A DNA stretch of 64,000 nt from Planctomycetota bacterium (GTDB taxonomy: Bacteria > Planctomycetota > Planctomycetia > Planctomycetales > Planctomycetaceae): contig JAHZKX010000045.1 in assembly GCA_022600195.1 (NCBI GenBank), positions 310,001 to 374,000 on the forward strand. Direction: 5' to 3'. Made by a program: the position numbers and the translations under genes. The notes under the pieces were generated by a model. It worked only from the letters and a program-made list of their open reading frames with translations. It made no database searches and was not told where the DNA came from. Shown here one piece after another: positions 1 through 64,000 of the stretch (its first letter is position 1; each line of letters opens with the position of its first letter).

Positions 1-2
1 TC

Positions 3-74
3 CCCGACTATCTGCCGTATGGTGTCTGGTTTTATCCCTATTTGCGTAAAAAGACCGGCGTTCGAAAGAAGTAG
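3..74 (+). CDS. C-terminal end of an unknown protein (5' part outside window)
   Basis: An open frame enters from the left edge and ends with TAG at 72-74, giving 23 residues that include the stretch LPYGVWFYPYLRKKTG and a basic tail (VRKK). The aromatic and basic composition looks protein-like and the stop lies 22 bases from the convergent trpA stop, which suits a gene end. Too little is visible to name a family, and chance openness over 72 bases cannot be excluded. Confidence 0.45.
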   Translation, partial: PDYLPYGVWFYPYLRKKTGVRKK

Positions 75-96
75 TTGCGCTATGAGATGAAAACGA

Positions 97-918
97 TCAA
101 CCTTTTGTTGCTGCCACCATTTCGCCAGCATAATCGCCGATGGTTTTGATAACGGAGTCATGACTTTGATTGGGATCAGAAAACGCAGCAAATTGTTTCA
201 CGATAGCCGAACCAATAATAAACCCGTCCGCTTTACCTCGTAGCGTGTTGACATGCTTTGGTTGACTGATACCAAAACCAACGGCCAGAGGCAGATCTGT
301 CAGTTTACGCAATGATTCCAGATGTGTTGTTAATTCTGGTGGAAGCTCATCACGAACACCGGTGATACCTGCGACCGAGATACAATAGATAAACCCACTG
401 GCGGCTTGCATAATGCGCTTCGTACGACCTTCCGGGGTCAGCGGTGAAACGAGTTGGACCAGATCCAGGTTTGCCACATTAGTCTTCTCTGCAAATTCCG
501 GTGCTTCATCACCTGGTAAGTCAGGCACAATCAGTCCGGAGAACCCGGCAGTTCGAGCTTCCTGCAAAAATTTGTCTGCCCCATAACGATAGATAATTGC
601 ATAAGAGACCATGCCCACTAAGGGAGGTAGAGTAATAGATTGATCTGCTGACAGCACTTTCAAAGCTTCGAACAGCCTATGAACCTGAAATCCGTTATTT
701 AAAGCCCGAGTGTAAGATTCTTGAATGACGGGGCCATCTGCAATAGGGTCGCTGTAAGGAAAACCGACTTCAATCAGGTCAACGCCTCGGCTTGCCAGCT
801 CTCTTAAAACGGCGACTGTGGTATTGAGGTCTGGGTCCCCAGCAGTGATAAACGGCATGAACGCCATTCGGTTTTCTGAGGCCACCTGCTTAAATTTATC
901 AGAAATTGATGTTGTCAC
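97..918 (-). CDS. trpA: tryptophan synthase alpha subunit
   Basis: Cleaves indole-3-glycerol phosphate to indole and glyceraldehyde 3-phosphate; the indole is channelled to TrpB in a cytoplasmic alpha2-beta2 complex, the last step of tryptophan synthesis. The 273-residue TIM barrel has the usual length. The N-terminal part has the family signature ITAGDPD, then DLIEVGFPYSDPIADGP, which carries the two catalytic acids (E50 and D61 by my count, the equivalents of E49 and D60 of the enteric enzyme). The C-terminal phosphate-binding region reads VGFGIS and later GFIIGSAIV. The start is GTG at 918; it gives a normal N-terminus, but I see no clear Shine-Dalgarno sequence before it. It follows trpB on the same strand after about 70 bases, so the two are probably co-transcribed. 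No other trp gene is present in the window. Confidence 0.97.
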   Translation of the reverse strand: MTTSISDKFKQVASENRMAFMPFITAGDPDLNTTVAVLRELASRGVDLIEVGFPYSDPIADGPVIQESYTRALNNGFQVHRLFEALKVLSADQSITLPPLVGMVSYAIIYRYGADKFLQEARTAGFSGLIVPDLPGDEAPEFAEKTNVANLDLVQLVSPLTPEGRTKRIMQAASGFIYCISVAGITGVRDELPPELTTHLESLRKLTDLPLAVGFGISQPKHVNTLRGKADGFIIGSAIVKQFAAFSDPNQSHDSVIKTIGDYAGEMVAATKG

Positions 919-987
919 GATTTAATACAATACTTTTACAGGAAGAAGAGAAACGTTTAATAGACGATGTGGATGGATATCAAGGAA

Positions 988-2193
988 TTAAATTTCCTGG
1001 CCTAACAGGCGAGCGACTTCATTTACGTCCTTATCGCCACGACCGGACAGGCAGACGACGATCGTCTCATCAGGACTGGACTCACGTGCCACTTTGAGGG
1101 CGTGGGCGATTGCATGTGATGATTCAATAGCCGGAATAATTCCTTCCAACTTAGCCATCACCTGGAAACCTTCCAACGCTTCGTCGTCGGTAATCGCTGC
1201 ATAGTTGACGCGACCTGAATCTTTCCAGTAACTGTGTTCCGGCCCGACTCCCGGGTAGTCCAAGCCTGCAGAAATCGAATGCACGTCCGAAGTTTGCCCA
1301 TCGTCATCCTGTAAAACATAACCAAAGCTACCATGCAGCACCCCTTTGGCACCATAGCTGAGTGTACTGGCATGCTCGCCCGGTTCCGGTCCTCTTCCGC
1401 CAGCTTCCACGCCTGTCAGTTTTACTGATTCATCGTCAATAAACGGGTAAAACATCCCGGCTGAATTAGAACCCCCTCCGACACAGGCGATTACCTGATC
1501 GGGAAGTTTACCCGTCTGTTCGAGACATTGCTCTCGCGTTTCAGAGCCGATGACAGATTGAAAATCGCGGACCATCATAGGAAAGGGGTGAGGCCCGATG
1601 ACAGAGCCGATGATGTAGTGAGTCGTTTCCACACTCGACATCCAGTCACGCATGGCTTCATTGACAGCGTCCCGCAAAGTGCGAGAACCGCTGGTCACAC
1701 TCCTCACTTCGGCCCCCATCATTTTCATATTGAACACATTCAGTTTTTGACGGCGAATGTCCTCTTCGCCCATATAAACGATGCATTCGAGACCGAAGCG
1801 GGCACAGGCGACCGCAGAGGCAACACCATGCTGGCCGGCCCCGGTTTCCGCGATGATACGTTTTTTCCCCATTCGAATTGCTAATAATGCTTGACCGATG
1901 GTGTTATTGATTTTGTGAGCGCCCGTGTGATTGAGGTCTTCCCGTTTAAAGAATATCTTTCCTCCGCCACAATGTTCAGTCAGCCGTTCCGCAAAATAAA
2001 GCGGGTTAGGGCGTCCGACATAATGTTTTAACAGATCATCCAGCTCGTTCTGGAAAGTGGGATCCTGTTTCGCTTTCTCATATTCCTCAGTCAATTCCTC
2101 CAGGGCATGCATCAGCGTTTCAGGTACAAATCGCCTGCCAAATTCGCCAAATCGACCGGCAGAATCAGGCACGTTAGATAAACTCGTTGTCAT
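988..2193 (-). CDS. trpB: tryptophan synthase beta subunit
   Basis: PLP enzyme that condenses indole with L-serine to make tryptophan; partner of the TrpA encoded just downstream. The PLP lysine lies in the motif HTGAHKINN (K94 from the chosen start), and the phosphate-binding glycine loop is [10 protein letters not shown]. The N-terminus has [15 protein letters not shown], typical of TrpB1-type enzymes. I start the gene at ATG 2193 (401 residues, MTTSLSNVP), because this matches the family N-terminus; the frame stays open to a GTG at 2214 (408 residues), which cannot be excluded. Neither start has a strong ribosome-binding site. The order trpB-trpA is conventional. The upstream 300 bases are shared with a divergent small gene, and I recognise no attenuator or leader peptide there. 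Confidence 0.97.
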
Positions 2194-2490
2194 AATGGGC
2201 TCAAATATTTTCACTGTAAATTAAAATAGGGTTTGCTCTGACCATTATTGAATTCCCGGTGCCGATGGTCAATGCCCCTCAAACGGACCGTTGAGATTCA
2301 GGAAAGGTTCGACACAGATTTCAGTAATTCGGGATTGTAATGAGTTGCTATATGTACTTTGGTATCATGCTTTTGGGTCGTTTTAGACACAATTATGGAA
2401 CTGTCCAGTCAGAATGGTGTAGGAATTTCCCAAAAATATGATAAAATGCGGGGTGCGAATTGTGAAGCGATTTGTTTCACAAGAAGTTTA

Positions 2491-2499
2491 AGAGGGAGA
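2491..2499 (+). promoter_or_regulatory. ribosome-binding site of the 67-residue gene
   Basis: The purine run AGAGGGAGA ends seven bases before ATG 2507. It is one of the better Shine-Dalgarno matches in the window and is the main reason to treat the following short frame as a real gene. The rest of the 2215-2506 intergenic stretch must hold the divergent promoters for trpB and this gene, but I cannot place -10/-35 boxes convincingly. Confidence 0.6.
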
Positions 2500-2506
2500 A
2501 TGAATT

Positions 2507-2710
2507 ATGAATGCGTCAGATCAAAAATTGGCCGAAGCCATTAATCAAGAATCCGTTCACATTGATGAATTGGAGCGGTATTGCCTCATAGAGAGCAAAC
2601 CCCGCGGTTATCAGAATTTGGATGATAGCGACATTATCATCCCTTCTTTCGGAAGCGCGCTCCGCGCTGCTCGTCGGGAATTAACAGACTTCGAGTCTCC
2701 TGTAGGTTAA
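2507..2710 (+). CDS. small hypothetical protein, 67 residues
   Basis: I do not recognise a family. The product is a soluble, acidic protein with no membrane segment or signal peptide: a helical N-terminal part (MNASDQKLAEAINQE), then a segment with several acidic residues (DELERYCL, LDDSDIII), and a short basic helix (SALRAARREL). The start at 2507 is supported by a good purine-rich Shine-Dalgarno sequence; an overlapping frame beginning at 2359 lacks one and looks random. The gene stands alone on the plus strand, divergent from trpB and convergent with the GT39-type gene whose stop lies 24 bases away. Codon choice is unremarkable. A small lineage-specific protein is the best description. Confidence 0.7.
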   Translation: MNASDQKLAEAINQESVHIDELERYCLIESKPRGYQNLDDSDIIIPSFGSALRAARRELTDFESPVG

Positions 2711-2734
2711 GTCTGTACCAGAGAAAAGTTATCC

Positions 2735-5077
2735 TTATGGAGCAACTGGAAAGATTTGAGCTGTGATGAAGTAGCGCTCGCCTTCTCGCTCAACGATCAG
2801 TTCTGGAGCCCATCTCAGTATTTCTTTTTGTTCATCTTTTCGGAATGCATCGAATTTTCGATAACTAAACTGGTTCGGCAATGGAGGATTCAGGACTCCT
2901 TCTTTCACGAGGTTTTCAAACCGAGATGGTGTAACGTAACTGGTAAAGCCATAGGTGAGTCGATATCGCAGTATTTCCCACCAATTCACATAGACATAAG
3001 CGAGATGTTCTGCCTTGAACTTTTGCTTGATCTCTTTCACAGGTTTCATGGAACGCAACTTCTCAGGCACATCAGGTTCAGATAGCGATGTCCATTTTTG
3101 AAAAAGATCATGATCGAAAACGGTATTATAGATTACAGGAAAATCAGCATAAAAAAGTTCTGCATCACCAACAGAGAGCACTACCTGCTTTGGCCTTAGC
3201 TTCATCTGATTTAGCTGCATGATTTCCGGTCCGGTCATCGAGAGTGCAAACTTGCGCGCATAGTTCAAATCACTCAAATAGGCGTTGTAACCACTCAGGC
3301 CACTCGTTGCGATGCCGAGATTAAAAAGAGCAGCAAATAGAATGGCAATGGACAGACTGATTTTCCAGATTCGCTGTGTGCTCCAGGTGGCACCAACGCC
3401 CGCCAGTACTGCAACCACGGGAATCAGCGGAACCCAGAATCGGTCAATTCGGTGAGTCATCAACCACCATGAAAGAAAAAGGAATCCGACATAAATCCAC
3501 AGCCAGTAGATCAGCTCGCGGTGTTCGCGCTTCAAAAGGGCAAGTGGTGCTAAGCTGAACAACAGTGGGCTCAACCAGTCACTTTTTAGCGTGACATCAA
3601 TCAGTTTAACTCCGAGGTCCTTCAAATCATGTGCATTCGGGCTATGGGCGGTTTTCCACTTTGCATTTAGTTGTTCATTCCAATCGGCTCCGCCAAATAC
3701 CGAATAGAGCAGGGGATAAATGGGATTACCGGTCTCCACAATATTTTTCAATAGCCAGGGACCGATAGCGAGTAGTGTGCCGATAGCAAAGACGACTGCT
3801 AGTTTGAACGTGATAGCTGTTCGTAATTGCTTATCTTGTTTCAGGATACCCCAACTGAATCCTAGTAATGTGAGGCCAAGAGGGATGACGACCGACAACA
3901 CGCCCGGATATTTACAGGCCATCGCCGAACCGGATAATAAGCCGGTCAGACAGGCATAGGCCCAAAGCGAAGACTTACCGTTTTCTGGAGTGGGTTGAGC
4001 GGCTGGTTCCTGCTTAGATGGTTTTTCGGGTATTAAAAGTTTTAACGCCTGAATCGTAAGAATCAAACTCATCAAACTGGCCATTAGATAAAAAGAAAGA
4101 GCCCCTTCAGTATATGCGATAATCGAAAGCCGATAGGTCCAGGGGGTGGTCAAAAAGATCGTTGCTGCCAACCAGCCCGCATTAGAACCAAACCAGCGCC
4201 GTGCAGTTGCAAATACCCCTAATGCGGTGAATAGGGAAAAACTCATCAGAACGAGTTTTCCTGCTTGCGCGCCAGAATACAAGTTGGCTTTTAATGTCAT
4301 CGCCAGTAGCGTCAGCATCTCGGTCAGAAAGGGGAAGCTGGTATAAACATTATGCGGCAAAAAACCAATAAAACCTTGTTGGTAGTATTCTTTTGGACCT
4401 CCGAAATGATATTCCAGTACATCAAAATCGGTAGAGGGTAACATGGAACCCAGGAACATACTCAGCACAAATGGGGTGATCAACAAAAGACAGACGCCTC
4501 GAAATAGCATATCGTGTGTGATGGCGTCGGGCAGAGAAAATGTGCAGGGCAAGGCGGAGCCGGTTTTTACTTTCGATTCTCGACATGCTGAAAAACATCC
4601 CAGCAATGCCGACAACACCAGTAGCAGGTAACAGAGACTCTGGGATAAAATTCCGAGCAAGCCTCCGCCTAAGGTAAGCAATGTAATGACAGAAATTCCT
4701 ACCCCATAAGCGAATACCGTCCGCTCTGCTGTAAAAGGGGCTAACGGAATTTTGATCAGCTTTGTGATCATCTGACCCAGACCCCAGGCCCCCGCAAGGA
4801 TGACAAACGCAATCCCGATCAACGGAAAACGTTGTGGGAAGTAGGCCCAGCCTGATGGGGGCGGGTTCTCCACAGGCAGCGGGTCCACCAGATCCAGTAT
4901 CAGAAAAGGGAGATGTGTCAGTACATCCCAACGGCTCGTAGCGGGATTACTATTAGGAAGAGTGAAACTGATGAAGGCGACGAAAAACAACCACAACCAG
5001 ATCAAAGCGCCGTTCATGAAATTCGGACGATCTTCCAGATCGGGAGTTGTTGAATTTAGTGCAGCTGGCTTAGTCAT
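2735..5077 (-). CDS. GT39/ArnT-like membrane glycosyltransferase
   Basis: Predicted polytopic inner-membrane GT-C glycosyltransferase of 780 residues, of the class that moves a sugar from a polyprenyl-phosphate donor on the periplasmic side. About a dozen hydrophobic segments follow a short cytoplasmic N-terminus (first segment around residues 24-45). The first large loop contains TDFDVLEYHFGGPKEYY (around residue 215), where GT-C enzymes carry their catalytic acidic residue, and later GSAMACKYPG, a motif common in planctomycete GT39-type proteins. The C-terminal ~130 residues are a soluble, probably periplasmic domain. The acceptor is unknown. nadC ends 52 bases upstream on the same strand, so co-transcription is possible although the functions are unrelated. 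Family-level call only. Confidence 0.8.
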   Translation of the reverse strand: MTKPAALNSTTPDLEDRPNFMNGALIWLWLFFVAFISFTLPNSNPATSRWDVLTHLPFLILDLVDPLPVENPPPSGWAYFPQRFPLIGIAFVILAGAWGLGQMITKLIKIPLAPFTAERTVFAYGVGISVITLLTLGGGLLGILSQSLCYLLLVLSALLGCFSACRESKVKTGSALPCTFSLPDAITHDMLFRGVCLLLITPFVLSMFLGSMLPSTDFDVLEYHFGGPKEYYQQGFIGFLPHNVYTSFPFLTEMLTLLAMTLKANLYSGAQAGKLVLMSFSLFTALGVFATARRWFGSNAGWLAATIFLTTPWTYRLSIIAYTEGALSFYLMASLMSLILTIQALKLLIPEKPSKQEPAAQPTPENGKSSLWAYACLTGLLSGSAMACKYPGVLSVVIPLGLTLLGFSWGILKQDKQLRTAITFKLAVVFAIGTLLAIGPWLLKNIVETGNPIYPLLYSVFGGADWNEQLNAKWKTAHSPNAHDLKDLGVKLIDVTLKSDWLSPLLFSLAPLALLKREHRELIYWLWIYVGFLFLSWWLMTHRIDRFWVPLIPVVAVLAGVGATWSTQRIWKISLSIAILFAALFNLGIATSGLSGYNAYLSDLNYARKFALSMTGPEIMQLNQMKLRPKQVVLSVGDAELFYADFPVIYNTVFDHDLFQKWTSLSEPDVPEKLRSMKPVKEIKQKFKAEHLAYVYVNWWEILRYRLTYGFTSYVTPSRFENLVKEGVLNPPLPNQFSYRKFDAFRKDEQKEILRWAPELIVEREGERYFITAQIFPVAP

Positions 5078-5129
5078 CAGTGGCAGTCTAAACAGTATGA
5101 AAGTTGATTATCGATTCATTAAGAATGGT

Positions 5130-6020
5130 TCAGGTGCATTGTTTCCAGTCGAATCCGAGATCCAGTGAGATAGCAGAATGTGTGAGCGCGCCGATACTGA
5201 TTCGTTCCACTCCCGTTTCCGCGATACTGCGAACACGTTCCAGGTTGATGCCTCCCGATGCTTCCAGCAATGTGGTCGGCGATTGTTCATTTCGTAGTTG
5301 TATTGCCTGTTTCAATGTTTCCGGCTTCATGTTGTCCAGTAGAACAATCTCGGGCTTTGCCTGCAACGCATCGACAAGTTGATCAAGTGTGTCAACTTCT
5401 ACTTCAATTCCTTTTTCCCCATTGACTGATTCTCGTGCCTGTCTAATCGCATCTGCGATTGTGGAGTCTGAATTTCGTGTGGCCCATGCAGCCAGATGGT
5501 TGTCTTTAATTAAAATACCATCATAAAGTCCGATGCGATGATTGGTGCCTCCGCCGGCTTTAACCGCATATTTTTCAAGTATGCGCCAGCCTGGAAGTGT
5601 TTTACGAGTATCGAGAATTATAGCGCTGGTTCCCTGGATTGCCTGCACATATTTTGCTGTGAGGGAAGCAACTCCACATAAGTGTGTCATGAAGTTCAGG
5701 ATCGTCCGCTCACCAATCAGAATTGATGCCAAAGGACCGGAATAGGTTGAAATAATTGAACCAGGTTCCAATGTATCGCCGTCAGACAAATGCTGAGTAC
5801 ATTTCACTTCCGAATCCAATTCAGAAAAAACGAGCGAGGCAAGTGGCGTACCAGCCAGAATCCCTGTTTCTCGGGAGACGATTTGGATCTCTCCCTGGTC
5901 GACCTTATTGATCAAAGCCCGGCAAGTGAGATCACCAGCCTGATTCAGGTCTTCCTCCAGACTTAGTTTGATCAGTTTTTTTGCTGCCGCTATCTGGATT
6001 TCAGTAAAGGTTATGGTCAC
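5130..6020 (-). CDS. nadC: nicotinate-nucleotide pyrophosphorylase (carboxylating)
   Basis: Quinolinate phosphoribosyltransferase: converts quinolinate and PRPP to nicotinate mononucleotide, CO2 and pyrophosphate in de novo NAD synthesis. The 296 residues are the normal length. Key motifs are present: the DLTC segment near residue 28, the hallmark RKTLPGWR followed by KAGGGTNHRIGLYDGILIKDNH, then IEVEVDTLDQ and LLDNM, and a C-terminal EASGGINL phosphate-binding strand. The start is GTG at 6020 (product MTITFTEIQ); no other nearby start gives a complete N-terminus. No nadA or nadB is seen nearby. It is divergent from ald across a 158-base A+T-rich region. Confidence 0.96.
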   Translation of the reverse strand: MTITFTEIQIAAAKKLIKLSLEEDLNQAGDLTCRALINKVDQGEIQIVSRETGILAGTPLASLVFSELDSEVKCTQHLSDGDTLEPGSIISTYSGPLASILIGERTILNFMTHLCGVASLTAKYVQAIQGTSAIILDTRKTLPGWRILEKYAVKAGGGTNHRIGLYDGILIKDNHLAAWATRNSDSTIADAIRQARESVNGEKGIEVEVDTLDQLVDALQAKPEIVLLDNMKPETLKQAIQLRNEQSPTTLLEASGGINLERVRSIAETGVERISIGALTHSAISLDLGFDWKQCT

Positions 6021-6167
6021 TGTGAATTCTCTGGCTTTTCTGGAAACGATACCTTTGTCGGTAAGCGATTGAGCAGGTTAAAATTGAAATATGTTGTTGG
6101 AATCAAATAAATAGTATAAAAGAGCAAATATAGAATATCATAGTCGTCTGTAGTATTACATGTAATC

Positions 6168-6173
6168 AGGAGA
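6168..6173 (+). promoter_or_regulatory. ribosome-binding site of ald
   Basis: AGGAGA lies five bases before ATG 6179, an almost ideal Shine-Dalgarno sequence. It fixes the ald start, which also gives the expected N-terminus MIVGVPREIK. Confidence 0.75.
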
Positions 6174-6178
6174 AAACC

Positions 6179-7285
6179 ATGATTGTGGGGGTGCCGCGTG
6201 AAATCAAGCAGGATGAGTACCGGGTTGCTTTAATTCCCGTGGGAGCAGAGGAACTGACTTCTGCAGGGCATACTGTCCTTGTGGAACGCGGTGCCGGCTT
6301 AGGTAGTGGAATACCCGACGAACTCTATGTAGAAAATGGAGCCGAAATTGTGGAATCGGCAGAAGAACTGTTTTCTCGTTCAGAGTTGGTAATTAAAGTC
6401 AAAGAGCCACAACCGGTAGAATGGGCATTACTCAAACCGGGCCAAATTTTGTTTACCTATTTTCACTTTGCCGCGGACGAAGCCTTAACACGCGGTTTTC
6501 TGGAAACTGGCGCGACAGCAGTTGCTTACGAAACTCTGGAAGGAAGCGGTGGGCAACTACCATTATTGACCCCCATGAGTGAGGTTGCCGGGCGCATGAG
6601 TATTCAGGAGGGCGCCAAATATCTTGAACGACCTCAGCTGGGGCGTGGAATACTACTGGGAGGTGTTCCCGGCGTGCCACCCGCTCATATTGTGATACTC
6701 GGTGGTGGAGTTGTGGGAAAAAATGCAGCCCAGATAGCAGCTGGCTTTCAGGCTGATGTCGTGATACTTGATATCAATGTGGATCGCCTGAGATATCTTG
6801 AAGATATCATGCCCGCCAATGTAAATACGTTATATAGTGACCGCCATAATATTCGTGCAGAACTGGAGCTGGCTGATCTGGTGATTGGTGCCGTTTTGAT
6901 TCCCGGAGCCCGCGCACCTGTATTAGTACCTGAGTCGTCACTGAAAATGATGAAGCCGGGAGCCGTGCTCATTGATGTCGCCGTCGATCAGGGTGGCTGC
7001 ATTGAGACATCACGTCCTACAACGCACTCTGATCCCACGTTTGTGGTAGAAGGGGTGGTACATTATTGCGTTGCCAATATGCCGGGCGCAGTCGGTCGTA
7101 CAAGCACTTATGCTTTATGTAATGTGACTTTGCCTTATGCATTGAAACTGGCCAATCTGGGACTGAATGCAGCCTGCTCGCAGGATCATGGGTTACTGAC
7201 GGCAGTAAACATTCATCAAGGACAGATCACCAATCATGCTGTTGCAAAGACGTTTGGACTCGAATGGAAAGAGTATATCACTTGA
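6179..7285 (+). CDS. ald: alanine dehydrogenase
   Basis: NAD-dependent oxidative deamination of L-alanine to pyruvate and ammonium, and the reverse; a cytoplasmic enzyme, usually hexameric. The 368 residues match the family. Substrate-site residues fall at their canonical numbers: R15 (in EYRVAL), K75 (in VKVKEP region) and H96 (in TYFHFA). The segment LLTPMSEVAGRMS precedes the Rossmann nucleotide-binding fingerprint VILGGGVVGKNAA, and VDQGGC supplies the conserved catalytic aspartate region. The start is set by a strong AGGAGA site. The gene ends seven bases before a hairpin terminator shared with the convergent giant gene. It is divergent from nadC. Confidence 0.97.
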   Translation: MIVGVPREIKQDEYRVALIPVGAEELTSAGHTVLVERGAGLGSGIPDELYVENGAEIVESAEELFSRSELVIKVKEPQPVEWALLKPGQILFTYFHFAADEALTRGFLETGATAVAYETLEGSGGQLPLLTPMSEVAGRMSIQEGAKYLERPQLGRGILLGGVPGVPPAHIVILGGGVVGKNAAQIAAGFQADVVILDINVDRLRYLEDIMPANVNTLYSDRHNIRAELELADLVIGAVLIPGARAPVLVPESSLKMMKPGAVLIDVAVDQGGCIETSRPTTHSDPTFVVEGVVHYCVANMPGAVGRTSTYALCNVTLPYALKLANLGLNAACSQDHGLLTAVNIHQGQITNHAVAKTFGLEWKEYIT

Positions 7286-7290
7286 TAAAA

Positions 7291-7321
7291 AAAGAGGTGA
7301 GAAACTGATTCTCACCTCTTT
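7291..7321. terminator. hairpin terminator between ald and the giant gene
   Basis: A perfect 13-bp stem (AAAGAGGTGAGAA at 7291-7303 paired with TTCTCACCTCTTT at 7309-7321) encloses a five-base loop. Read on the minus strand it is followed by a run of seven T, the classic intrinsic terminator form, so it best serves the 16.5-kb minus-strand gene ending at 7356. In the plus direction the T tract is short, so any effect on ald would be weaker. Confidence 0.9.
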
Positions 7322-7355
7322 GAATAACAGATTGATTTAAAATAAATCAGACTGA

Positions 7356-10300
7356 TTAAATCAGTGGTCCTGACCAATCGGCAAACTGGTTGTCAAATTC
7401 TTCGTCAATCATTTCATGATCGACGATTTCTTCCAGTTCGAAATCATGGGCAAAGTCAAATCGAGATGATGTTTCATCAATTCTGATTTTTCCGAACTCA
7501 TCAAACGGAATTTGTTCAGTTTCATAAGAATTATCAAGCAAGGATCCAACCAGTTGATCCAGGTCAGTTGGTGCTTTAGTGCTTAAGACGGAGTTTTGCA
7601 ACTGGGATAAAGGAGCTGAAATCCATTCAGATTGTTGTTCTGATATGACAGTTGTTTCCTGACTGACAGATTGAACAACTGTCTGCGAAGGCTGAACTGT
7701 TGACGGTGCAATCGCCGATGAACGAACTGATTTTTTAATGGATCGAGTTGTATTCGGTGTATTGCTGACCGGAGTCGCGGATGCAGCCATGAGCGGAGCA
7801 CTGATGGGAACAATAACCGCCCCGGCAGCATCTGCATAAGCGGCTTGCAGAATTTGAACATCTAATGTCGAGATCATTTTCCGTGTGGAGGGATCAAGAT
7901 CGTGCCCCATGAGGTCATTGGGATAGAAGTTCTCATCAATATGTAGCCCATCGTCTGACAATGGAGCCACAAAATCCCAACTGGCAAACTGTACCTGCCC
8001 GGAGTTACTGGTTTCCACATGGTCCGAGAAGGCAGAGTAGCCTGTGCTAAATCCGGCAGCATGGCCGACTTCATGTAAAAGCACGGTGTAGAGATCGTAG
8101 TGTCCTTCTGCTGCAGAGCCTGCGATGGCTTGACCATTACTGTCAAAGGAAAGCCCTTCGATGGAAGAGTACCAACCAAGGCCGGCTGCATCGTCATCAA
8201 TATAGACGCGCCCTTTAACCGGAATACCGTTTTCATCAAGTTCCAGAATCTGGCCTTCACCAAGCTGTTGACCACCTAGATCAGTCACTACAACCTGAAT
8301 CGCCAGGTCTTCGTTACCAGTCGCTGTTTTCCATTCATCAACAGCAGAGTCAATCAGTTCATTTAAGGAGTTATCGCCTTCTGTTGTAATTGAAGAACCA
8401 TACCATTCTTTCGGGAAGTTAGAAGGGAAGGCCACATCCTGACCGCTTGCTCTGTTACTACCGTAGTTTGCTGCAAAGTAAGTCAGATCTCTAAAGTTGA
8501 TTTTTCCACTTTTGTCAAAGTCCAGAGACCAGGAAATTCCAGATGTAGAATCGATGACAGACGTTCCATAATAAGATGCAAAAGTCATCAAGTCCCTGAA
8601 GTTAATAACTCCATTATCGTCCAGATCGAAAGGAACGGCCCATAATTCTGTAGTTGGTGATTGAGCTACCGAAGCAGTGACGCCACCAAAGTCGGAAATA
8701 TCAAGTTGAGCATTGATGACTTGAATTCCCAGGTTATGTGGGCCTAAGAAACCTGATGTTTTATCAATGGAGACACCGTCATCACCTAATGATTCAAACT
8801 TCACACGTCCGAGGAGAACCTGATTTCCGGATCCCAGTGTGACATGATTATTTTGGCCACTAATGCCTGAAACGGTTCCATTCAGATCGTTAATCGAAGA
8901 GGAGTTAGAATTACCAAAGGCCGAACCAAACTCTACAGCAGTGGCAGTAAAGAAGTTTGTGTTGTAATTCAAGTCAAATGTACCACCACTGATTCCTGAT
9001 CCATCAGTTGTTGTTCCCCAGACTTCAATCCAGAAACTGTCCCATTCATCAATCCACTGTTCACTTTGAGGAACAGAACCAGTTTCACCGTTGGCGTCCG
9101 TTGATGTGGGGGTTGAAACAAGTGAAGTACTAATGGTTGTTTTTGCAGAGGCTGTACCCGTCAGTGGTGCGCCGCCAGGATCAAGGATTGTTCCAGTGGC
9201 GACAGTCGAGGGGAAGAATTCCAGGATCTGCAAGCCACTAAAGGTGTCAGCCACAAATGCCAGTGTGCCTGTGACATGTAAACTACGGGCACTTCCCGGA
9301 GTGTCAAAGGTATTAGCTAATGTGGGATTAGTGGGGTTCGTGATATCGACTACTTGTAGGCCCGCAGCAGAATCTGCAACGTAAGCAAAATTACCTACAA
9401 CGCGGACACCCGTGGCGACTCCGGACGTATTCAAGCTGCCAACAATAGAAGCCGTTGCCGGTGTGCTGATATCAATAACCTGTAATCCACCTTCTCGATT
9501 TGCGACATAAGCGAAGTTACCAACGACATCCAGCCCAATAGTAGCCCCGCCGGGAGTTGCCACATTGTGAATTTGTGTTGGATTTGTGGGATCGGTGACA
9601 TCGACAATCTGCAGACCATTATTGCCATCGGTAACGTAAGCAATATTTCCAATCACTTGAACACCGCCGGCCAATCCACCCGGAGTCGCTACGCCGAAGC
9701 TCCCCAGATGAGCAGGGGCCGCAGGATTTGTCACATCAAAAATTTGGAGTCCACCGCCGTTACCGCTGTCGTCAGCGACATAAGCCAGGTTGCCAATCAC
9801 TTGAACTCCACGTGCACGGGCCGGAGTTGCAACACTACCAACAAAGGTTGGGTTGGATGGATCAGACACATTCAGAATTTGAAGACCTGCTTCACCGACA
9901 GCCAAGTAAGCCAGGTTTCCGACAACATCAATACCCTGGGCGATTCCGAGGTTATTAAAGCCGTATGCTCCCACATTAAATGGGTTTGATGGGTCAGCAA
10001 CATTAAAGACTTGCAATCCACCATCGCGATCAGCGATATAAGCAAAGTCGCCGACAACATCAACGGCGACAGCCGCGTCTGAGGTAGCAGAGCTACTACG
10101 AGATGCAATACTGGTTAGGAAGACGGCTCGTCCATTGGGGTCAAGGTTTTCCAGAATGACTTCAAATGTTTCAGGGCCTTCTGTAAAACCGTCATCAAAT
10201 ACCGAAACATTAACAGGTAGCTGAGTGACGCCGGGATTGAAGGTCAGTACTTGACCGTTGATTCCCTGGAAATCAATAGGAATGTTAATCGAACTGGCAG

Positions 10301-13300
10301 TACCATCGATTGTTGAAGCTTCAACTGTGATGGGAACATCAACCGGATTGGAAAGTTCGACCAGGAATTGGAACGGGCCGTTATCTTCGGTGTCAATGAC
10401 CGGCGTAATTGAGAGAGTTGCAGTATCATCATTTCGTATGGTCGCCTGACCGCCTCCTGTTCCCACTGTTACTCCGCGACCTCCATCTTGCAGGCTCAGT
10501 GCATCTAAGAATGTTGAGAAGAGTTCGTCAGCTTCCACGATATTGTCATTATTGACATCGACAGTAAAGGTTTGAGTCAATTGGCTGCCAGAGACAAATG
10601 TAATGACTCGATCGCCGTTGTTCAAAGCGGTGAAGTCGCCATTGGCGGCAATGGCTGTGTTATCTTGAGTCAGGACATCGATAGAAACATCAGTGTCGAC
10701 TTGATTCGAAAGTGTGACGGTGAATGTGAAAGGACCGTTGGACTCCAAGGTTGAAACATTATTGATTGTTAATTCTGCTGCATCATCATTTTCAATAGTA
10801 CCCTGGGCGACTGGCCCTAAAATAATATTGCGTCCGGAGTTAACAAGGTTCCCCATGACAATATCGAAGACTTCATCAAGTTCGACTTTATCATCATCTA
10901 TGACATCAACAGTAAAGGTTTGGGTCTGAGGTCCACCAGCTGTGAAATTGATGACTTGATTGAGAATAGCATTAAAGTCACTATCAGCAGCGGTCGCAGT
11001 ATTATCTTGCGTCGAGACATTAAAGCTGATGTTGGTATCTATCGGGTTGGAAATGGTAGCCGTAAATGTGAAAGGACCATCTGAACCATCCTCTTTCTTT
11101 GATATGTTGTTGATTGTGATGAGGCCAGAGTCATCGTTTCGAATGACACCTGTCCCATTCGTGCCAAGAATCACATCGCGGCCATTGTTTACCAGATTGC
11201 CTAATATTGTTTCAAAGATCTCATCCAGTTCAACGATATCATCAACGGTAACCTGTACGTCAAAAGTCTGGAGCAGAGGGTCACCAGAGACGAAAGTAAG
11301 AGTTTGGCTGCCCAGATTGATGGGTGTGTAATCATTAGTGGCGACAGTAGCTGTTCCATCCTGAGTGGCGACATCAACAGCGATATCAACATCAACGGGG
11401 TTCGACATCGCAACAGTGAATCTAAAGACTCCGGGGCCAGCACCGATATCTGAGTCTTCAAATTGAGAGACATTTCCGATACTGAGAATCGCCTGGTCAT
11501 CGTTGAGGATGGTCCCGGTGCCGAGTGCCCCAACGGTGCTCACATCTCGACCGGTGGCATTTAAATTACTGAGAATGGCAGTGAAGATTTCGTCGAGCTC
11601 TACTTTATTATCGTTGGTAATATCAACAGTAAAGGCCTGGGTCTGTGATCCGCCACTCACAAAGGTTAATGTTTGATCTCCGATACCGACCGGTGTGTAA
11701 TCATTGTCTGAAACAAGGGCGGTGCCATCCATCGTTTCAATATCGACTGTCACATCGACATCAACTGCGTTCGACATGGAGACCAGGAAGATAAAGGGTC
11801 CATTTCCTTCATTCAAAGTGACATCACTGATGGTAAATGTCGCAGTATCATCATTAAGGATCGTACCAGTGGCTTCACCACCACTCAAGGCGGGAGCAAT
11901 TTCTACGTCGAATCCGTTCGCATTCAGACTACTCAGGGCAGCAGTTAACCGTTCGTCCAGTTCGACTGTGTCATCATCGATAATGGCCACAGTAAAGTTT
12001 TGCGTTAAGGGATCACCTGAAACGAATGTTAGCGTTTCACTCTTAGATACATAATCATTATTGAGCACAGTGGCTTCTAAATCCTGTGTAGAAGCTAGGA
12101 CACTGATGTTGCCAGCAACTTGGGTTGAAAGTTCTACTGTGAAAGTGAGTAGTCCGGAAAGGATATCTTCTGAGACAGATTCACCGACGATTGTGATCTC
12201 AGCCTGATCATCGTTCTGAATTGTTCCTCGACCATTGGTCCCGAGGACCACGTCAAGTCCACTCGCCTGAAGATCGCTCATGATGACATCGAAGTATTCT
12301 TCGAGTTCAACAATCATGTCTGTATCGACGGTCACGGAAAATGTGTTGGAGAGAGTGAGTGCAGCGATTGCAAAATCATCTACGAAAACTGAAGTATAAT
12401 CACTATCACCAACAGCAGTGCCACCAGCAACAGCAGTACCATCTTGGGTCTGTAAATCTACAGTAACGCTCGCGTCAACAAGATTTGAAAGGGAAGCCGT
12501 GAATGTAAAGACTCCAGCACCAGATCCTGCGTCTTCATCTTCGAATTGAGTAACCATGTTAATGTTGAGCACAGCCTGATCATTATCATCAATAGTTATC
12601 TCAGCTGTGTTCTGACCTGTCGGATTAATCAGGGCGTTGAATTGAACACCGGAGATCTCAAAATTAATGGTCTCATCTGCTTCCACGATATCGTCACCAT
12701 TGATGATGATAGAGAATGTGGTTTGCAAATCATTGGCGGCAAACGAAACGGGTGTGTTAGCGGCGAAGGCCGCATAGTCGACTCCCGAATCAGCAGAGCC
12801 AGTAAGAAGGTCGGAAATCAAAACAGTCGAGACTGCCCCTGATTTATCTCGGGTCAAAGTGACATCCAGAGTTGTGGTGGTAATACCATCTGTTTCTGTG
12901 ACAGTATAGGTGGCTGAAGAAAATTGAACCGTTGGTGGATCATTGACCGTGATTTCTATGATATCTGTATCTGTTTCATCAGTGCCGTCAAATTCCCCTT
13001 TATCATTTGTAAACATGGTCAGCGTAGCTAGACCTGTCACACTGGCAGATGTGTAGTAACCTGCATCTGGTGTCCAGGTGGTTCCTTCCAGAGCAGCATT
13101 TACATCAGCCAGAAGCCCAGTGAAGATTATATTTGTTGATGTTGAGGCTGGGTTCACCGTGATATTGTTGGTTGAACCAAGGACGATTGTTCCATTGACT
13201 GCAGTCAATGTTACTTCAACTATGCCATCTCCCAAAAATGCATCGGGGTCTGTGACAGTGAGTGCATTTCCATTCGCGGCTGAAAAAATGAGAGGTGTTT

Positions 13301-16300
13301 CAGCTTCCGTCTCTACATCAAAGTTTGGCGGAGCGTCTGGAATCGGTGTGCTATCAATGTTGTTAACTGGTGGATCATTGACACCATCGGTCACAACAAC
13401 GGTAAACGAGGTTGATAAGTCTGCCTGATTGGGCTGCAATGAGTTTCCAGCGAGATCTTTGACACCCGTCAAATCTGAGTTGTCTACATCAATCGTGTAG
13501 AGTGTGTCCAGACTGAAAACGCCAACAATCGAAGTGAAGATCGCTTCATTAGTATTAGAATTATAGCTGAAGAAATAATCTGTACCTTCAACCAGAGTAC
13601 CTGATGTGGAACTGGTTTCGAACGTCAATGTAAATTGCGATGAATTGATCAGAGTATCATCAATGCCAATTCCAGTATCCTGTAATTCCACAATCATGGT
13701 TGTGAACAATTCGGGGTTGGCTATGTAAACTTCTGTCAGATTGTTATTAAGATCAACGCCATTGGCATCATTGTCAGCAGGTAAGGCAATAATCGCCGTC
13801 GGTCCTACAAAGTCAGCTCGTTCAATTGCACCCCGATCTTTAAAGATGTTAGATCCCAGTCCTGGAGGGGGAGTTTGAGTTGGGTCATCAACACGTAATT
13901 GTCCGAATGCATCGTAATTAGGTGCAAAGATATCAGAATTGGGCATTCCAAATGGATCTTTGACATTCACAAAATCGGGCCGATCGGCCAAGCTGTTCAG
14001 GGAACTGTCAATGGCTTGACTGTTATCTTGGAGATAGAAATTTCCTTGCTCGGGATTTACGAATAAAGGATCGTCAGCTCCAAGCAGAAGCGCATTACTA
14101 CCGATTGTTCCATTAGCGCTATTCCCTTTGAATAAGTTGGCGCCAACTACATTCGGGATACCGGTCGCAGATTGCAAATCGATACCAATATCAGTGTTTG
14201 CGATAATGTTATTCAGGATCGTAGTCGTGGCAAAATTTTCGACGACGATACCTTGTCCTGCAGTCGGGACTATCGCATTAGCTGTTCCTGCTCCTGCAGA
14301 AACAAAGGCGCTTGCATCCAGGACAGAAAAGGGACCAGTGTCTAACATTTCACCAATTGGAACAGGATTCAGCAATTGAACACCGGGTGCCTGCAGAGGA
14401 AATGTATCGGCGGCACTCAGGTTAACAACATACCCCAAGTCTGCCAAACTTCCAATCGTAACTGTACTGATTGGATTCGCCACACCAGAATTCAGGAATC
14501 CAGTCATCAATTCATTATTCAAATCTGATTCTCGCCAGTGAGCATCATTTGTACCGGGACCGGCCGAGCCTTCGACTGGCACATCTACGACACTGCGACC
14601 CAACAGTGCATTGTATTGGGCGATCGCTTCAGGTCCAGTAAAACGAGGGTCTGTAGTACCACCATTCAATAGCAGACCGAGACTGTTCCAAATTGTGCCA
14701 ATTCCGATGACATGACCCATTTCGTGCAGAATCACATCAACCAGTTGGCCGCTGGCTTCCAGAGCTGCAAGATCTGCACTGTCAAACTGCATAATTCCAG
14801 AAGAGGGAATGAAGGAACCATTCCGCACAGTTTGAGGACCAGCCTGTCCCAGAATTCCGCCGACACCATCAATAGAAGGAGCGGAAGCTTCGATTACCAA
14901 GTCATCGACCAGACCGAAGCCTGTAACCATGACGTCGGGAACGTCTCCGAGAATGATTTCGCTCCAACGGTTAGCCGCCTGTTGGAAAATCGCCTGCTGG
15001 CTGGCAGTTAAACTTGAGTCCGTAAACACCACATCAATTGTGTATTGAGACGCTGGTGACGGTGTGTCAACGCCGCCACCCACAAGGGTGTTGTTAACAA
15101 CTTTGGTATAAGAAACCGCAGCAGGATTATTTGAAGTGCTGCTGTTGGCATCACCGCTGACTCGAATACCGCCGAGTCCATTAGCGAATTCTGTAACGAC
15201 GTTATTCTGAATAGTAACGCCTGGTGCAAAGCCGAGTCCGCCATCGAAGAAGTCATTTAACTCGGGGCCGTTAATCACACCACCGGCTTGAGAGCGTTCA
15301 GTGGTTCCGCCACCTGCAGTAGGGCCAGCGTTAACTGTTTCGCGTAAACCAGCATCGATATTAATTCCATATCCAGAAACACTGCTGATAGAATTGGATT
15401 CGATGGAGATATGACCCTGCTGACGCTCCAGGTTTCGATCACCAAGTTGACCATCCTCACGAATCAAATTGTCATTCGTATCCAATTGAGTACTGATGAC
15501 AAGATCAGGAAGTTGATCATTGGGCGGTGCAGCATAGTCCGTGCCACGTCGAATTTCTAACTGATAACCTCCTGAAAGTAATTGAGTGGGCGCACCAAAA
15601 GTTGGATTTTGAGGTACATTAAAGAAATCGGTCTGGTCTGCCTGGGCGCCGGTTACCAGTTCGCCACGTTCTGCAAAACCGACGATAATGTCATCAATGT
15701 AGAAACCTTCAAAATCGTTGTTTTGTGCCTGTTGATTACTGATTGGGTTACCAAATGCATCACCAGGCATATCTATGTCAGGACTGATGGTACCGGATGT
15801 GCTGAAATCAAAGCGAAGCCTTAAATTCGCGTCTCCAGCAAATGTTCCCAGGTCAATACGGGCTTGTCTCCAGACCCCTGTATTATCAAACAACTCTTGA
15901 ACGCGCTGATTCGGGTTTCCTGTTCGATCTTCTCTTTCGGAAGTGGTGATGTAAGTTGATAATTCTCCATCACCGGGGCTTGTAGGTGGGGCTAATGTTG
16001 AGTTGTTGGTTGCTAATTCAGTCCAAGTCGCGCCATCATCGTTTGTGATAAAGACACGCGCGGAATCGCGCATGCCACCCGTGATGGAGTTTGCGCCCTG
16101 TGATTCCAAGAAGTAGTTAAAGTACAGTGTAGGCAGGTCTGTGCTGCTATAACCAGCTAAACTGAAGGGCGTTGATGTTTCCAGTGTTCCATGGGCGCCA
16201 CCGGCGATATTATAGTTGTCACCAATGGTGGTGTTGGTGGAGAGATCTCGTTGGAAGTTGGAAGTCAACACACCATATTGTGCATTTCCAACGTAATCGA

Positions 16301-19300
16301 TGTAGTCGTTGGTGGAATCATTGTTTTGCAGCCATTCTTCAAAACCAAAGTAAAAACTGGCTCCCCCCTGTTGTTCACTGTGCTCTCTGGTACCAGGATA
16401 AGAATCTCTACCGTTGCCACCGACATCAGTTCTAGTCTGGTCGAACGTATTATTGATACCATGGCCGGCTTCAGTGTTTTGACGGAACGTTGGATGCCAC
16501 AGGTTGAAGTCCAGCGGCGAAAAGGCGAGACCTGTGACACCACTGGTTTCGCCAACGTTGATCGATGTTCCCCCTCCAGAAAAGATGTCGATACTACCTA
16601 AAACAGGGTCAGTAACTGTAGTAAGAATCGTTTCCAATGCGGGGTCAATCGCATACAGGTTTCCTGAATCGGTAATCGCAAACAATAGGTCTTGAAACGC
16701 TCCATTATTCAGGTTTTGCGGAGCTGCGGTGAGCCCGGCAAAGTTACCGCTGATCTGACCCGATAAATCGATACCGGTACTTAAACCAGTAGCACGATTG
16801 ATGGTTAAAAAATATCCGTCTTCAGTGACACCATAGAGTTGCGATTGACTGGATGATGAATTGATTCCCCGAAACGCCAACCCGGTGACATTTCCTATGT
16901 TGAGGAATCCTCCACCCCCGTCTGAAACTCTAATATCTCCCCTTACAGTAAATGTATTTCCTGCGTCGGCAGGATTGGTCGAGCTAACCACTTTATTATC
17001 ACCGGCATCTCCATTGGCAGGATTTCCCTGGTAGAGAGTGCTGATATTACCATCATTGACCGCATAATACAGGTTGTAGGTAGCAACTCCCGTTCTCTGG
17101 AAGGCAAGTGCACCGACAAGATCGGTAGTCAATCTTACAGGATCATTAAAGGCACCAGCTGTTGTATCTATATTTGGAATTCCATCATTGAATGATGAAA
17201 TAGTCGCTCCAGTGCCTGCATTGAGTTCCCGCAAGCGTCCTGCAGTATTTTGAACATTTGTAAGGCTTTCATAACTATAGAGACGACCATCCGAACGAAT
17301 CGTAATGTCAGAAGTCGAATCATTGCCCGCTGTCGAAAGCGCACCCACATCAATAGTATTGGTGGGGGCAGGAATTCCACCAACGGAATCAACTACACGA
17401 CCATCATAGGCGTCTGCAATTCTGAGCCGACTACCTTGTGATATGTAGAGGTTTACGTCTGCCAATGTAAAAGCAGCCACATTCGCGGCTAAGGATGTGG
17501 TACTGGAAATGTCAAAAATACCCGGAGTTATGGGATCAACTTGTGAAGTGGGACCTGCTAATTCGTAACCAGAGGTGTAACCACTGAAGCCGATGTGATC
17601 TTCCACGATTCTCTGGACAGAGCTGACCGGTTCCAGCCGAATTTGTTCGTTTAAGCCATTGGAATTAAAGGTTGCATTCAAGGCTTGCGGTAAGCGTGCA
17701 TTGGAAGAAACAGCCACGTGATAACGGAAGGTGGTTCCCGGTGTTGCGGTAGGAAGCTGTACCGAACCAATGTAAGGGTCAAAGGTACCGAAACTTCCGC
17801 TACTCAAATCCTCGGTATCATTGTTTGCCTGGTCGTCTTCAATATCAGAATCACGGCTGATGAGAATCAGTCTGCCTTGATCGTCAAAGACAGAGAGAGT
17901 CGTATCTCCGCGTGTTAAGCCATCTGCATAATCAATGTCAAATATGGTTGAAAATGTTTTAGCTCCGTCACTACGGCCACCAATTACCTGGATCAGGTCA
18001 TAGCCCATCTCAAAGGTGTACCAGTCAACGTCGGAGTCGCCGGATAGTGTACCTGAAACAGCTAGCGTATTGCGGTCGCTGGTCAGCAGGTTCCCCAGTC
18101 CCTGTGCATTGGTGATGGTATCGTTCGTACCCGTTTTTTCTGATGATTCGCCGAGTAAAGGTGAGTGCGAAGGTTGGCCCAAAACTTCGACACCATTCGT
18201 TGCATAGCGAATGTCAGCGTAGCGGACTGTCGAACCCGGTTTTTCGTCCACTTGTCTTAAGCGAATCTGTAGTTGGTATTGACCGGAAGTTTGACCACCG
18301 GTGACATCAGTTTCATTCCCGGCAACGGGTTGACTGCGGACACGAACGAAATAAGTACCGACAGCACCAGTTCCCGTAGGATCTGGCAGTACAACACTAA
18401 AGCCGGCATCACCTTTGTTTTGTGAATAAAAGTCACCCAACAGATGCGCTGTTTGCATGAGATCTTCAGCGGCTCCACCCAGGGTAGCCATATCAAATGA
18501 ATCCCAGGATGATGCTAATACATTCCCAAAGATGTCCACGAGCTCAACCACACTGTCAAGAGACGACGCAGTGCGATCGATGTCTACCCAGATCCTTGTA
18601 CCTGCGTTCGCTGAAAAACTATAGACATCAACATCATCCGGAGCATCGGCACTAATGCTACCTAGCACTTCAAAGCCCAACGCTCTGTTCTCATCACCGC
18701 TGATTTGATCGGGTGCCAAAACGCCAAGGTTTTGTGCAAATCCCGGGATGCCGTTGGTATCTACGCCGCTGGTATTATTACCTTCTGTTTCGAAACGGAC
18801 GACGACATTTCGGTCATTGCTGTATCGATCCAAACGAATACTGCGCCAGTCGCCGGCTGTGGGAATGCTGGCATCACCGTCATTATTAGTATCAGTTTGA
18901 GGAAATCCATCTGGTGTAAAGCTGGCACCGACAGTGTCATCTGCCAGTGATGTGAGCACGACAGGGAAGCCCGGCTGTCCAATAATTTGGACGGTACCAC
19001 CAATGCGGTCGTCAATGTCCAGTGGAAGACCATTAGCAGTGAAGCCTCCACCCGTGCCCAGTTTGACAACGAGGCCTTCATCGAGATTACTCTGCAACCG
19101 AATACCACTGAAGGTGTGATGCTGAATGACTTGAATCTCTCCATTCAGGATATGTACGATATCAGTATCATCCCAGATCGTCTCTGTATCAAGCAGCGCG
19201 GCACGTACTTCCATGCCGTTGAGACCGTTGTTCTCCATGCGGTTTAGACGAACCAGCGCACCCTTATTATCTGGGAACTGTTGATATGCATCTACAAATC

Positions 19301-22300
19301 CGGTTGAGCGGCCGGAGTCAGACTTCAGCTTATAGTTGAGTGAATTTGCATCAATGCTGATGACAGTCCCGGCATTGTCCTCAAAAATATTATCTACAAT
19401 AATTGGTTGTGCACCACGGACGAAGATTGTAGCACTATCATTTCCACCACGGCCATTTCGGTTAGAGGTCGACCGTCCATTGGCATTGTCTTTCAGAATA
19501 CTATTACTGATACGAAAATCTGCCTGATGGACTTCAATTGCATTAAAGTTATCGAAGCTACCTTCGATAGGTACTAAACCACCCCCATTTGTGATCAATG
19601 CATGATCAATACTTCCAGAGGAAGCGGCGTTGAAGATAATACCACCCCAGTTTCCTGGTCCAAAAGCAGTGTCTCCATCATTTGATGTGTCAAAAGTTGT
19701 TCCCGCGCCATATCGATCATCACTTAAAGAAGTGAAAATGATGGGGTTCTCTTCGGTTCCCTCGGCTATGAGCTGTGCGCTGCCACGCTCTGCTTCTATT
19801 CTGGCTCCAGAAAGTTTGACAACAGTTCCCGGATTAATTTTTAAACGACCATTGATAGTGGGATTACCTGCTGCATCGGTCTGACCTCCGGGTGCACCAT
19901 AGATCTGCAGGTTTTCTGTAATCACATGCGTAATATCATCATTGAAAATACCGGGGACATCCAGTTTGTTGATTTCGCTGCCAAAGGGAGTATTAATTCG
20001 AACAAATAAGCCGTTCACACTGTTGTCAAAAATCTGATTGTCGAAAATTTCCAGACCGTAACGATCCATAATAAATGAACCATTTTCAAACCGGCTGTCT
20101 TCAAAACTGCGCGGGTCTGCAGAGATAGCGGAATCGGCGTTACTGTGGATTGTGTTCTGCCAGATAGTCGGTCGTGCCGATTCAGTGTAGATCGGGGAGA
20201 ATATCTGTAAAACTGAATTCACAAAGACACTTCCACCACCATAGCTGATATTGGCGTTATTAACCGAATTCAAAAAGACTCCGGAATCCTCAAGGTCAGA
20301 ATCAGCACGGAATACAATGCCTCCCCAATCTCCTGGGTTGGCGCCATCACTCAGGCCATCATCGTCGCCACCAAGGTCGTCATTTCCGTAGGCAGTCATG
20401 TAGACCTGATTATCAGGGGTGCCTAAAATCTGTAATGCACCCTGGCTGCGGTCAACGAGTATGTTGTTCGAGCCGACATCAATGTTGGCTTTTTGGAATT
20501 TGAGGATGGCACCTTCATCGACCATCACAGTGACATCTTGCGGTATATTAAAGGTGGCTCCATCTTCGAGAGGCTGGAACGTATCTGTGAGACCAATCAG
20601 ATAGGCTTCGTTGTTGTCAAAAGTGCTGGGGTCACCAACAATGTCATCATCTAAATTATTACCGACAATCCGTACAATCTCGGTGGTGCCACTGGCAGCA
20701 GCTGCTGAAAGCGCATCATCGATATTAGAATAAGGATTGGCCAAGCTACCATCAGCGAGGCCCGCTGACTGTGTGGCTTTATCAACAAAAATGGTTTCAC
20801 CCGACTTGAACCAGAAATCAAAAACACCACCTGGTGTCCCATCTGCGTCTCCGTCTAGAGCAACTCCGGTCGAGTCAACCATGAAGGTATTCACAGGTGG
20901 TTCGGGTGTGAAGTTAATATCGAGTGTATAATCACCGTCAGTGCGACCACCATATCCAGAGTCAGAGACTGTTGGATCAAAGTTGGTATTTCCAACACTG
21001 GTGACAGCCAGATAGTACGTACCCGCTTCCAGCTCCAAATCCAGAAAAGCGTCTTCTCCAAAGTAATCATCATTGCGAGCGATAATTTCGCGTACTTCGA
21101 ATCCTGGAAGACCTGTTTCTTGGTAAAGCGTCAACACACTATCAAGATGACTTTTTACAGCCAGCCGATCTGCTGTAATTTCAGCTGTGAATCGACCTGC
21201 TGTTGCCAGTTCGAACTTTTGCAGGTCGATATCGTTGCTGAGTGCCGGACGGATGCGGTTGATGTGTGTGATGTCAAAGTTGGAAGGGAATATCGGTTCA
21301 CCCGCAGTTGTCCCGCCAACATCTCCACCACTGGAACCCATCACGGAAGGTAAATCATAAGAGTGACCCAGGCCGAGTGTATGGCCAATTTCGTGGAAGG
21401 CGGTTGTGAACCAGCCACCACCATAAAGACTATTACCCCAGTCCAAAGCACCGTTCATAATCGCATTGCCACCAGCGATACCACCCGCAGCCAAAGGGGG
21501 AATATTGGGGTCACCGGCACGAATATCGCCTGTAATAATGCCGGTACCGCCACTGGCAACTTCCTGAACTTCAATACCCGTTAGATAACTGTAGATTTCA
21601 TAAATCTCACGGGTACGTTGTTTTTGGTTTTCGGTAATTTCGTTAAAGAGTCCCCCACCATAAGTTTCCGGGAAAGAGAATCTTATCGTAGGAATTGCTC
21701 CAGGAGTGGATGGGGTTGTACCAACTGCCCCAATATGCGCTTCGATAGTGATTTCACGATGACCGGGTTCATCATTCCCGCCTGGAAGTTGCGGTTGGGC
21801 TATTGATTGTGGCTCAATTTGCGCGTTGATTTGAATTGTTCTAGTGTCAAGTGTCAGTAGATTCGTAGCATTGTCAAAGCTAGAATTGTCATCACTCTCA
21901 TTGTTGATACGAATGACCTGACTATCCAGGGTGTCTGCAAAGTAAACTTTTCCAGAATTATCTACTGAAATTCCAGAAGGAGAGTTTAAGTCCAATTGAT
22001 CTGCTTGAACTCCGTCTGCAGGGACAAGGGCACCATTTCCTGCAAGAACAGTAATCTTACCATCAAAATTAACACGAAGAACTCGACCATCGTCAGTAAG
22101 ATAAATATTTTGTGCGCTATCAACTGCCAGGCCAATAGATAATGGTGATCCCAGTTGCAGGTCATCGATGGCATCGATTCCATCAACGGGTGATACACCT
22201 GTTCCGCCGCCAGCTACGATTGTGATTATTCCGGAGACACTGTCGACCGCGATGACTTGGGTTATGGAGGGGCCACCGTCAATATGGGTATTTGTAAAAT

Positions 22301-23825
22301 AAATATTTCCGAATGTATCAAGGGCTAACCCCGTTGCGCTTTGCAGATCGAGTGATAGCTCTGTTGCATCAAGTCCATCTGCTGGTACTGTAGTCGCTCC
22401 TCCACCGGCAACCACAGAGATAATACCAGTGGCATGGTCGTGGTCGTGGCCGTGGTCGTGGTCGTGACCAACACGAAATATTTGGTTTTGGACAGAGTCA
22501 GTGAAGAAAACATTGCCTTCGCTGTCCACAGCAATACTCTTCGGAGCAGACAACTGGTATTCAGTTGCTAACCGATCAGGGGTAATTGTTGTTTCCGTTC
22601 CTCCGCCAGCAATCACAGTGATTAGACCATCATCTTTATTCACACGAATTACAAGATCCAGGCCACTATCTGTGAAGTAAACATTACCGTAACTATCTAC
22701 GGCGATACCTTCCAGATCATCCAATTGGAGGGATGTAGGATCATCACCATCGGCGGGAGTCGTTGAGCCTCCTCCTCCAGCGAACACTGTTACTGTTTCG
22801 CTATTTGAGTGATCAATCTGAAAGATGCGTTTAGTACCGCCGTCATCATCAATGTAATACGAGAAACGGCCTTCGGAATCGACTGCCACAGCGGATGGCG
22901 AGTCTACAGTGGCAGCATTGTCAGAAATGATATCAATTAGATTTTCATTTGTAACTACGACAACTTCAGCATCAGTGAAATCAGGAGTTGCTGACTCACC
23001 AATTCTCAAGTGGTAAGTGCCATCTGCGATATCAGCTGTAAAAGTGATTGTGGCTTTGTTGTCTGCAGAATCATAGACGACAGTATCGATAGGTGTTGGG
23101 GTGGTTTCCCCATCTTTAAAGAGTTGGTAAAAATCTTTGTTTTGCGCAGAAGCTAAATCTAGTTCATCATTGTTAAAGTAGACGACAATTTGGTCGAGCG
23201 CCTGGGTCAGGCTGCCTGTGCCACCACCTGAAACAGGTTGTGGGACAACGGAAACAACTTTGGCACCTAAATCCAATTCGAAATTAATAACCTGATCAAC
23301 ACCATCCTGAAATGCTTCGTTGGGTTGGCCGGCCTGGTCATTAAAACTCTCAAGTGGTGTCGCACCTGTTCCGAAAATCGTTATTTGGTAGGTATCATCA
23401 GGCAGTGATTCCGCGAAGCGAAGAATTACTTCATTTGGGTTATCACCTATGCCAATATAACCTGGTTGAATTGCTACCGTGCCGTTATCGAAATCATCAT
23501 CCAGTCCACTGCGAACGATCTGAATTCCACCCAGTGAAGCTGGATCAATCTGTTTACCTGGTGTGAACTTAAAAGTAAGTTCACTGGGAGCTTCGTTGTA
23601 GATTTCTCCTTCCGTCAAAGCAATATCGATGTTCGGTTCGATATTCACTAAAGAAGCGCCAGCTAATAGCGTACGATCTTCCAGTTGTTCGGCTGTGGTG
23701 TAAGAACACGCAAAACTTCGAGACTTCTCTCGGTTTAGGCGTTTTCTCTGACCTCGGCGCAAACAGCTTAAAAGAGAAGTAGGTTGGCGAAATGACGACA
23801 TGAAGGGTAGACGGCCCATTATCAT
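7356..23825 (-). CDS. giant exported multidomain protein with three metallopeptidase sites, Calx-beta and LVIVD repeats, cohesin-like domain and dockerin
   Basis: One unbroken frame of 5,489 residues. In order, by eye: LEDRTLLAG planctomycete export motif (48-56); two Ig/SbsA-like units (60-290); six NHL propeller repeats (300-660) with a His/Asp insert (453-465); metzincin HEIGHTLGLGH (811-821) with Met-turn LPSVMG; PPC-like domain; NosD/beta-helix stretches (about 990-1600); more PPC and propeller-like regions; a second peptidase HEMGHVIGIG (3034) with a third histidine 62 residues later and Met-turn ELMTG; eight Calx-beta repeats (about 3630-4570); seven LVIVD repeats (4584-4876); cohesin-like domain (about 4900-5055); dockerin (5066-5120); third peptidase HEVGHAAGF (5251) with histidine at 5295 and NDLMG; acidic tail. 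The domain set implies a secreted or cell-surface calcium-binding protein; its substrate is unknown. Start: ATG 23825, with an in-frame ATG two codons later. Confidence 0.93.
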   Translation of the reverse strand: MIMGRLPFMSSFRQPTSLLSCLRRGQRKRLNREKSRSFACSYTTAEQLEDRTLLAGASLVNIEPNIDIALTEGEIYNEAPSELTFKFTPGKQIDPASLGGIQIVRSGLDDDFDNGTVAIQPGYIGIGDNPNEVILRFAESLPDDTYQITIFGTGATPLESFNDQAGQPNEAFQDGVDQVINFELDLGAKVVSVVPQPVSGGGTGSLTQALDQIVVYFNNDELDLASAQNKDFYQLFKDGETTPTPIDTVVYDSADNKATITFTADIADGTYHLRIGESATPDFTDAEVVVVTNENLIDIISDNAATVDSPSAVAVDSEGRFSYYIDDDGGTKRIFQIDHSNSETVTVFAGGGGSTTPADGDDPTSLQLDDLEGIAVDSYGNVYFTDSGLDLVIRVNKDDGLITVIAGGGTETTITPDRLATEYQLSAPKSIAVDSEGNVFFTDSVQNQIFRVGHDHDHGHDHDHATGIISVVAGGGATTVPADGLDATELSLDLQSATGLALDTFGNIYFTNTHIDGGPSITQVIAVDSVSGIITIVAGGGTGVSPVDGIDAIDDLQLGSPLSIGLAVDSAQNIYLTDDGRVLRVNFDGKITVLAGNGALVPADGVQADQLDLNSPSGISVDNSGKVYFADTLDSQVIRINNESDDNSSFDNATNLLTLDTRTIQINAQIEPQSIAQPQLPGGNDEPGHREITIEAHIGAVGTTPSTPGAIPTIRFSFPETYGGGLFNEITENQKQRTREIYEIYSYLTGIEVQEVASGGTGIITGDIRAGDPNIPPLAAGGIAGGNAIMNGALDWGNSLYGGGWFTTAFHEIGHTLGLGHSYDLPSVMGSSGGDVGGTTAGEPIFPSNFDITHINRIRPALSNDIDLQKFELATAGRFTAEITADRLAVKSHLDSVLTLYQETGLPGFEVREIIARNDDYFGEDAFLDLELEAGTYYLAVTSVGNTNFDPTVSDSGYGGRTDGDYTLDINFTPEPPVNTFMVDSTGVALDGDADGTPGGVFDFWFKSGETIFVDKATQSAGLADGSLANPYSNIDDALSAAAASGTTEIVRIVGNNLDDDIVGDPSTFDNNEAYLIGLTDTFQPLEDGATFNIPQDVTVMVDEGAILKFQKANIDVGSNNILVDRSQGALQILGTPDNQVYMTAYGNDDLGGDDDGLSDGANPGDWGGIVFRADSDLEDSGVFLNSVNNANISYGGGSVFVNSVLQIFSPIYTESARPTIWQNTIHSNADSAISADPRSFEDSRFENGSFIMDRYGLEIFDNQIFDNSVNGLFVRINTPFGSEINKLDVPGIFNDDITHVITENLQIYGAPGGQTDAAGNPTINGRLKINPGTVVKLSGARIEAERGSAQLIAEGTEENPIIFTSLSDDRYGAGTTFDTSNDGDTAFGPGNWGGIIFNAASSGSIDHALITNGGGLVPIEGSFDNFNAIEVHQADFRISNSILKDNANGRSTSNRNGRGGNDSATIFVRGAQPIIVDNIFEDNAGTVISIDANSLNYKLKSDSGRSTGFVDAYQQFPDNKGALVRLNRMENNGLNGMEVRAALLDTETIWDDTDIVHILNGEIQVIQHHTFSGIRLQSNLDEGLVVKLGTGGGFTANGLPLDIDDRIGGTVQIIGQPGFPVVLTSLADDTVGASFTPDGFPQTDTNNDGDASIPTAGDWRSIRLDRYSNDRNVVVRFETEGNNTSGVDTNGIPGFAQNLGVLAPDQISGDENRALGFEVLGSISADAPDDVDVYSFSANAGTRIWVDIDRTASSLDSVVELVDIFGNVLASSWDSFDMATLGGAAEDLMQTAHLLGDFYSQNKGDAGFSVVLPDPTGTGAVGTYFVRVRSQPVAGNETDVTGGQTSGQYQLQIRLRQVDEKPGSTVRYADIRYATNGVEVLGQPSHSPLLGESSEKTGTNDTITNAQGLGNLLTSDRNTLAVSGTLSGDSDVDWYTFEMGYDLIQVIGGRSDGAKTFSTIFDIDYADGLTRGDTTLSVFDDQGRLILISRDSDIEDDQANNDTEDLSSGSFGTFDPYIGSVQLPTATPGTTFRYHVAVSSNARLPQALNATFNSNGLNEQIRLEPVSSVQRIVEDHIGFSGYTSGYELAGPTSQVDPITPGIFDISSTTSLAANVAAFTLADVNLYISQGSRLRIADAYDGRVVDSVGGIPAPTNTIDVGALSTAGNDSTSDITIRSDGRLYSYESLTNVQNTAGRLRELNAGTGATISSFNDGIPNIDTTAGAFNDPVRLTTDLVGALAFQRTGVATYNLYYAVNDGNISTLYQGNPANGDAGDNKVVSSTNPADAGNTFTVRGDIRVSDGGGGFLNIGNVTGLAFRGINSSSSQSQLYGVTEDGYFLTINRATGLSTGIDLSGQISGNFAGLTAAPQNLNNGAFQDLLFAITDSGNLYAIDPALETILTTVTDPVLGSIDIFSGGGTSINVGETSGVTGLAFSPLDFNLWHPTFRQNTEAGHGINNTFDQTRTDVGGNGRDSYPGTREHSEQQGGASFYFGFEEWLQNNDSTNDYIDYVGNAQYGVLTSNFQRDLSTNTTIGDNYNIAGGAHGTLETSTPFSLAGYSSTDLPTLYFNYFLESQGANSITGGMRDSARVFITNDDGATWTELATNNSTLAPPTSPGDGELSTYITTSEREDRTGNPNQRVQELFDNTGVWRQARIDLGTFAGDANLRLRFDFSTSGTISPDIDMPGDAFGNPISNQQAQNNDFEGFYIDDIIVGFAERGELVTGAQADQTDFFNVPQNPTFGAPTQLLSGGYQLEIRRGTDYAAPPNDQLPDLVISTQLDTNDNLIREDGQLGDRNLERQQGHISIESNSISSVSGYGINIDAGLRETVNAGPTAGGGTTERSQAGGVINGPELNDFFDGGLGFAPGVTIQNNVVTEFANGLGGIRVSGDANSSTSNNPAAVSYTKVVNNTLVGGGVDTPSPASQYTIDVVFTDSSLTASQQAIFQQAANRWSEIILGDVPDVMVTGFGLVDDLVIEASAPSIDGVGGILGQAGPQTVRNGSFIPSSGIMQFDSADLAALEASGQLVDVILHEMGHVIGIGTIWNSLGLLLNGGTTDPRFTGPEAIAQYNALLGRSVVDVPVEGSAGPGTNDAHWRESDLNNELMTGFLNSGVANPISTVTIGSLADLGYVVNLSAADTFPLQAPGVQLLNPVPIGEMLDTGPFSVLDASAFVSAGAGTANAIVPTAGQGIVVENFATTTILNNIIANTDIGIDLQSATGIPNVVGANLFKGNSANGTIGSNALLLGADDPLFVNPEQGNFYLQDNSQAIDSSLNSLADRPDFVNVKDPFGMPNSDIFAPNYDAFGQLRVDDPTQTPPPGLGSNIFKDRGAIERADFVGPTAIIALPADNDANGVDLNNNLTEVYIANPELFTTMIVELQDTGIGIDDTLINSSQFTLTFETSSTSGTLVEGTDYFFSYNSNTNEAIFTSIVGVFSLDTLYTIDVDNSDLTGVKDLAGNSLQPNQADLSTSFTVVVTDGVNDPPVNNIDSTPIPDAPPNFDVETEAETPLIFSAANGNALTVTDPDAFLGDGIVEVTLTAVNGTIVLGSTNNITVNPASTSTNIIFTGLLADVNAALEGTTWTPDAGYYTSASVTGLATLTMFTNDKGEFDGTDETDTDIIEITVNDPPTVQFSSATYTVTETDGITTTTLDVTLTRDKSGAVSTVLISDLLTGSADSGVDYAAFAANTPVSFAANDLQTTFSIIINGDDIVEADETINFEISGVQFNALINPTGQNTAEITIDDNDQAVLNINMVTQFEDEDAGSGAGVFTFTASLSNLVDASVTVDLQTQDGTAVAGGTAVGDSDYTSVFVDDFAIAALTLSNTFSVTVDTDMIVELEEYFDVIMSDLQASGLDVVLGTNGRGTIQNDDQAEITIVGESVSEDILSGLLTFTVELSTQVAGNISVLASTQDLEATVLNNDYVSKSETLTFVSGDPLTQNFTVAIIDDDTVELDERLTAALSSLNANGFDVEIAPALSGGEATGTILNDDTATFTISDVTLNEGNGPFIFLVSMSNAVDVDVTVDIETMDGTALVSDNDYTPVGIGDQTLTFVSGGSQTQAFTVDITNDNKVELDEIFTAILSNLNATGRDVSTVGALGTGTILNDDQAILSIGNVSQFEDSDIGAGPGVFRFTVAMSNPVDVDIAVDVATQDGTATVATNDYTPINLGSQTLTFVSGDPLLQTFDVQVTVDDIVELDEIFETILGNLVNNGRDVILGTNGTGVIRNDDSGLITINNISKKEDGSDGPFTFTATISNPIDTNISFNVSTQDNTATAADSDFNAILNQVINFTAGGPQTQTFTVDVIDDDKVELDEVFDIVMGNLVNSGRNIILGPVAQGTIENDDAAELTINNVSTLESNGPFTFTVTLSNQVDTDVSIDVLTQDNTAIAANGDFTALNNGDRVITFVSGSQLTQTFTVDVNNDNIVEADELFSTFLDALSLQDGGRGVTVGTGGGQATIRNDDTATLSITPVIDTEDNGPFQFLVELSNPVDVPITVEASTIDGTASSINIPIDFQGINGQVLTFNPGVTQLPVNVSVFDDGFTEGPETFEVILENLDPNGRAVFLTSIASRSSSATSDAAVAVDVVGDFAYIADRDGGLQVFNVADPSNPFNVGAYGFNNLGIAQGIDVVGNLAYLAVGEAGLQILNVSDPSNPTFVGSVATPARARGVQVIGNLAYVADDSGNGGGLQIFDVTNPAAPAHLGSFGVATPGGLAGGVQVIGNIAYVTDGNNGLQIVDVTDPTNPTQIHNVATPGGATIGLDVVGNFAYVANREGGLQVIDISTPATASIVGSLNTSGVATGVRVVGNFAYVADSAAGLQVVDITNPTNPTLANTFDTPGSARSLHVTGTLAFVADTFSGLQILEFFPSTVATGTILDPGGAPLTGTASAKTTISTSLVSTPTSTDANGETGSVPQSEQWIDEWDSFWIEVWGTTTDGSGISGGTFDLNYNTNFFTATAVEFGSAFGNSNSSSINDLNGTVSGISGQNNHVTLGSGNQVLLGRVKFESLGDDGVSIDKTSGFLGPHNLGIQVINAQLDISDFGGVTASVAQSPTTELWAVPFDLDDNGVINFRDLMTFASYYGTSVIDSTSGISWSLDFDKSGKINFRDLTYFAANYGSNRASGQDVAFPSNFPKEWYGSSITTEGDNSLNELIDSAVDEWKTATGNEDLAIQVVVTDLGGQQLGEGQILELDENGIPVKGRVYIDDDAAGLGWYSSIEGLSFDSNGQAIAGSAAEGHYDLYTVLLHEVGHAAGFSTGYSAFSDHVETSNSGQVQFASWDFVAPLSDDGLHIDENFYPNDLMGHDLDPSTRKMISTLDVQILQAAYADAAGAVIVPISAPLMAASATPVSNTPNTTRSIKKSVRSSAIAPSTVQPSQTVVQSVSQETTVISEQQSEWISAPLSQLQNSVLSTKAPTDLDQLVGSLLDNSYETEQIPFDEFGKIRIDETSSRFDFAHDFELEEIVDHEMIDEEFDNQFADWSGPLI
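8465..8632 (-). other. dockerin type I domain inside the giant protein
   Basis: Two EF-hand-like repeats, FDLDDNGVINFRDL and LDFDKSGKINFRDL, each with the D-x-D-x-D/S-G calcium loop followed by a helix ending in YYG/NYG, lie about 34 residues apart (residues about 5066-5120). This is the standard duplicated dockerin layout. It directly follows a cohesin-like beta domain (the WIEVWGTT to VINAQLDI region, about 4900-5055), so both halves of a cohesin-dockerin pair may sit in one chain. Confidence 0.8.
9200..10075 (-). repeat. LVIVD repeat array (about seven units) in the giant protein
   Basis: Seven units of about 42 residues share the pattern V-x-V-x-G-x-x-A-Y-V-A-D...G-L-Q-V-x-D-V-x-x-P-x-x-P (for example VVGNFAYVADSAAGLQVVDI). 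This matches the LVIVD family, expected to form a beta-propeller. Seven units would close one propeller. Unit-to-unit similarity is high at protein level and visible at DNA level. Confidence 0.8.
10110..12950 (-). repeat. eight Calx-beta repeats in the giant protein
   Basis: Eight consecutive units of about 110-120 residues each end in the signature N-D-D (for example TILNDDTA, TIRNDDTA) and contain DGTA..DY/DF, TLTFVSG, Q-T-F-T-V and D-D-x-V-E-L-D-E. These are Calx-beta domains, which bind calcium through acidic loops in secreted adhesins and in Na/Ca exchangers. Units 4 to 7 are the most alike, which suggests recent internal duplication. Confidence 0.88.
21880..22925 (-). repeat. NHL-type propeller repeats in the giant protein
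   Basis: Six units carry the NHL pattern with a conserved strand such as GIAVDSYGNVYFTDS, separated by linkers of the form VIAGGG...PADG. Six units are the usual number for an NHL beta-propeller. The run covers about residues 300-650, just before the first metallopeptidase domain. Confidence 0.82.
22431..22469 (-). repeat. His-Asp tract GHDHDHGHDHDHA inside an NHL repeat
   Basis: Residues 453-465 read GHDHDHGHDHDHA, encoded by a near-perfect 6-base GAC-CAC repeat. It interrupts the third NHL unit between FRV and TGIISVVAGGG, where sister units have only a short linker. Either a metal-binding loop or a slippage-generated low-complexity insert. Confidence 0.85.
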
Positions 23826-24455
23826 GGTTTCAGTCTCTCTAGCAAAATTGGTACGCGAATCTAAAGAGTGTGATTATTAGATTCTTCAGATTGGCCAAGA
23901 ATATTATCGGATTTATTACAAAGTATTACAAATGCAGAACTAAACCTTTTTAAATAATGCGTAATGTAGCAATGATTACACATATGCTAAATAAGCTAAA
24001 ATGGTATATATGGGGGAGTCAATATAAATCTACTCAGATAAAGGTTTATCTCTTTAAAAACAATTATTCGCAGATGTGGTTATTCAGTACCCTTACTCTT
24101 GAACCGAATATATCCACGTAGACCTAAGACGTTAAACAGAAGTAAGATATGCCTTTTAAAACGACTTTTTAGAAATTGGTTTAGAACAGACTAATTGGAC
24201 TCGGGTGAATCAAACAGACTGCATCTGACTAATTGTATACTATATATTTGTGTTTTGCCCATTTGTGACAGAGACGCATTGTTTTACAAAATCTAACTGT
24301 CTATCTCAGTACTTTCTACCAAAATTGTCAGAACCTTTGTGAGCGGGCCAGCCCTTTAGTTTTGCTTCCATTTTATTTCAGTGTCAATTAAACTTAGAAA
24401 ACATAAATTGTCCTAAGTTATTTAATATTAACACTTTCAGTAATCGAAAACCCTT
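23826..24455. promoter_or_regulatory. 630-base A+T-rich intergenic region
   Basis: Divergent non-coding stretch between the giant gene and the phosphodiesterase-like gene; it must hold both promoters. It is clearly more A+T-rich than its flanks and holds no open frame worth reporting. The only pattern I can point to is the 10-base-spaced direct repeat TATTACAAA at 23914-23922 and 23924-23932, about 90 bases upstream of the giant gene, which could bind a regulator on one face of the helix. No hairpin terminator or known RNA element was recognised. Confidence 0.4.
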
Positions 24456-25844
24456 ATGGCCAAACCGCTGATTGTCATTAATGTTGTCGGTTTCACCCAT
24501 GCAATGTTAGGTGAAAATACCCCCCACTTAATGCGTCTGGCAAATCTGGGATTTTCCAGACCAATGGGAACGGTATTGCCTGCAGTGACCTGTACTGCTC
24601 AGTCCACACTTTTGACGGGACTTTTACCCCGCGAACATGGAATTGTGTCGAATGGCTGGTATTTCCGTGAGTTGTCTGAAGTCATGTTCTGGAAACAGTC
24701 AAATCGACTGGTGCGTGGTGAGCCGGTTTACGAAGCTGCCAAACTTAGAGACCCTGCTTATACGACTGCGAAAATGTTTTGGTGGTATAACATGTATGCT
24801 CCCGTAGACTGGTCCGTGACACCTCGTCCCAGTTATCCGGCCGATGGCAGGAAGGTCTTCGATTCTTACAGTCAGCCTGAAGGCCTGAAGGACGAATTGC
24901 AATCAGAGTTGGGTGTATTTCCACTACTAAGATTCTGGGGCCCTGGTGCGGATATCTCAAGTTCTCGTTGGATAGTCGATGCCTCAATCAAAGTTTTTCA
25001 CGAGAAGAAACCGGACCTGACCTTAGTTTATCTACCGCATCTTGATTATAACTTGCAGCGTCTGGGGGTAAGTCATCCTGCCATCGATCAGGATATTAGA
25101 GACATTGATCGGGAAGCAGGGCGTTTGATCGAAGTGGCCGAGAATGCGGGTGCGGAAGTCGTTGTACTTTCCGAGTATGCTATTACGGATGTTGAGAAGC
25201 CGGTGCACATTAATAGAATCTTAAGAGAAGCGGGGTGGTTAAAAGTACGTAAAGAGGTTTTGGGTTGGGAATCTCTGGACTGCGGCGCTTCTGCTGCGTT
25301 CGCAGTATCCGATCATCAGATTGCTCATGTTTATATCCAGAACTCAGCTCACATTTCTGAAGTCAAATCTACACTCGAAACTGTAGATGGTGTTGAAATG
25401 GTTCTCGATCGGCGACAGCAAGCCGAATTCGGTATCGATCATGATCGGTCTGGTGAGCTTGTGGTGGTGGCAGCGCCTGGAGCCTGGTTTACTTATTATT
25501 TCTGGTTAGATGACGGCGTTGCACCCGATTACGCGCGCACGGTCGATATCCATCGTAAACCCGGATATGACCCGGTTGAGCTGTTTGTTGATCCGAAAAT
25601 TCGGTTGCCAAAATTACGAATTGCTCAGAGGTTGGCTCAAAAAAAACTGGGTTTTCGCTACTATATGGATCTCACCAGTCTGGATGCAAATCTCGTCAAG
25701 GGCAGTCATGGTCGCCTACCAACACCGGGAAAAGAAGAGCTGGAAGCACCAGTGTTTATCAGCTCTTCTCGATCCATAGAGCGGGATGAGATTCCTATGA
25801 CGGCCGTTAAAGAGATGCTATTGGAGTTACAATTTGGCAAATAG
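24456..25844 (+). CDS. alkaline-phosphatase-superfamily (nucleotide pyrophosphatase/phosphodiesterase-like) protein
   Basis: A 462-residue soluble protein with the overall plan of type I phosphodiesterases: an N-terminal strand (PLIVINVVG), NTPHLMRLANLG, and the nucleophile region PAVTCTAQSTLLTG with LLPREHGIVSNGWYF after it. A late KGSHGRLPTP supplies the C-terminal metal histidine. The other metal-site motifs are altered: the first aspartate is replaced in VINVVGF, D197 sits in HLDYNLQRLG without the usual histidine four residues later, and the SDHG motif reads SEYA. It may therefore bind metals differently or act on an unusual phosphoester. No signal peptide is visible, so a cytoplasmic location is likely. 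It lies upstream of hldE on the same strand (228-base gap), but a functional link is not shown. Confidence 0.75.
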   Translation: MAKPLIVINVVGFTHAMLGENTPHLMRLANLGFSRPMGTVLPAVTCTAQSTLLTGLLPREHGIVSNGWYFRELSEVMFWKQSNRLVRGEPVYEAAKLRDPAYTTAKMFWWYNMYAPVDWSVTPRPSYPADGRKVFDSYSQPEGLKDELQSELGVFPLLRFWGPGADISSSRWIVDASIKVFHEKKPDLTLVYLPHLDYNLQRLGVSHPAIDQDIRDIDREAGRLIEVAENAGAEVVVLSEYAITDVEKPVHINRILREAGWLKVRKEVLGWESLDCGASAAFAVSDHQIAHVYIQNSAHISEVKSTLETVDGVEMVLDRRQQAEFGIDHDRSGELVVVAAPGAWFTYYFWLDDGVAPDYARTVDIHRKPGYDPVELFVDPKIRLPKLRIAQRLAQKKLGFRYYMDLTSLDANLVKGSHGRLPTPGKEELEAPVFISSSRSIERDEIPMTAVKEMLLELQFGK

Positions 25845-26072
25845 CCAGCCCCTCTCCGGGTTTCCCTGGGTACGTTCGGCGAGAGATTTTTCAAAGCTCG
25901 TACTGCTTGATCGCATTTATAAAATATTTAGACCCAGTATTGTCAGGCTACCTATATTTCCAGAAAAGGGATTGACTCAAACTTGTATTCTGATGATGAT
26001 TCCGCAGCCTGTGAGAATCGCAGATCGCATTGACTCAACTGGATTTATAACAATATCTGAAACGTCTATTTT

Positions 26073-27617
26073 ATGTCTTATCATTTAATCAATACCATTC
26101 AAAAATTAGGGCACCCAAAAATTCTGGTTCTGGGTGATTTGATTCTGGATCGCTATATCTGGGGGAATGCAGAACGAATTAGCCAGGAAGCGCCTGTGAT
26201 TCTGTTACGGGAAGATGCTCAGGAAGTGCGACTCGGCGGTGCGGCGAATGTCGCCAACATGCTGATCGGTCTTGATGCTGAAGTCACGATGGCAGGAGCG
26301 ATTGGCAGCGATTTGGATGGAGTTGTAATCAAAGACGCTCTCGAAGAGAGAGGCGTCGATTGTTCAGCCATGATCCATGATGCCAGCCGTCCTACAACTG
26401 TCAAACAACGATTCATGGGGCGCGCACAGCAGAGGCACCCTCATCAAATTCTCCGAGTTGACCGCGAAGTAAATACTCCTTTAGATCAGCCCACGTCCGA
26501 AAAATTGCTCAAGTTGATTCTGCCGATGATTTCAGAGCACAAGGCTATTCTTGTGAGTGATTATGCCAAAGGAGTCTGCACTCCCGAAATATTGGCGGCT
26601 GTATTGGAAGAAGCGAGAAGAGTAGGAGTTCCGGTGATTGTAGATCCCTGTCCTGGGAGAGATTACCAGATATATTCCGGTGCAACAGCAATCACTCCGA
26701 ATCGATTGGAAACATCACGAGCGGTTGGTTTTGAAGTTAATTCACAAGAGGATGCATTTCGTGCTGGTCGCCAGTTATGCAGTGATCTGCAACTCGATTA
26801 TGTATTTGTCACACTCGACAGTGATGGCATCGCATTGACTCAAGCGGATGGATTGACACAAATCCTGCCTACCCGCAAACGGGAAGTGTATGACATTACC
26901 GGTGCGGGAGACATGGTGTTGGCGACGATCGGAGTGGGAAGTGCTGCCCGATTCGCCCCCGTTGATCTTGCCCGTTTGGCGAATGTCGCCGGCGGCCTGG
27001 AGGTCGAACAGATTGGTGTAGTCACGATCAGCCGCGAGGAGATGATTGCGGATCTCTTGATGGGATCGCGTGTCACCAGCGAAAAAATATTACCCCTGGA
27101 AGAATTAAAGCGACACTTGATGGCACGACAAAAGCTGGGTCAAAAAGTGGTTTTGACCAATGGCTGCTTTGATGTTATGCATGTAGGACACGTGACTTAT
27201 CTGGAGCAGGCAGCCGCCGAAGGAGATTGTCTAATTGTTGCCGTGAATAGCGACAGCAGTGTACGGTCCTTAAACAAAGGTACGGATCGTCCCATCTTCG
27301 GGCAAGCCCATCGCGCTTCCATGTTGGCGGCTCTTGAAGGCATTGATTATGTCGTCGTCTTTGAAGAAACAACACCTTGCGAATTAATCAGCTTGCTCAA
27401 GCCGGATTTACTCGTCAAAGGGGGCACATACAAAAAAGAAGAAATCGTCGGCTGGGATATCGTTGAGTCTTATGGAGGTGAGGTCAGAACTCTGGGAGTG
27501 ACTCCTGGTATCTCAACAACACAAATCCTGGGAACCATTCGCAGTAATCAGGAGCATGAGACCGGCACGACTGCTTTAAAACATCCTATTGAACCTCCGA
27601 GACGAAAAGCCGGATGA
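26073..27617 (+). CDS. hldE: bifunctional heptose 7-phosphate kinase / heptose 1-phosphate adenylyltransferase
   Basis: Two-domain cytoplasmic enzyme of ADP-heptose synthesis for the LPS core. Residues about 1-330 are a PfkB/ribokinase-type kinase (LVLGDLILDRYIWGNAERIS at the start, GGAANVANM, DYAKGV, and the catalytic DITGAGDMVL near residue 274). Residues about 355-495 are a nucleotidyltransferase (NGCFDVMHVGHVTYL near residue 363, then VNSDSSVRSLNKG and KGGTYKKEEIVG). The length of 514 matches a full fusion. No strong Shine-Dalgarno sequence precedes ATG 26073, but the N-terminus is normal. The stop overlaps the waaF start by four bases, so the two are translationally coupled. Confidence 0.95.
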   Translation: MSYHLINTIQKLGHPKILVLGDLILDRYIWGNAERISQEAPVILLREDAQEVRLGGAANVANMLIGLDAEVTMAGAIGSDLDGVVIKDALEERGVDCSAMIHDASRPTTVKQRFMGRAQQRHPHQILRVDREVNTPLDQPTSEKLLKLILPMISEHKAILVSDYAKGVCTPEILAAVLEEARRVGVPVIVDPCPGRDYQIYSGATAITPNRLETSRAVGFEVNSQEDAFRAGRQLCSDLQLDYVFVTLDSDGIALTQADGLTQILPTRKREVYDITGAGDMVLATIGVGSAARFAPVDLARLANVAGGLEVEQIGVVTISREEMIADLLMGSRVTSEKILPLEELKRHLMARQKLGQKVVLTNGCFDVMHVGHVTYLEQAAAEGDCLIVAVNSDSSVRSLNKGTDRPIFGQAHRASMLAALEGIDYVVVFEETTPCELISLLKPDLLVKGGTYKKEEIVGWDIVESYGGEVRTLGVTPGISTTQILGTIRSNQEHETGTTALKHPIEPPRRKAG

Positions 27618-28678
27618 AAATTGCTGTTTTTTTACCAAATTGGATCGGTGATGCCGTGATGGCAACGCCAGCGCTCCGTGCCATTCGTCACCAGTTTCCG
27701 GATGCAGAAATTGTGACGATCCAGAGACCTTATGTGGCCGATGTACTGGAAGGATTGGACAGCATTGATCGCAAAATCTCCTGGCATCGTGGGCAAAAAT
27801 TGATATCCCGCTTGCGTTTTATGAAACAGTTGAGAGGTGAGAAATTCGATCTGGCTGTTTTGTTTCCCAACTCATTTCGAAGTGCCTGGCTCACATATCT
27901 GGCAGGAATACCAAGGCGAGTTGGCATCGCTCGTGACCGCCGTCAATGGTTATTAACTGATGCGCTTCCAGCGAAAGACAAACAGGAACCTCATCCTGCC
28001 ATTGATGAATACTTACGAATTGCTGCCTATTTGAGTGAAAAAGAGCAGGCTGGATTGGAACTCTCAGAGCCTTTGTCTCGGTCAATGGAACTCTCTGTTA
28101 CAGAATCCGATCAGAAACGCTGGCGATCATTTTTAGAGAAACAGTCTACCGAGTTTAAAAGCCACCCTCTCATTTGTCTCAACCCGGGTGGCGCATTTGG
28201 AGCTGCCAAACATTGGCCGGTAGGGCATTTTGCTGATTTAGCGCGCCGCATCGCCACGGATTTACAGCGATCAGTCTTAGTTGTCTGCGGACCTGCCGAA
28301 AAAGCAGAAGCGTTGCAGATTGTGGAACAAGCCGGGCATCCTCTGGTCACTTCTCTGGCATCAGAACCACTCCATCTCGGGCTCACCAAAGCAGCGATTC
28401 AACAATCTGAATTGCTGGTCACAACCGATTCCGGGCCGCGACATTTTGCTGCCCCCTTTCAAATACCGGTGGTCACTCTGTTTGGGCCGACACACATTTT
28501 GTGGAGTGAAACGTTTTATGATCGTGGTCTGCACATGCAGCTTGATCTGGATTGTGGCCCCTGCCAGCAACGAATTTGTCCTTTAGGGCATCATCGCTGT
28601 ATGAAAGAACTCGACGCCGATCAGGTGTTTCAGGCTGTCGTATCCCATTTAAACTCTCAAAAAGCAAATGCAGCTTGA
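27614..28678 (+). CDS. waaF: ADP-heptose:LPS heptosyltransferase II-type (GT9)
   Basis: Predicted cytoplasmic-face glycosyltransferase that adds heptose from ADP-heptose to the LPS inner core. The 354-residue GT-B protein opens with LPNWIGDAVMATPALRAIR, the GT9 acceptor-domain signature, continues with NPGGAFGAAKHWPVGHFADL, and has the nucleotide-sugar site TTDSGPRHFAAPFQIPVVTL. A cysteine cluster near the C-terminus (CGPCQQRICPLGHHRCM) is common in WaaF-type proteins. ATG overlaps the hldE stop (ATGA). Pairing with hldE supports the heptose assignment; heptosyltransferase I versus II is less certain. The stop lies seven bases from the convergent GT87-type gene. Confidence 0.88.
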   Translation: MKIAVFLPNWIGDAVMATPALRAIRHQFPDAEIVTIQRPYVADVLEGLDSIDRKISWHRGQKLISRLRFMKQLRGEKFDLAVLFPNSFRSAWLTYLAGIPRRVGIARDRRQWLLTDALPAKDKQEPHPAIDEYLRIAAYLSEKEQAGLELSEPLSRSMELSVTESDQKRWRSFLEKQSTEFKSHPLICLNPGGAFGAAKHWPVGHFADLARRIATDLQRSVLVVCGPAEKAEALQIVEQAGHPLVTSLASEPLHLGLTKAAIQQSELLVTTDSGPRHFAAPFQIPVVTLFGPTHILWSETFYDRGLHMQLDLDCGPCQQRICPLGHHRCMKELDADQVFQAVVSHLNSQKANAA

Positions 28679-28685
28679 GCAGGTC

Positions 28686-29945
28686 TCAGGCTGCCCATGA
28701 GGGATTCTGGTTCTGTAAACTCGCTCGTTCGCGCTTCTGATTTGCCTGATGGAGTTCAGCCCGACTTTCGATATAGACAGTTTGCCAGACCATAAGCGGG
28801 ATAATTCCCAGAGGCAGGATTGTAGGAGACCAGCCCACTACAGGCAGGAGGAGACGTTCAACACCGCCTGTGCCCAACGGAATCAACATAAGCCAGGCAA
28901 TGGATGCCAGCAAGGGATGACAGCGTTCTTTATAGCTGACGATCAGTGCCCAGCTGGCAATGGGCGCAGCCAGCAGGAACGTCAGTCTTTCAGTTCCGGG
29001 CCCCACCAGTAATTGCCAGCATACCCAGCTTGTGAGTACGCCTGTGAAATAGGTTTCAGTGGAATTGCTTATCTTCGCCAGTCTGAGACACCACAATAAT
29101 GCCAGTCCAGCTAATCCAAGTTGCAAGAGTGTATAAACGCGGTCATCCACATAAGTTCCGAAGTGTTCTGCAATCGTATAAGCGTCTCTTAAACCTGCTT
29201 GTCTGAGAGTGCGGTAAGGACCAGTTAACAAAGCATACCAGTCCTGGTATTGCTGAATGACCACAGGAAAAGGACGAGTGAAGAAAGGGGGAATGACCAG
29301 CAGCGCACACGCTGTCGTGAATCGTAATCCCAACTGTCTGGGAAACCGGGCCATGAGTAATAAGGCCAGTGCCACAGGCCAGAGTTTAATATGCACGGCT
29401 GCTGCCAGTATGAAGGCTGCTGCCCACCATCGCTCTTTTTTCAGGGCTACAACGGCAAAGACGGCCAACGCGAAAACCAGTGAATTACTTTGTGCGGACC
29501 AGACAGCGCGCGTACAACCAGCCAGACATAGAATCAGGAAACAGGCTTCCTCGAACTTTGACCAGTCGCCTGGAAAAATTTCTTTGATTAACAGTCGCAG
29601 CGCAAAAACGAGGAGCCCGATATTCAGAGCGGACCAGAGGATACCACCCATTGATGGCGGCAAAATTGCAAATGGTGTAAAGGCCAACGCAAATGTCGGA
29701 CTATAACGAAAGCCTGTTTTCTGGATGTCATTGTCATACAGACTGCGGTCAGCCCACCAGTTAATTGAAGAGTCTGCAAAGCAGGGAAAAACCGACTTTT
29801 TCTCAGGTTGCACAATGGACTTCACACTGACGGCAATCCAGAGGATCACCCATAAAATCAAAGCTCTTTTGAGCCAGATTGCACCGGATGTTTCTTCAAC
29901 CAGGGGAGAATTGAAATTCAATGGATATTGTGAGAAATGCTTCAT
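28686..29945 (-). CDS. GT87/DUF2029-family membrane glycosyltransferase
   Basis: Polytopic membrane protein of 419 residues with about ten hydrophobic segments. The first periplasmic loop (residues 50-95) reads WWADRSLYDNDIQKTGFRYSP followed by FALAFTPFAILP, the characteristic layout of DUF2029/GT87 proteins, which use polyprenyl-phosphate sugars (mannosyltransferases in actinobacteria). The C-terminal tail is basic and cytoplasmic. Donor and acceptor cannot be told from the sequence. It sits inside the envelope-glycan region, convergent with waaF, and no partner gene follows on its strand before the WaaP-like gene, whose promoter is separate. Confidence 0.8.
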   Translation of the reverse strand: MKHFSQYPLNFNSPLVEETSGAIWLKRALILWVILWIAVSVKSIVQPEKKSVFPCFADSSINWWADRSLYDNDIQKTGFRYSPTFALAFTPFAILPPSMGGILWSALNIGLLVFALRLLIKEIFPGDWSKFEEACFLILCLAGCTRAVWSAQSNSLVFALAVFAVVALKKERWWAAAFILAAAVHIKLWPVALALLLMARFPRQLGLRFTTACALLVIPPFFTRPFPVVIQQYQDWYALLTGPYRTLRQAGLRDAYTIAEHFGTYVDDRVYTLLQLGLAGLALLWCLRLAKISNSTETYFTGVLTSWVCWQLLVGPGTERLTFLLAAPIASWALIVSYKERCHPLLASIAWLMLIPLGTGGVERLLLPVVGWSPTILPLGIIPLMVWQTVYIESRAELHQANQKRERASLQNQNPSWAA

Positions 29946-30050
29946 GTCAGACCTGAGATAGAGGTATCTTACATGGAAAGACGAGTGAGGTTGTTTGGGG
30001 AGAAATATTACAACAAGGGCTTTTATTTCTTTTACTTGATCAAGGCAAGA

Positions 30051-30803
30051 TCAATCGTTTGGAGGCGTTTGCTGGATAGAGTTTTTGAGTTGTTTTCGTA
30101 ACATTCGAAATAACGCTTTGCGGGACTTGCCAGAAATAGGACCAAGGGCAGAACGTATACAAATGACCCGAAGGGAGAATGGTACGGAGATTCCTTCATG
30201 GATGGGCTGAATTGCCAATCGGTCTAGCATATAGACGATGGCGTGAATCAGAGAAGGACTAAAAAGAATGCCAACAGGATCAATGAGCCAAAGCGTAGGT
30301 TGTTGCTGCGATTCACTGGCTGGTTTGACGACCACGTTTTCCAGTTTAAAATCTCGATGACGGAGATGAGAACTTGCAAGACGATGGACGATCTTGCCCA
30401 GTTCTCTTGCGATTAGATATTGTTCCGACCGAGAGCAGTCTGAGCCAGATTTTAATAAATCAAATGCAGTTGAACCTGAAATGTAAGGCATTTCTAATTG
30501 GAAATAATGACCTGATCGATAGACGGGGGTCACCGGTTGCGGCGTATTCACACCTACAGACAGTAATTTCCAGGCACCAGTCAGTTGTCGCTGAGGCTGA
30601 GATTGGTTGAAGAGTGATTTCCAGAGCAGTTTCCAGGTAACAGGCCAGCGTTTGAGTGTTGTCAGGCCACGGTCGGGCAGCTCAATTAACCATACCGAAC
30701 GTAAGTCTTCTTCTTTAAGACAGCGAATTATCGTATAAGGGGTATCGTTATTAAACAATTTGAAGCAGGTATTATCTTCGTCATGTAAATCAGACAATTT
30801 CAC
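30051..30803 (-). CDS. WaaP/Kdo-kinase-like lipopolysaccharide kinase
   Basis: A 250-residue protein-kinase-fold protein of the lipopolysaccharide (WaaP/InaA) kinase group. The catalytic loop HRDFKLENVVV begins near residue 149 and the metal-binding motif is LIDPVG, in place of DFG; a lysine in LTTLKRWP near residue 50 may be the ATP-binding residue. Such enzymes phosphorylate heptose or Kdo in the LPS core, on the cytoplasmic face. It has no signal peptide or membrane segment. Its location between heptose genes and two core-type GT2 genes supports an LPS role. The upstream 214 bases are shared with the divergent GT2 gene. Confidence 0.8.
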   Translation of the reverse strand: MKLSDLHDEDNTCFKLFNNDTPYTIIRCLKEEDLRSVWLIELPDRGLTTLKRWPVTWKLLWKSLFNQSQPQRQLTGAWKLLSVGVNTPQPVTPVYRSGHYFQLEMPYISGSTAFDLLKSGSDCSRSEQYLIARELGKIVHRLASSHLRHRDFKLENVVVKPASESQQQPTLWLIDPVGILFSPSLIHAIVYMLDRLAIQPIHEGISVPFSLRVICIRSALGPISGKSRKALFRMLRKQLKNSIQQTPPND

Positions 30804-31017
30804 AGGGGCTTTTCATGATTTTGTCGATTGCCCTTTTCGGGATGGCAGAATCCTGCCAAACTCTTGGCAATCTTGATGGAAACAGAGCGTTTGATAATAA
30901 TTTGGGTCATTCAAGTACCCTCTTTTAACAGGATCGTGCGTGGTTGACAATCTTGAAAATTGATCGACTTTCCCGTTCTACGTTGCTTCTTCGTATTTTC
31001 GTATCAAAGTTAGCTTT

Positions 31018-31776
31018 ATGTCGTTATCAGTCATTATCATTGTGAAAAATGAAGAGTCATCGATTCGGGAGTGTCTGGCTTCAGTCGTCTGGGCGGATGA
31101 AATTATTGTGCTGGATTCCGGCAGCACAGATCAGACCATTTCGATTTGCAGGGAATATACAGACAAAGTTCATGAAACGGATTGGCCCGGTTTTGGTCCG
31201 CAGAAAAATCGTGCATTACAATATGCCACAAAAGACTGGGTGCTTTCGATTGATGCGGACGAACGGATTTCTTACGACCTGCAAACGGAAATCAAACGTA
31301 TAATCCAGGTGCCCGGGCGTTACGATGCCTATACCATGCCGCGCCGTTCCAATTACTGTGGTCGCTATATGAAACATAGTGGCTGGTGGCCAGACCATGT
31401 CGTGCGACTTTTTTGCAGAGGCAAAGCCCAATTCAGTGATGATCTGGTGCATGAGCGGATCATCGTGAATGGCAAAATCGGGAAGCTGAGAGAACCGATC
31501 ATACATGAATCGTTACTGACGTTGGAACAGATTCTGAACACCATGAATTCCTACTCATCTGCCGGCGCGAAAATGATGGCCGAGGAAAAACAGACCGCGG
31601 GATTGACGAAAGCCATTTTGCATGGACTCTGGACGTTTTTAAGAACATATATCTTTCGTGCGGGCTTTCTGGATGGCCGGGAAGGATTTATGCTAGCCGT
31701 TTCGAATGCAGAGGGAACCTATTATCGTTATTTAAAATTAATGGTCATCAATCGAGAGAATCAGGAAGAAGTCTGA
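31018..31776 (+). CDS. GT2 glycosyltransferase, WaaE/KdtX type
   Basis: A 252-residue GT-A glycosyltransferase. The N-terminus SLSVIIIVKNEESSIRECLASV and DEIIVLDSGSTDQT carry the nucleotide-sugar aspartate, DADERIS is the DXD-like metal motif, and GWWPDHVVRLF near residue 122 is diagnostic of the WaaE/KdtX group, which adds glucose to LPS core heptose. The protein is cytoplasmic with peripheral membrane contact likely. The stop lies seven bases before the next GT2 gene, so the two form an operon. Exact sugar specificity is an inference from family and context. Confidence 0.87.
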   Translation: MSLSVIIIVKNEESSIRECLASVVWADEIIVLDSGSTDQTISICREYTDKVHETDWPGFGPQKNRALQYATKDWVLSIDADERISYDLQTEIKRIIQVPGRYDAYTMPRRSNYCGRYMKHSGWWPDHVVRLFCRGKAQFSDDLVHERIIVNGKIGKLREPIIHESLLTLEQILNTMNSYSSAGAKMMAEEKQTAGLTKAILHGLWTFLRTYIFRAGFLDGREGFMLAVSNAEGTYYRYLKLMVINRENQEEV

Positions 31777-31783
31777 TCATTTC

Positions 31784-32605
31784 ATGGCTGGATTAGCTGT
31801 CATTATTACGACTTACAACTGGCCTTCCGCTTTAGAGGTTGTCTTGGCGGGCTATCTCTCTCAACAGCGTCCGCCCGATGAATTGATCATTGCCGATGAC
31901 GGTTCCACAGAAGAAACGAGATCAGTCATCGATGTATTTCGTGAACGAGCGCCTTTTCCGGTAAAACATGTGTGGCATCCAGACGAGGGCTTTCGAGCGG
32001 GCGCCATTCGAAATCGGGCGATCCAAAGTACCCAGGCGGATTACATTGTATTCACCGATGGTGATTGTATTCCGGCACCCTGGTTTTTAGCGCAGCATTC
32101 GCGTCTTGCTGAGGGGCGATGGTTTCTCTCAGGCAATCGGATTTTACTCTCGCAGGAGTTTTCCCGGGAGGTCCTGGAGAAGAAGATACCCACTCATACC
32201 TGGAATCTCTGGCAATGGTTGCAGGCACGTCAGCGCAAACAAATCAATCGTCTCTCACCTTTATTCAGAGTTCCGCTAGGGAGTTGGTATCGAAGGCGCC
32301 TCGCGAAACAATGGGAAGGTGCAAAAACCTGTAATCTTTCAGTATGGAAAGAAGACCTTCTGGCTGTGAATGGTTTTGATGAAGATTACACCGGTTGGGG
32401 AATGGAAGACTCTGATCTGGTATTGAGATTGATCCGAAAAGGGATCTGCCATCAAGATGCCCGGTTTGCTGCTCCCGTTTTTCATATCTGGCATCCCGAG
32501 AATTCACGGGACCAACTGGAAGAAAATCAACGCCGATTGCTGCAGTTGATTGAGACAGACCGAATTCAGGCCAGAGTGGGTATCAAACAGGGTTCGTCTG
32601 TTTGA
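31784..32605 (+). CDS. GT2 glycosyltransferase with C-terminal galactosyltransferase-like segment
   Basis: A 273-residue GT-A enzyme: AVIITTYNWPSALEVVL and DELIIADDGSTEET form the nucleotide-binding part, FTDGDCIP is the DXD-type motif, and GWGMEDSDLVLRLIRKG near residue 204 is the acceptor-side signature shared with chondroitin-polymerase-like transferases. The family is common in LPS core and O-chain loci. It follows the WaaE-like gene after seven bases and is probably translated with it. It converges on the sulfatase gene with 13 bases between stops. Sugar and linkage are unknown. Confidence 0.83.
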   Translation: MAGLAVIITTYNWPSALEVVLAGYLSQQRPPDELIIADDGSTEETRSVIDVFRERAPFPVKHVWHPDEGFRAGAIRNRAIQSTQADYIVFTDGDCIPAPWFLAQHSRLAEGRWFLSGNRILLSQEFSREVLEKKIPTHTWNLWQWLQARQRKQINRLSPLFRVPLGSWYRRRLAKQWEGAKTCNLSVWKEDLLAVNGFDEDYTGWGMEDSDLVLRLIRKGICHQDARFAAPVFHIWHPENSRDQLEENQRRLLQLIETDRIQARVGIKQGSSV

Positions 32606-32618
32606 GGGTGCATCTGAA

Positions 32619-34412
32619 CTACTGCTTCCGAGAAATTTCAACGAAGAAGGCTCCGCGCGAAACACCATTCCCTTCATCCAGCCAGGTTTGCAGTTTTTTC
32701 TGTCCTCGAGGAAGTTCAATGGTAAAGGTCGTTGACAGATCTCCCTCACCCACTTTTTGTTCCTTTTTCAGGTTACCGATTTGAATACGTGCGAGCCCTT
32801 TTTTCAGAGGATGATACGCCGATTCAGGACGACAACGAAGAGTGATTTCATAGGTGCCCGCTTCGATGATATCAACGATCCAAAAGCCATTGGCAATGGG
32901 GTTCCTGGCAATCAATTGATGATTCCAGGGAACTTGTGCTATGGGGGCATGCCAATCGTGACAGGTTAGATGTGCAGGATTTTCAGATGGGGAGCCAATG
33001 CCAATCGCAACATAGCGACTGAACTGGGGAGTGAGACTGTTCCACCACTTATCGTATTCTGCAGTGAGGTATTTCACGACACCGGCATACTCTGTGGCTA
33101 CATTTTTCGTTTGTCCCGGATCAGTTTGAATGTCATAAAGTTCTTTTTGGTTTACCAGTCTCCAGCGGTCAGTCATAACAGAACTTTTTCTCCATTTTTC
33201 AGGAGTTTCGATTCGCTGTGAATGAACAATCAGCGTGCGATTACGCAGCTCATCTTGCTTACCATTCAGAATTGGAACGAGGCTTGTACCATCCAGTTTG
33301 AGTTCACTGGAAATGGTCAGATTACAAAGTTCGGCCAGTGTTGGAAGCACATCAATATGAGCTGTTAACTGATTGATATCCCGCCCACCTGTGAGTTTTC
33401 CTCCCGGCCAATGGATGTAAAATGGAACGCGGTGGCCGCCATCATACTCGGAACCTTTCGTGCCACGCATCCCCGCGTTAAAACCAGGCCAGGTGTCTAT
33501 TATCACGGGTTTGCCTCTGGAAAGTCGGCGTTGCTGCTTTTTCGAAAGGTCTTTTTTCTTAGGTCGTTGAACACCGGCTGCGGTACCATTGTCTGTCATG
33601 AAGATCAGGATCGTATTCTCTTCAAGATTACATTCCTTCAGGCGACTGATTAATCGTCCCATGTTATCATCGATGTTGGTAATCATGCCATAAAAAGGAG
33701 TCATATTTCCAGCCACACCCTGGTTAGCATAAGGGTCGCTATATTTTTTATCTACCAGATAAGGGCCGTGAGGTGCGTTCGTCGAGATGTAGGCAAAAAA
33801 TGGTTTGGATTTGCTGGATTCAATAAATTTCAGTGCTTCATCAAACCAGATGTCCGTGCAATACCCTTTGAATTTTTCCAGGTTTCCCTGTCGGGAATAG
33901 GTGTCGTCGAAATAATCATTTTGCCAGTAATCGGGAGTTTGTCCCACTCCGCCGCCACCATGTTGTACGACCGTTTCGAATCCCTGGTCCTGAGGTCTCA
34001 ACGGGTAATTATCACCGAGATGCCATTTTCCAAATAACCCGGTTTTGTATCCATTACTTTTGAATATTTCAGCCAGCGTGACTTCATTGGTGTCCATCAG
34101 AGAACGCCCCATGATGGTATGCCACACTCCGGTGCGCGTGGAATAGCGTCCTGTCATTAACGCGGACCGTGTTGGCGCACAGGTGGGATCAACATGAAAG
34201 TTCGTTAATCTCAGACTTTTTTGATAAAGCTGATCCAGGTTTGGTGTTTTGATCATCTTATTGCCATGAGCGGCAATATCTCCGTATCCCTGATCGTCAG
34301 TAATCACCAGAATGATATTCGGTTTAATTGACTCAGGATTTTTAGCCGGACAGTTGGTCAAGGCGACCGACAAGATCGAGATGAAAATCAGAAGCTGCTG
34401 AATTGGTCGCAT
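32619..34412 (-). CDS. secreted sulfatase (formylglycine-dependent)
   Basis: Arylsulfatase-family hydrolase that removes sulfate esters, most often from sulfated polysaccharides in this lineage. IILVITDDQGYGD carries the calcium aspartates, and CAPTRSALMTGRYSTRTG is the formylglycine signature whose cysteine (C101 in the longest frame) must be matured by a sulfatase-modifying enzyme not present here. MTDNGTAAG and TKGSEYDGGHRVP complete the metal and sulfate site. The C-terminal 130 residues look like an accessory beta domain. The frame opens at ATG 34481, but I prefer ATG 34412, which gives MRPIQQLLIFISILSVA, a proper signal peptide; the 23 extra residues would spoil it. Convergent with the GT2 operon. 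Confidence 0.93.
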   Translation of the reverse strand: MRPIQQLLIFISILSVALTNCPAKNPESIKPNIILVITDDQGYGDIAAHGNKMIKTPNLDQLYQKSLRLTNFHVDPTCAPTRSALMTGRYSTRTGVWHTIMGRSLMDTNEVTLAEIFKSNGYKTGLFGKWHLGDNYPLRPQDQGFETVVQHGGGGVGQTPDYWQNDYFDDTYSRQGNLEKFKGYCTDIWFDEALKFIESSKSKPFFAYISTNAPHGPYLVDKKYSDPYANQGVAGNMTPFYGMITNIDDNMGRLISRLKECNLEENTILIFMTDNGTAAGVQRPKKKDLSKKQQRRLSRGKPVIIDTWPGFNAGMRGTKGSEYDGGHRVPFYIHWPGGKLTGGRDINQLTAHIDVLPTLAELCNLTISSELKLDGTSLVPILNGKQDELRNRTLIVHSQRIETPEKWRKSSVMTDRWRLVNQKELYDIQTDPGQTKNVATEYAGVVKYLTAEYDKWWNSLTPQFSRYVAIGIGSPSENPAHLTCHDWHAPIAQVPWNHQLIARNPIANGFWIVDIIEAGTYEITLRCRPESAYHPLKKGLARIQIGNLKKEQKVGEGDLSTTFTIELPRGQKKLQTWLDEGNGVSRGAFFVEISRKQ

Positions 34413-34749
34413 AGCCCACTCATCATTGTGTTTTGATCTTAGAGGTGATTCAGATATAAATCGATTATCGAAAAAGAACAATTCCAGTTTAACTATCCAT
34501 CTCAGGGAAAGGTAGCAATAATTTAAGATGTCTTATATTTATACAACTGTCACCGACCTTTTGTTGGCTATCAATGCGATCTTTCCAGAAGAATCAGGAA
34601 AAATTAAGCAGCGATCGGTGAATTCGACCATTTCCTTTTAAATCGTGACTACGCTATGATGACCCAAAATTCAATGCAGGTCTGGAGCGACGGAGTGATC
34701 GTCGGGTGACCTCTGTTTACATCATCATCATTAATTACTGAAAAGAGCT

Positions 34750-35841
34750 ATGGAAGCTGGAATTGTCGGTCTACCAAATGTAGGTAAATCCACGTTATTT
34801 AACGCATTAACTGCGGCGGGAATTGCAAGTGAGAACTATCCTTTCTGTACGATTGAACCCAATGTGGGGATCGTCAATGTACCAGACCCCCGGTTGGAGA
34901 TCATTCACGATTATATTCCCACCGATAAAGTAATCCCTGCCATCTTGAGGCTGGTCGATATTGCCGGAATTGTGCGTGGTGCTTCGGAAGGTGAGGGGCT
35001 GGGAAACAAATTTTTATCACACATTCGAAATGTCGATGCCATTCTGCATGTCGTGCGTTGCTTTGAAGATACCGATGTGATCCACGTTGAGGGTAAAGTG
35101 GATCCGATAAGTGATATCGAAACAATCGACATCGAATTAATGCTGGCTGACATGCAGACCGTCGAGTCTGCTAAAGTGAAGGCAGCCAAAACAGCTCGTT
35201 CCGGGAATGCCGAAGCAAAGTCGCGGTTGGCTGTGCTGGATGCTTGTGCGGCGCGGTTGGAAAATGAACAACCCATTCGTGGCCTTTCGTTCGATAATCC
35301 GGATGAACAGAAAATTCTAAAAGGGTATCAGTTTTTAACAGCCAAGCCGGTACTCTATCTGGCGAATGTGGATGAAGACGATATCAAGGGAGAAGGGGAG
35401 TTAGTGCAGCGGGTCCGGGAACGAGCCGCGATAGAGGGTGGCGATGTCGTTGCCGTCTGTGGCCGTCTCGAATCGGAAATAGCAGAACTGGATGAAGCTG
35501 ACCGCAGTGAGATGCTGGATAGTGTAGGTTTGCAGGAACCGGCATTAGCAGTCGTGGCTCGTGCTGCCTACCATACTCTGGGGCTCCAGAGTTATTTTAC
35601 TGCTGGAAAAATTGAAATTCGTGCCTGGACGATTCCCATTGGAGCGACCGGTCCTCAGGCAGCCGGAGTAATCCATTCCGATTTTGAGCGCGGATTTATT
35701 CGTGCTGAAATATATTCGGTGGACGATCTGAAAGAATATCAAACGGAGAAAGCAATTCGCGAAGTCGGTAAACTGAGAGTGGAAGGCAAAGAGTACGTCA
35801 TGCAGGATGGTGATATCTGCCATTTTCTGTTCAACGTCTAA
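34750..35841 (+). CDS. ychF: redox-regulated ATPase YchF (Obg-related)
   Basis: Ribosome-associated P-loop NTPase of the Obg family that prefers ATP. The 363-residue length is typical. [14 protein letters not shown] (P-loop), [20 protein letters not shown] (switch II region), a coiled-coil middle domain (about residues 130-200) and the C-terminal TGS-like domain (from about 280, ending [11 protein letters not shown]) are all visible. The G4 position reads LANVDE, the NxxE variant that explains ATP preference. Stand-alone gene; a purine-rich AAAGAG lies just before ATG 34750. Confidence 0.96.
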
Positions 35842-35994
35842 ATCAAGAGTTTTCCTGTAGGATATCATTAAGAATTTACGATTCAGGCTATCGCGAACTC
35901 ATTCACGGATGGACGTGTCCAGTTTCAGGTCCATTTCGGATACTTCGTTGCATGTGAATTCGAGTTAATTCATTCCGTTTTTTAGAGATCAATT

Positions 35995-37062
35995 ATGATG
36001 AGTCTGTTTCGTTCACAAGTTCAGCAAATGTCAGGTTACACTCCGGGAGAGCAGCCGCAGGAGTCTGGTTGGGTTAAACTGAATACGAATGAGAATGCGT
36101 ATCCACCTTCACCGCGTGTTAAGGATGCGGTGCAGCGTGTGCTTGAAGGTCGTTTGAACATTTATCCCGATCCACTCGCCACGGAATTTCGCAAAGCCGC
36201 GGCTGAGCTGTTCCAGGTCGATCCGGACTGGATTCTACCCGGGAATGGCAGCGATGAAATTTTGACGATTTTGATGCGAACCTTTGTCGATCCGAATCAG
36301 CTGGTCTCTGCTCCCTACCCCAGTTATACGCTTTACGAAACACTGGCGGAAATTCAGGGTGCCCGGTTTCAAAAAATTCAACTCAATCCCGACTGGAGCT
36401 GGCCTGTATCTGAGGCTCTCGAAGTAGCAGCAAAGAGTAAAATTCTGTTTGTGCCCAATCCCAATGCCCCTTCAGGGAATCGCTGGCCCGATGAAGACAT
36501 TTTATCATTCATTCCAGAACAGGGAGTTCTGGTGCTGGATGAAGCCTACGGGGACTTTTGCGACAAACCACACCGTTGTGAGTTATTGCAGAGGGATTCG
36601 GGAGCAAAAATGATTGTGACTCGTAGCTTAAGCAAGTCATATAGTCTAGCTGGAATCCGATTCGGATTTGCCGTGGCGCATCCGGAATTGATTCAAGGTA
36701 TGCAAAAGGTCAAAGACAGTTATAACTGCAATACACTTTCTCTCGCAGCAGCTGTGGCCGCAATCAAGGATCAGGAGTGGATGCATGCCAACTCCGAGAG
36801 AATCTGTTCGACACGAAACTACTTAATTATCGAACTCAAAAAACTTGGTTTTGAAACAGTGGACAGCCAGACGAATTTTGTCTGGTGTACTCACCCGGAT
36901 GGTGAACACGAACGTCGCTATCAGGCCTTGAAACAACGCAAAATTCTGGTCCGCTACATGAAGTTTTCACTGCAAACAGAAATTCTCGACGGTCTCAGAA
37001 TCACAGTCGGAACCGATTCTGAGATTCAGCTCTTGCTGGATGCCATCCGTGAGATTGGGTGA
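35995..37062 (+). CDS. hisC: histidinol-phosphate aminotransferase
   Basis: PLP-dependent transaminase that converts imidazole-acetol phosphate to histidinol phosphate in histidine synthesis. The 355-residue protein has the fold I pattern: KLNTNENAYPPSP at the N-terminus, the cofactor region GNGSDEIL, NPNAPSGN, VLDEAYGDF, and the Schiff-base lysine K214 in RSLSKSYSLAGIRFGF. A conserved arginine lies in GLRITVGT near the end. Starts at ATG 35995 or the adjacent ATG 35998. It is 194 bases from hisB on the same strand, a loose pair without other his genes; separate promoters are possible. Confidence 0.93.
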   Translation: MMSLFRSQVQQMSGYTPGEQPQESGWVKLNTNENAYPPSPRVKDAVQRVLEGRLNIYPDPLATEFRKAAAELFQVDPDWILPGNGSDEILTILMRTFVDPNQLVSAPYPSYTLYETLAEIQGARFQKIQLNPDWSWPVSEALEVAAKSKILFVPNPNAPSGNRWPDEDILSFIPEQGVLVLDEAYGDFCDKPHRCELLQRDSGAKMIVTRSLSKSYSLAGIRFGFAVAHPELIQGMQKVKDSYNCNTLSLAAAVAAIKDQEWMHANSERICSTRNYLIIELKKLGFETVDSQTNFVWCTHPDGEHERRYQALKQRKILVRYMKFSLQTEILDGLRITVGTDSEIQLLLDAIREIG

Positions 37063-37256
37063 ATCAGAGTTATAACGAGTATAGTTTCACTTTGACCCGG
37101 GTATGATTAAAGCGGTTATACAATTCACACCGGCAATCACCTTTCTAATTAGTGCCAAGTCTGTTAGCGGCACCGATGCATTTTTGAGAATCAACATCCA
37201 GACTGTAAGATTAGAGTAATCAACTTCACGATCCTTTTACACACGAGTTCCCCGAG

Positions 37257-37844
37257 ATGACCCGCAAAGCATCAATCAAACGTGAGACCGCCGAAACCCA
37301 GATCGAATTGAGTTTAGAGCTGGATGGAAGTGGTAAGGCAGATATTCAGACTGGTGTTGGGTTCTTTGATCACATGCTGACGTTGTTGGCGCGACATGCG
37401 TTGTTTGATTTAACGATTAAAGCAAATGGCGACCTGGAAGTCGATTATCATCACACCGTTGAAGATGTGGGTATCTGTCTGGGGAAAACGCTCAATGATG
37501 CATTGGGTGACAAAAAAGGAATTGCCCGCTATGGCTCTTTAACAATTCCCATGGAAGAGACTCTTGTGACATCGGCCCTCGATTTGAGCGGTCGTTCCTG
37601 GTTTGTGTTTCAGGTTGATTTCCCGACTGAGAAAGTTGGGCAGTTTGATACAGAACTGGTACGTGAATTCTGGCAGGCGTTTTCCTCAAACGGATTATTA
37701 AATCTGCACCTGGTGCTCCATCATGGCGCGAACAGTCACCACATTGCAGAAGGTCTATTTAAAGGGACCGCACGAGCGCTTCGACAAGCGGTAGCAATTG
37801 ATCCCCGCCAACAGGGAATTCCTTCTTCCAAAGGTGTCCTTTAA
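37257..37844 (+). CDS. hisB: imidazoleglycerol-phosphate dehydratase
   Basis: Dehydrates imidazole-glycerol phosphate to imidazole-acetol phosphate, the step directly before HisC. The 195 residues are the monofunctional form, without a phosphatase domain. The manganese-binding histidine motifs are intact: [31 protein letters not shown] and, near the C-terminus, [21 protein letters not shown]. It forms a functional pair with hisC upstream. No terminator hairpin with a T tract is visible after the stop. Confidence 0.96.
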
Positions 37845-38568
37845 GAACGGCAATCAGTCTTGTTATTTCCATTGCTAGAAAAAGTAACTACTGCAGTGTG
37901 GACTGTATGTTGTTTTTCGAATGCAAGTCTCAATGAAGGCGAATCTGTCCGATTAAAAAAAAACGAATTTTATTTTCGTGCGCTTTTTCCTATCATCTAT
38001 GTTGACACTTTGTGAAGAAAAGTTAACCTGAGAAATAGCTTTCGTTTTTTGGGGTGATCAGATCTATTTTGATCTAAAATTGATGAGAATCGCTTTAAAA
38101 CTCAGAGTGAGTTAACTTATATGATTTCAATTCCGACTTGCCTGTTTTAGTCACAACTTAGATAAGCATTTCTGCCTGATGAGTTTGTTCTTTATGAACA
38201 CTTTCTTAACAGTCAGACATGTATCAACCAGTAACTGCCTTCGATTGATCCTGTTTGTATATGACTCCTGGTTATATGTTCGCGGTCGGGTTCTATCCAT
38301 TTTGTAGTTCGGTTGGTCAAATCAGGTTCCGACTTTCTCCGTTCAGGATTGGTTTCGTAAATCAACATAGGGGAACTCCCGGAAAAGCCACTTGTGCCAA
38401 TACGGATGGCAACTTGGGTTGTTTTGACTGCCGAATGAGAGTGACCTATCTAGTGTCAGCGGCAGCCTAGGACTTGATGACTCTATACGGATTTTGAGAA
38501 AGTTGGTTGGTAGTCAAATCTATTGTGATTGAAGCTCACAATTCTTGTTTTCGGGAGTTTCCTTTTTT
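37845..38568. other. 724-base non-coding stretch between hisB and the nuclease-like gene
   Basis: No convincing gene. The left part (37845-38340) is A+T-rich with scattered short repeats only. The right part (38349-38465) is richer in G+C and holds a cluster of small hairpins, listed separately as a possible RNA. An open plus frame at 38255-38470 lacks a ribosome-binding site and reads as random protein. Confidence 0.5.
38349..38465. ncRNA. candidate structured RNA (hairpin cluster)
   Basis: Within 117 bases there are four stem-loops: TTGGTTT/AAATCAA at 38349-38365 (one G-T pair, three-base loop); GGG/CCC at 38371-38380; GCCA/TGGC at 38396-38410 with T/A pairs outside it; and CTGCCG/CGGCAG at 38428-38465 enclosing TGAC/GTCA. 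The local composition differs from the A+T-rich surroundings. I cannot match it to a known family by eye, and strand is undetermined. It could equally be chance pairing. Confidence 0.3.
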
Positions 38569-39246
38569 TCAGGCAGCAGCCTGATTTTCATCAGCGATTT
38601 CATAGAGCAACGCATTTTTTTCTTTGCCCGCTAATATGATTGCCCCCGTGTTTCTCAGGCAGTACGCCATTTTTTGCGCCAACCAGCGCTGAATACCTGC
38701 AGCCTCTGCTAAATCTTTGGTATGAAATGGGGAAGGAAGTTTCCCCGGAATCAGTTTGAGCAGATCAGCAGCAGTGTTGAATTCAATTTGTTCCTCCACC
38801 GAGCGTAATACCCGATCCTGAACCCGGTAATCTTTTCCCTTCCAGCGTCGTGGTTTTCGAGCGATGCGGTGTTCTTCCTGAATCGTCATTGCGACTTCCA
38901 GAGTCAGACGCGGGTGTGGAAACACATTAGTAAAGTGGACCATATCGTCAAACAGATCAAAAATCGATCCGCGCCGCGGGCTATAACGGGCCGAAATCGT
39001 TTCGCCATTTTTTTTCTGTCGCTTGATGAGGTATTTCCGAAGGGCAATCGGCTTGACAACATGCACATCGTAATCTTCAAGAAGGCATTTAACCTTATCA
39101 CGAATGGCACCCAGAGAACCGTGCTGGATTTCTATGAGTCGATCTCCATCGACGGCATCAATCCGGTAAGAACCCAGAGTGATTTCCTCACAATCCGCAT
39201 TTGGTGCATAGTAGGATTTCAATTGTCGATGCAGAGAGGTTTCCAT
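38569..39246 (-). CDS. unknown protein with a PD-(D/E)XK nuclease-like N-terminal motif
   Basis: I do not recognise a named family with certainty. The 225-residue soluble protein begins with a possible nuclease core: E20/E21 in CEEITLGSY, D30 in YRIDAV, and E39-I-Q41 in LIEIQHGS, the E..D..ExQ arrangement of PD-(D/E)XK folds, followed by a helix (LGAIRDKVKCLL) and strand (VHVVKPI). The C-terminal half (about 150-220) looks like a winged-helix domain (FHTKDLAEAAGIQRWLAQKMAYCLRNTG). A basic linker (ARKPRRWKGKDYR) joins them. This suggests a DNA- or RNA-acting protein. It stands alone, with the possible RNA region downstream of its stop. Confidence 0.7.
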   Translation of the reverse strand: METSLHRQLKSYYAPNADCEEITLGSYRIDAVDGDRLIEIQHGSLGAIRDKVKCLLEDYDVHVVKPIALRKYLIKRQKKNGETISARYSPRRGSIFDLFDDMVHFTNVFPHPRLTLEVAMTIQEEHRIARKPRRWKGKDYRVQDRVLRSVEEQIEFNTAADLLKLIPGKLPSPFHTKDLAEAAGIQRWLAQKMAYCLRNTGAIILAGKEKNALLYEIADENQAAA

Positions 39247-39355
39247 ACCAGGTGCGTATTCTGGTTAAAGTGAGATAGTATGAGGGATAAGCGGATATTG
39301 CGGGGAATGTTAAGGGAGACTGAAAATTGTGTCTATATGAATCTGAAATGAAAAA

Positions 39356-39385
39356 AGGCTGCTGACCACATACGGTCAGCAGCCT
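39356..39385 (-). terminator. intrinsic terminator of the DUF1592-DUF1552 operon
   Basis: A perfect 12-bp stem (AGGCTGCTGACC at 39356-39367 with GGTCAGCAGCCT at 39374-39385) and a six-base loop. On the minus strand it is followed directly by a run of six T. It lies 35 bases past the stop of the DUF1552 gene at 39421, in the right orientation. Confidence 0.9.
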
Positions 39386-39420
39386 GTACAAATTTCGGAT
39401 GAATCATCCAGAAAGTCTCT

Positions 39421-40761
39421 TTAAGAATCAATGACTTTCAGGCGACCTGTACTATCACCAAAAGAGTTAACCGGGGCACCCATACGATCAAGCATGGAAA
39501 CAAACAGATTACTCAATGGAGTTTCGGAAGGTACTTTAATATGGGAACCGGTTTGAATTGAACCACCTCCTTTGCCCGCGAGAATAACAGGCAGGTCATG
39601 ATGGCTATGTCGATTTCCATCACCAATGGCACTCCCATAACAGATCATGGAGTTATCCAATAGATTGCCGTCGCCTTCAGGCGTGGTTTTCAGCCTTTTC
39701 AGAAAATAGCCAAACTGAGTTGTCAGGTATTCATCGATTTTCTGAATGTTTGCAATTTTCTTTTCATCATTGCGATGGTGCGAAAGTTCATGATGCCCCG
39801 AATTCACACCCACCATCGGGTAAGTTCGGTTGCTGCCGGCATTGCCCACCATGAAAGTGGCAATACGAGTGGTGTCAGTTTGAAACGCCAGAACCAGCAG
39901 GTCATACATCAGGTGGATATGTTCCTGTAATTCACTGGGAATTCCATCTGGCAGTTTCATTTCCGGCGGCTTGACTTTCTCTTCATGCGTGCTGCGTTCA
40001 ATTCGCAATTCGATTTCGCGAACGCTGGAAAAATATTCGTCGATTTTTCTTTTGTCGCTTTTGCCGAGTTGTTTCTTCAATCGATTGGCATCGTTCTTGA
40101 CCAGATCCAGGATGCTTTGACGGTCTTTCAAATGACGGGCACGCTGTTTTTCTTGTTCGGCGCCTCCGCCAAACAGACGTTCGAATGCCAGCTTGGGAAC
40201 AATTTCTTTTGCTGTAGGTGTCGAAGGTGTTCGCCAGGAAATATTAGATGAGTAGGCACAACTGTAGCCCGAATCACATTGTCCTGCGTTACGTCCACGA
40301 ACCAGGCCTAGTTCCAGAGAGGGAAGTCTTGTCTGGTGTCCGACTTGTTGTGCAGCGACCTGATCAACGGAGACGCCCGCTTTAATGTCGGCACCACTGG
40401 TTTTGGTGGGGTGAACACCGGTGAGAAAGACCGAGGCACAGCGGGCATGATCGCCGGCACCATCACCCAGAGCACGAGCATTGATTTGGGCTAGTCCGGA
40501 AATCACATTGATATCCGACTTCAAACTTTCAAGAGGTTTTAAACTTTTAGGAAGTTGATATTCTTTTCCAGTAGACTTGGGCATCCAGGATGGTCCAATC
40601 ACGCCATTCGGGAAAAAGATAAATGCCGATCTCACAGGAGGCTTCCCGGCGACTGCGGCGGAAACCAGACTTTGCTGAGGCTGCATGATTTCCAGCAATG
40701 GCAGTGCCATTGTGGTTCCTATGCCTTTGAGAAATGTGCGTCGCTTCAAAAGATTAGTCAT
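39421..40761 (-). CDS. DUF1552 protein with twin-arginine signal
   Basis: A 446-residue exported protein of the DUF1552 family, widespread in planctomycetes and related phyla and of unknown biochemical function. The N-terminus LKRRTFLKGIGTTMALPLL is a twin-arginine signal, so the protein is probably folded before export. Visible conserved segments are AFIFFPNGVIGPSWMP, the histidine-rich SGHHELSHHRND and GDGNRHSHHDLPVIL; the histidines suggest a metal site, like that of alkaline-phosphatase-fold DUF1501 proteins, but this is inference. It overlaps the upstream DUF1592-type gene by eight bases, so the pair is translationally coupled, and a strong terminator follows. Confidence 0.92.
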   Translation of the reverse strand: MTNLLKRRTFLKGIGTTMALPLLEIMQPQQSLVSAAVAGKPPVRSAFIFFPNGVIGPSWMPKSTGKEYQLPKSLKPLESLKSDINVISGLAQINARALGDGAGDHARCASVFLTGVHPTKTSGADIKAGVSVDQVAAQQVGHQTRLPSLELGLVRGRNAGQCDSGYSCAYSSNISWRTPSTPTAKEIVPKLAFERLFGGGAEQEKQRARHLKDRQSILDLVKNDANRLKKQLGKSDKRKIDEYFSSVREIELRIERSTHEEKVKPPEMKLPDGIPSELQEHIHLMYDLLVLAFQTDTTRIATFMVGNAGSNRTYPMVGVNSGHHELSHHRNDEKKIANIQKIDEYLTTQFGYFLKRLKTTPEGDGNLLDNSMICYGSAIGDGNRHSHHDLPVILAGKGGGSIQTGSHIKVPSETPLSNLFVSMLDRMGAPVNSFGDSTGRLKVIDS

Positions 40762-43141
40762 TTCGAGGACCTCTTTGACGTTTCAGGAAAGGATCGCTTA
40801 ATACAATTTCGGTGACCAGCGCCGAAAAGCGATAACCTTTGGCTGTAAAATTCGTTGTGATTTCATCAATCGCACACTTGTCGTAGAATTCAATACCACG
40901 ACCAATGGCATAAGTCAGCATCTTTTCTGTTAAAGATCGGCAGAAACCCTGTTTCTGCTTCTCCAGAATTGTAATTAATTCGATCGGACCATTAAAAGTC
41001 TGACCATCAGGTAATAAACCTGAAGAATCAATTTTCTTTCGGCCTTCTTTTTCTCGCCAGCTACCGACGGCGTTAAAATTTTCGAAGCCCAGACCCAATG
41101 GGTCCATCAGATCATGACAGGCGGCACATCCGGCTATTTTGCGGTGTATTGCCAGTTGTTCCCGTAATGTGGCATTCGGTTTTGCGCTGGCTGATTCTTC
41201 CAGCTCGGGAACATTTGGCGGTGGCGCAGGAGGAGGCGTTCCCAGAATATTTTCCATAATCCATTTTCCCCGTTTAACAGGAGAAGTTCGTCCGGGGTTC
41301 GACGTGAGTGTAAGAATACTGGCCTGTGTGATCAGGCCGGCCCGTTTGGTTTTATCGAGATTGACTTTCTGAAACGATTCGCCTTTTACGCGATTATTGC
41401 CATAAAATTTTGCCAGACGCTCATTCATAAAAGTGTAATCAGCATTGATAAATTCGATGACACTGCGATCCTCTTTCATGATATAGGAAAAGAATTCTTC
41501 GGTTTCACGGCGCATATCATTTTTTAATTGACTGTTGAACCCACGGAATTTTTTGGGATCAGGAGAGAGATCTTCCAGATTTCTCAGGTTCAACCATTGG
41601 CCGGCAAAATTTTTGACAAATGCTGAAGATTTGGGATCGTTCAGCATTCGTTTGACCTGAACCTGTAATGTGCGGGGGTTATCGAGTCGGCCTTGCGCTG
41701 CCAACTCGAATAATGTTTCGTCCGGCATACTGCTCCACAAAAAGTAAGATAGCCGAGAGGCAATTTCATACTGATTTACTTTTTGTACCCCGTTCGATCT
41801 GGATTGGACGGTATTCTGGATACCTTCAATACGGAACAGGAAATGAGGAGAAACCAGTATTGCCTGGATACCAACCTGGATTCCCTGCTCGAACGTTCTG
41901 CCGGATTTGACTGTCGCATTTACCAGTTCCACGATCGGTTTGAGTTCCTGTCGCGAGACCGGTCGGCGGAATGCCCGTTCTGCAAATTGCTTGAAAATTT
42001 TCTCAGTACAATATTGAACCGACCGTCCACTTCCCGGGTTGCAGGTAATGATCTTTTTATGAGACGCAGGCAAGTCTGTTGGCAGAAGCCCCAGCGGCCC
42101 TCGATATGCAATTTCGTTAACATACAGGTTGCGGTCCCTTTTTTTCGGCGGTCCCTTGGGATCGAAAAAGTCGTTCAAAAAGGTAACCGTAAGCACATGC
42201 TTGCCTTTTGAGAGCGCAACAGCACGGGGCATCAGATACGTTCCCGGGGCACTTCTGTCGGCTTTGACGTCAAATGTTCTGAGCAATTTTCCATCCAGTT
42301 CGACTTTCATCTTCGCCGGGTCCTTCCCGGCGGGAGTTTGGCCTGCCTTGATACGAATTTCATATTTACCCGCCTGTTTCAGATTGATTAAACCGGCGAG
42401 TGTTCCCCGAGAATGAAATCCCACACCGCTTTTTCTGATGGTGACGGCCCCTTTTTTCTGTAACTGCTTTTCCGAAATGCTTTTCCAGGGATAACTATCA
42501 GGAGTATTAGCAAAAATCGCTTTCTGAGCAATTTGTTCTGAGGCATCCAGATATTTTTCCATCAGCAAAGGTGGTAATGACAGGACATCACCAATGTTGT
42601 CAAAACCGTAACCAACATCATCTGAGGGAAAATTTTTGGCGGGTTGGAAATCAATTCCCACCAGATCACGAATCGTATTATTGTATTCATTCCGATTCAA
42701 ACGCCGGATCGTGACACGACCAGGATTCACGTCTCCTGAACAGTCTATCCCGTAGAGGGTATCATCAAACCAGGCAAGAATGGCTTCACGTTCCTTATCG
42801 GTCGGCTGAGTATCAGCGTCTTTAGGTGGCATGGATTGAATCTGGATTCGCTGGACAATTTTTTCCCATGCTTCCCGATGTTTCAGAATGCTGGAGCGCG
42901 TCGTGTATTTATCGAGAGACAGACCTGCTTCGGCCTCTTCGCCAGTATGACAATCCAGGCAATATTTTGTGAGCAGTGGTTTGATTTGTGATGAAAATTG
43001 TTTTTCAGATTTTTCGACACTTGAAAGGTCTGCGTTAGCCGAAACTACGTTGATCATCAACGGGAGGCAACACAAGGAATAAAGTGTTCCTCTCCCACTT
43101 TGAGATGACATGTATCGGAATACGGTTTCGATCATTTGCAT
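40754..43141 (-). CDS. DUF1587/DUF1592/DUF1588/DUF1585 cytochrome-like protein
   Basis: Large exported protein (about 800 residues) with a cytochrome-c-like N-terminal unit (KYCLDCHTGEEAEAGL, one CxxCH haem site), then VTIRRLNRNEYNNTIRDLVG (DUF1587), a carbohydrate-binding-like insert (KAGKYEIRIKAGQ region), DUF1592 (SYFLWSSMPDETLFELA), DUF1588 (ILTLTSNPGRTSPVKRGKWIMENILGT, split around residue 660) and DUF1585 (ITTNFTAKGY), with a second CxxCH in CAACHDLMDPLG. The function is unproven; the family always accompanies DUF1552, as here. The frame opens at a TTG at 43204; ATG 43141, 43135 or 43111 are better starts, all leaving the hydrophobic signal TLYSLCCLPLMINVVSANA. I chose 43141 without strong ribosome-site evidence. 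Confidence 0.9.
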   Translation of the reverse strand: MQMIETVFRYMSSQSGRGTLYSLCCLPLMINVVSANADLSSVEKSEKQFSSQIKPLLTKYCLDCHTGEEAEAGLSLDKYTTRSSILKHREAWEKIVQRIQIQSMPPKDADTQPTDKEREAILAWFDDTLYGIDCSGDVNPGRVTIRRLNRNEYNNTIRDLVGIDFQPAKNFPSDDVGYGFDNIGDVLSLPPLLMEKYLDASEQIAQKAIFANTPDSYPWKSISEKQLQKKGAVTIRKSGVGFHSRGTLAGLINLKQAGKYEIRIKAGQTPAGKDPAKMKVELDGKLLRTFDVKADRSAPGTYLMPRAVALSKGKHVLTVTFLNDFFDPKGPPKKRDRNLYVNEIAYRGPLGLLPTDLPASHKKIITCNPGSGRSVQYCTEKIFKQFAERAFRRPVSRQELKPIVELVNATVKSGRTFEQGIQVGIQAILVSPHFLFRIEGIQNTVQSRSNGVQKVNQYEIASRLSYFLWSSMPDETLFELAAQGRLDNPRTLQVQVKRMLNDPKSSAFVKNFAGQWLNLRNLEDLSPDPKKFRGFNSQLKNDMRRETEEFFSYIMKEDRSVIEFINADYTFMNERLAKFYGNNRVKGESFQKVNLDKTKRAGLITQASILTLTSNPGRTSPVKRGKWIMENILGTPPPAPPPNVPELEESASAKPNATLREQLAIHRKIAGCAACHDLMDPLGLGFENFNAVGSWREKEGRKKIDSSGLLPDGQTFNGPIELITILEKQKQGFCRSLTEKMLTYAIGRGIEFYDKCAIDEITTNFTAKGYRFSALVTEIVLSDPFLKRQRGPRND

Positions 43142-43570
43142 TGACAGTTTAACTTTACGGTTGGGAGTACTCAGGGTGATTACTTTTGAGTGGCTGTAAA
43201 TCAAAATAGTGAGCGTGACTATTTCACACGATCAAGCTGAGGAAGGTCTCTTTCAGGCAGGATTCTGAACATATAGCCTAACCTTTTCAGAGCCCCATTT
43301 GCAAGATGGATCATTGTGAGATCTTTTGTAATCAGGCGATTTTGTGCTGCAAATACCCGCTTATCTTCATTCTACTCGAAGGGTACGGAAAGAGTTTCAA
43401 TTTTTTAGTTAATTAAATATATAGAGAGAGAAGTTCATGTTTCCACTTACCGCTACGTCGCTGGTCGTTGACAGGGTCATTCACTCTCTGCATCCTTAGG
43501 ATTGAAACCGGCTGTTCTGGTGGCCGATCTCTGTGAATCATATTTACAAACTATTCCTGGTACTGAACTG

Positions 43571-44947
43571 ATGAATCAACGAGTGTTCTTGAGCACGACA
43601 GTACGATTGACACTTCTTCTGCTTAGTCTGATGCTTTGGGGAGGGTGTTCTACCAGTACGGTTGAAAATTATCCCGATCGTCCGATTTCCATTATTTGCC
43701 CCTGGTCCGTCGGCGGAGCAACCGACCGCACCTCGCGCCAAGTGGCTGTCTTTCTGGAACAGGAACTCGGCGTTCCCGTAAATGTCATTAATGCGACAGG
43801 TGGTCGTGGAGTGACCGGACACAGTCGCGGCTTAAAAGCCCGTCCTGATGGCTATACGCTGGCCGTGATTACCGGTGAATTAAACATGCTGCATTGGCAA
43901 GATCTGACTTCGCTGACACATCAAGATGCCATTCCGATTATGTCCCTCGTCGATGGCGCAGCTGCCGTCTTCGTGCAAAACGATTCTCCCTTTCAGAGTA
44001 TGCAGGAAATTCAGGAGTACGTAAAACTAAATCCCGGGAAATTGACGGCGACTGGAACCGCCAGCGGTGGCATCTGGCATTTAGCTCTGGCTGGTTGGCT
44101 CGATTTCAGTGGCCTGAAAGCAGATGACATTAAATGGATCCCCATGAATGGTGCCGGACCTTCCTTGCAGGAATTGGCCAGCGGTGGGGTGGATCTGGTT
44201 TGTTGCAGTCTGCCGGAAGCGAAGACCCTTTATGAATCGGGTCAGGTTCGCTGTCTGGGGGTCATGGCGGAAGAACCACTTCCAGAATTTAAAGAAGTAC
44301 CCACCTTTGTTTCTCAAGGAATGAACTGGAACATCTCGGGCTGGAATGGGTTGGCACTTCCTCGGGAGACACCTCAGCCCATTGTCGACAAAATTTCAAA
44401 TGTGATGAAAAAAATCACCAGTGGCGAAGTAGTGTTGCAGAAGAAAACCTTTCCGGAATTCATGCAGGCTGCCGGCTTGAGTACCAGATATCGAGCCGAT
44501 AAGGAATTCGCAGGTTTTCTGAAATCAAATGATCAAACTCTGGGAAAACTGTTAACCAGTGACGCGTTTGCTCAAATGTCCTCACGGGGAACAGGACCTT
44601 TGGTTTTTCCCGGAATGTTGGCGATTGCCATTTGTATGATTCTCGTTTGCCTGAGCGTTCAGAAAAAAGTGCATGCACTGGCTCCGGAAGTTTCCAGCGA
44701 TACAGTCACCACACAGGGAATTGTGAATGCCGTTCTGGTTCTGTCAGGAATCATAGCCTATTTGCTGTTTGCGGAAAAAGTTGGTTTCATTTTGACGGCG
44801 GGAGCGATTCTGTTTTTGTTGTTATGGAAATTTGGGACGCGCTGGTGGATGAGCGCCTTGATCACGGCTCTTTTTATTCCAGGAATATATACATTGTTTG
44901 CTCAACTTTTACGCGTCCCGCTGCCGCGAGGTTTTTTGGGTTGGTAA
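43571..44947 (+). CDS. TctC-TctB fusion: substrate-binding lipoprotein with small membrane subunit of a tripartite tricarboxylate transporter
   Basis: The protein joins two subunits that are usually separate. Residues 1-~335 are a TctC solute-binding protein: YPDRPISIICPWSVGGATDRTSR is the hallmark start of the mature domain, and GRGVTGHSRG and TGTASGGIWHL line the ligand cleft. Residues ~340-458 are TctB: four hydrophobic segments (FPGMLAIAICMILVCL, IVNAVLVLSGIIAYLLF, VGFILTAGAILFLLLW, ALITALFIPGIYTLFA). The start at ATG 43571 gives MNQRVFLSTTVRL, then a hydrophobic run and LMLWGGC, a plausible lipobox, so the binding domain may be lipid-anchored at one end and membrane-tethered at the other. 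A TTG start at 43502 would add 23 unlikely residues. TctA follows 59 bases later. Confidence 0.9.
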   Translation: MNQRVFLSTTVRLTLLLLSLMLWGGCSTSTVENYPDRPISIICPWSVGGATDRTSRQVAVFLEQELGVPVNVINATGGRGVTGHSRGLKARPDGYTLAVITGELNMLHWQDLTSLTHQDAIPIMSLVDGAAAVFVQNDSPFQSMQEIQEYVKLNPGKLTATGTASGGIWHLALAGWLDFSGLKADDIKWIPMNGAGPSLQELASGGVDLVCCSLPEAKTLYESGQVRCLGVMAEEPLPEFKEVPTFVSQGMNWNISGWNGLALPRETPQPIVDKISNVMKKITSGEVVLQKKTFPEFMQAAGLSTRYRADKEFAGFLKSNDQTLGKLLTSDAFAQMSSRGTGPLVFPGMLAIAICMILVCLSVQKKVHALAPEVSSDTVTTQGIVNAVLVLSGIIAYLLFAEKVGFILTAGAILFLLLWKFGTRWWMSALITALFIPGIYTLFAQLLRVPLPRGFLGW

Positions 44948-45006
44948 TTATCGCGATGTGACATCGTGCTTCCTTTGTCAGTCGTCAAATTTATTGAAGT
45001 TACAAC

Positions 45007-46548
45007 ATGGAATCGACATTCATTACCGCAGTACAGAATATTGCATCGCCGGAAGTGCTGCTAGTGATATTCCTGGCAGCCGTCTACGGTCTGTTTGTAG
45101 GTTCCATTCCCGGATTGACGGCTACCATGGCGGTCGCGCTGTTGATTCCCTTGACCTTCTACCTTGATAATCTCTCTGCAATTGCTGCGATTGTAACTCT
45201 GGAAGCCTGCAGCATTTTTGCAGGTGATATACCCACGACACTGGTTCGTATACCGGGGACTCCCTCCTCGGCGGCTTATACAGACGATGCCTATTCTCTC
45301 ACGCAAAAAGGACTGCATGAAACTTCGTTGGGAGTTTCACTGGTCTTTAGTGTCGCCGGCGGTTTGTTCGGAGCGCTGGTGCTGATACTGGCAGCTCCCC
45401 TGCTGGCAAAAATCGCATTCCAGTTTACCACCTATGAATATTTCTGGTTGTATGTACTCGGTTTAAGTTGTGCTGCCATTGTTTCTACTGGCTCTCGGCT
45501 CAAAGGTGCGTTGGCGCTGATGATCGGACTGATGTTTTCGACCGTTGGTTTAAGTGAAGTTCACAGTGTCCCTCGATTCACTTTTGGCTTTGATGAATTG
45601 TTTACCGGTATCAATTTCATTCCCGCAATGATTGGTCTGTTCGGGCTTTCTGAAGTCTTTCGAAATTGTCTGACTTCAAAGACAGATGAAAAAGTCCAAC
45701 AATTACAATCGACATTGAATTCGGAAGACGATCGTTCCGTGTGGAAACATTTAAAACCGGTATTTGGTGGAGTCCTGCCGCAATTCTGGAAAAGAAAATT
45801 CAGTTGGCTACGCTCGAGCTGTATTGGTTCAACCATTGGCATGATCCCTGGAGCGGGTGCTGACATCGCAGCCTGGATTTCCTATGCCGTCTCCAAAAAA
45901 TTATCAAAGACGCCGGAAGAGTATGGTAAAGGGTCCCTCGATGCAGTCGGTGATGCCACCAGCGCCAACAATTCGGCACTTGCCGGAGCCTGGATTCCCG
46001 CATTGGTGCTGGGTATTCCGGGAGACTCGGTGACAGCGATTGTGATCGGTGTCTTGTTAATGAAAAACATTACTCCCGGCCCTGAAATTTTTAATAATCC
46101 TGATCAACTGGTTTTAGTACATGGTATTTATCTCACGTTTATACTCGTAAATTTGCTGCTGATCCCTCTCGGATTTCTGGCGATTCGCAGCGGTTCTCAA
46201 CTCGTACGAGTGCCCCGTCGCATCCTCATGCCTTTGATTCTGATGTTCTGTGTCGTTGGCTCTTATTCCATTAATGGCAGCTATTTTGATGTCTGGGTCA
46301 TGCTGGGAATGGGACTCATCGGATTCACATTAGAAGTATTCGAGATACCACTCGGACCGGTGGTTCTGGGAATCATTCTTGGAGGTCGTCTGGAACAGGC
46401 TTTCGTTCAGAACTTAACCAAGGATGACAGCTTTTTCTCTTTCTTCAATCGGCCAATTTCCGCAGGACTCGGCATTTTCTGTCTTGCCCTCTGGCTCATA
46501 CCACTGGTCATGCCTTTCCTTAGAAAAAAATGGCAAATCGAAAATTAG
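45007..46548 (+). CDS. TctA large membrane subunit of tripartite tricarboxylate transporter
   Basis: The 513-residue membrane permease of a secondary transporter for tricarboxylates or other carboxylates. About twelve hydrophobic segments are visible; the family glycine-rich motifs are present: FVGSIPGLTATMAVALLIPLTF near residue 30, GDIPTTLVRIPGTPSSAAY near 78, and GMIPGAGADIAAWISYAVSKK with GDATSANNSALAGAWIPALVLGIPGDS after residue 280. It pairs with the upstream TctC-TctB fusion, so the two genes encode a complete transporter. No two-component sensor gene lies next to them, unlike some tct operons. Substrate is not deducible. Confidence 0.94.
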   Translation: MESTFITAVQNIASPEVLLVIFLAAVYGLFVGSIPGLTATMAVALLIPLTFYLDNLSAIAAIVTLEACSIFAGDIPTTLVRIPGTPSSAAYTDDAYSLTQKGLHETSLGVSLVFSVAGGLFGALVLILAAPLLAKIAFQFTTYEYFWLYVLGLSCAAIVSTGSRLKGALALMIGLMFSTVGLSEVHSVPRFTFGFDELFTGINFIPAMIGLFGLSEVFRNCLTSKTDEKVQQLQSTLNSEDDRSVWKHLKPVFGGVLPQFWKRKFSWLRSSCIGSTIGMIPGAGADIAAWISYAVSKKLSKTPEEYGKGSLDAVGDATSANNSALAGAWIPALVLGIPGDSVTAIVIGVLLMKNITPGPEIFNNPDQLVLVHGIYLTFILVNLLLIPLGFLAIRSGSQLVRVPRRILMPLILMFCVVGSYSINGSYFDVWVMLGMGLIGFTLEVFEIPLGPVVLGIILGGRLEQAFVQNLTKDDSFFSFFNRPISAGLGIFCLALWLIPLVMPFLRKKWQIEN

Positions 46549-46707
46549 CTCTCTTTGTTCATGGTTTTGTTCTCGCTTATAGAATGAACGATGAAATCAT
46601 TGGGACAAATGGCCGTACGCAGCTTGTGACTAGACCATCATGCGAAATGGTACCCGATTGACAGCAGAGCAGGGGAGTTGTGCAGCCACTCCACTCACTC
46701 AAAACAG

Positions 46708-48201
46708 TCAAACGGCTCGGCGTTGCAACAGAAATTGACCGACGCGTACCATTCCCAGACTGACGAACGCGAGAGTTGGAAGTAGCAGAGGCATCAAAAA
46801 GCGTTCACCTGCAGCGATCGGAAGATACCAGGCAAATGCCAGCCAGAACAAAATGATCCAAATGCAATACAAACGTCGCGCCGGATGAGGTTCCGCAATC
46901 AGACCGATGATTAAAAATGGGACGGCTAACAACCCAAAAAACAGTCGCCCTTCTCCAAAAGGGAGCGGTCCCAGACTTCGCAGAAAAATGAACACCTGCC
47001 ACAGTAAACCTTTTACTTCCCGATTGATAATTTCAGAAACCGAGTGTGTCTGTAAATACGTGCGCGCGGCCGCTCCCAGGCTACCCTGTTCGATGAGGGC
47101 GTGAGGATCACTGAATTCATCTTGAAACAACAGATATGAATTTGCATTAAACGTCGGGCTACCATACACGCGCGCATTGCGAACAAGTAGCGGCGAAGCA
47201 ATTACAGTGAAGCTCGCCAGCAACAGAGCCAGACTTCCGAAGATCGTTTTCAGAGGTACCGTTGATGTGTTTGTCAGCGCCATTTCCGATTCAGCGGCGA
47301 CAGTCGTTGCATTACGTAAAAATGAGGGGATGAATCGATGCCAGTTCACAGCATAAGAGCAGAACCAGATGACAAGCCCCAATATCAGCAACAGAGCCGT
47401 TCCCTTAGTCAACCAGGCCAGTCCAACGACAATCCCCATTCCTATCAGGAGTCGATAGGGAATTTTGGGAGACTGCCTGAGGTCAGGTAGTCGTAACACA
47501 GTGAGCCACAAAACAGCGACGAAGACTAATAGCATTCCTTCGCAGACAGCCCGCCCCGTCAATTGACAGTAGGCGGCGTTCACACTCAGCAAAATCCCGG
47601 TGATGCCACCTGTCAAGTTTCCGTAATAGCCGGCGATTCCCATCGAGAAAATGAGCAAAGCCAATAAGCCAAAGATCGCCGAGAGCCGTTTCCCGGTTTC
47701 ATAATCGGGGAAGTAGGAGAGTACAGCGACATACAATGGGTGCTGGTTTGCTTCTCTATAATCTCCCTGAAAGAGTAACCGGACCAAAGCTACAGGTCCC
47801 CCCGCTTCCTGCACAGTTTGTGCCTGGGATAGAAATGCCGCCTGATCGTTGCCTTGTGGAGTAGGTTGCTGCGGTATCAGATTGATCATCACCACAAAAT
47901 AGACAATCATCGAAAACGAGAGCAGCAAACTGCCTGACCAATGATTAGCGGGATTGGCCAATTGAGAAAAAAATGTTTGCAGGCTTTGCCCTTGATGAAG
48001 CACTTTGATCCAGAAGCGGTCCGATACCAGACAGCCGACAATACACAGCAGTGCAGCAATCACACAGCAGATACCGGCCACCGATGCCAGAGAAGGTTGT
48101 TGAATCAGAGCGGCCCCTTTGAGTTGGATCATCTCCCAGAGTGCCAGGCTGGATAAGCCAGCAAGAGCCCCTGAAACCAATCGGGGAAAGAGCGTGTTCA
48201 T
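46708..48201 (-). CDS. GT39-type membrane glycosyltransferase-like protein
   Basis: Polytopic membrane protein of about 497 residues. After the first segments, a periplasmic loop reads PQGNDQAAFLSQAQTVQEAGGP and later YREANQHPLYVAVLSYFPDY, the usual GT39/PMT-like layout in planctomycetes (acidic residue in the first loop, then a P-L-Y element before the next helix). WLTKGTALLLILGL and GSPTFNANSYLLF are further family-like spots. I start at ATG 48201 (MNTLFPRLVSG); the frame stays open to ATG 48297, but the 32 extra residues contain an unlikely cysteine cluster. Donor and acceptor unknown. Convergent with tctA, divergent from lgt. Confidence 0.72.
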   Translation of the reverse strand: MNTLFPRLVSGALAGLSSLALWEMIQLKGAALIQQPSLASVAGICCVIAALLCIVGCLVSDRFWIKVLHQGQSLQTFFSQLANPANHWSGSLLLSFSMIVYFVVMINLIPQQPTPQGNDQAAFLSQAQTVQEAGGPVALVRLLFQGDYREANQHPLYVAVLSYFPDYETGKRLSAIFGLLALLIFSMGIAGYYGNLTGGITGILLSVNAAYCQLTGRAVCEGMLLVFVAVLWLTVLRLPDLRQSPKIPYRLLIGMGIVVGLAWLTKGTALLLILGLVIWFCSYAVNWHRFIPSFLRNATTVAAESEMALTNTSTVPLKTIFGSLALLLASFTVIASPLLVRNARVYGSPTFNANSYLLFQDEFSDPHALIEQGSLGAAARTYLQTHSVSEIINREVKGLLWQVFIFLRSLGPLPFGEGRLFFGLLAVPFLIIGLIAEPHPARRLYCIWIILFWLAFAWYLPIAAGERFLMPLLLPTLAFVSLGMVRVGQFLLQRRAV

Positions 48202-48453
48202 CTGGAAACATACTTTCTGAACGGAACTGTCGAAACAACAGCAGTCACTTGAAAAATCGTTTTTGACCCGGATATCACCGTCTCTTGGTTTATACATCAG
48301 ACCAAATGAATCTGATAGCGCGACAAGAAACGCGATTTCGGGCTAGGCTTAACTTGCTGAATGGTCTATCTTTCGGTCTGATCATCATAGCAGATAATAA
48401 CCATTCTGAAATCACAGAAATGATCAGAATCTATATTTCAGATACCGGGAGTA

Positions 48454-49311
48454 ATGAGTAACGTGAATTCCGTGATCACTTATCTACAGTGGGACATTAA
48501 CCGTGTGCTATTTGAACTCGGCCCGATTAAGATACGTTATTATGGCCTCTTTTTCACAGCCGGTTTCATTTGTGGCTATTTGTTATTGCGATGGATGTTT
48601 CGGACAGAAAAAAAGAACGTTGACGACGTCGAATCCCTGTTGATCTATATGGTGATTGGCACCATTATCGGTGCCCGCCTGGGACATTGCCTGTTTTACC
48701 ATCCGGCTTATTTTTTTGAGGACCCGATTCGATTTCTTCAAATCTGGAAAGGGGGATTAGCCAGTCATGGCGCTGCGATAGGGATCACACTTTCCGCCTG
48801 GCTTTATTCGCGCAAACATACAGATCAGCCTTTATTGTGGCTGTTAGACCGCCTGGCGATTCCCGTTGCACTTGCCGGATTTTTTATTCGGATCGGGAAT
48901 TTTTTCAATTCAGAAATTTTGGGACGCACTACAGACGTGCCTTGGGCAATCGTGTTTAAGGATGGACTGGGACTGAAAACGCTGGAGGCCCGAATGGCGC
49001 CGCGACATCCTGTCATGCTTTATGAATCATTTTGTTACGGCTGTATCTTTCTCGTGCTGATTCTAGTCTACCGAAAATACCGTGCGGAAACCCCACGCGG
49101 ATTATTAATAGGTCTTTTCTTCATGATGGTCTTTTCTGCCCGATTTGTCCTGGAGTTCTACAAGTTACGACAAGCAGAGTTCGCACAAACTCTGCCGCTC
49201 AGTGTGGGGCAGATGTTAAGTATTCCACTGGTGATTGTTGGAATATTACTCCTCATTTATCGCAAACCCGCTCTGCCAGCTGTCACTGATTCTACGGCAA
49301 AAAAAACATAA
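48454..49311 (+). CDS. lgt: prolipoprotein diacylglyceryl transferase
   Basis: Inner-membrane enzyme that moves diacylglycerol from phosphatidylglycerol to the lipobox cysteine of prolipoproteins, the first step in lipoprotein maturation. The 285-residue protein has about seven hydrophobic segments, and the Lgt signature IRIGNFFNSEILGRTTDVPW is intact near residue 148; the glycine-rich GARLGHCLFYHPAYF near residue 72 holds a conserved histidine and tyrosine. GGLASHGAAIG follows, also conserved. GGGAG-like purines (CGGGAGTA) precede ATG 48454. It is relevant to the TctC lipoprotein nearby, although not in an operon with it. Confidence 0.95.
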   Translation: MSNVNSVITYLQWDINRVLFELGPIKIRYYGLFFTAGFICGYLLLRWMFRTEKKNVDDVESLLIYMVIGTIIGARLGHCLFYHPAYFFEDPIRFLQIWKGGLASHGAAIGITLSAWLYSRKHTDQPLLWLLDRLAIPVALAGFFIRIGNFFNSEILGRTTDVPWAIVFKDGLGLKTLEARMAPRHPVMLYESFCYGCIFLVLILVYRKYRAETPRGLLIGLFFMMVFSARFVLEFYKLRQAEFAQTLPLSVGQMLSIPLVIVGILLLIYRKPALPAVTDSTAKKT

Positions 49312-49341
49312 ATCTGTCTGCCAGTAGCGAATGCAGGAATG

Positions 49342-50718
49342 TTATAACAACTGCGAGATCGGTCGACCCGAGGATAATATGGGAACTGGTCTTCCGGAAA
49401 AATTGACGAGATCGTGTGAGTAATCAATGCCGAGATGTCGGTAGATTGTCGCCAACAGGTCCTGAGGTGTGACAGGGTCATGCAGTGGGTATTCTGCTTT
49501 TGAATTGGTACTGCCCACCACCTGCCCCATTTTCAAACCACCACCAGAGATCAATGCACTGAAAGCGCCGGGCCAATGATCGCGGCCCAGCCAGGGGCCT
49601 CCTTTCTTCCCCGGAAATGTTTGACGGTGACTCAGTCGTGGTGTGCGCCCAAACTCCCCGCATGCGACGACCAGAATTTTGCGATCGAGATTACGCTCAC
49701 GGATATCTTCAATCAGTGTAGAAATGGCCTGATCGTACTGCGGAAACCGCTCCAGATTGGCATGGACGAGGTGAAACGGCCCGGCATGATCATCCCAACT
49801 GAAATACGCACTTTTATTGGAAGGGGCCGTCGCATCAATATTAATCACAGCGGCACCCGCCTCCGCCAGCCGCCGTGCTAACAGACAATTTTGTCCCCAG
49901 CGGTGACGACCATAGCGATCGCGCAGAGATTCCTGTTCCTGACTGATATCAAATGCGTTGGCGACTTTTGAACCGGTCAGCATCTGAAACGCCGCGCGTC
50001 GAAAGTCCTCTGTACCACCCAGTGAACCATCGAGATCCAGATCGCGACGAAACTGGTCGAATTGTGTCACGAGAGACTTGCGGTCATTGAGTCGTTGACC
50101 GTCGATGCCTGCCGCCAATTTCATATTGTTAGGGGCATAACCTTTGACCGTGGGATCTCCCGAGTCAAATGCCTTATGCATGAGGCCCAGATAATTGGGC
50201 GCAGTCATAAACGGGGATCTGTGTACTCCGATATATTGTGGTAGCCCATCAGTGCGAGAGCCGCGCATGTAACTGGCTATCATTCCAAAATCAGGGTGAG
50301 TTGACTTGTTGGTCGAAGTTGGATCGGGTGCAGCAGGTTCTTTTCCTGACAAAACCGTGATGCTACCATCATTATGCGCAGACATCCCATGGTGCAGCGT
50401 GCGAATAATCGAAAATCGATCTGCAATTTTTGCCTGCCTTGGAAAGTGCTCGACAAACTCCATCCCCGGCACTTTGGTTTGAATCGGATTGAACGGCCCT
50501 CGGTAAGCGCTGGGGGCATCCGGTTTCATGTCATACGTTTCAAGCTGACTAGGGCCACCCCACATCCAGAACAAAATCACCGATGTCTCAGGATCACCGA
50601 CACCTGCCATCGCGCGAGCCGCAAGAAGATCTGCAAGTGTTAACCCTCCGAGGGCCAGAGTGCCCACCCGCAAAAACTCACGTCGTGGTAGAGGGCCGGT
50701 ACAGAGTGAGTCGTGCAT
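49342..50718 (-). CDS. DUF1501 protein with twin-arginine signal
   Basis: A 458-residue exported protein of the DUF1501 family, an alkaline-phosphatase-fold group of unknown substrate that is greatly expanded in planctomycetes. The N-terminus PLPRREFLRVGTLALGGLTL is a twin-arginine signal. Family segments are ILFWMWGGPSQLETYDMKPDAPS, FVEHFPRQAKIADRFSIIRT, MSAHNDGS and VVACGEFGRTP, plus WLGRDHWPGAFSALISGGGL near the end. A good Shine-Dalgarno sequence (GCAGGT) precedes ATG 50718. These genes commonly follow a DUF1549/DUF1553 cytochrome gene; here no such partner is adjacent. Convergent with lgt, 30 bases between stops. Confidence 0.92.
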   Translation of the reverse strand: MHDSLCTGPLPRREFLRVGTLALGGLTLADLLAARAMAGVGDPETSVILFWMWGGPSQLETYDMKPDAPSAYRGPFNPIQTKVPGMEFVEHFPRQAKIADRFSIIRTLHHGMSAHNDGSITVLSGKEPAAPDPTSTNKSTHPDFGMIASYMRGSRTDGLPQYIGVHRSPFMTAPNYLGLMHKAFDSGDPTVKGYAPNNMKLAAGIDGQRLNDRKSLVTQFDQFRRDLDLDGSLGGTEDFRRAAFQMLTGSKVANAFDISQEQESLRDRYGRHRWGQNCLLARRLAEAGAAVINIDATAPSNKSAYFSWDDHAGPFHLVHANLERFPQYDQAISTLIEDIRERNLDRKILVVACGEFGRTPRLSHRQTFPGKKGGPWLGRDHWPGAFSALISGGGLKMGQVVGSTNSKAEYPLHDPVTPQDLLATIYRHLGIDYSHDLVNFSGRPVPILSSGRPISQLL

Positions 50719-51339
50719 TGGATACCTGCAAAGGTGACGGGTGCGATACGTTTTTTTAGTCAGATTCCCGTGTCATTCGAAAAAAAAGAGAGACTCTGAA
50801 TAGAAATGTTTTTCTGGGCTCAGTTTGAAAACCGCTCCAGATTCACACTGGGAAAAATTTTAACATCGTGACTTCGTGATTGTCCAGCACGGAATCAATT
50901 CTCATTGTATTCTGAATCGCGCTTCTGAGTTCCATTGACGACCTGGGTCCTGTTGAACTTACTCCTTCAATTAAAATCAAATAGTACTCTCTTCTTTGTA
51001 GAATCGCCTGCTTCAATCTTAATTAAATTAAATCATGCAGCATCTAAAATGCTGGTTATAAAAGGTTTGGGACAAGTCATCTATGAAAATGCAGTCTTGC
51101 AGTTTCAAAAGGCGAAGGAAGTACCACAGGTTAGATGCGACTCCTTCAAGCGTCTTATTAACAGTCAGGCAATATAAGGTTGGTGTTGTTTTGTTTACTT
51201 TCAGGGTCGTATTGCCTTAAATTACAGATCCCTGTAAAGTTCGCAGGCAAAATACACAGATTCTAATACTAATGAACACGCTGAAGACATCATTTTGGAT
51301 TCGGTGGTTTTTTTGCAACACGGATGAATCACTGCCGTG

Positions 51340-51345
51340 TATAAT
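51340..51345 (+). promoter_or_regulatory. possible -10 box of the sigma-factor gene
   Basis: A perfect TATAAT lies 62 bases before the GTG start. A TTGCAA at 51313-51318 could be the -35 element, but the 21-base spacing is long. Identified only by consensus. Confidence 0.35.
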
Positions 51346-51367
51346 GAGATGCAGGCTTAACTCGCTT

Positions 51368-51383
51368 GCTGCCCTGAGGCAGC
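51368..51383 (+). promoter_or_regulatory. leader hairpin before the sigma-factor gene
   Basis: A perfect six-base-pair stem (GCTGCC/GGCAGC) with loop CTGA is followed by GATTTTATT and then the Shine-Dalgarno GAGG. It lies between the putative -10 box and the start codon, so it would be part of the leader. It could be a weak attenuator or an mRNA-stability element. Confidence 0.4.
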
Positions 51384-51407
51384 GATTTTATTGAATTGAG
51401 GCGATTT

Positions 51408-51995
51408 GTGGCTCTCACGGAAATCGATAAAAATTTACTCAGACGATGTCTGGCAGAAGAGCCGGGTGCGTGGAAGGACTTTGTAGACCGATTCATCGGT
51501 CTTTTTACGCACGTCATTCATCATACCGCACACGCCCGCAGCATTCGTGCTACCGAGAGCGATGTTGACGATCTTCTTTCTGAAGTGTTTCTGGTTTTGC
51601 TGGCAAACGACTATCGAGTGCTCCGAAACTTCCGTGGAAACAGTTCACTGGCAACTTACCTGACTGTGATCTCCCGTCGTGTTGTTGTAAAAAAAATGGT
51701 TGAACGCCGTATGGCTGAAGCCTTAGGGCACGTTTCTACTCAATCGAAACTGGAAAACATTCCCGAAGAACGAACGCGTCAGCAGCAAATACTCGAAGAT
51801 CAGGAAGAAATCCAGAACATGATCAAGCAACTGCCTCCCGCAGATGCACAGATTGTCGAACAGTACCATCTGAAAGGGAAGTCCTATCAGCAGATCAGTT
51901 CCGATCTGGACATTCCTGAAAATTCGATTGGACCGACTCTTTCCCGCGCTCGTATCCGAATGCGAGATACCAAGCCAAAAACACGTTCGCTCTAA
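51408..51995 (+). CDS. sigma-70 family (ECF-like) RNA polymerase sigma factor
   Basis: A 195-residue sigma factor with regions 2 and 4 only. Region 2 spans about residues 20-95 (VDDLLSEVFLVLLANDYRVLRNFRGNSSLATYL, split here, with the -10-binding aromatic and basic residues), and region 4 about 130-190 (LPPADAQIVEQYHLKGKSYQQISSDLDIPENSIG, a helix-turn-helix). No anti-sigma gene is adjacent. I choose GTG 51408 because GAGG lies six bases before it; a TTG at 51396 would overlap that site and add four residues. Upstream TATAAT and leader hairpin suggest transcription from its own promoter. Regulon unknown. Confidence 0.9.
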   Translation: MALTEIDKNLLRRCLAEEPGAWKDFVDRFIGLFTHVIHHTAHARSIRATESDVDDLLSEVFLVLLANDYRVLRNFRGNSSLATYLTVISRRVVVKKMVERRMAEALGHVSTQSKLENIPEERTRQQQILEDQEEIQNMIKQLPPADAQIVEQYHLKGKSYQQISSDLDIPENSIGPTLSRARIRMRDTKPKTRSL

Positions 51996-52103
51996 GCGAG
52001 TGATCGAGTCCCGGTTGATGATTATTCTAAAGCGTTTCTTCATCATAGTCTCGTGGCGACGTGATCTTATTGTTTCGCGACTAGTTTCATTTCCCAGAGG
52101 ACA

Positions 52104-53009
52104 CTAAAAAGGTCTTCTTCCACCCGGTGGAGGACCCGGTGGTCTCTGTCCTGGTCCCGGTCCACGTTTTTGAAAACTGGGATCTGGTGTTCCCCGATAG
52201 TTACGAGGAATAAACGGAAAATCTTCCGTAAGGTAATAGTGGTAGATGCCATCCGGGAATTCGGGTGTGACTCCCATGCGACCATTGCATTCATCCAGAT
52301 CTCCGGATTTTGCGACGAAGACATAATCTTCCACAAACGTTCCATCATAATTTCCTCCTGGTCCATCAGGTCGTTTTCCCCGTTTGATCTGATAGCTGGA
52401 TTTCAATTTCTGAATCTTGCTGTTGGGATCATTCGCGTCAGCATAACCATACTGTGCATAGATCGGAAATCCATCCGCGGCGTAACCAATGGCGGTGATC
52501 TGATTCGGTTTTTTCAGTTGGGAGATCAAAGCATGGGGTAAACCATGATAATGGTAGCTGCCAGTAGGTTGGACATGGGCGTTGCTCTGATCTAGACCCA
52601 GATTGATTTTCCCCGACAGCGCTTCATAATTCCAACCGGAGCGACGATTGCGGCTCCAGAATTCTGCAGTTCCCGGATCGAATAATACCCCGTTCGTAGC
52701 CACTCCAAATGCGGAATGCCGGACAGGTGTGATATTCCTTGCTACTTTGGGGTTGGCGGGAATACGCAATTCATATCGTTGCGGTCGGATTGTATTGGGG
52801 TTATTGCGATTTGGAAAACGACCCACCTGATGGTCAGGAATTCCATTCGAATAGATGAATCGATATTGACCTTTCGTAACAACCTGCACTTTGTTTGTGG
52901 TTTGTGACCCACTCCCGGGAGGTGCAAAACCGGGAGGGGGAAACCCAAACACCGTGATAGAACTACAGAAAGTGGCAATACAGCAGTACGTAAGCTGTTT
53001 CATTTTCAC
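52104..53009 (-). CDS. secreted YHYH-domain protein
   Basis: A 301-residue exported protein. A signal peptide (MKMKQLTYCCIATFCSSITVFG) precedes a Pro/Gly-rich linker (FPPPGFAPPGSGSQ). The central region contains GVATNGVLFDPGTAEFW and the family-naming motif SYHYHGLPHALI near residue 153, followed by AIGYAADGFPIYAQYG and a later IYHYYLTEDFPFIPR. The YHYH family is of unknown function; the histidines suggest metal binding. The C-terminal tail is Pro/Gly/Arg-rich (GPGPGQRPPGPPPGGRRPF). Divergent from the esterase gene; convergent with the sigma-factor gene. Confidence 0.88.
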   Translation of the reverse strand: MKMKQLTYCCIATFCSSITVFGFPPPGFAPPGSGSQTTNKVQVVTKGQYRFIYSNGIPDHQVGRFPNRNNPNTIRPQRYELRIPANPKVARNITPVRHSAFGVATNGVLFDPGTAEFWSRNRRSGWNYEALSGKINLGLDQSNAHVQPTGSYHYHGLPHALISQLKKPNQITAIGYAADGFPIYAQYGYADANDPNSKIQKLKSSYQIKRGKRPDGPGGNYDGTFVEDYVFVAKSGDLDECNGRMGVTPEFPDGIYHYYLTEDFPFIPRNYRGTPDPSFQKRGPGPGQRPPGPPPGGRRPF

Positions 53010-53335
53010 AGTATCCTCTCGATCTTTTTCTGACTTGGCCCCGTCGAAAAAACTTCACGAATGTTTCGTGTTTCAGTAGTAACGAGTAGTGGACGATCAA
53101 ATCCACCAGATTTTTGCCATTTTTGCGAGGATTGATACCAAGTGTCGAGTTCAACTATCTTCTTTTATCTTCACGGGAAACCCATGTTCCGTTGACAGCT
53201 CGCCTTCATAGTACAAAAATCGAGGAAATGAATGCCAGTCAGTCGACTCATAAACGAGCGAGACTGATTTCTCTCGATCATGGATTGAGCCAACCTTCAA
53301 AATGATTCTGCTGAATCTGGAAACGGATTGTACCC
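53010..53335. promoter_or_regulatory. divergent intergenic region with a palindrome
   Basis: Holds the promoters of the YHYH and esterase genes. The clearest element is the inverted repeat CACGAA-TGT-TTCGTG at 53056-53070, 46 bases upstream of the YHYH start, which could be an operator for a dimeric regulator or a hairpin in that leader. The short open frames in this stretch have no ribosome-binding sites. Confidence 0.4.
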
Positions 53336-55927
53336 ATGCAAGCCAAACGAACTCTATTCACGTTTGCCTTCCGGTGTTCTCTGCTAATTTCAATCGCTTT
53401 ATTGGGTGCAGTGACTTCGCTGCAGGCACAAACGAAGCCCATCAAAACAGGCTTTGTCAATGCCGTTTATAAAGATGCGACTGGCGAACATCGCTACGTC
53501 GTATTTATTCCCAAAAGCTATTCGCCCGAAAAAAAATATCCGGTGATTCTGTTTCTGCACGGTGCCGGTGAGCGAGGCAGTGATGGTTTGAAACAGACGT
53601 TAGTCGGTTTAGGTCCGATTGTGAAACAGCAGGCGAGTGACTTTCCGTTCGTCGTTGTTTTCCCCCAGGCAGAGAATATGAAAGAACTGTTGCGGGGAGG
53701 TTGGTTGGCAGAAACGGGTGACAGTAAACGGGCACTGCAGATTCTGGATACCGTGATGAAAGATTATTCAATCGACTCTAAGCAGCAAATATTAACTGGT
53801 TGGTCTATGGGCGGTTATGGTGCCTGGAGTCTGGCGGCCGCGTTTCCGAAACGCTGGTCGGCGGTTGCTCCCCTGTCAGGTGGAGGAAAATCAGAATTGG
53901 CTGCCAATTTGAAACAGGTTCCCATCTGGGCCTTTCATGGCGCAAAAGATCGTGCAGTACTTCCAGCGGAATCAAAGCAGATCGTTGATGCCGTTAAGCA
54001 GGCTGGAGGCAATCCGCGTTATACGCTAGTTCCGGATGCGGGTCATGATGTCTGGAAAGTCGCTTATACGAAACCACTATTCGATTGGATGCAGAATCCG
54101 TCGCTCATGATTGATTCTTCTGCGCCACTACTTGTCAAACCAGATCAGAAAGCACCAACGGAAGCTGGTGCCGAAACTCCGTTTGTACCGGAATTGATCA
54201 TTGATGATGCGGTCTCTGTACGGTTAGGAAACCAGTTCTTACAGTCATTGGCTGACGCCGTTCCCAGTATGGTTCCCAAAGATATGCTGGTTGGTAATAT
54301 CAATGATATTTACGATTCAACCGTGGCACAGGGGCGTAGTTTCTCGGTCCAATTTTCCGGGATTTCCTATCGGGGGGAATTAGCCCGGGCTGCGATTCAG
54401 GCTTACGCTGCTGGAACGCTCAACATCCAACTTGGCATTCAAAAGGTGAATCTCTCGATTGGCACGACCTATGTCTCTGGTAATCGACATTCGGCTGTCG
54501 CGGGGCCGATTTCCGTAAGTGTCGGCTATCAGCGGCCGGTCTGGTTAAGTTTTGATGTGAAACCTTATATCAAGGACAATCGGATTCGATTACGCCTGTT
54601 ACGCTCTCGCTTTAACATCCCACACGATAATTGGGATGTCTCAGGGCCCTATGGCGTTTCCACCCGAGGTATCGGGATGACTTCGGAAAGAGTTTCCAGT
54701 GGACTGGTCGATGGAATTTATGGCAGCAAAGGGCGTATTGAAGACGAAGTGAAGGCAATCGTCCCGGGACTGGTAGATGAGCTGGAAAAACAGTTGAACT
54801 TTGACGAAGCCAGTCAGGTTGTCGATGCCATTTGGCCTTTGCCCGTTTATCATCCGCGGATGAGACTGACACCCAATCAGGTATTAACGGACAAAAAAGG
54901 AATTTCATTGAGCTTCGGTCTTACAGTCGCTGCATTGGATTCCACCAAACCCAAAGCAGAAGTGAAGCGGCTGTCGACAGTCGGTCGATCAGTAGAAGAA
55001 ATTCCCAAAGTGACAGAATTACAGATTGGTGTTGCTCCAGGTATGCTGAAACCATTAACCAACATGCTGGTTAAGGCGGATATAGCCAGAATTCCCGTGC
55101 TGGATATCCCCGGTCATTCTTTCGACGCATTGGCAGATCCGAAATCATTACAGCAGGCATTTCCTGACTTGAAACAGTATGGCTCTGATTTCAAAATCTG
55201 GTCCGAACTTGTTTTGACCAAGCCCATTCAAGTGGACGACCCAGGTAAGCCCAACAAACCAGGCAGCAATCCTTTCCAGTTTGTTGTGCCACAAGCCGCG
55301 ATTTCTATGGCAATAAAAAAAACAGCCTCTGATAAAGATTGGATTCCCTATGCAGAATTTTCCCTTTCGGTGAATCAGAATGTCGAGCCGCAAATTATCG
55401 ATCGCAGTTATTCTAAACGTGCTCTGCGTCTGAATTGGGAAGGAAGTTCTCGTTTAGATGGGAGCGCTCGATTTGCGCCGGGGTACAAACCAAAGAATTC
55501 CCAGATCGATCAGAAAAAATTTCAGGATCTGGTACAGGCTGCCTGGGATGGCTGGACTAAACAGGGGCCCGCTTCAGTCGCAGCGATTCCTGACATCGAG
55601 CTCGGTTTCGGTCGCTATCGTGTGAAGCAGGTCAACTGGTCTTCCCCGCAATTGCTGGCCACATTTTCTGTACCGGAACTCAAGATTACAAATAAAACCA
55701 AGGTAGAACTGGAATACGAACTGAAAAGCCCTTACAGCGATTGGGGCGGTCCCTATAAGTTGAAACCGGGAGCTTCTCATGCTTTCGATGCAGCTACACC
55801 ACTTACGTATAGACGTAAGGTAAACAATCGCATGCAGGTAAATACACTGGCTGCCGGTTCGCATTATGAATTCTATCCGGAGGAAGGTCCGCAGAAAGCA
55901 ATGCTCTTTGAAGCATCCGATAATTAA
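53336..55927 (+). CDS. secreted alpha/beta-hydrolase (esterase/peptidase-like) with large uncharacterised C-terminal region
   Basis: A signal peptide (residues 1-33, ending SLQAQ) is followed by an alpha/beta-hydrolase domain (about 40-265): VILFLHGAGERGSDG is the oxyanion region, S157 is the nucleophile in TGWSMGGYGAW, D205 lies in GAKDRAV and H237 in DAGHDVW, a complete triad of the feruloyl-esterase/PHB-depolymerase type. Residues about 290-863 are not recognised. They are beta-rich with amphipathic strands (FSVQFSGISYRGEL, LNIQLGIQKVNLSIG), a helical part (IEDEVKAIVPGLVDELEKQL) and a second half that repeats the pattern, which reminds me of TULIP-like lipid-binding folds; this is speculation. 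Its stop at 55927 abuts the stop of the convergent NuoM/N-like gene with no base between. Confidence 0.82.
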   Translation: MQAKRTLFTFAFRCSLLISIALLGAVTSLQAQTKPIKTGFVNAVYKDATGEHRYVVFIPKSYSPEKKYPVILFLHGAGERGSDGLKQTLVGLGPIVKQQASDFPFVVVFPQAENMKELLRGGWLAETGDSKRALQILDTVMKDYSIDSKQQILTGWSMGGYGAWSLAAAFPKRWSAVAPLSGGGKSELAANLKQVPIWAFHGAKDRAVLPAESKQIVDAVKQAGGNPRYTLVPDAGHDVWKVAYTKPLFDWMQNPSLMIDSSAPLLVKPDQKAPTEAGAETPFVPELIIDDAVSVRLGNQFLQSLADAVPSMVPKDMLVGNINDIYDSTVAQGRSFSVQFSGISYRGELARAAIQAYAAGTLNIQLGIQKVNLSIGTTYVSGNRHSAVAGPISVSVGYQRPVWLSFDVKPYIKDNRIRLRLLRSRFNIPHDNWDVSGPYGVSTRGIGMTSERVSSGLVDGIYGSKGRIEDEVKAIVPGLVDELEKQLNFDEASQVVDAIWPLPVYHPRMRLTPNQVLTDKKGISLSFGLTVAALDSTKPKAEVKRLSTVGRSVEEIPKVTELQIGVAPGMLKPLTNMLVKADIARIPVLDIPGHSFDALADPKSLQQAFPDLKQYGSDFKIWSELVLTKPIQVDDPGKPNKPGSNPFQFVVPQAAISMAIKKTASDKDWIPYAEFSLSVNQNVEPQIIDRSYSKRALRLNWEGSSRLDGSARFAPGYKPKNSQIDQKKFQDLVQAAWDGWTKQGPASVAAIPDIELGFGRYRVKQVNWSSPQLLATFSVPELKITNKTKVELEYELKSPYSDWGGPYKLKPGASHAFDAATPLTYRRKVNNRMQVNTLAAGSHYEFYPEEGPQKAMLFEASDN

Positions 55928-57583
55928 TCAGTTTTCTTCGGAGGGGATTTCGGCAGAGTGGGCTGTCATTTCGTTGAGGGGAAATAACGTTTTTTCCAGC
56001 AGTGTGGCTGGGGAAACGCCGATCACAATTATTAGCAGAACAGCAGGGCTGAGCGAGAGCCAGACAAGTCCCACGTTTTCGTTCGGCAGACTGCTTGTTT
56101 TGCGATCAATGGAAATTAAGTCTCTGCGATCTATGTTTACAAGCTTCCAGAGTGAACGGATCAGCGCGAGATTAAACAGCAGTGTGCCCGTTAAATAACA
56201 CGTTGCGAGTAGCATATTCTGGTTTGCCAGACTCCAGAGGAATGTCAATTGCGCTGTGAATCCCCCCAGACCCGGAACGCCGATGAGTGTCAGTACCGAC
56301 AGAGAACAAATCCAGAGAAGCAGTTTACCAGAGCCGTTGCCAGAGTCTGAAGTGATGAGAGGCACGATAAGTAAAATTAGACAGCAGGCGAGTCCCTGAA
56401 CCACGTTTAATAAAATGAAATTCGGAACCATTGCTGGTTCCGCGCCAAACAGGACGGTCAATGTCAACGAGGTCTGTCCAATCAGAAACCAGACAACAAT
56501 CTGTAATAGATCTTTTCGCAGGCTGGCAAGCAGCGACGTCAAAAGAAAGCCACTCATTCCCCAGAAAGTCAGTAATGAATACAGGCTCGAGCCAACTTCA
56601 GAATTGAGGGGCATCATGAATCGAATCATCCCATAGATACTGATCTTTGTGAGTAATGCCAGCAATAGCAGATACCAGCCAACCATATCAGGCCTTGAAC
56701 TGCGGTGGAGAGAAGTGAACGTCAACCACTGTGTTAATCCAAAATGCACAGGAAACAGAGCCCCTTTGATAGCAAATCCAGCCAGTAGTAGCAGAAAAAT
56801 CCAAGGAGAAACGGTGCTCCAATAGGTTGCCGCGAGTGAATAACGCATGATGTCGCTGGCGGTACCCTGTAACAGATCATGAAATTGAAATGTGACTGCC
56901 TGCGGTGCTTCCAGCAGCAGACTCTGCATCCAGGAATAAGCAACAGCGGCCAACAGCAGCCCGCCGATGATCAAGGCGTCACCGAGAAACTGCAGGTACA
57001 TCGTGCTCTCAAATACGATCTGCGATCGGGCACCGCTCACAATACGAATCAGGCAGAGTATGCAAAACGTAGTCAGCAGCAAAAATGTAATAAAACTGAT
57101 GAGATCATGTGAAACGAACATCCCTGCTATTAAGGCCTGCAACATCAACAGTAGAAAATAAAACAAACGAGATGTAGTTGCGATGCGGCTGGAAAACAAA
57201 ATTAAAAAAGGCCAGAGACAGGTGGGCAGCAGCAGAAACCAGACCGAAGTGGTATCGAGGGCCATTTGAATGGCGCGTGGATGTGTTATTTCGAAATCAG
57301 CATCGGTGCGGGCATAGGAGTCAGTTGTACTGGGCAGTTTTAAACTTACAGAAATCAGGCGGGTTGTTCGTTCCTCGCTTTCTCCACTTCCTTTCCGCAG
57401 AGAGGGAGCAAACATTACCACGACCAGGATCAAACAGGAGACCAACGTATTGGAAAATGCGGTCCAGCGATTGAATTCCAGCCCGCCTCTCGAAACGCCC
57501 CATCCAATACAGGCACCCACTACCGGCATTACAACCAGTAACACGGGCGATAGCGAGATAATGGCATTCAGAAATGAGTTCAT
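55928..57583 (-). CDS. NuoM/NuoN-like antiporter-type membrane subunit (orphan complex I-like cluster)
   Basis: A 551-residue protein of about 14 hydrophobic segments from the proton-antiporter family (NuoL/M/N, Mrp). The best match is WIFLLLLAGFAIKGALFPVH, equivalent to the complex I motif F-A-x-K-x-P-L-F-P-x-H, so the central lysine (K273) is kept; K313 in LLTKISIYGMIRF matches a second conserved lysine, and GVPGLGGFTAQLTFLW matches the late P-G-F-x-x-E-F region. The TM5 glutamate equivalent reads L169 in LISFITFLLLTTF. The N-terminus carries an unusual 50-residue soluble loop. It is the last gene of a six-gene operon; a 57-base gap separates it from the NuoL-like gene. Confidence 0.8.
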   Translation of the reverse strand: MNSFLNAIISLSPVLLVVMPVVGACIGWGVSRGGLEFNRWTAFSNTLVSCLILVVVMFAPSLRKGSGESEERTTRLISVSLKLPSTTDSYARTDADFEITHPRAIQMALDTTSVWFLLLPTCLWPFLILFSSRIATTSRLFYFLLLMLQALIAGMFVSHDLISFITFLLLTTFCILCLIRIVSGARSQIVFESTMYLQFLGDALIIGGLLLAAVAYSWMQSLLLEAPQAVTFQFHDLLQGTASDIMRYSLAATYWSTVSPWIFLLLLAGFAIKGALFPVHFGLTQWLTFTSLHRSSRPDMVGWYLLLLALLTKISIYGMIRFMMPLNSEVGSSLYSLLTFWGMSGFLLTSLLASLRKDLLQIVVWFLIGQTSLTLTVLFGAEPAMVPNFILLNVVQGLACCLILLIVPLITSDSGNGSGKLLLWICSLSVLTLIGVPGLGGFTAQLTFLWSLANQNMLLATCYLTGTLLFNLALIRSLWKLVNIDRRDLISIDRKTSSLPNENVGLVWLSLSPAVLLIIVIGVSPATLLEKTLFPLNEMTAHSAEIPSEEN

Positions 57584-57640
57584 AATTGGCTCTGCAGTAA
57601 AATCGATTCAGCAACAAGCGTCGTTAGAAAGAAACAGGGT

Positions 57641-59527
57641 TTAAACCTGCAATACCATTAGTACAAAAATCAACACGGAAAGAGTAAACAGCAAAACCAG
57701 AGTCTGAAACGTAATCTGACCATTTTGCATCTGTACTAACAGAGTTCCCCAATACTCGGGTGTTTTTTCCAGCGAAGCGCGACTGAACCGATTGAGTAGC
57801 CATTCATCAAACAGCGAGACGATTTTCGCAAAGAAATGCAGTGGACCAATAAAAGTTCGTTTGAGAATGGTTAATGCATAATAGTGGGACTGTCCCAATT
57901 GGATCAGTGCAGACTGCGGTTGCTCTCTCGATTTGCGGAGATTTTTTTCACGCGAGGTCATCCAGGCCAGGATCAGTGCTACGAGGATCGTCAAACAAAA
58001 CAGGTTGCAAAAGAACCAGTCCCGATCAAAGGGGTTTTCGTGTAGATCTGTCATCAATCCAGGCCAGAGTTGCTGAATGAACGGGACTGGTATGTAAAGC
58101 GAAGCACTCGCCAAACTGATGAAAATAGTGATTGCCCACAAAGGCAGCACAGAAAAATGCTGAGGAGGAGTCGTAGGCTCAAATCTGTCAAACAGAGAGA
58201 AATAAAATCGTGATGCTCCAAAAACGAATCCCGCAGCGATCAATGGTATGAGCCAGACCAGGAATTCACTGCGAAGGTCAGTTGCCGCAGCTCTGGCGGT
58301 GACTAAAGGATTCAGTAAATTGCCCAGGCTGACCAATACGGAAATCATCAGCAGTAGAATACAGATTTTGGTGGAAGCAAGAGACTGCGCAGGCAGGGAG
58401 CCGTTCTGCAGTCGAATATGGAGAGGAATCAAAACCGCAATCACGCAGGTCTGCAGTAGAATCATTGGTAAAATCAGTTGCAAGGTATGGCTTGCATTCA
58501 TGCCGAGTATTGCAGTTGCCACGCCCGCCATCGTGGCAGAAATCCAGCATAGAAAGCGATCATGGTGTAAGCCGTGCGCGAGAGTGACCACTGAAAAAAC
58601 CGTTAGCAATGCAGAGACGGTTCCCAGCTGAAAGAGAAGTCTCTGGTTAGAGGGAATCGACAGAAAAAAAGGTGCAAAACGGAGCAATAAAAAAAGTCCT
58701 GCAGGAATCGCCATCAAATTCAACACGGCCAGCGAGCTGGTGCGCCACGGACTTTGATTGCCAATAATGAGCATCGAAGCAGGGAACAATCCCAGTCGTG
58801 GTAACGCGGCAAAAAAGAGGGCCGCCCCGATACCAGGCAGTGCAGTCGTGTTTTTTGCCTGGACCTCTCGAATTGCATCAGGTGAAAGGCAGGAGAGAAA
58901 ATCGAATGATTCAAAGTTGGTGCCGATTAAAAAAATTGCCAGCAACAGCATCCCATCCGAAAACGTATTCCAGCCCCACCAGTGTCTATCTTGTTTTTCT
59001 GGTGGGGTATCAGAGTCAAAATTGACTTCATGTAACAGATTCATGCTCATCGACAGCATAAACCAGAACAGGAGTAATTGCAGGAAATTGGTCGAAAGCA
59101 CAATGCCCATCGTTGCGAAGAAACAGAGTAAAAACAGCAACGGGGAATATCTATTATCGGACGGGGAAGCGGGAGTTGTGGCAACGAAATAGTCCAATAC
59201 TACATAAAACAGCGATGCCAGCGAGATTAGCAGATAAAATGAAAGACTGAGTGGGTCAAACAGCACTCCAATTTGCAAACTTGACTCAGGCACACTCGAA
59301 AGTGAAAGCCAGCTGATCAAAGTTTGAGAATATGATTGACTCTGAATAGTCGAGCTGAAAAAAATCAGGGAACCAAGTGCCGTCACAGAGGTCAGAAACA
59401 CGCCGATGAATACAGGCCAGCGCAAGTGACCTTTTAAAATGCGAAATCCTACCAGTGCAGCGACAATCACCATTGCAAATGGAATGATCAAGCTCAGTTG
59501 AAGTAATAGCGTGATCGTTTTATCCAC
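57641..59527 (-). CDS. NuoL-like antiporter-type membrane subunit (orphan complex I-like cluster)
   Basis: A 628-residue polytopic protein; NuoL length and layout, including VLFDPLSLSFYLLISLASLFYVV (the D-x-L-S region near residue 91), TNFLQLLLFWFMLSM, DGMLLLAIFLIGTNF and FFAALPRLGLFPASMLI, followed by a long C-terminal part after residue 500 that may form the lateral helix. Residues central to proton transfer differ from canonical NuoL: the TM5 glutamate is F156, the TM7 lysine is R244, and the nearby histidine of the L-I-H-A-A motif is replaced. The start is GTG 59527, and it overlaps the upstream NuoK-like gene by eight bases. Identity to NuoL is low and the call rests on hydropathy plus these motifs. 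Confidence 0.8.
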   Translation of the reverse strand: MDKTITLLLQLSLIIPFAMVIVAALVGFRILKGHLRWPVFIGVFLTSVTALGSLIFFSSTIQSQSYSQTLISWLSLSSVPESSLQIGVLFDPLSLSFYLLISLASLFYVVLDYFVATTPASPSDNRYSPLLFLLCFFATMGIVLSTNFLQLLLFWFMLSMSMNLLHEVNFDSDTPPEKQDRHWWGWNTFSDGMLLLAIFLIGTNFESFDFLSCLSPDAIREVQAKNTTALPGIGAALFFAALPRLGLFPASMLIIGNQSPWRTSSLAVLNLMAIPAGLFLLLRFAPFFLSIPSNQRLLFQLGTVSALLTVFSVVTLAHGLHHDRFLCWISATMAGVATAILGMNASHTLQLILPMILLQTCVIAVLIPLHIRLQNGSLPAQSLASTKICILLLMISVLVSLGNLLNPLVTARAAATDLRSEFLVWLIPLIAAGFVFGASRFYFSLFDRFEPTTPPQHFSVLPLWAITIFISLASASLYIPVPFIQQLWPGLMTDLHENPFDRDWFFCNLFCLTILVALILAWMTSREKNLRKSREQPQSALIQLGQSHYYALTILKRTFIGPLHFFAKIVSLFDEWLLNRFSRASLEKTPEYWGTLLVQMQNGQITFQTLVLLFTLSVLIFVLMVLQV

Positions 59528-59864
59528 GCGGGTGAGATCCTTCCCGAGTCAATAGGTCGCTTTGCTGTGTATTGGATTCCGGTTTCTCTGAAGTCTTGTG
59601 TCTTTGAAAAATCAACGCCGCCATCGTGATCAGCAAAGTCATCACGATCAATAGTATGATCAGGAAGTAGAGCTGACTCTCGCGCGATCCCTGATTTTGA
59701 CTGTAAGAGAAAAAAACGAGACCTGCGCCCTGTAACCAGAGTAGTAACGAGAAAACCATTGCCAGCGGATTCCGCTGCAGTAGCATCCCCAGGAAACCGA
59801 GCACGATCAGTGTGATGGCAATCAGCAGATTATTATGTAATAGAGGTGCGGAAGAGAGCAGCAT
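59520..59864 (-). CDS. NuoK-like small membrane subunit
   Basis: A 114-residue protein with three hydrophobic segments. Segment 1-2 reads LIVLGFLGMLLQRNPLAMVFSLLLWLQGAGLVFF, closely following the NuoK pattern G-x-x-G-x-x-x-R-R-N-x-x-x-M-x-x-G-x-E. The conserved glutamate of NuoK (E36) corresponds to L41 here, and the second (E72) to the uncharged run LLIVMTLLITMAALIF. A hydrophilic C-terminal tail (about 25 residues) is longer than usual. It starts one base after the upstream gene stop and overlaps the NuoL-like gene by eight bases. An Mrp C-type subunit is the alternative call. Confidence 0.75.
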   Translation of the reverse strand: MLLSSAPLLHNNLLIAITLIVLGFLGMLLQRNPLAMVFSLLLWLQGAGLVFFSYSQNQGSRESQLYFLIILLIVMTLLITMAALIFQRHKTSEKPESNTQQSDLLTREGSHPRG

Positions 59865-59865
59865 T

Positions 59866-60651
59866 TTAATGGACCTTCTTCTGTTCGACGATCAAACGGG
59901 AAATTCCCACAAATGAAACCGCGACAAACAGCATTAGCAAAATGAAGGTCGGCCAATTCTCCATTAAAAACGGTTGTGTCAACTCTGGTCCTTCAACGTG
60001 AGTTGCTGGTGTTGAAGTCGACCATCTCGGATTGATCTGTGTTGATGGAGAATTCCACTCCCGATGCACTACCCAGAGGCAACAGCAAAGCAGTAAGCCA
60101 CAGACCAGACAGGCAAGAAATGGTTCTCGAAATGGCTGTTCTGAATTGTTGTGTTCAATGTCTTGGTTATTATTTGAAATACCCTGGTTAAGAAATAGCA
60201 ATACGGATCCTCCCAGAATCATCCAGCAAAGCAAAACCAGAGGCAGCACATCCGCTTGAAGAAAAAGCAAACCGCTGTTGAGAAAGGAGATCGTTGCTGC
60301 ACTGACTGCCCATTTCAAGTTCGAAGACAGGACTGCAACCGCGCCAGATGCGATCACAGTCATTCCAATTAAAAATGGACTGATCAGAATTACAAACTCC
60401 CTGAAGTGACTTGTGGATTTTTCAGAGAGAGGTTGTCCAAACCAAAGAAATAGAACCGCTAATGCAGCTAGAGAGAATGCAGGCCAACCCCATCGTCTTT
60501 TTGGTAATGTAGTGACGTTTGTTTTCAGCTGGTTACTTAAAGAACCGTAGATGCCAGTGATCATCAGTAGGACCAGGACAACCAGCGTAAAGAATTGCAG
60601 GTTGTCAGCAGTGCCTGGCAGGTAAAATAAAAGTTCATTCATCACAGACAT
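59866..60651 (-). CDS. NuoJ-like membrane subunit
   Basis: A 261-residue protein with about six hydrophobic segments. Residues 85-155 resemble NuoJ: MTVIASGAVAVLSSNLKWAV, then SFLNSGLLFL, and ADVLPLVLLCWMILGGSVLLFL, which parallels the NuoJ segment A-E-F-L-x-x-x-x-x-x-V-Y-x-G-A-x-x-V-L-F-L. The usual Y/V-G of that helix is changed to MILGG. An extended N-terminus (about 80 residues with two segments) and a hydrophilic periplasmic loop (NSPSTQINPRWST region) are additions. It is third in the operon, five bases after the H-like gene. Confidence 0.65.
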   Translation of the reverse strand: MSVMNELLFYLPGTADNLQFFTLVVLVLLMITGIYGSLSNQLKTNVTTLPKRRWGWPAFSLAALAVLFLWFGQPLSEKSTSHFREFVILISPFLIGMTVIASGAVAVLSSNLKWAVSAATISFLNSGLLFLQADVLPLVLLCWMILGGSVLLFLNQGISNNNQDIEHNNSEQPFREPFLACLVCGLLLCCCLWVVHREWNSPSTQINPRWSTSTPATHVEGPELTQPFLMENWPTFILLMLFVAVSFVGISRLIVEQKKVH

Positions 60652-60656
60652 GGTTT

Positions 60657-61676
60657 CTAAGAAGGGATTGAGGAATTACTCTTGAAGTTCTTGGTCTGCT
60701 TAAGGTTCCCTTTTGGTGCGATAAATCCGATCCAAATGGCCAGCAAACTGAAATTCAGTAAAACATGCATTAAAGGATCCGATGTTCCAAGAACATGAAA
60801 CGCAACGAAGGAAGATGTTACCGAAATCATTGATAACCATAGTGTGATCTTCCAGAGTCGTTCTGTATTGAGATTACGTTGTCTCCTTAAAAATTTTTTG
60901 AGTCTTAACACAATGACCATCAAAACGAGTAGTAGTATCACCTGGGCTGCAATCCCTGCAATCTCAGCTGGTGAAAAGTGTTCGTTGACAGGAGAAAAAC
61001 AACTGCGTCCGTAAATCAGTGGAATAATGATTGAGAGACCGACAATCATCCGCAGTTCACGAATCCAGGTATGAATGGGGCTCACCGGGAAGAGCGCACG
61101 CGCGTTGATGATTAAGTAGGGGCCGATCAAAGCAAGCGCAAGAGCAAGACAACCTGCTGGTTGTAGCATACCAAGCCATATTGATGATCCCGAATCTTTT
61201 ATAATGTGGCTGAGGTCAACGGGAAGATAAGGGGCGAGTGATGACCACGCCATTAAGAGAGGCAGCCAGAAATAGCTATTGAGCACCATCATCGCGGAGG
61301 AATTTTGTCTCTCTGTCAAAGCCTGACTGATTTCACCAGCTACCTGCAATAAAATAAGTAATCCCAGATAGACCAGTGGTGCATTATGGCTCTTCACTAG
61401 TACAGCCGCTTCAGATTGCTGGAAAAATGGAGGCAAAAACAGAGTTATATACGGGATGTAGACGCCGACGGATAGTACACAACACACTAACGAAAAAAAT
61501 AATAGACCATATTGCCGCACATCATGAAGATGTTGTTGTGCGAGCGAGATTCGACGCAGCGAATCCAGAAGACGTGTTTTGGCACTTCGATTGACTGGAG
61601 AATAGGTAATTTCTGCTAACAGGAATGACAGGATTAGAAGCAGGAATAAGAAAAAAAGCGTCATCAAATAGATCAT
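60657..61676 (-). CDS. NuoH-like membrane subunit (diverged)
   Basis: A 339-residue membrane protein of about eight to nine segments. Its length, its position in the operon and the segment QPAGCLALALALIGPYLI followed by a C-terminal RRQRNLNTERLWKITLWLSMISVTSSF (compare NuoH R-x-R-Y-D-Q-L-M-x-x-x-W-K-x-x-L-P) point to NuoH. However, the N-terminal E-R-R-x-x-x-R-x-Q-x-R-x-G-P-N quinone-site region cannot be found; the corresponding cytoplasmic stretch reads NRSAKTRLLDSLRRISLAQ. If it is NuoH-derived, it has lost the quinone-binding sequence. The start overlaps the previous stop (TGATG). The assignment is tentative. Confidence 0.5.
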   Translation of the reverse strand: MIYLMTLFFLFLLLILSFLLAEITYSPVNRSAKTRLLDSLRRISLAQQHLHDVRQYGLLFFSLVCCVLSVGVYIPYITLFLPPFFQQSEAAVLVKSHNAPLVYLGLLILLQVAGEISQALTERQNSSAMMVLNSYFWLPLLMAWSSLAPYLPVDLSHIIKDSGSSIWLGMLQPAGCLALALALIGPYLIINARALFPVSPIHTWIRELRMIVGLSIIIPLIYGRSCFSPVNEHFSPAEIAGIAAQVILLLVLMVIVLRLKKFLRRQRNLNTERLWKITLWLSMISVTSSFVAFHVLGTSDPLMHVLLNFSLLAIWIGFIAPKGNLKQTKNFKSNSSIPS

Positions 61677-62122
61677 CAGGACGTCTCCTTCGGATCTATT
61701 GTGTGCTGAACCTCACTGGACTCCTTTGCAGTCGGTTCAGAGAACTCAGGCAGAGGTATTTGATTTTCCAACGGAGACTGTTTAGGAAATGCCAGCATAC
61801 CTGACCAGAACGCCATTCCCCAGATTAAAGCCAGAGCTACCGCAAGTGTGCCGGTGACAGGATTAATGAGAGAAGTGATTTCGGCGAAAAATCCCAACGT
61901 CAGGATTAGAGTAGGAATCACAATTAATGTTGCAGTGAAGTTCCAATACAAATGTGGTGTTTGATCAGAGGATCCAGTGTCAGTCGTTAGAAAATTCTCT
62001 GGTTCAGCTAAAACCGGCTCCGAGAGCGTCGAAACACGAAATCCCACTTTGATCGTGAACCATACCACCAGCGTGCAAAGCGCCGCGATCAGAATATAAA
62101 TCAGAAAGGCAAACCATTCCAT
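61676..62122 (-). CDS. three-helix membrane protein, first gene of the complex I-like cluster (NuoA-like position)
   Basis: A 148-residue protein with three hydrophobic segments (residues 5-28, 63-85 and 92-112), a long hydrophilic loop between the first two and an acidic C-terminal tail. This is the size and topology of NuoA, and it stands first in an operon whose other members follow the complex I order, but I cannot see the NuoA signature (the Y-E-C-G motif in the loop is missing). The NuoA call is therefore from position only; it may be an unrelated accessory subunit. ATG at 62122; the stop overlaps the next start (TGATG). Confidence 0.5.
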   Translation of the reverse strand: MEWFAFLIYILIAALCTLVVWFTIKVGFRVSTLSEPVLAEPENFLTTDTGSSDQTPHLYWNFTATLIVIPTLILTLGFFAEITSLINPVTGTLAVALALIWGMAFWSGMLAFPKQSPLENQIPLPEFSEPTAKESSEVQHTIDPKETS

Positions 62123-62259
62123 GGCGGACTTTCAGGGAAGTAATCGTGTACAATCAAAATATCTACGGATGAAAAACAACCTCAGAACAAATTTTAAGGG
62201 ATCGACCCTGCGATGCGAAGTGTGTTGAGTCCTGCAAATCTTTCAATTAAGGAAAAGTA

Positions 62260-62535
62260 GTGGTCACTGATCCTTTACATGAATCGTTGCCCATTGAAAA
62301 ATTACGGAATCTGGGTCCGAAAAGCGCTCACTGGCTGGAACAGGTCGGAATTCGAACCCTGGCAGATCTCAAACAGACCGGTGCCATCGCCGCCTACCTG
62401 CTGGTAAAGCAACAGCAGCCGCGATGCAGCCTGAATTTGCTCTATGCCTTGCACGGAGCGCTGATGAACGTTCACTGGAACCAACTGTCTGAGAAAACCA
62501 GACAACTGCTGCGGGCAGCCGCCTATAATGAGTAA
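62260..62535 (+). CDS. TfoX C-terminal-domain protein
   Basis: A 91-residue protein made only of the TfoX/Sxy C-terminal domain: LPIEKLRNLGPKSAHWLEQVG, IRTLADLKQTGAIAAYLLVK and LNLLYALHGALMNVHWNQL. The domain is a helical, helix-hairpin-helix-like fold. Full TfoX regulates competence in gamma-proteobacteria, but stand-alone C-terminal domains occur widely with unknown roles. Start at GTG 62260, eight bases after AAGGA. The stop overlaps the start of the GGCT gene by eight bases, so the two are coupled. Confidence 0.88.
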   Translation: MVTDPLHESLPIEKLRNLGPKSAHWLEQVGIRTLADLKQTGAIAAYLLVKQQQPRCSLNLLYALHGALMNVHWNQLSEKTRQLLRAAAYNE

Positions 62536-62926
62536 AAGAAAATCGATGAGTTCAGAAACCGAAACGCTGATTTTTGTCTATGGGACATTAAAACGGGGCT
62601 TCTGCCGTGCACATCATCTGACAGGACAGACCTTTCTAGCGAAAGCCGTCACCCGTCCCAACTACCTGATGTACGATTGTGGCGAATACCCCGGGCTCGT
62701 CGTTGATATCGAAGATGGCGTAAGCATTCAGGGAGAACTCTGGAGTGTAGACGAAAAAGGTGTTTCACTTCTGGATCAAGTCGAGGGTGTGGCCGAAAAC
62801 TGGTTTTCGCGCGATCCGGTTGAATTGATTAACCCTGCAGTTAATCAACCCGTGCACGCATATTACTTTCAAGGCGATGTGACCCACCTGTCTCGCTCTG
62901 GCAGCAATTGGGTCAAAGTAACATAA
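62528..62926 (+). CDS. gamma-glutamylcyclotransferase (AIG2/GGCT-like) protein
   Basis: A 132-residue protein of the GGCT/AIG2 fold. The N-terminal FVYGTLKRGFCRAHHL is the family glycine loop that binds the gamma-glutamyl group, LMYDCGEYPGLV and IQGELWSV follow, and LDQVEGVAENWFSRD carries the probable catalytic glutamate. Such proteins split gamma-glutamyl peptides or amines into 5-oxoproline and the free partner; the substrate here is unknown. It is co-transcribed with the TfoX-C gene through an eight-base overlap. An alternative internal start (MSSETETL) would shorten it by six residues. Confidence 0.9.
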   Translation: MSKRKSMSSETETLIFVYGTLKRGFCRAHHLTGQTFLAKAVTRPNYLMYDCGEYPGLVVDIEDGVSIQGELWSVDEKGVSLLDQVEGVAENWFSRDPVELINPAVNQPVHAYYFQGDVTHLSRSGSNWVKVT

Positions 62927-63030
62927 ATTTACAAAAATTCGGCCTTGTTTTTATTGATGTGTGTTTCAAGAATAGACCAATGTATTTTTGCTAAAGTTTT
63001 ACCAGCTTGAATAGAATTTGGGATTGTTTT

Positions 63031-63497
63031 ATGTCGACGAAAACTACTAATAGAAGAACCTTGTCTTACGCGTCGCTACAGGAAGTGGTCGAGGATGCCA
63101 GACGGCTGACGGAAGCGGATGCACCGACGACGGGAGGTTGGACAAAAGGGCAAATCTTCGAACATCTGGCCCGAACTATGGATAGTTCGCTGGATGGGTT
63201 TGCGTTCACTTTTCCCTGGCCTGTTCGCATTATGGACAATATTTCTTCAAGCCTCGCATCTTCAAACACGGCATGTCTCCCGGTTTCAAATTAAAGGGAG
63301 CCTCCAAACAGGCATTAGCACCCGACCCGCTCGAGGATCGGGAAGCATTGGAGCATTTAACAAAATCGATTCAACGTCTCGAAGCAGAACCTCAGCGGGC
63401 CTTCAGTCCTGTTTTTGGACAGATGACATGCGAAGAATGGGACAAATTGCATCGAAGACATTCAGAATTACATATGAGTTTCATCGCCGAACCCTGA
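63031..63497 (+). pseudogene. DUF1569 protein, interrupted by a one-base frameshift
   Basis: Two overlapping frames together make one DUF1569 (DinB-like) protein of about 155 residues. The first half starts at ATG 63031 (MSTKTTNRRTL) and contains GWTKGQIFEHLARTMDSSLDGF and FPWPVRIMDN, then runs out of frame. The second half, shifted by one base, continues FFKPRIFKHGMSPGFKLKG and ends GQMTCEEWDKLHRRHSELHMSFI, the conserved metal-site histidines, at 63497. The join lies at about 63238-63247 (sequence AATATTTCTT), and loss of one base there would explain it. Either a recent pseudogene or a sequencing error; both halves are otherwise well conserved. Confidence 0.8.
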
Positions 63498-63634
63498 ATT
63501 GATTTTGAGTCGAGGTTACTTAACACGATCATCCCAATTGTGAATGCCTGTCAGTAGTTGTATGAACTGCCTGCGCTTATAATTTCGCTGAGTCAGTCCG
63601 TAAGGAATTTCAGTGATATATTAAAAGGTGCAAC

Positions 63635-64000
63635 ATGGCGGAGACAGTACCAGTCAAATTGATCATCATCGGCGGAGTGGCCGGAGGTGCGAGTGCCGCA
63701 GCGCGTGCCCGACGCTGTAATGAAGCAGCAGAAATTATACTGTTTGAAAAAGACGAACATGTATCGTTTGCCAACTGTGGATTGCCCTATTATATCGGTG
63801 AAGAAATTTTCGAGCGCGAGAAGCTGCTCGTCGCCACACCGGAACTGTTCAAACAACGCTTCAACATCGACGTCCGCACGAAACATCTGGTGCAATCGAT
63901 AAACTTTGATCGAAAAACGGTTGCAGTACTGAATCGGGTGACAGGCGAAACATTCGAAGAATTGTGGGATCGTCTGATTTTGTCACCGGGAGCTGCTCCC
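63635..64000 (+). CDS. CoA-disulfide-reductase-family FAD/NAD(P) oxidoreductase, 5' part
   Basis: The frame runs open for 122 codons to the window edge. ATG 63635 follows AAAAGGTG, a good ribosome-binding site. The N-terminus KLIIIGGVAGGASAAARARR is the FAD-binding dinucleotide fold, and FANCGLPYYIGE carries the single redox cysteine (C48) typical of CoA-disulfide reductases, NADH oxidases and related persulfide reductases. RLILSPGAAP at the edge is the second conserved segment of the FAD domain. Whether a rhodanese or other C-terminal domain follows is outside the window. Probably cytoplasmic, in thiol or sulfur redox metabolism. Confidence 0.85.
   Translation, partial: MAETVPVKLIIIGGVAGGASAAARARRCNEAAEIILFEKDEHVSFANCGLPYYIGEEIFEREKLLVATPELFKQRFNIDVRTKHLVQSINFDRKTVAVLNRVTGETFEELWDRLILSPGAAP

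Follow-up and report, generated by a model that had tools for sequence, protein, structure and literature searches.

A putatively repurposed complex I-type membrane arm without adjoining redox genes in Gimesia and related planctomycetes

Introduction

What can the membrane arm of complex I be doing where no redox gene accompanies it? The question is raised by a 64,000-nucleotide stretch of planctomycete DNA (hereafter the window; contig JAHZKX010000045.1, positions 310,001 to 374,000), in which a first-pass annotation had described six minus-strand genes as an orphan membrane arm. From its likeness to named contigs, we judged the window's organism to be a Gimesia. To our knowledge, the membrane arm of the known complex I relatives is coupled either to cation antiport or to chemistry of the redox or hydrogenase type. 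The Mrp (Mnh/Pha) antiporters are redox-free and combine NuoL/M-, K-, and J-type subunits without an H-like subunit, and the Ech, Hyf, MBH, and MBS complexes join NuoH and antiporter-like subunits to NuoB/NuoD-type partners. A conserved arm from which the coupling partner has gone, along with most channel residues, would mean that such an arm is useful by itself, and would offer natural variants for separating structural residues from pumping residues.

Results and Discussion

The open reading frame (ORF) listing of the window confirmed an operon of six minus-strand ORFs (55928-62122) in the order A-H-J-K-L-M. They encode an A-position subunit (148 residues; 61676..62122) with three membrane spans predicted by hydropathy, an H-like subunit (339 residues; 60657..61676; eight predicted spans), a J-like subunit (261 residues; 59866..60651; six spans), a K-like subunit (114 residues; 59520..59864; three spans), an L-like subunit (628 residues; 57641..59527; 15 spans), and an M-like subunit (551 residues; 55928..57583; 14 spans). 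From A/H to L/M, the junctions consist of a 1-base overlap, a 5-base gap, a 1-base gap, an 8-base overlap, and a 57-base gap, exactly as first described. The flanking genes are on the opposite strand and unrelated, again as described: according to Pfam, an 863-residue esterase-domain protein ends at 55927 and a TfoX C-terminal-domain protein starts at 62260. Some bases of the divergent intergenic region upstream of the operon (62123..62259) are conserved across six aligned genus loci, and no clear regulator site was seen in this alignment. The six-gene order, which the first-pass annotation had proposed to seek in planctomycete genomes, was found to be identical in 10 congeners, and the A-position gene was present in 13 of the 13 fetched genus loci that extend that far. 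The operon itself contains no NuoN, NuoG, or NuoI gene. Likewise, the partner genes of other systems are lacking at the locus, as had been claimed: MrpE, F, and G genes are not found within the operon, whose flanks are unrelated; no NuoB/NuoD-type hydrogenase partner lies in or beside it; and no DUF2309 gene (DabA of the DUF2309-NuoL, or DAB, system) adjoins it, the two flanking genes being those named above.

We then compared each predicted protein with canonical complex I subunits. The K-like protein matched Pfam PF00420 (5e-10) and, in a PDB profile search, NuoK (2e-6). The L-like protein matched the NCBIfam NuoL model (5.6e-20, with a score far under the curated cut-off) and aligned with canonical L in hhalign at 99.9%, while the M-like protein matched NCBIfam NuoM (8e-24, also far under the curated cut-off), the PDB chain 8qby_M (9e-14), and canonical M in hhalign (100%). 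For the J-like protein, hhalign gave 94.4% in local mode and 97% in global mode over 245 columns. These similarities show, at the profile level, that M, L, K, and J are homologues of canonical nuo subunits. Neither L nor M of the window had any Pfam match, the PF00361 cut-off being passed weakly by M of three congeners, and no complex I match came from searching PDB profiles with A, H, J, or L. By profile, H was weak (hhalign 12.5% over 243 columns, with canonical H as best partner), and a forced global profile alignment failed. A NuoH-like fold is nonetheless supported by its AF2 model (pLDDT, 69.5; pTM, 0.72), for which Foldseek ranks 1 to 4 and 6 to 8, thus seven of the first eight PDB matches, were ND1, NdhA, NuoH, or MBS-M chains (probability, 0.75 to 1.0; E value, 0.03 to 0.23; rmsd, 6.9 to 14.4). 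The AF2 model of J was too poor for use. The A-position protein had no NuoA similarity in any test run (Pfam, NCBIfam, PDB profile search, and hhalign), and its assignment follows from its position and three predicted spans; the identities of H and A are thus unproven by sequence. The initial subunit naming consequently stands for H, J, K, L, and M by profile or fold, and lacks sequence similarity for A. A complex I-type membrane arm without an adjoining redox gene is borne out by L, M, K, and J, and the complex I similarity of J, K, and L, on which the initial reading depended, was found at the profile level.

Gene context alone is no proof of an orphan arm, since the nuo genes of G001, a genome from another genus of the family, are scattered, with C/D near 1.79 Mb, B at 4.61 Mb, and H at 3.08 Mb. 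Redox genes were sought genome-wide. NuoD (PF00346) was found in 131 of 150 genomes of the family, a set that includes 11 Gimesia, and in none of 17 Gimesia genomes, two of which are just 74 to 76% complete. NuoC (PF00329), NuoF (PF01512), and canonical NuoH (PF00146) were each found in none of the 11 Gimesia genomes searched. The NuoB family (PF01058) gave one match per genome in 11/11 Gimesia; in the window's genome, it sits on a contig other than the operon's, in a NiFe-hydrogenase cluster that brings along FAD/NAD-binding and maturation genes of its own, and from its gene order and start sequences, read by eye in this genome, we rejected it as a complex I gene and took it for a hydrogenase small subunit. 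A canonical complex I scattered over the genome was thus rejected for Gimesia, and, as far as C and D are concerned, the nuoBCDI set that would have made this arm part of a normal complex I was found neither in this genome nor among the congeners searched. NADH is presumably oxidized by Na+-NQR in Gimesia, PF03116, read as NqrB, being present in 11/11 genomes. A similar takeover by Nqr is presumed for the planctomycete Stieleria sp. SV_7m_r, which is reported to lack NDH-1, to possess Nqr, and to keep one nuoL as a leftover antiporter-type gene (PMC11588811); it belongs to a different order, and nuoL alone is reported there, by annotation.

The arm might instead dock a redox module encoded elsewhere, such as small and large hydrogenase subunits or another flavoprotein, to form an unusual energy-converting complex. 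The NuoB-family protein of each of the 11 Gimesia genomes would fit this idea, as would the common ancestry of hydrogenases and complex I. Moreover, comparable arms occur in 15 other genera, from AHJKLMN down to a lone M, and a NuoD match is present somewhere in 27 of the 28 other genomes that carry such an arm, so that a borrowed peripheral arm could apply outside Gimesia. However, the hydrogenase cluster looks, by eye and in one genome, like a soluble group 3-type enzyme, a NuoB-family match of similar length also exists in two family genomes with canonical nuo, and searches of the Gimesia genomes did not find NuoC, D, or F. Two loop motifs also argue against docking: the YE[CS]G motif of A is present in 6/6 canonical sequences and 0/14 Gimesia sequences, and the R.GPN motif of H in 10/10 canonical NuoH and 0/14 Gimesia sequences (we relied on R.GPN alone for the quinone-site region of NuoH, as other regular expressions were too strict, matching 1, 3, and 4 of 10 canonical sequences). 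Several genera retain just L-M-N or M, which offers a peripheral arm little docking surface. A borrowed arm is therefore quite improbable in Gimesia.

Alignment of the genus sequences with canonical ones revealed extensive changes in the proton channels. At the position of the TM7 Lys of NuoL, Lys in 15/15 canonical rows, L carries Arg in 14/14 genus rows (Arg244 in the window, minus-strand codon 58796..58798), and the TM5 Glu and TM12 Lys of Gimesia L are also lost, as are both channel Glu positions of K. The Gimesia M keeps the TM7 Lys (Lys273, minus-strand codon 56765..56767) and the TM8 Lys (Lys313, minus-strand codon 56645..56647) in 15/15 rows and has lost the TM5 and TM12 Glu; in orphan M outside Gimesia, the TM7 Lys is kept in 1 of 22 rows and the TM5 Glu in 8 of 22. 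Compared with complex I (NDH-1, nuoA-N) of the same family, Gimesia shares the subunit order, the homologous L, M, K, and J, and the NuoH-like fold of H, but most channel and loop-motif residues are gone. Such an arm is unlikely to pump protons in the canonical way, and because most key residues are missing, the ion-moving function first suggested next to a scaffold is the weaker of the two options.

A redox-free, Mrp-like cation/proton antiporter, or a conductance through M (and the Arg of L), has to be weighed here. L/M-, K-, and J-type subunits do recur in Mrp, which is likewise redox-free, although an H-like subunit is foreign to it, and the key Lys and Glu of L are replaced in Gimesia. 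Both Lys of M persist throughout the genus, and proton conduction in proteoliposomes is reported for antiporter modules isolated from complex I (PMC11496545). In the window's genome, the sole PF00361 match is weak (9.8e-5) and lies elsewhere, in a 395-residue frame, leaving no other strong candidate; in the remaining 10 Gimesia genomes searched, additional strong PF00361 genes are present, so that antiport there need not depend on this operon. The loss of the TM5 Glu from L and M, of the TM12 Lys/Glu, and of the Glu of K, together with the rarity of the TM7 Lys in other orphan M, further weakens this alternative, which we regard as unlikely.

To estimate selection, dN/dS was calculated with our own Nei-Gojobori script. 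All 42 values for the six operon genes (seven pairs by six genes) fell between 0.035 and 0.506, and the nine pairs of orphan M from other genera ranged from 0.134 to 0.270. These ratios show purifying selection on the operon genes, although the adjacent esterase gene is more strongly constrained (0.031 to 0.089, six pairs). The variable gene content among genera, the lost channel residues, and the fast evolution might suggest leftovers of a lost complex I en route to pseudogenes. The low ratios speak against such decay, as do reading frames that stay open in the genus loci inspected and the presence of the H-like gene in 16/17 Gimesia, the sole miss being a genome 74% complete. In G151, one TGA was counted at the margin of H; a broken gene was considered there and rejected, because the aligned part, which spans residues 17-333 of the protein in the window, is uninterrupted. 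We find a decaying remnant hardly credible.

The reading that we prefer, with a probability of roughly 0.55, is that these genes specify the membrane arm of a complex I (H-J-K-L-M, with A in question), which lost its link to redox chemistry and was put to a new use. The proteins would still assemble together, since the orphans retain numerous Gly, Pro, Trp, Arg, and Asp positions while channel residues go. The resulting complex would lack canonical proton pumping, given the Arg in TM7 of L and the missing TM5 Glu and TM12 Lys, the K devoid of both Glu, and the absent A and H loop motifs. Its likeliest putative role would be a membrane scaffold or a regulatory/sensing complex. M might at most retain some conduction of protons or cations, since both Lys persist in Gimesia and the TM5 Glu is kept in some other orphan M. 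That an altered membrane half is kept without the main electron-carrying genes having been found suggests a proton pump turned to another use. For annotation, this means that complex I should not be deduced from NuoK/L/M-type genes in Gimesia, a correction that matters for planctomycete metabolic models.

As for architecture, the first-pass annotation went too far in calling the complex a new kind. A stand-alone membrane arm has precedent in Nitrosococcus oceani, in which a NuoAHJKLLMN cluster (Noc0474-0481) is termed the "C I-membrane arm", as compared here from the table of that paper (PMC3772326). Both clusters comprise A-, H-, J-, K-, L-, and M-type genes, whereas that of N. oceani contains two L and an N, and its genome additionally encodes a complete nuo operon (Noc2552-2565), its products termed "forward Complex I", that could lend a peripheral arm (PMC3772326).

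The Gimesia arm is no one-off: the family has many such orphan arms, which, by their trees, are probably of single origin. Orphan L formed one clade including Gimesia (support, 100/100), as did orphan M in a second M tree (91/86) built without 6 of the 22 non-Gimesia orphan M rows (L104, L111, L112, L114, L118, and L122). Treekit warned of long branches in the L tree and both M trees, and the single orphan clade may partly be an artefact of these. The rooting of the L tree is unsure, as its outgroup attached within canonical L rows, and the two M trees differ as to the exact parent nuo copy, the first placing the orphans inside one group of canonical M and the second putting all canonical M on one side (96/66). 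The peripheral arm may have been lost from a single ancestral nuo copy in the family, whose descendants then diverged fast and, in different genera, lost different subunits. More tentatively, and with somewhat less than even confidence, the family's arm would have been exapted once into a redox-independent, pump-silent "pseudo-complex I" that diversified from seven subunits to M alone and would be the only complex I-type arm left in Gimesia. A non-systematic look at the gene neighbourhoods revealed no partner gene shared between genera. Channel residues are intact in three loci that have few redox genes nearby or none, and these loci were counted as canonical: L078 and L092, at contig ends, and L106, with J-K-L-M-N alone. 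L079, in a J-K-L-M-N context with no redox gene, fell inside the orphan clade of the first M tree and was classed as an orphan.

Conservation of the operon in Gimesia

The six minus-strand genes (window 55928..62122) lie on contig C70 of a 6.58-Mb host genome (84 contigs, 99.99% complete), and their strands, spacing, and flanks agree with the first-pass annotation, which had likened their products to complex I subunits A, H, J, K, L, and M/N. A search of relatives for the same gene order recovered A-H-J-K-L-M, identical across 10 congeners within Gimesia, flanked as in the window by an esterase gene on one side and a GGCT-type gene on the other; a TfoX-C gene was detected in 4 of the 10. Among four named contigs that were read, L081 and L082 carry the complete operon plus both flanks, L083 stops after M, and L084 begins within L. 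The L083 sequence, titled Planctomycetaceae bacterium, is included in the aligned genus rows used below. H-like matches were found in 16/17 Gimesia genomes versus 0/153 others in the order sample, and the sole Gimesia genome without one is 74% complete and is missing L as well. The dN/dS of the six genes ranged from 0.035 to 0.506 (42 values from 7 Gimesia pairs, with some A, H, and J values of one pair close to saturation), compared with 0.031 to 0.089 for the neighboring esterase gene (6 pairs). The esterase-domain protein (window 53336-55927, 863 aa) shows 73 to 95% identity at the operon in genus loci reaching that far. In L081, from a close Gimesia, A, H, and J (L081:3955-6203 versus window 59866-62122) are just 57 to 69% identical to those of the window, compared with 91 to 95% for K, L, M, and both flanks, and the A-H-J part looks as though it had been swapped by recombination.

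Identity of the subunits

K alone of the six proteins was recognized by Pfam (5e-10), and NCBIfam recognized L and M, both far under curated cutoffs. Genus alignments were made for all six subunits and set against the family's own canonical nuo proteins. In the profile-profile comparison, M (100%), L (99.9%), K (97.2%), and J (94.4%) each had their own subunit as best partner, H reached 12.5%, and A had no match. By profile, the proposed kinship with complex I held for M, L, K, and J and was weak for H; A is assigned by its first position and three predicted spans. A global profile-profile run raised J to 97% over 245 columns and gave no usable H alignment. With a structure model of H (pLDDT 69.5, pTM 0.72), Foldseek placed ND1, NdhA, MBS-M, and NuoH chains at ranks 1 to 4 and 6 to 8 of 350,542 chains, rank 5 being an unrelated Mtr subunit. 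These matches had probabilities of 0.75 to 1.0, TM scores of 0.36 to 0.53, and rmsd of 6.9 to 14.4, at weak E values (0.03 to 0.23) that never reached 0.001.

Channel residues and redox partners in Gimesia

Residue roles, such as those of E144 and K234 of NuoM and K399 of NuoL, follow in part PMC9271201. Genus L carries Arg in place of the TM7 Lys in 14/14 rows, and neither the TM5 Glu nor the TM12 Lys survives in any of the 7 rows compared. The K positions are readable from an alignment with E. coli NuoK: the ELM-type Glu motif occurs in 0/14 genus rows versus 11/11 canonical ones, the second Glu is absent (7/7), and the first 90 residues hold at most one acidic residue, positioned at 55 to 63. 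M retains the TM7 and TM8 Lys (15/15) and is missing the TM5 and TM12 Glu (7/7).

A separate nuo set elsewhere in the genome, for which the first-pass annotation had proposed a search, was looked for in 11 Gimesia genomes, and NuoC, NuoD, NuoF, and canonical NuoH were each found in none of them, versus a NuoD match in 131/150 family genomes. NuoD was likewise found in none of 6 further Gimesia genomes, two of which are only 74 to 76% complete. The NuoB family gave a single match in each of the 11. In the window's genome this gene lies, by eye, within a NiFe-hydrogenase cluster with maturation-type genes, and similar match lengths suggest the same setting in the other ten. That cluster (L085, on G000:C17) appears by eye to be of the soluble group 3 type. 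Judged from these gene complements, a peripheral arm hidden in Gimesia is unlikely. All 11 genomes carry PF03116, read as NqrB. PF03116 is also present in G018, which belongs to a different genus (g19) and in which no match to the NuoB family, NuoC, NuoD, NuoF, or NuoH was found; because it shows no M-like match either, retention of the arm is not automatic.

Orphan arms in other genera

For 45 M-like places outside Gimesia, picked from a longer list, we inspected the neighboring genes, using BLAST or profiles with a probe set of canonical B, D, F, G, and I on the fetched stretch. Antiporter-type genes with no match to any of these five were present at 28 places, spread over 15 genera; 16 were canonical, and the L075 contig was too short to judge. 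The fullest arm, A-H-J-K-L-M-N, occurs in g2, with A, H, and J assigned by position alone, followed by H-J-K-L-M-N in g24, where a canonical profile recognizes H (3e-14 and 7e-21), and J-K-L-M-N in g51. Shorter arms comprise K-L-M (g11 and g15), L-M-N (g13, g21, g26, g36, and g56), M with a weak L (g7), and M alone (g27, g32, g35, and g43); for several, this content is a minimum because the contig ends there (e.g., L087, L104, L115, and L116). A NuoD match exists somewhere in 27 of the 28 genomes, the exception being G012 (g13). In G001 (L080, L086, and L088), an orphan arm apparently coexists with two sets of complex I genes, of which one is dispersed along the chromosome. In two g35 genomes (L102 and L103), the lone M-like gene adjoins a large gene that resembles a Ser/Thr protein kinase by eye.

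Every orphan row compared (22 M, 11 L, and 6 K among the 28) was damaged in at least one of these residues, with MAFFT columns uncertain for the most diverged rows. The L TM7 Lys is Arg in 9/11, the two g24 rows carrying Ala and Gly. Losses in M are non-uniform, since retention varies by position: 1/22 for the TM7 Lys, 8/22 for the TM8 Lys, 8/22 for the TM5 Glu, and 4/22 for the TM12 Glu. Orphan M dN/dS was 0.134 to 0.270 (nine pairs).

A membrane arm probably cut off from redox chemistry

Chadwick and colleagues have reportedly worked on unusual complex I homologs. Among the literature matches listed, titles and abstract openings held no account of Gimesia or planctomycete orphan arms. Precedents appear in three papers: NuoAHJKLLMN of N. 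oceani (PMC3772326), Stieleria, in which nuo was lost, one nuoL retained, and Nqr present (PMC11588811), and isolated antiporter modules that conduct protons (PMC11496545). Gly, Pro, Trp, Arg, or Asp is kept at many positions of the orphan arms and channel residues have been lost, a pattern consistent with an arm complex that would still assemble, with redox chemistry no longer coupled to pumping. On these sequences, a scaffold or sensing role seems most likely, and residual conduction via M is possible.

Phylogeny of the orphan subunits

Nearly all orphans except g24 have long branches, so false joins are possible in the trees (IQ-TREE, LG+C20). The L tree, whose root is unsure because the outgroup landed among canonical rows, united 11 other orphan L with 6 Gimesia L in a single clade (100/100). 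The common Lys-to-Arg change in L, which could be convergent, further supports this grouping for most orphans. In the M tree, 16 other orphan M and 4 Gimesia M formed a single clade (91/86, not starred); in an earlier M tree, the 100/100 set comprised all its orphans and one more row.
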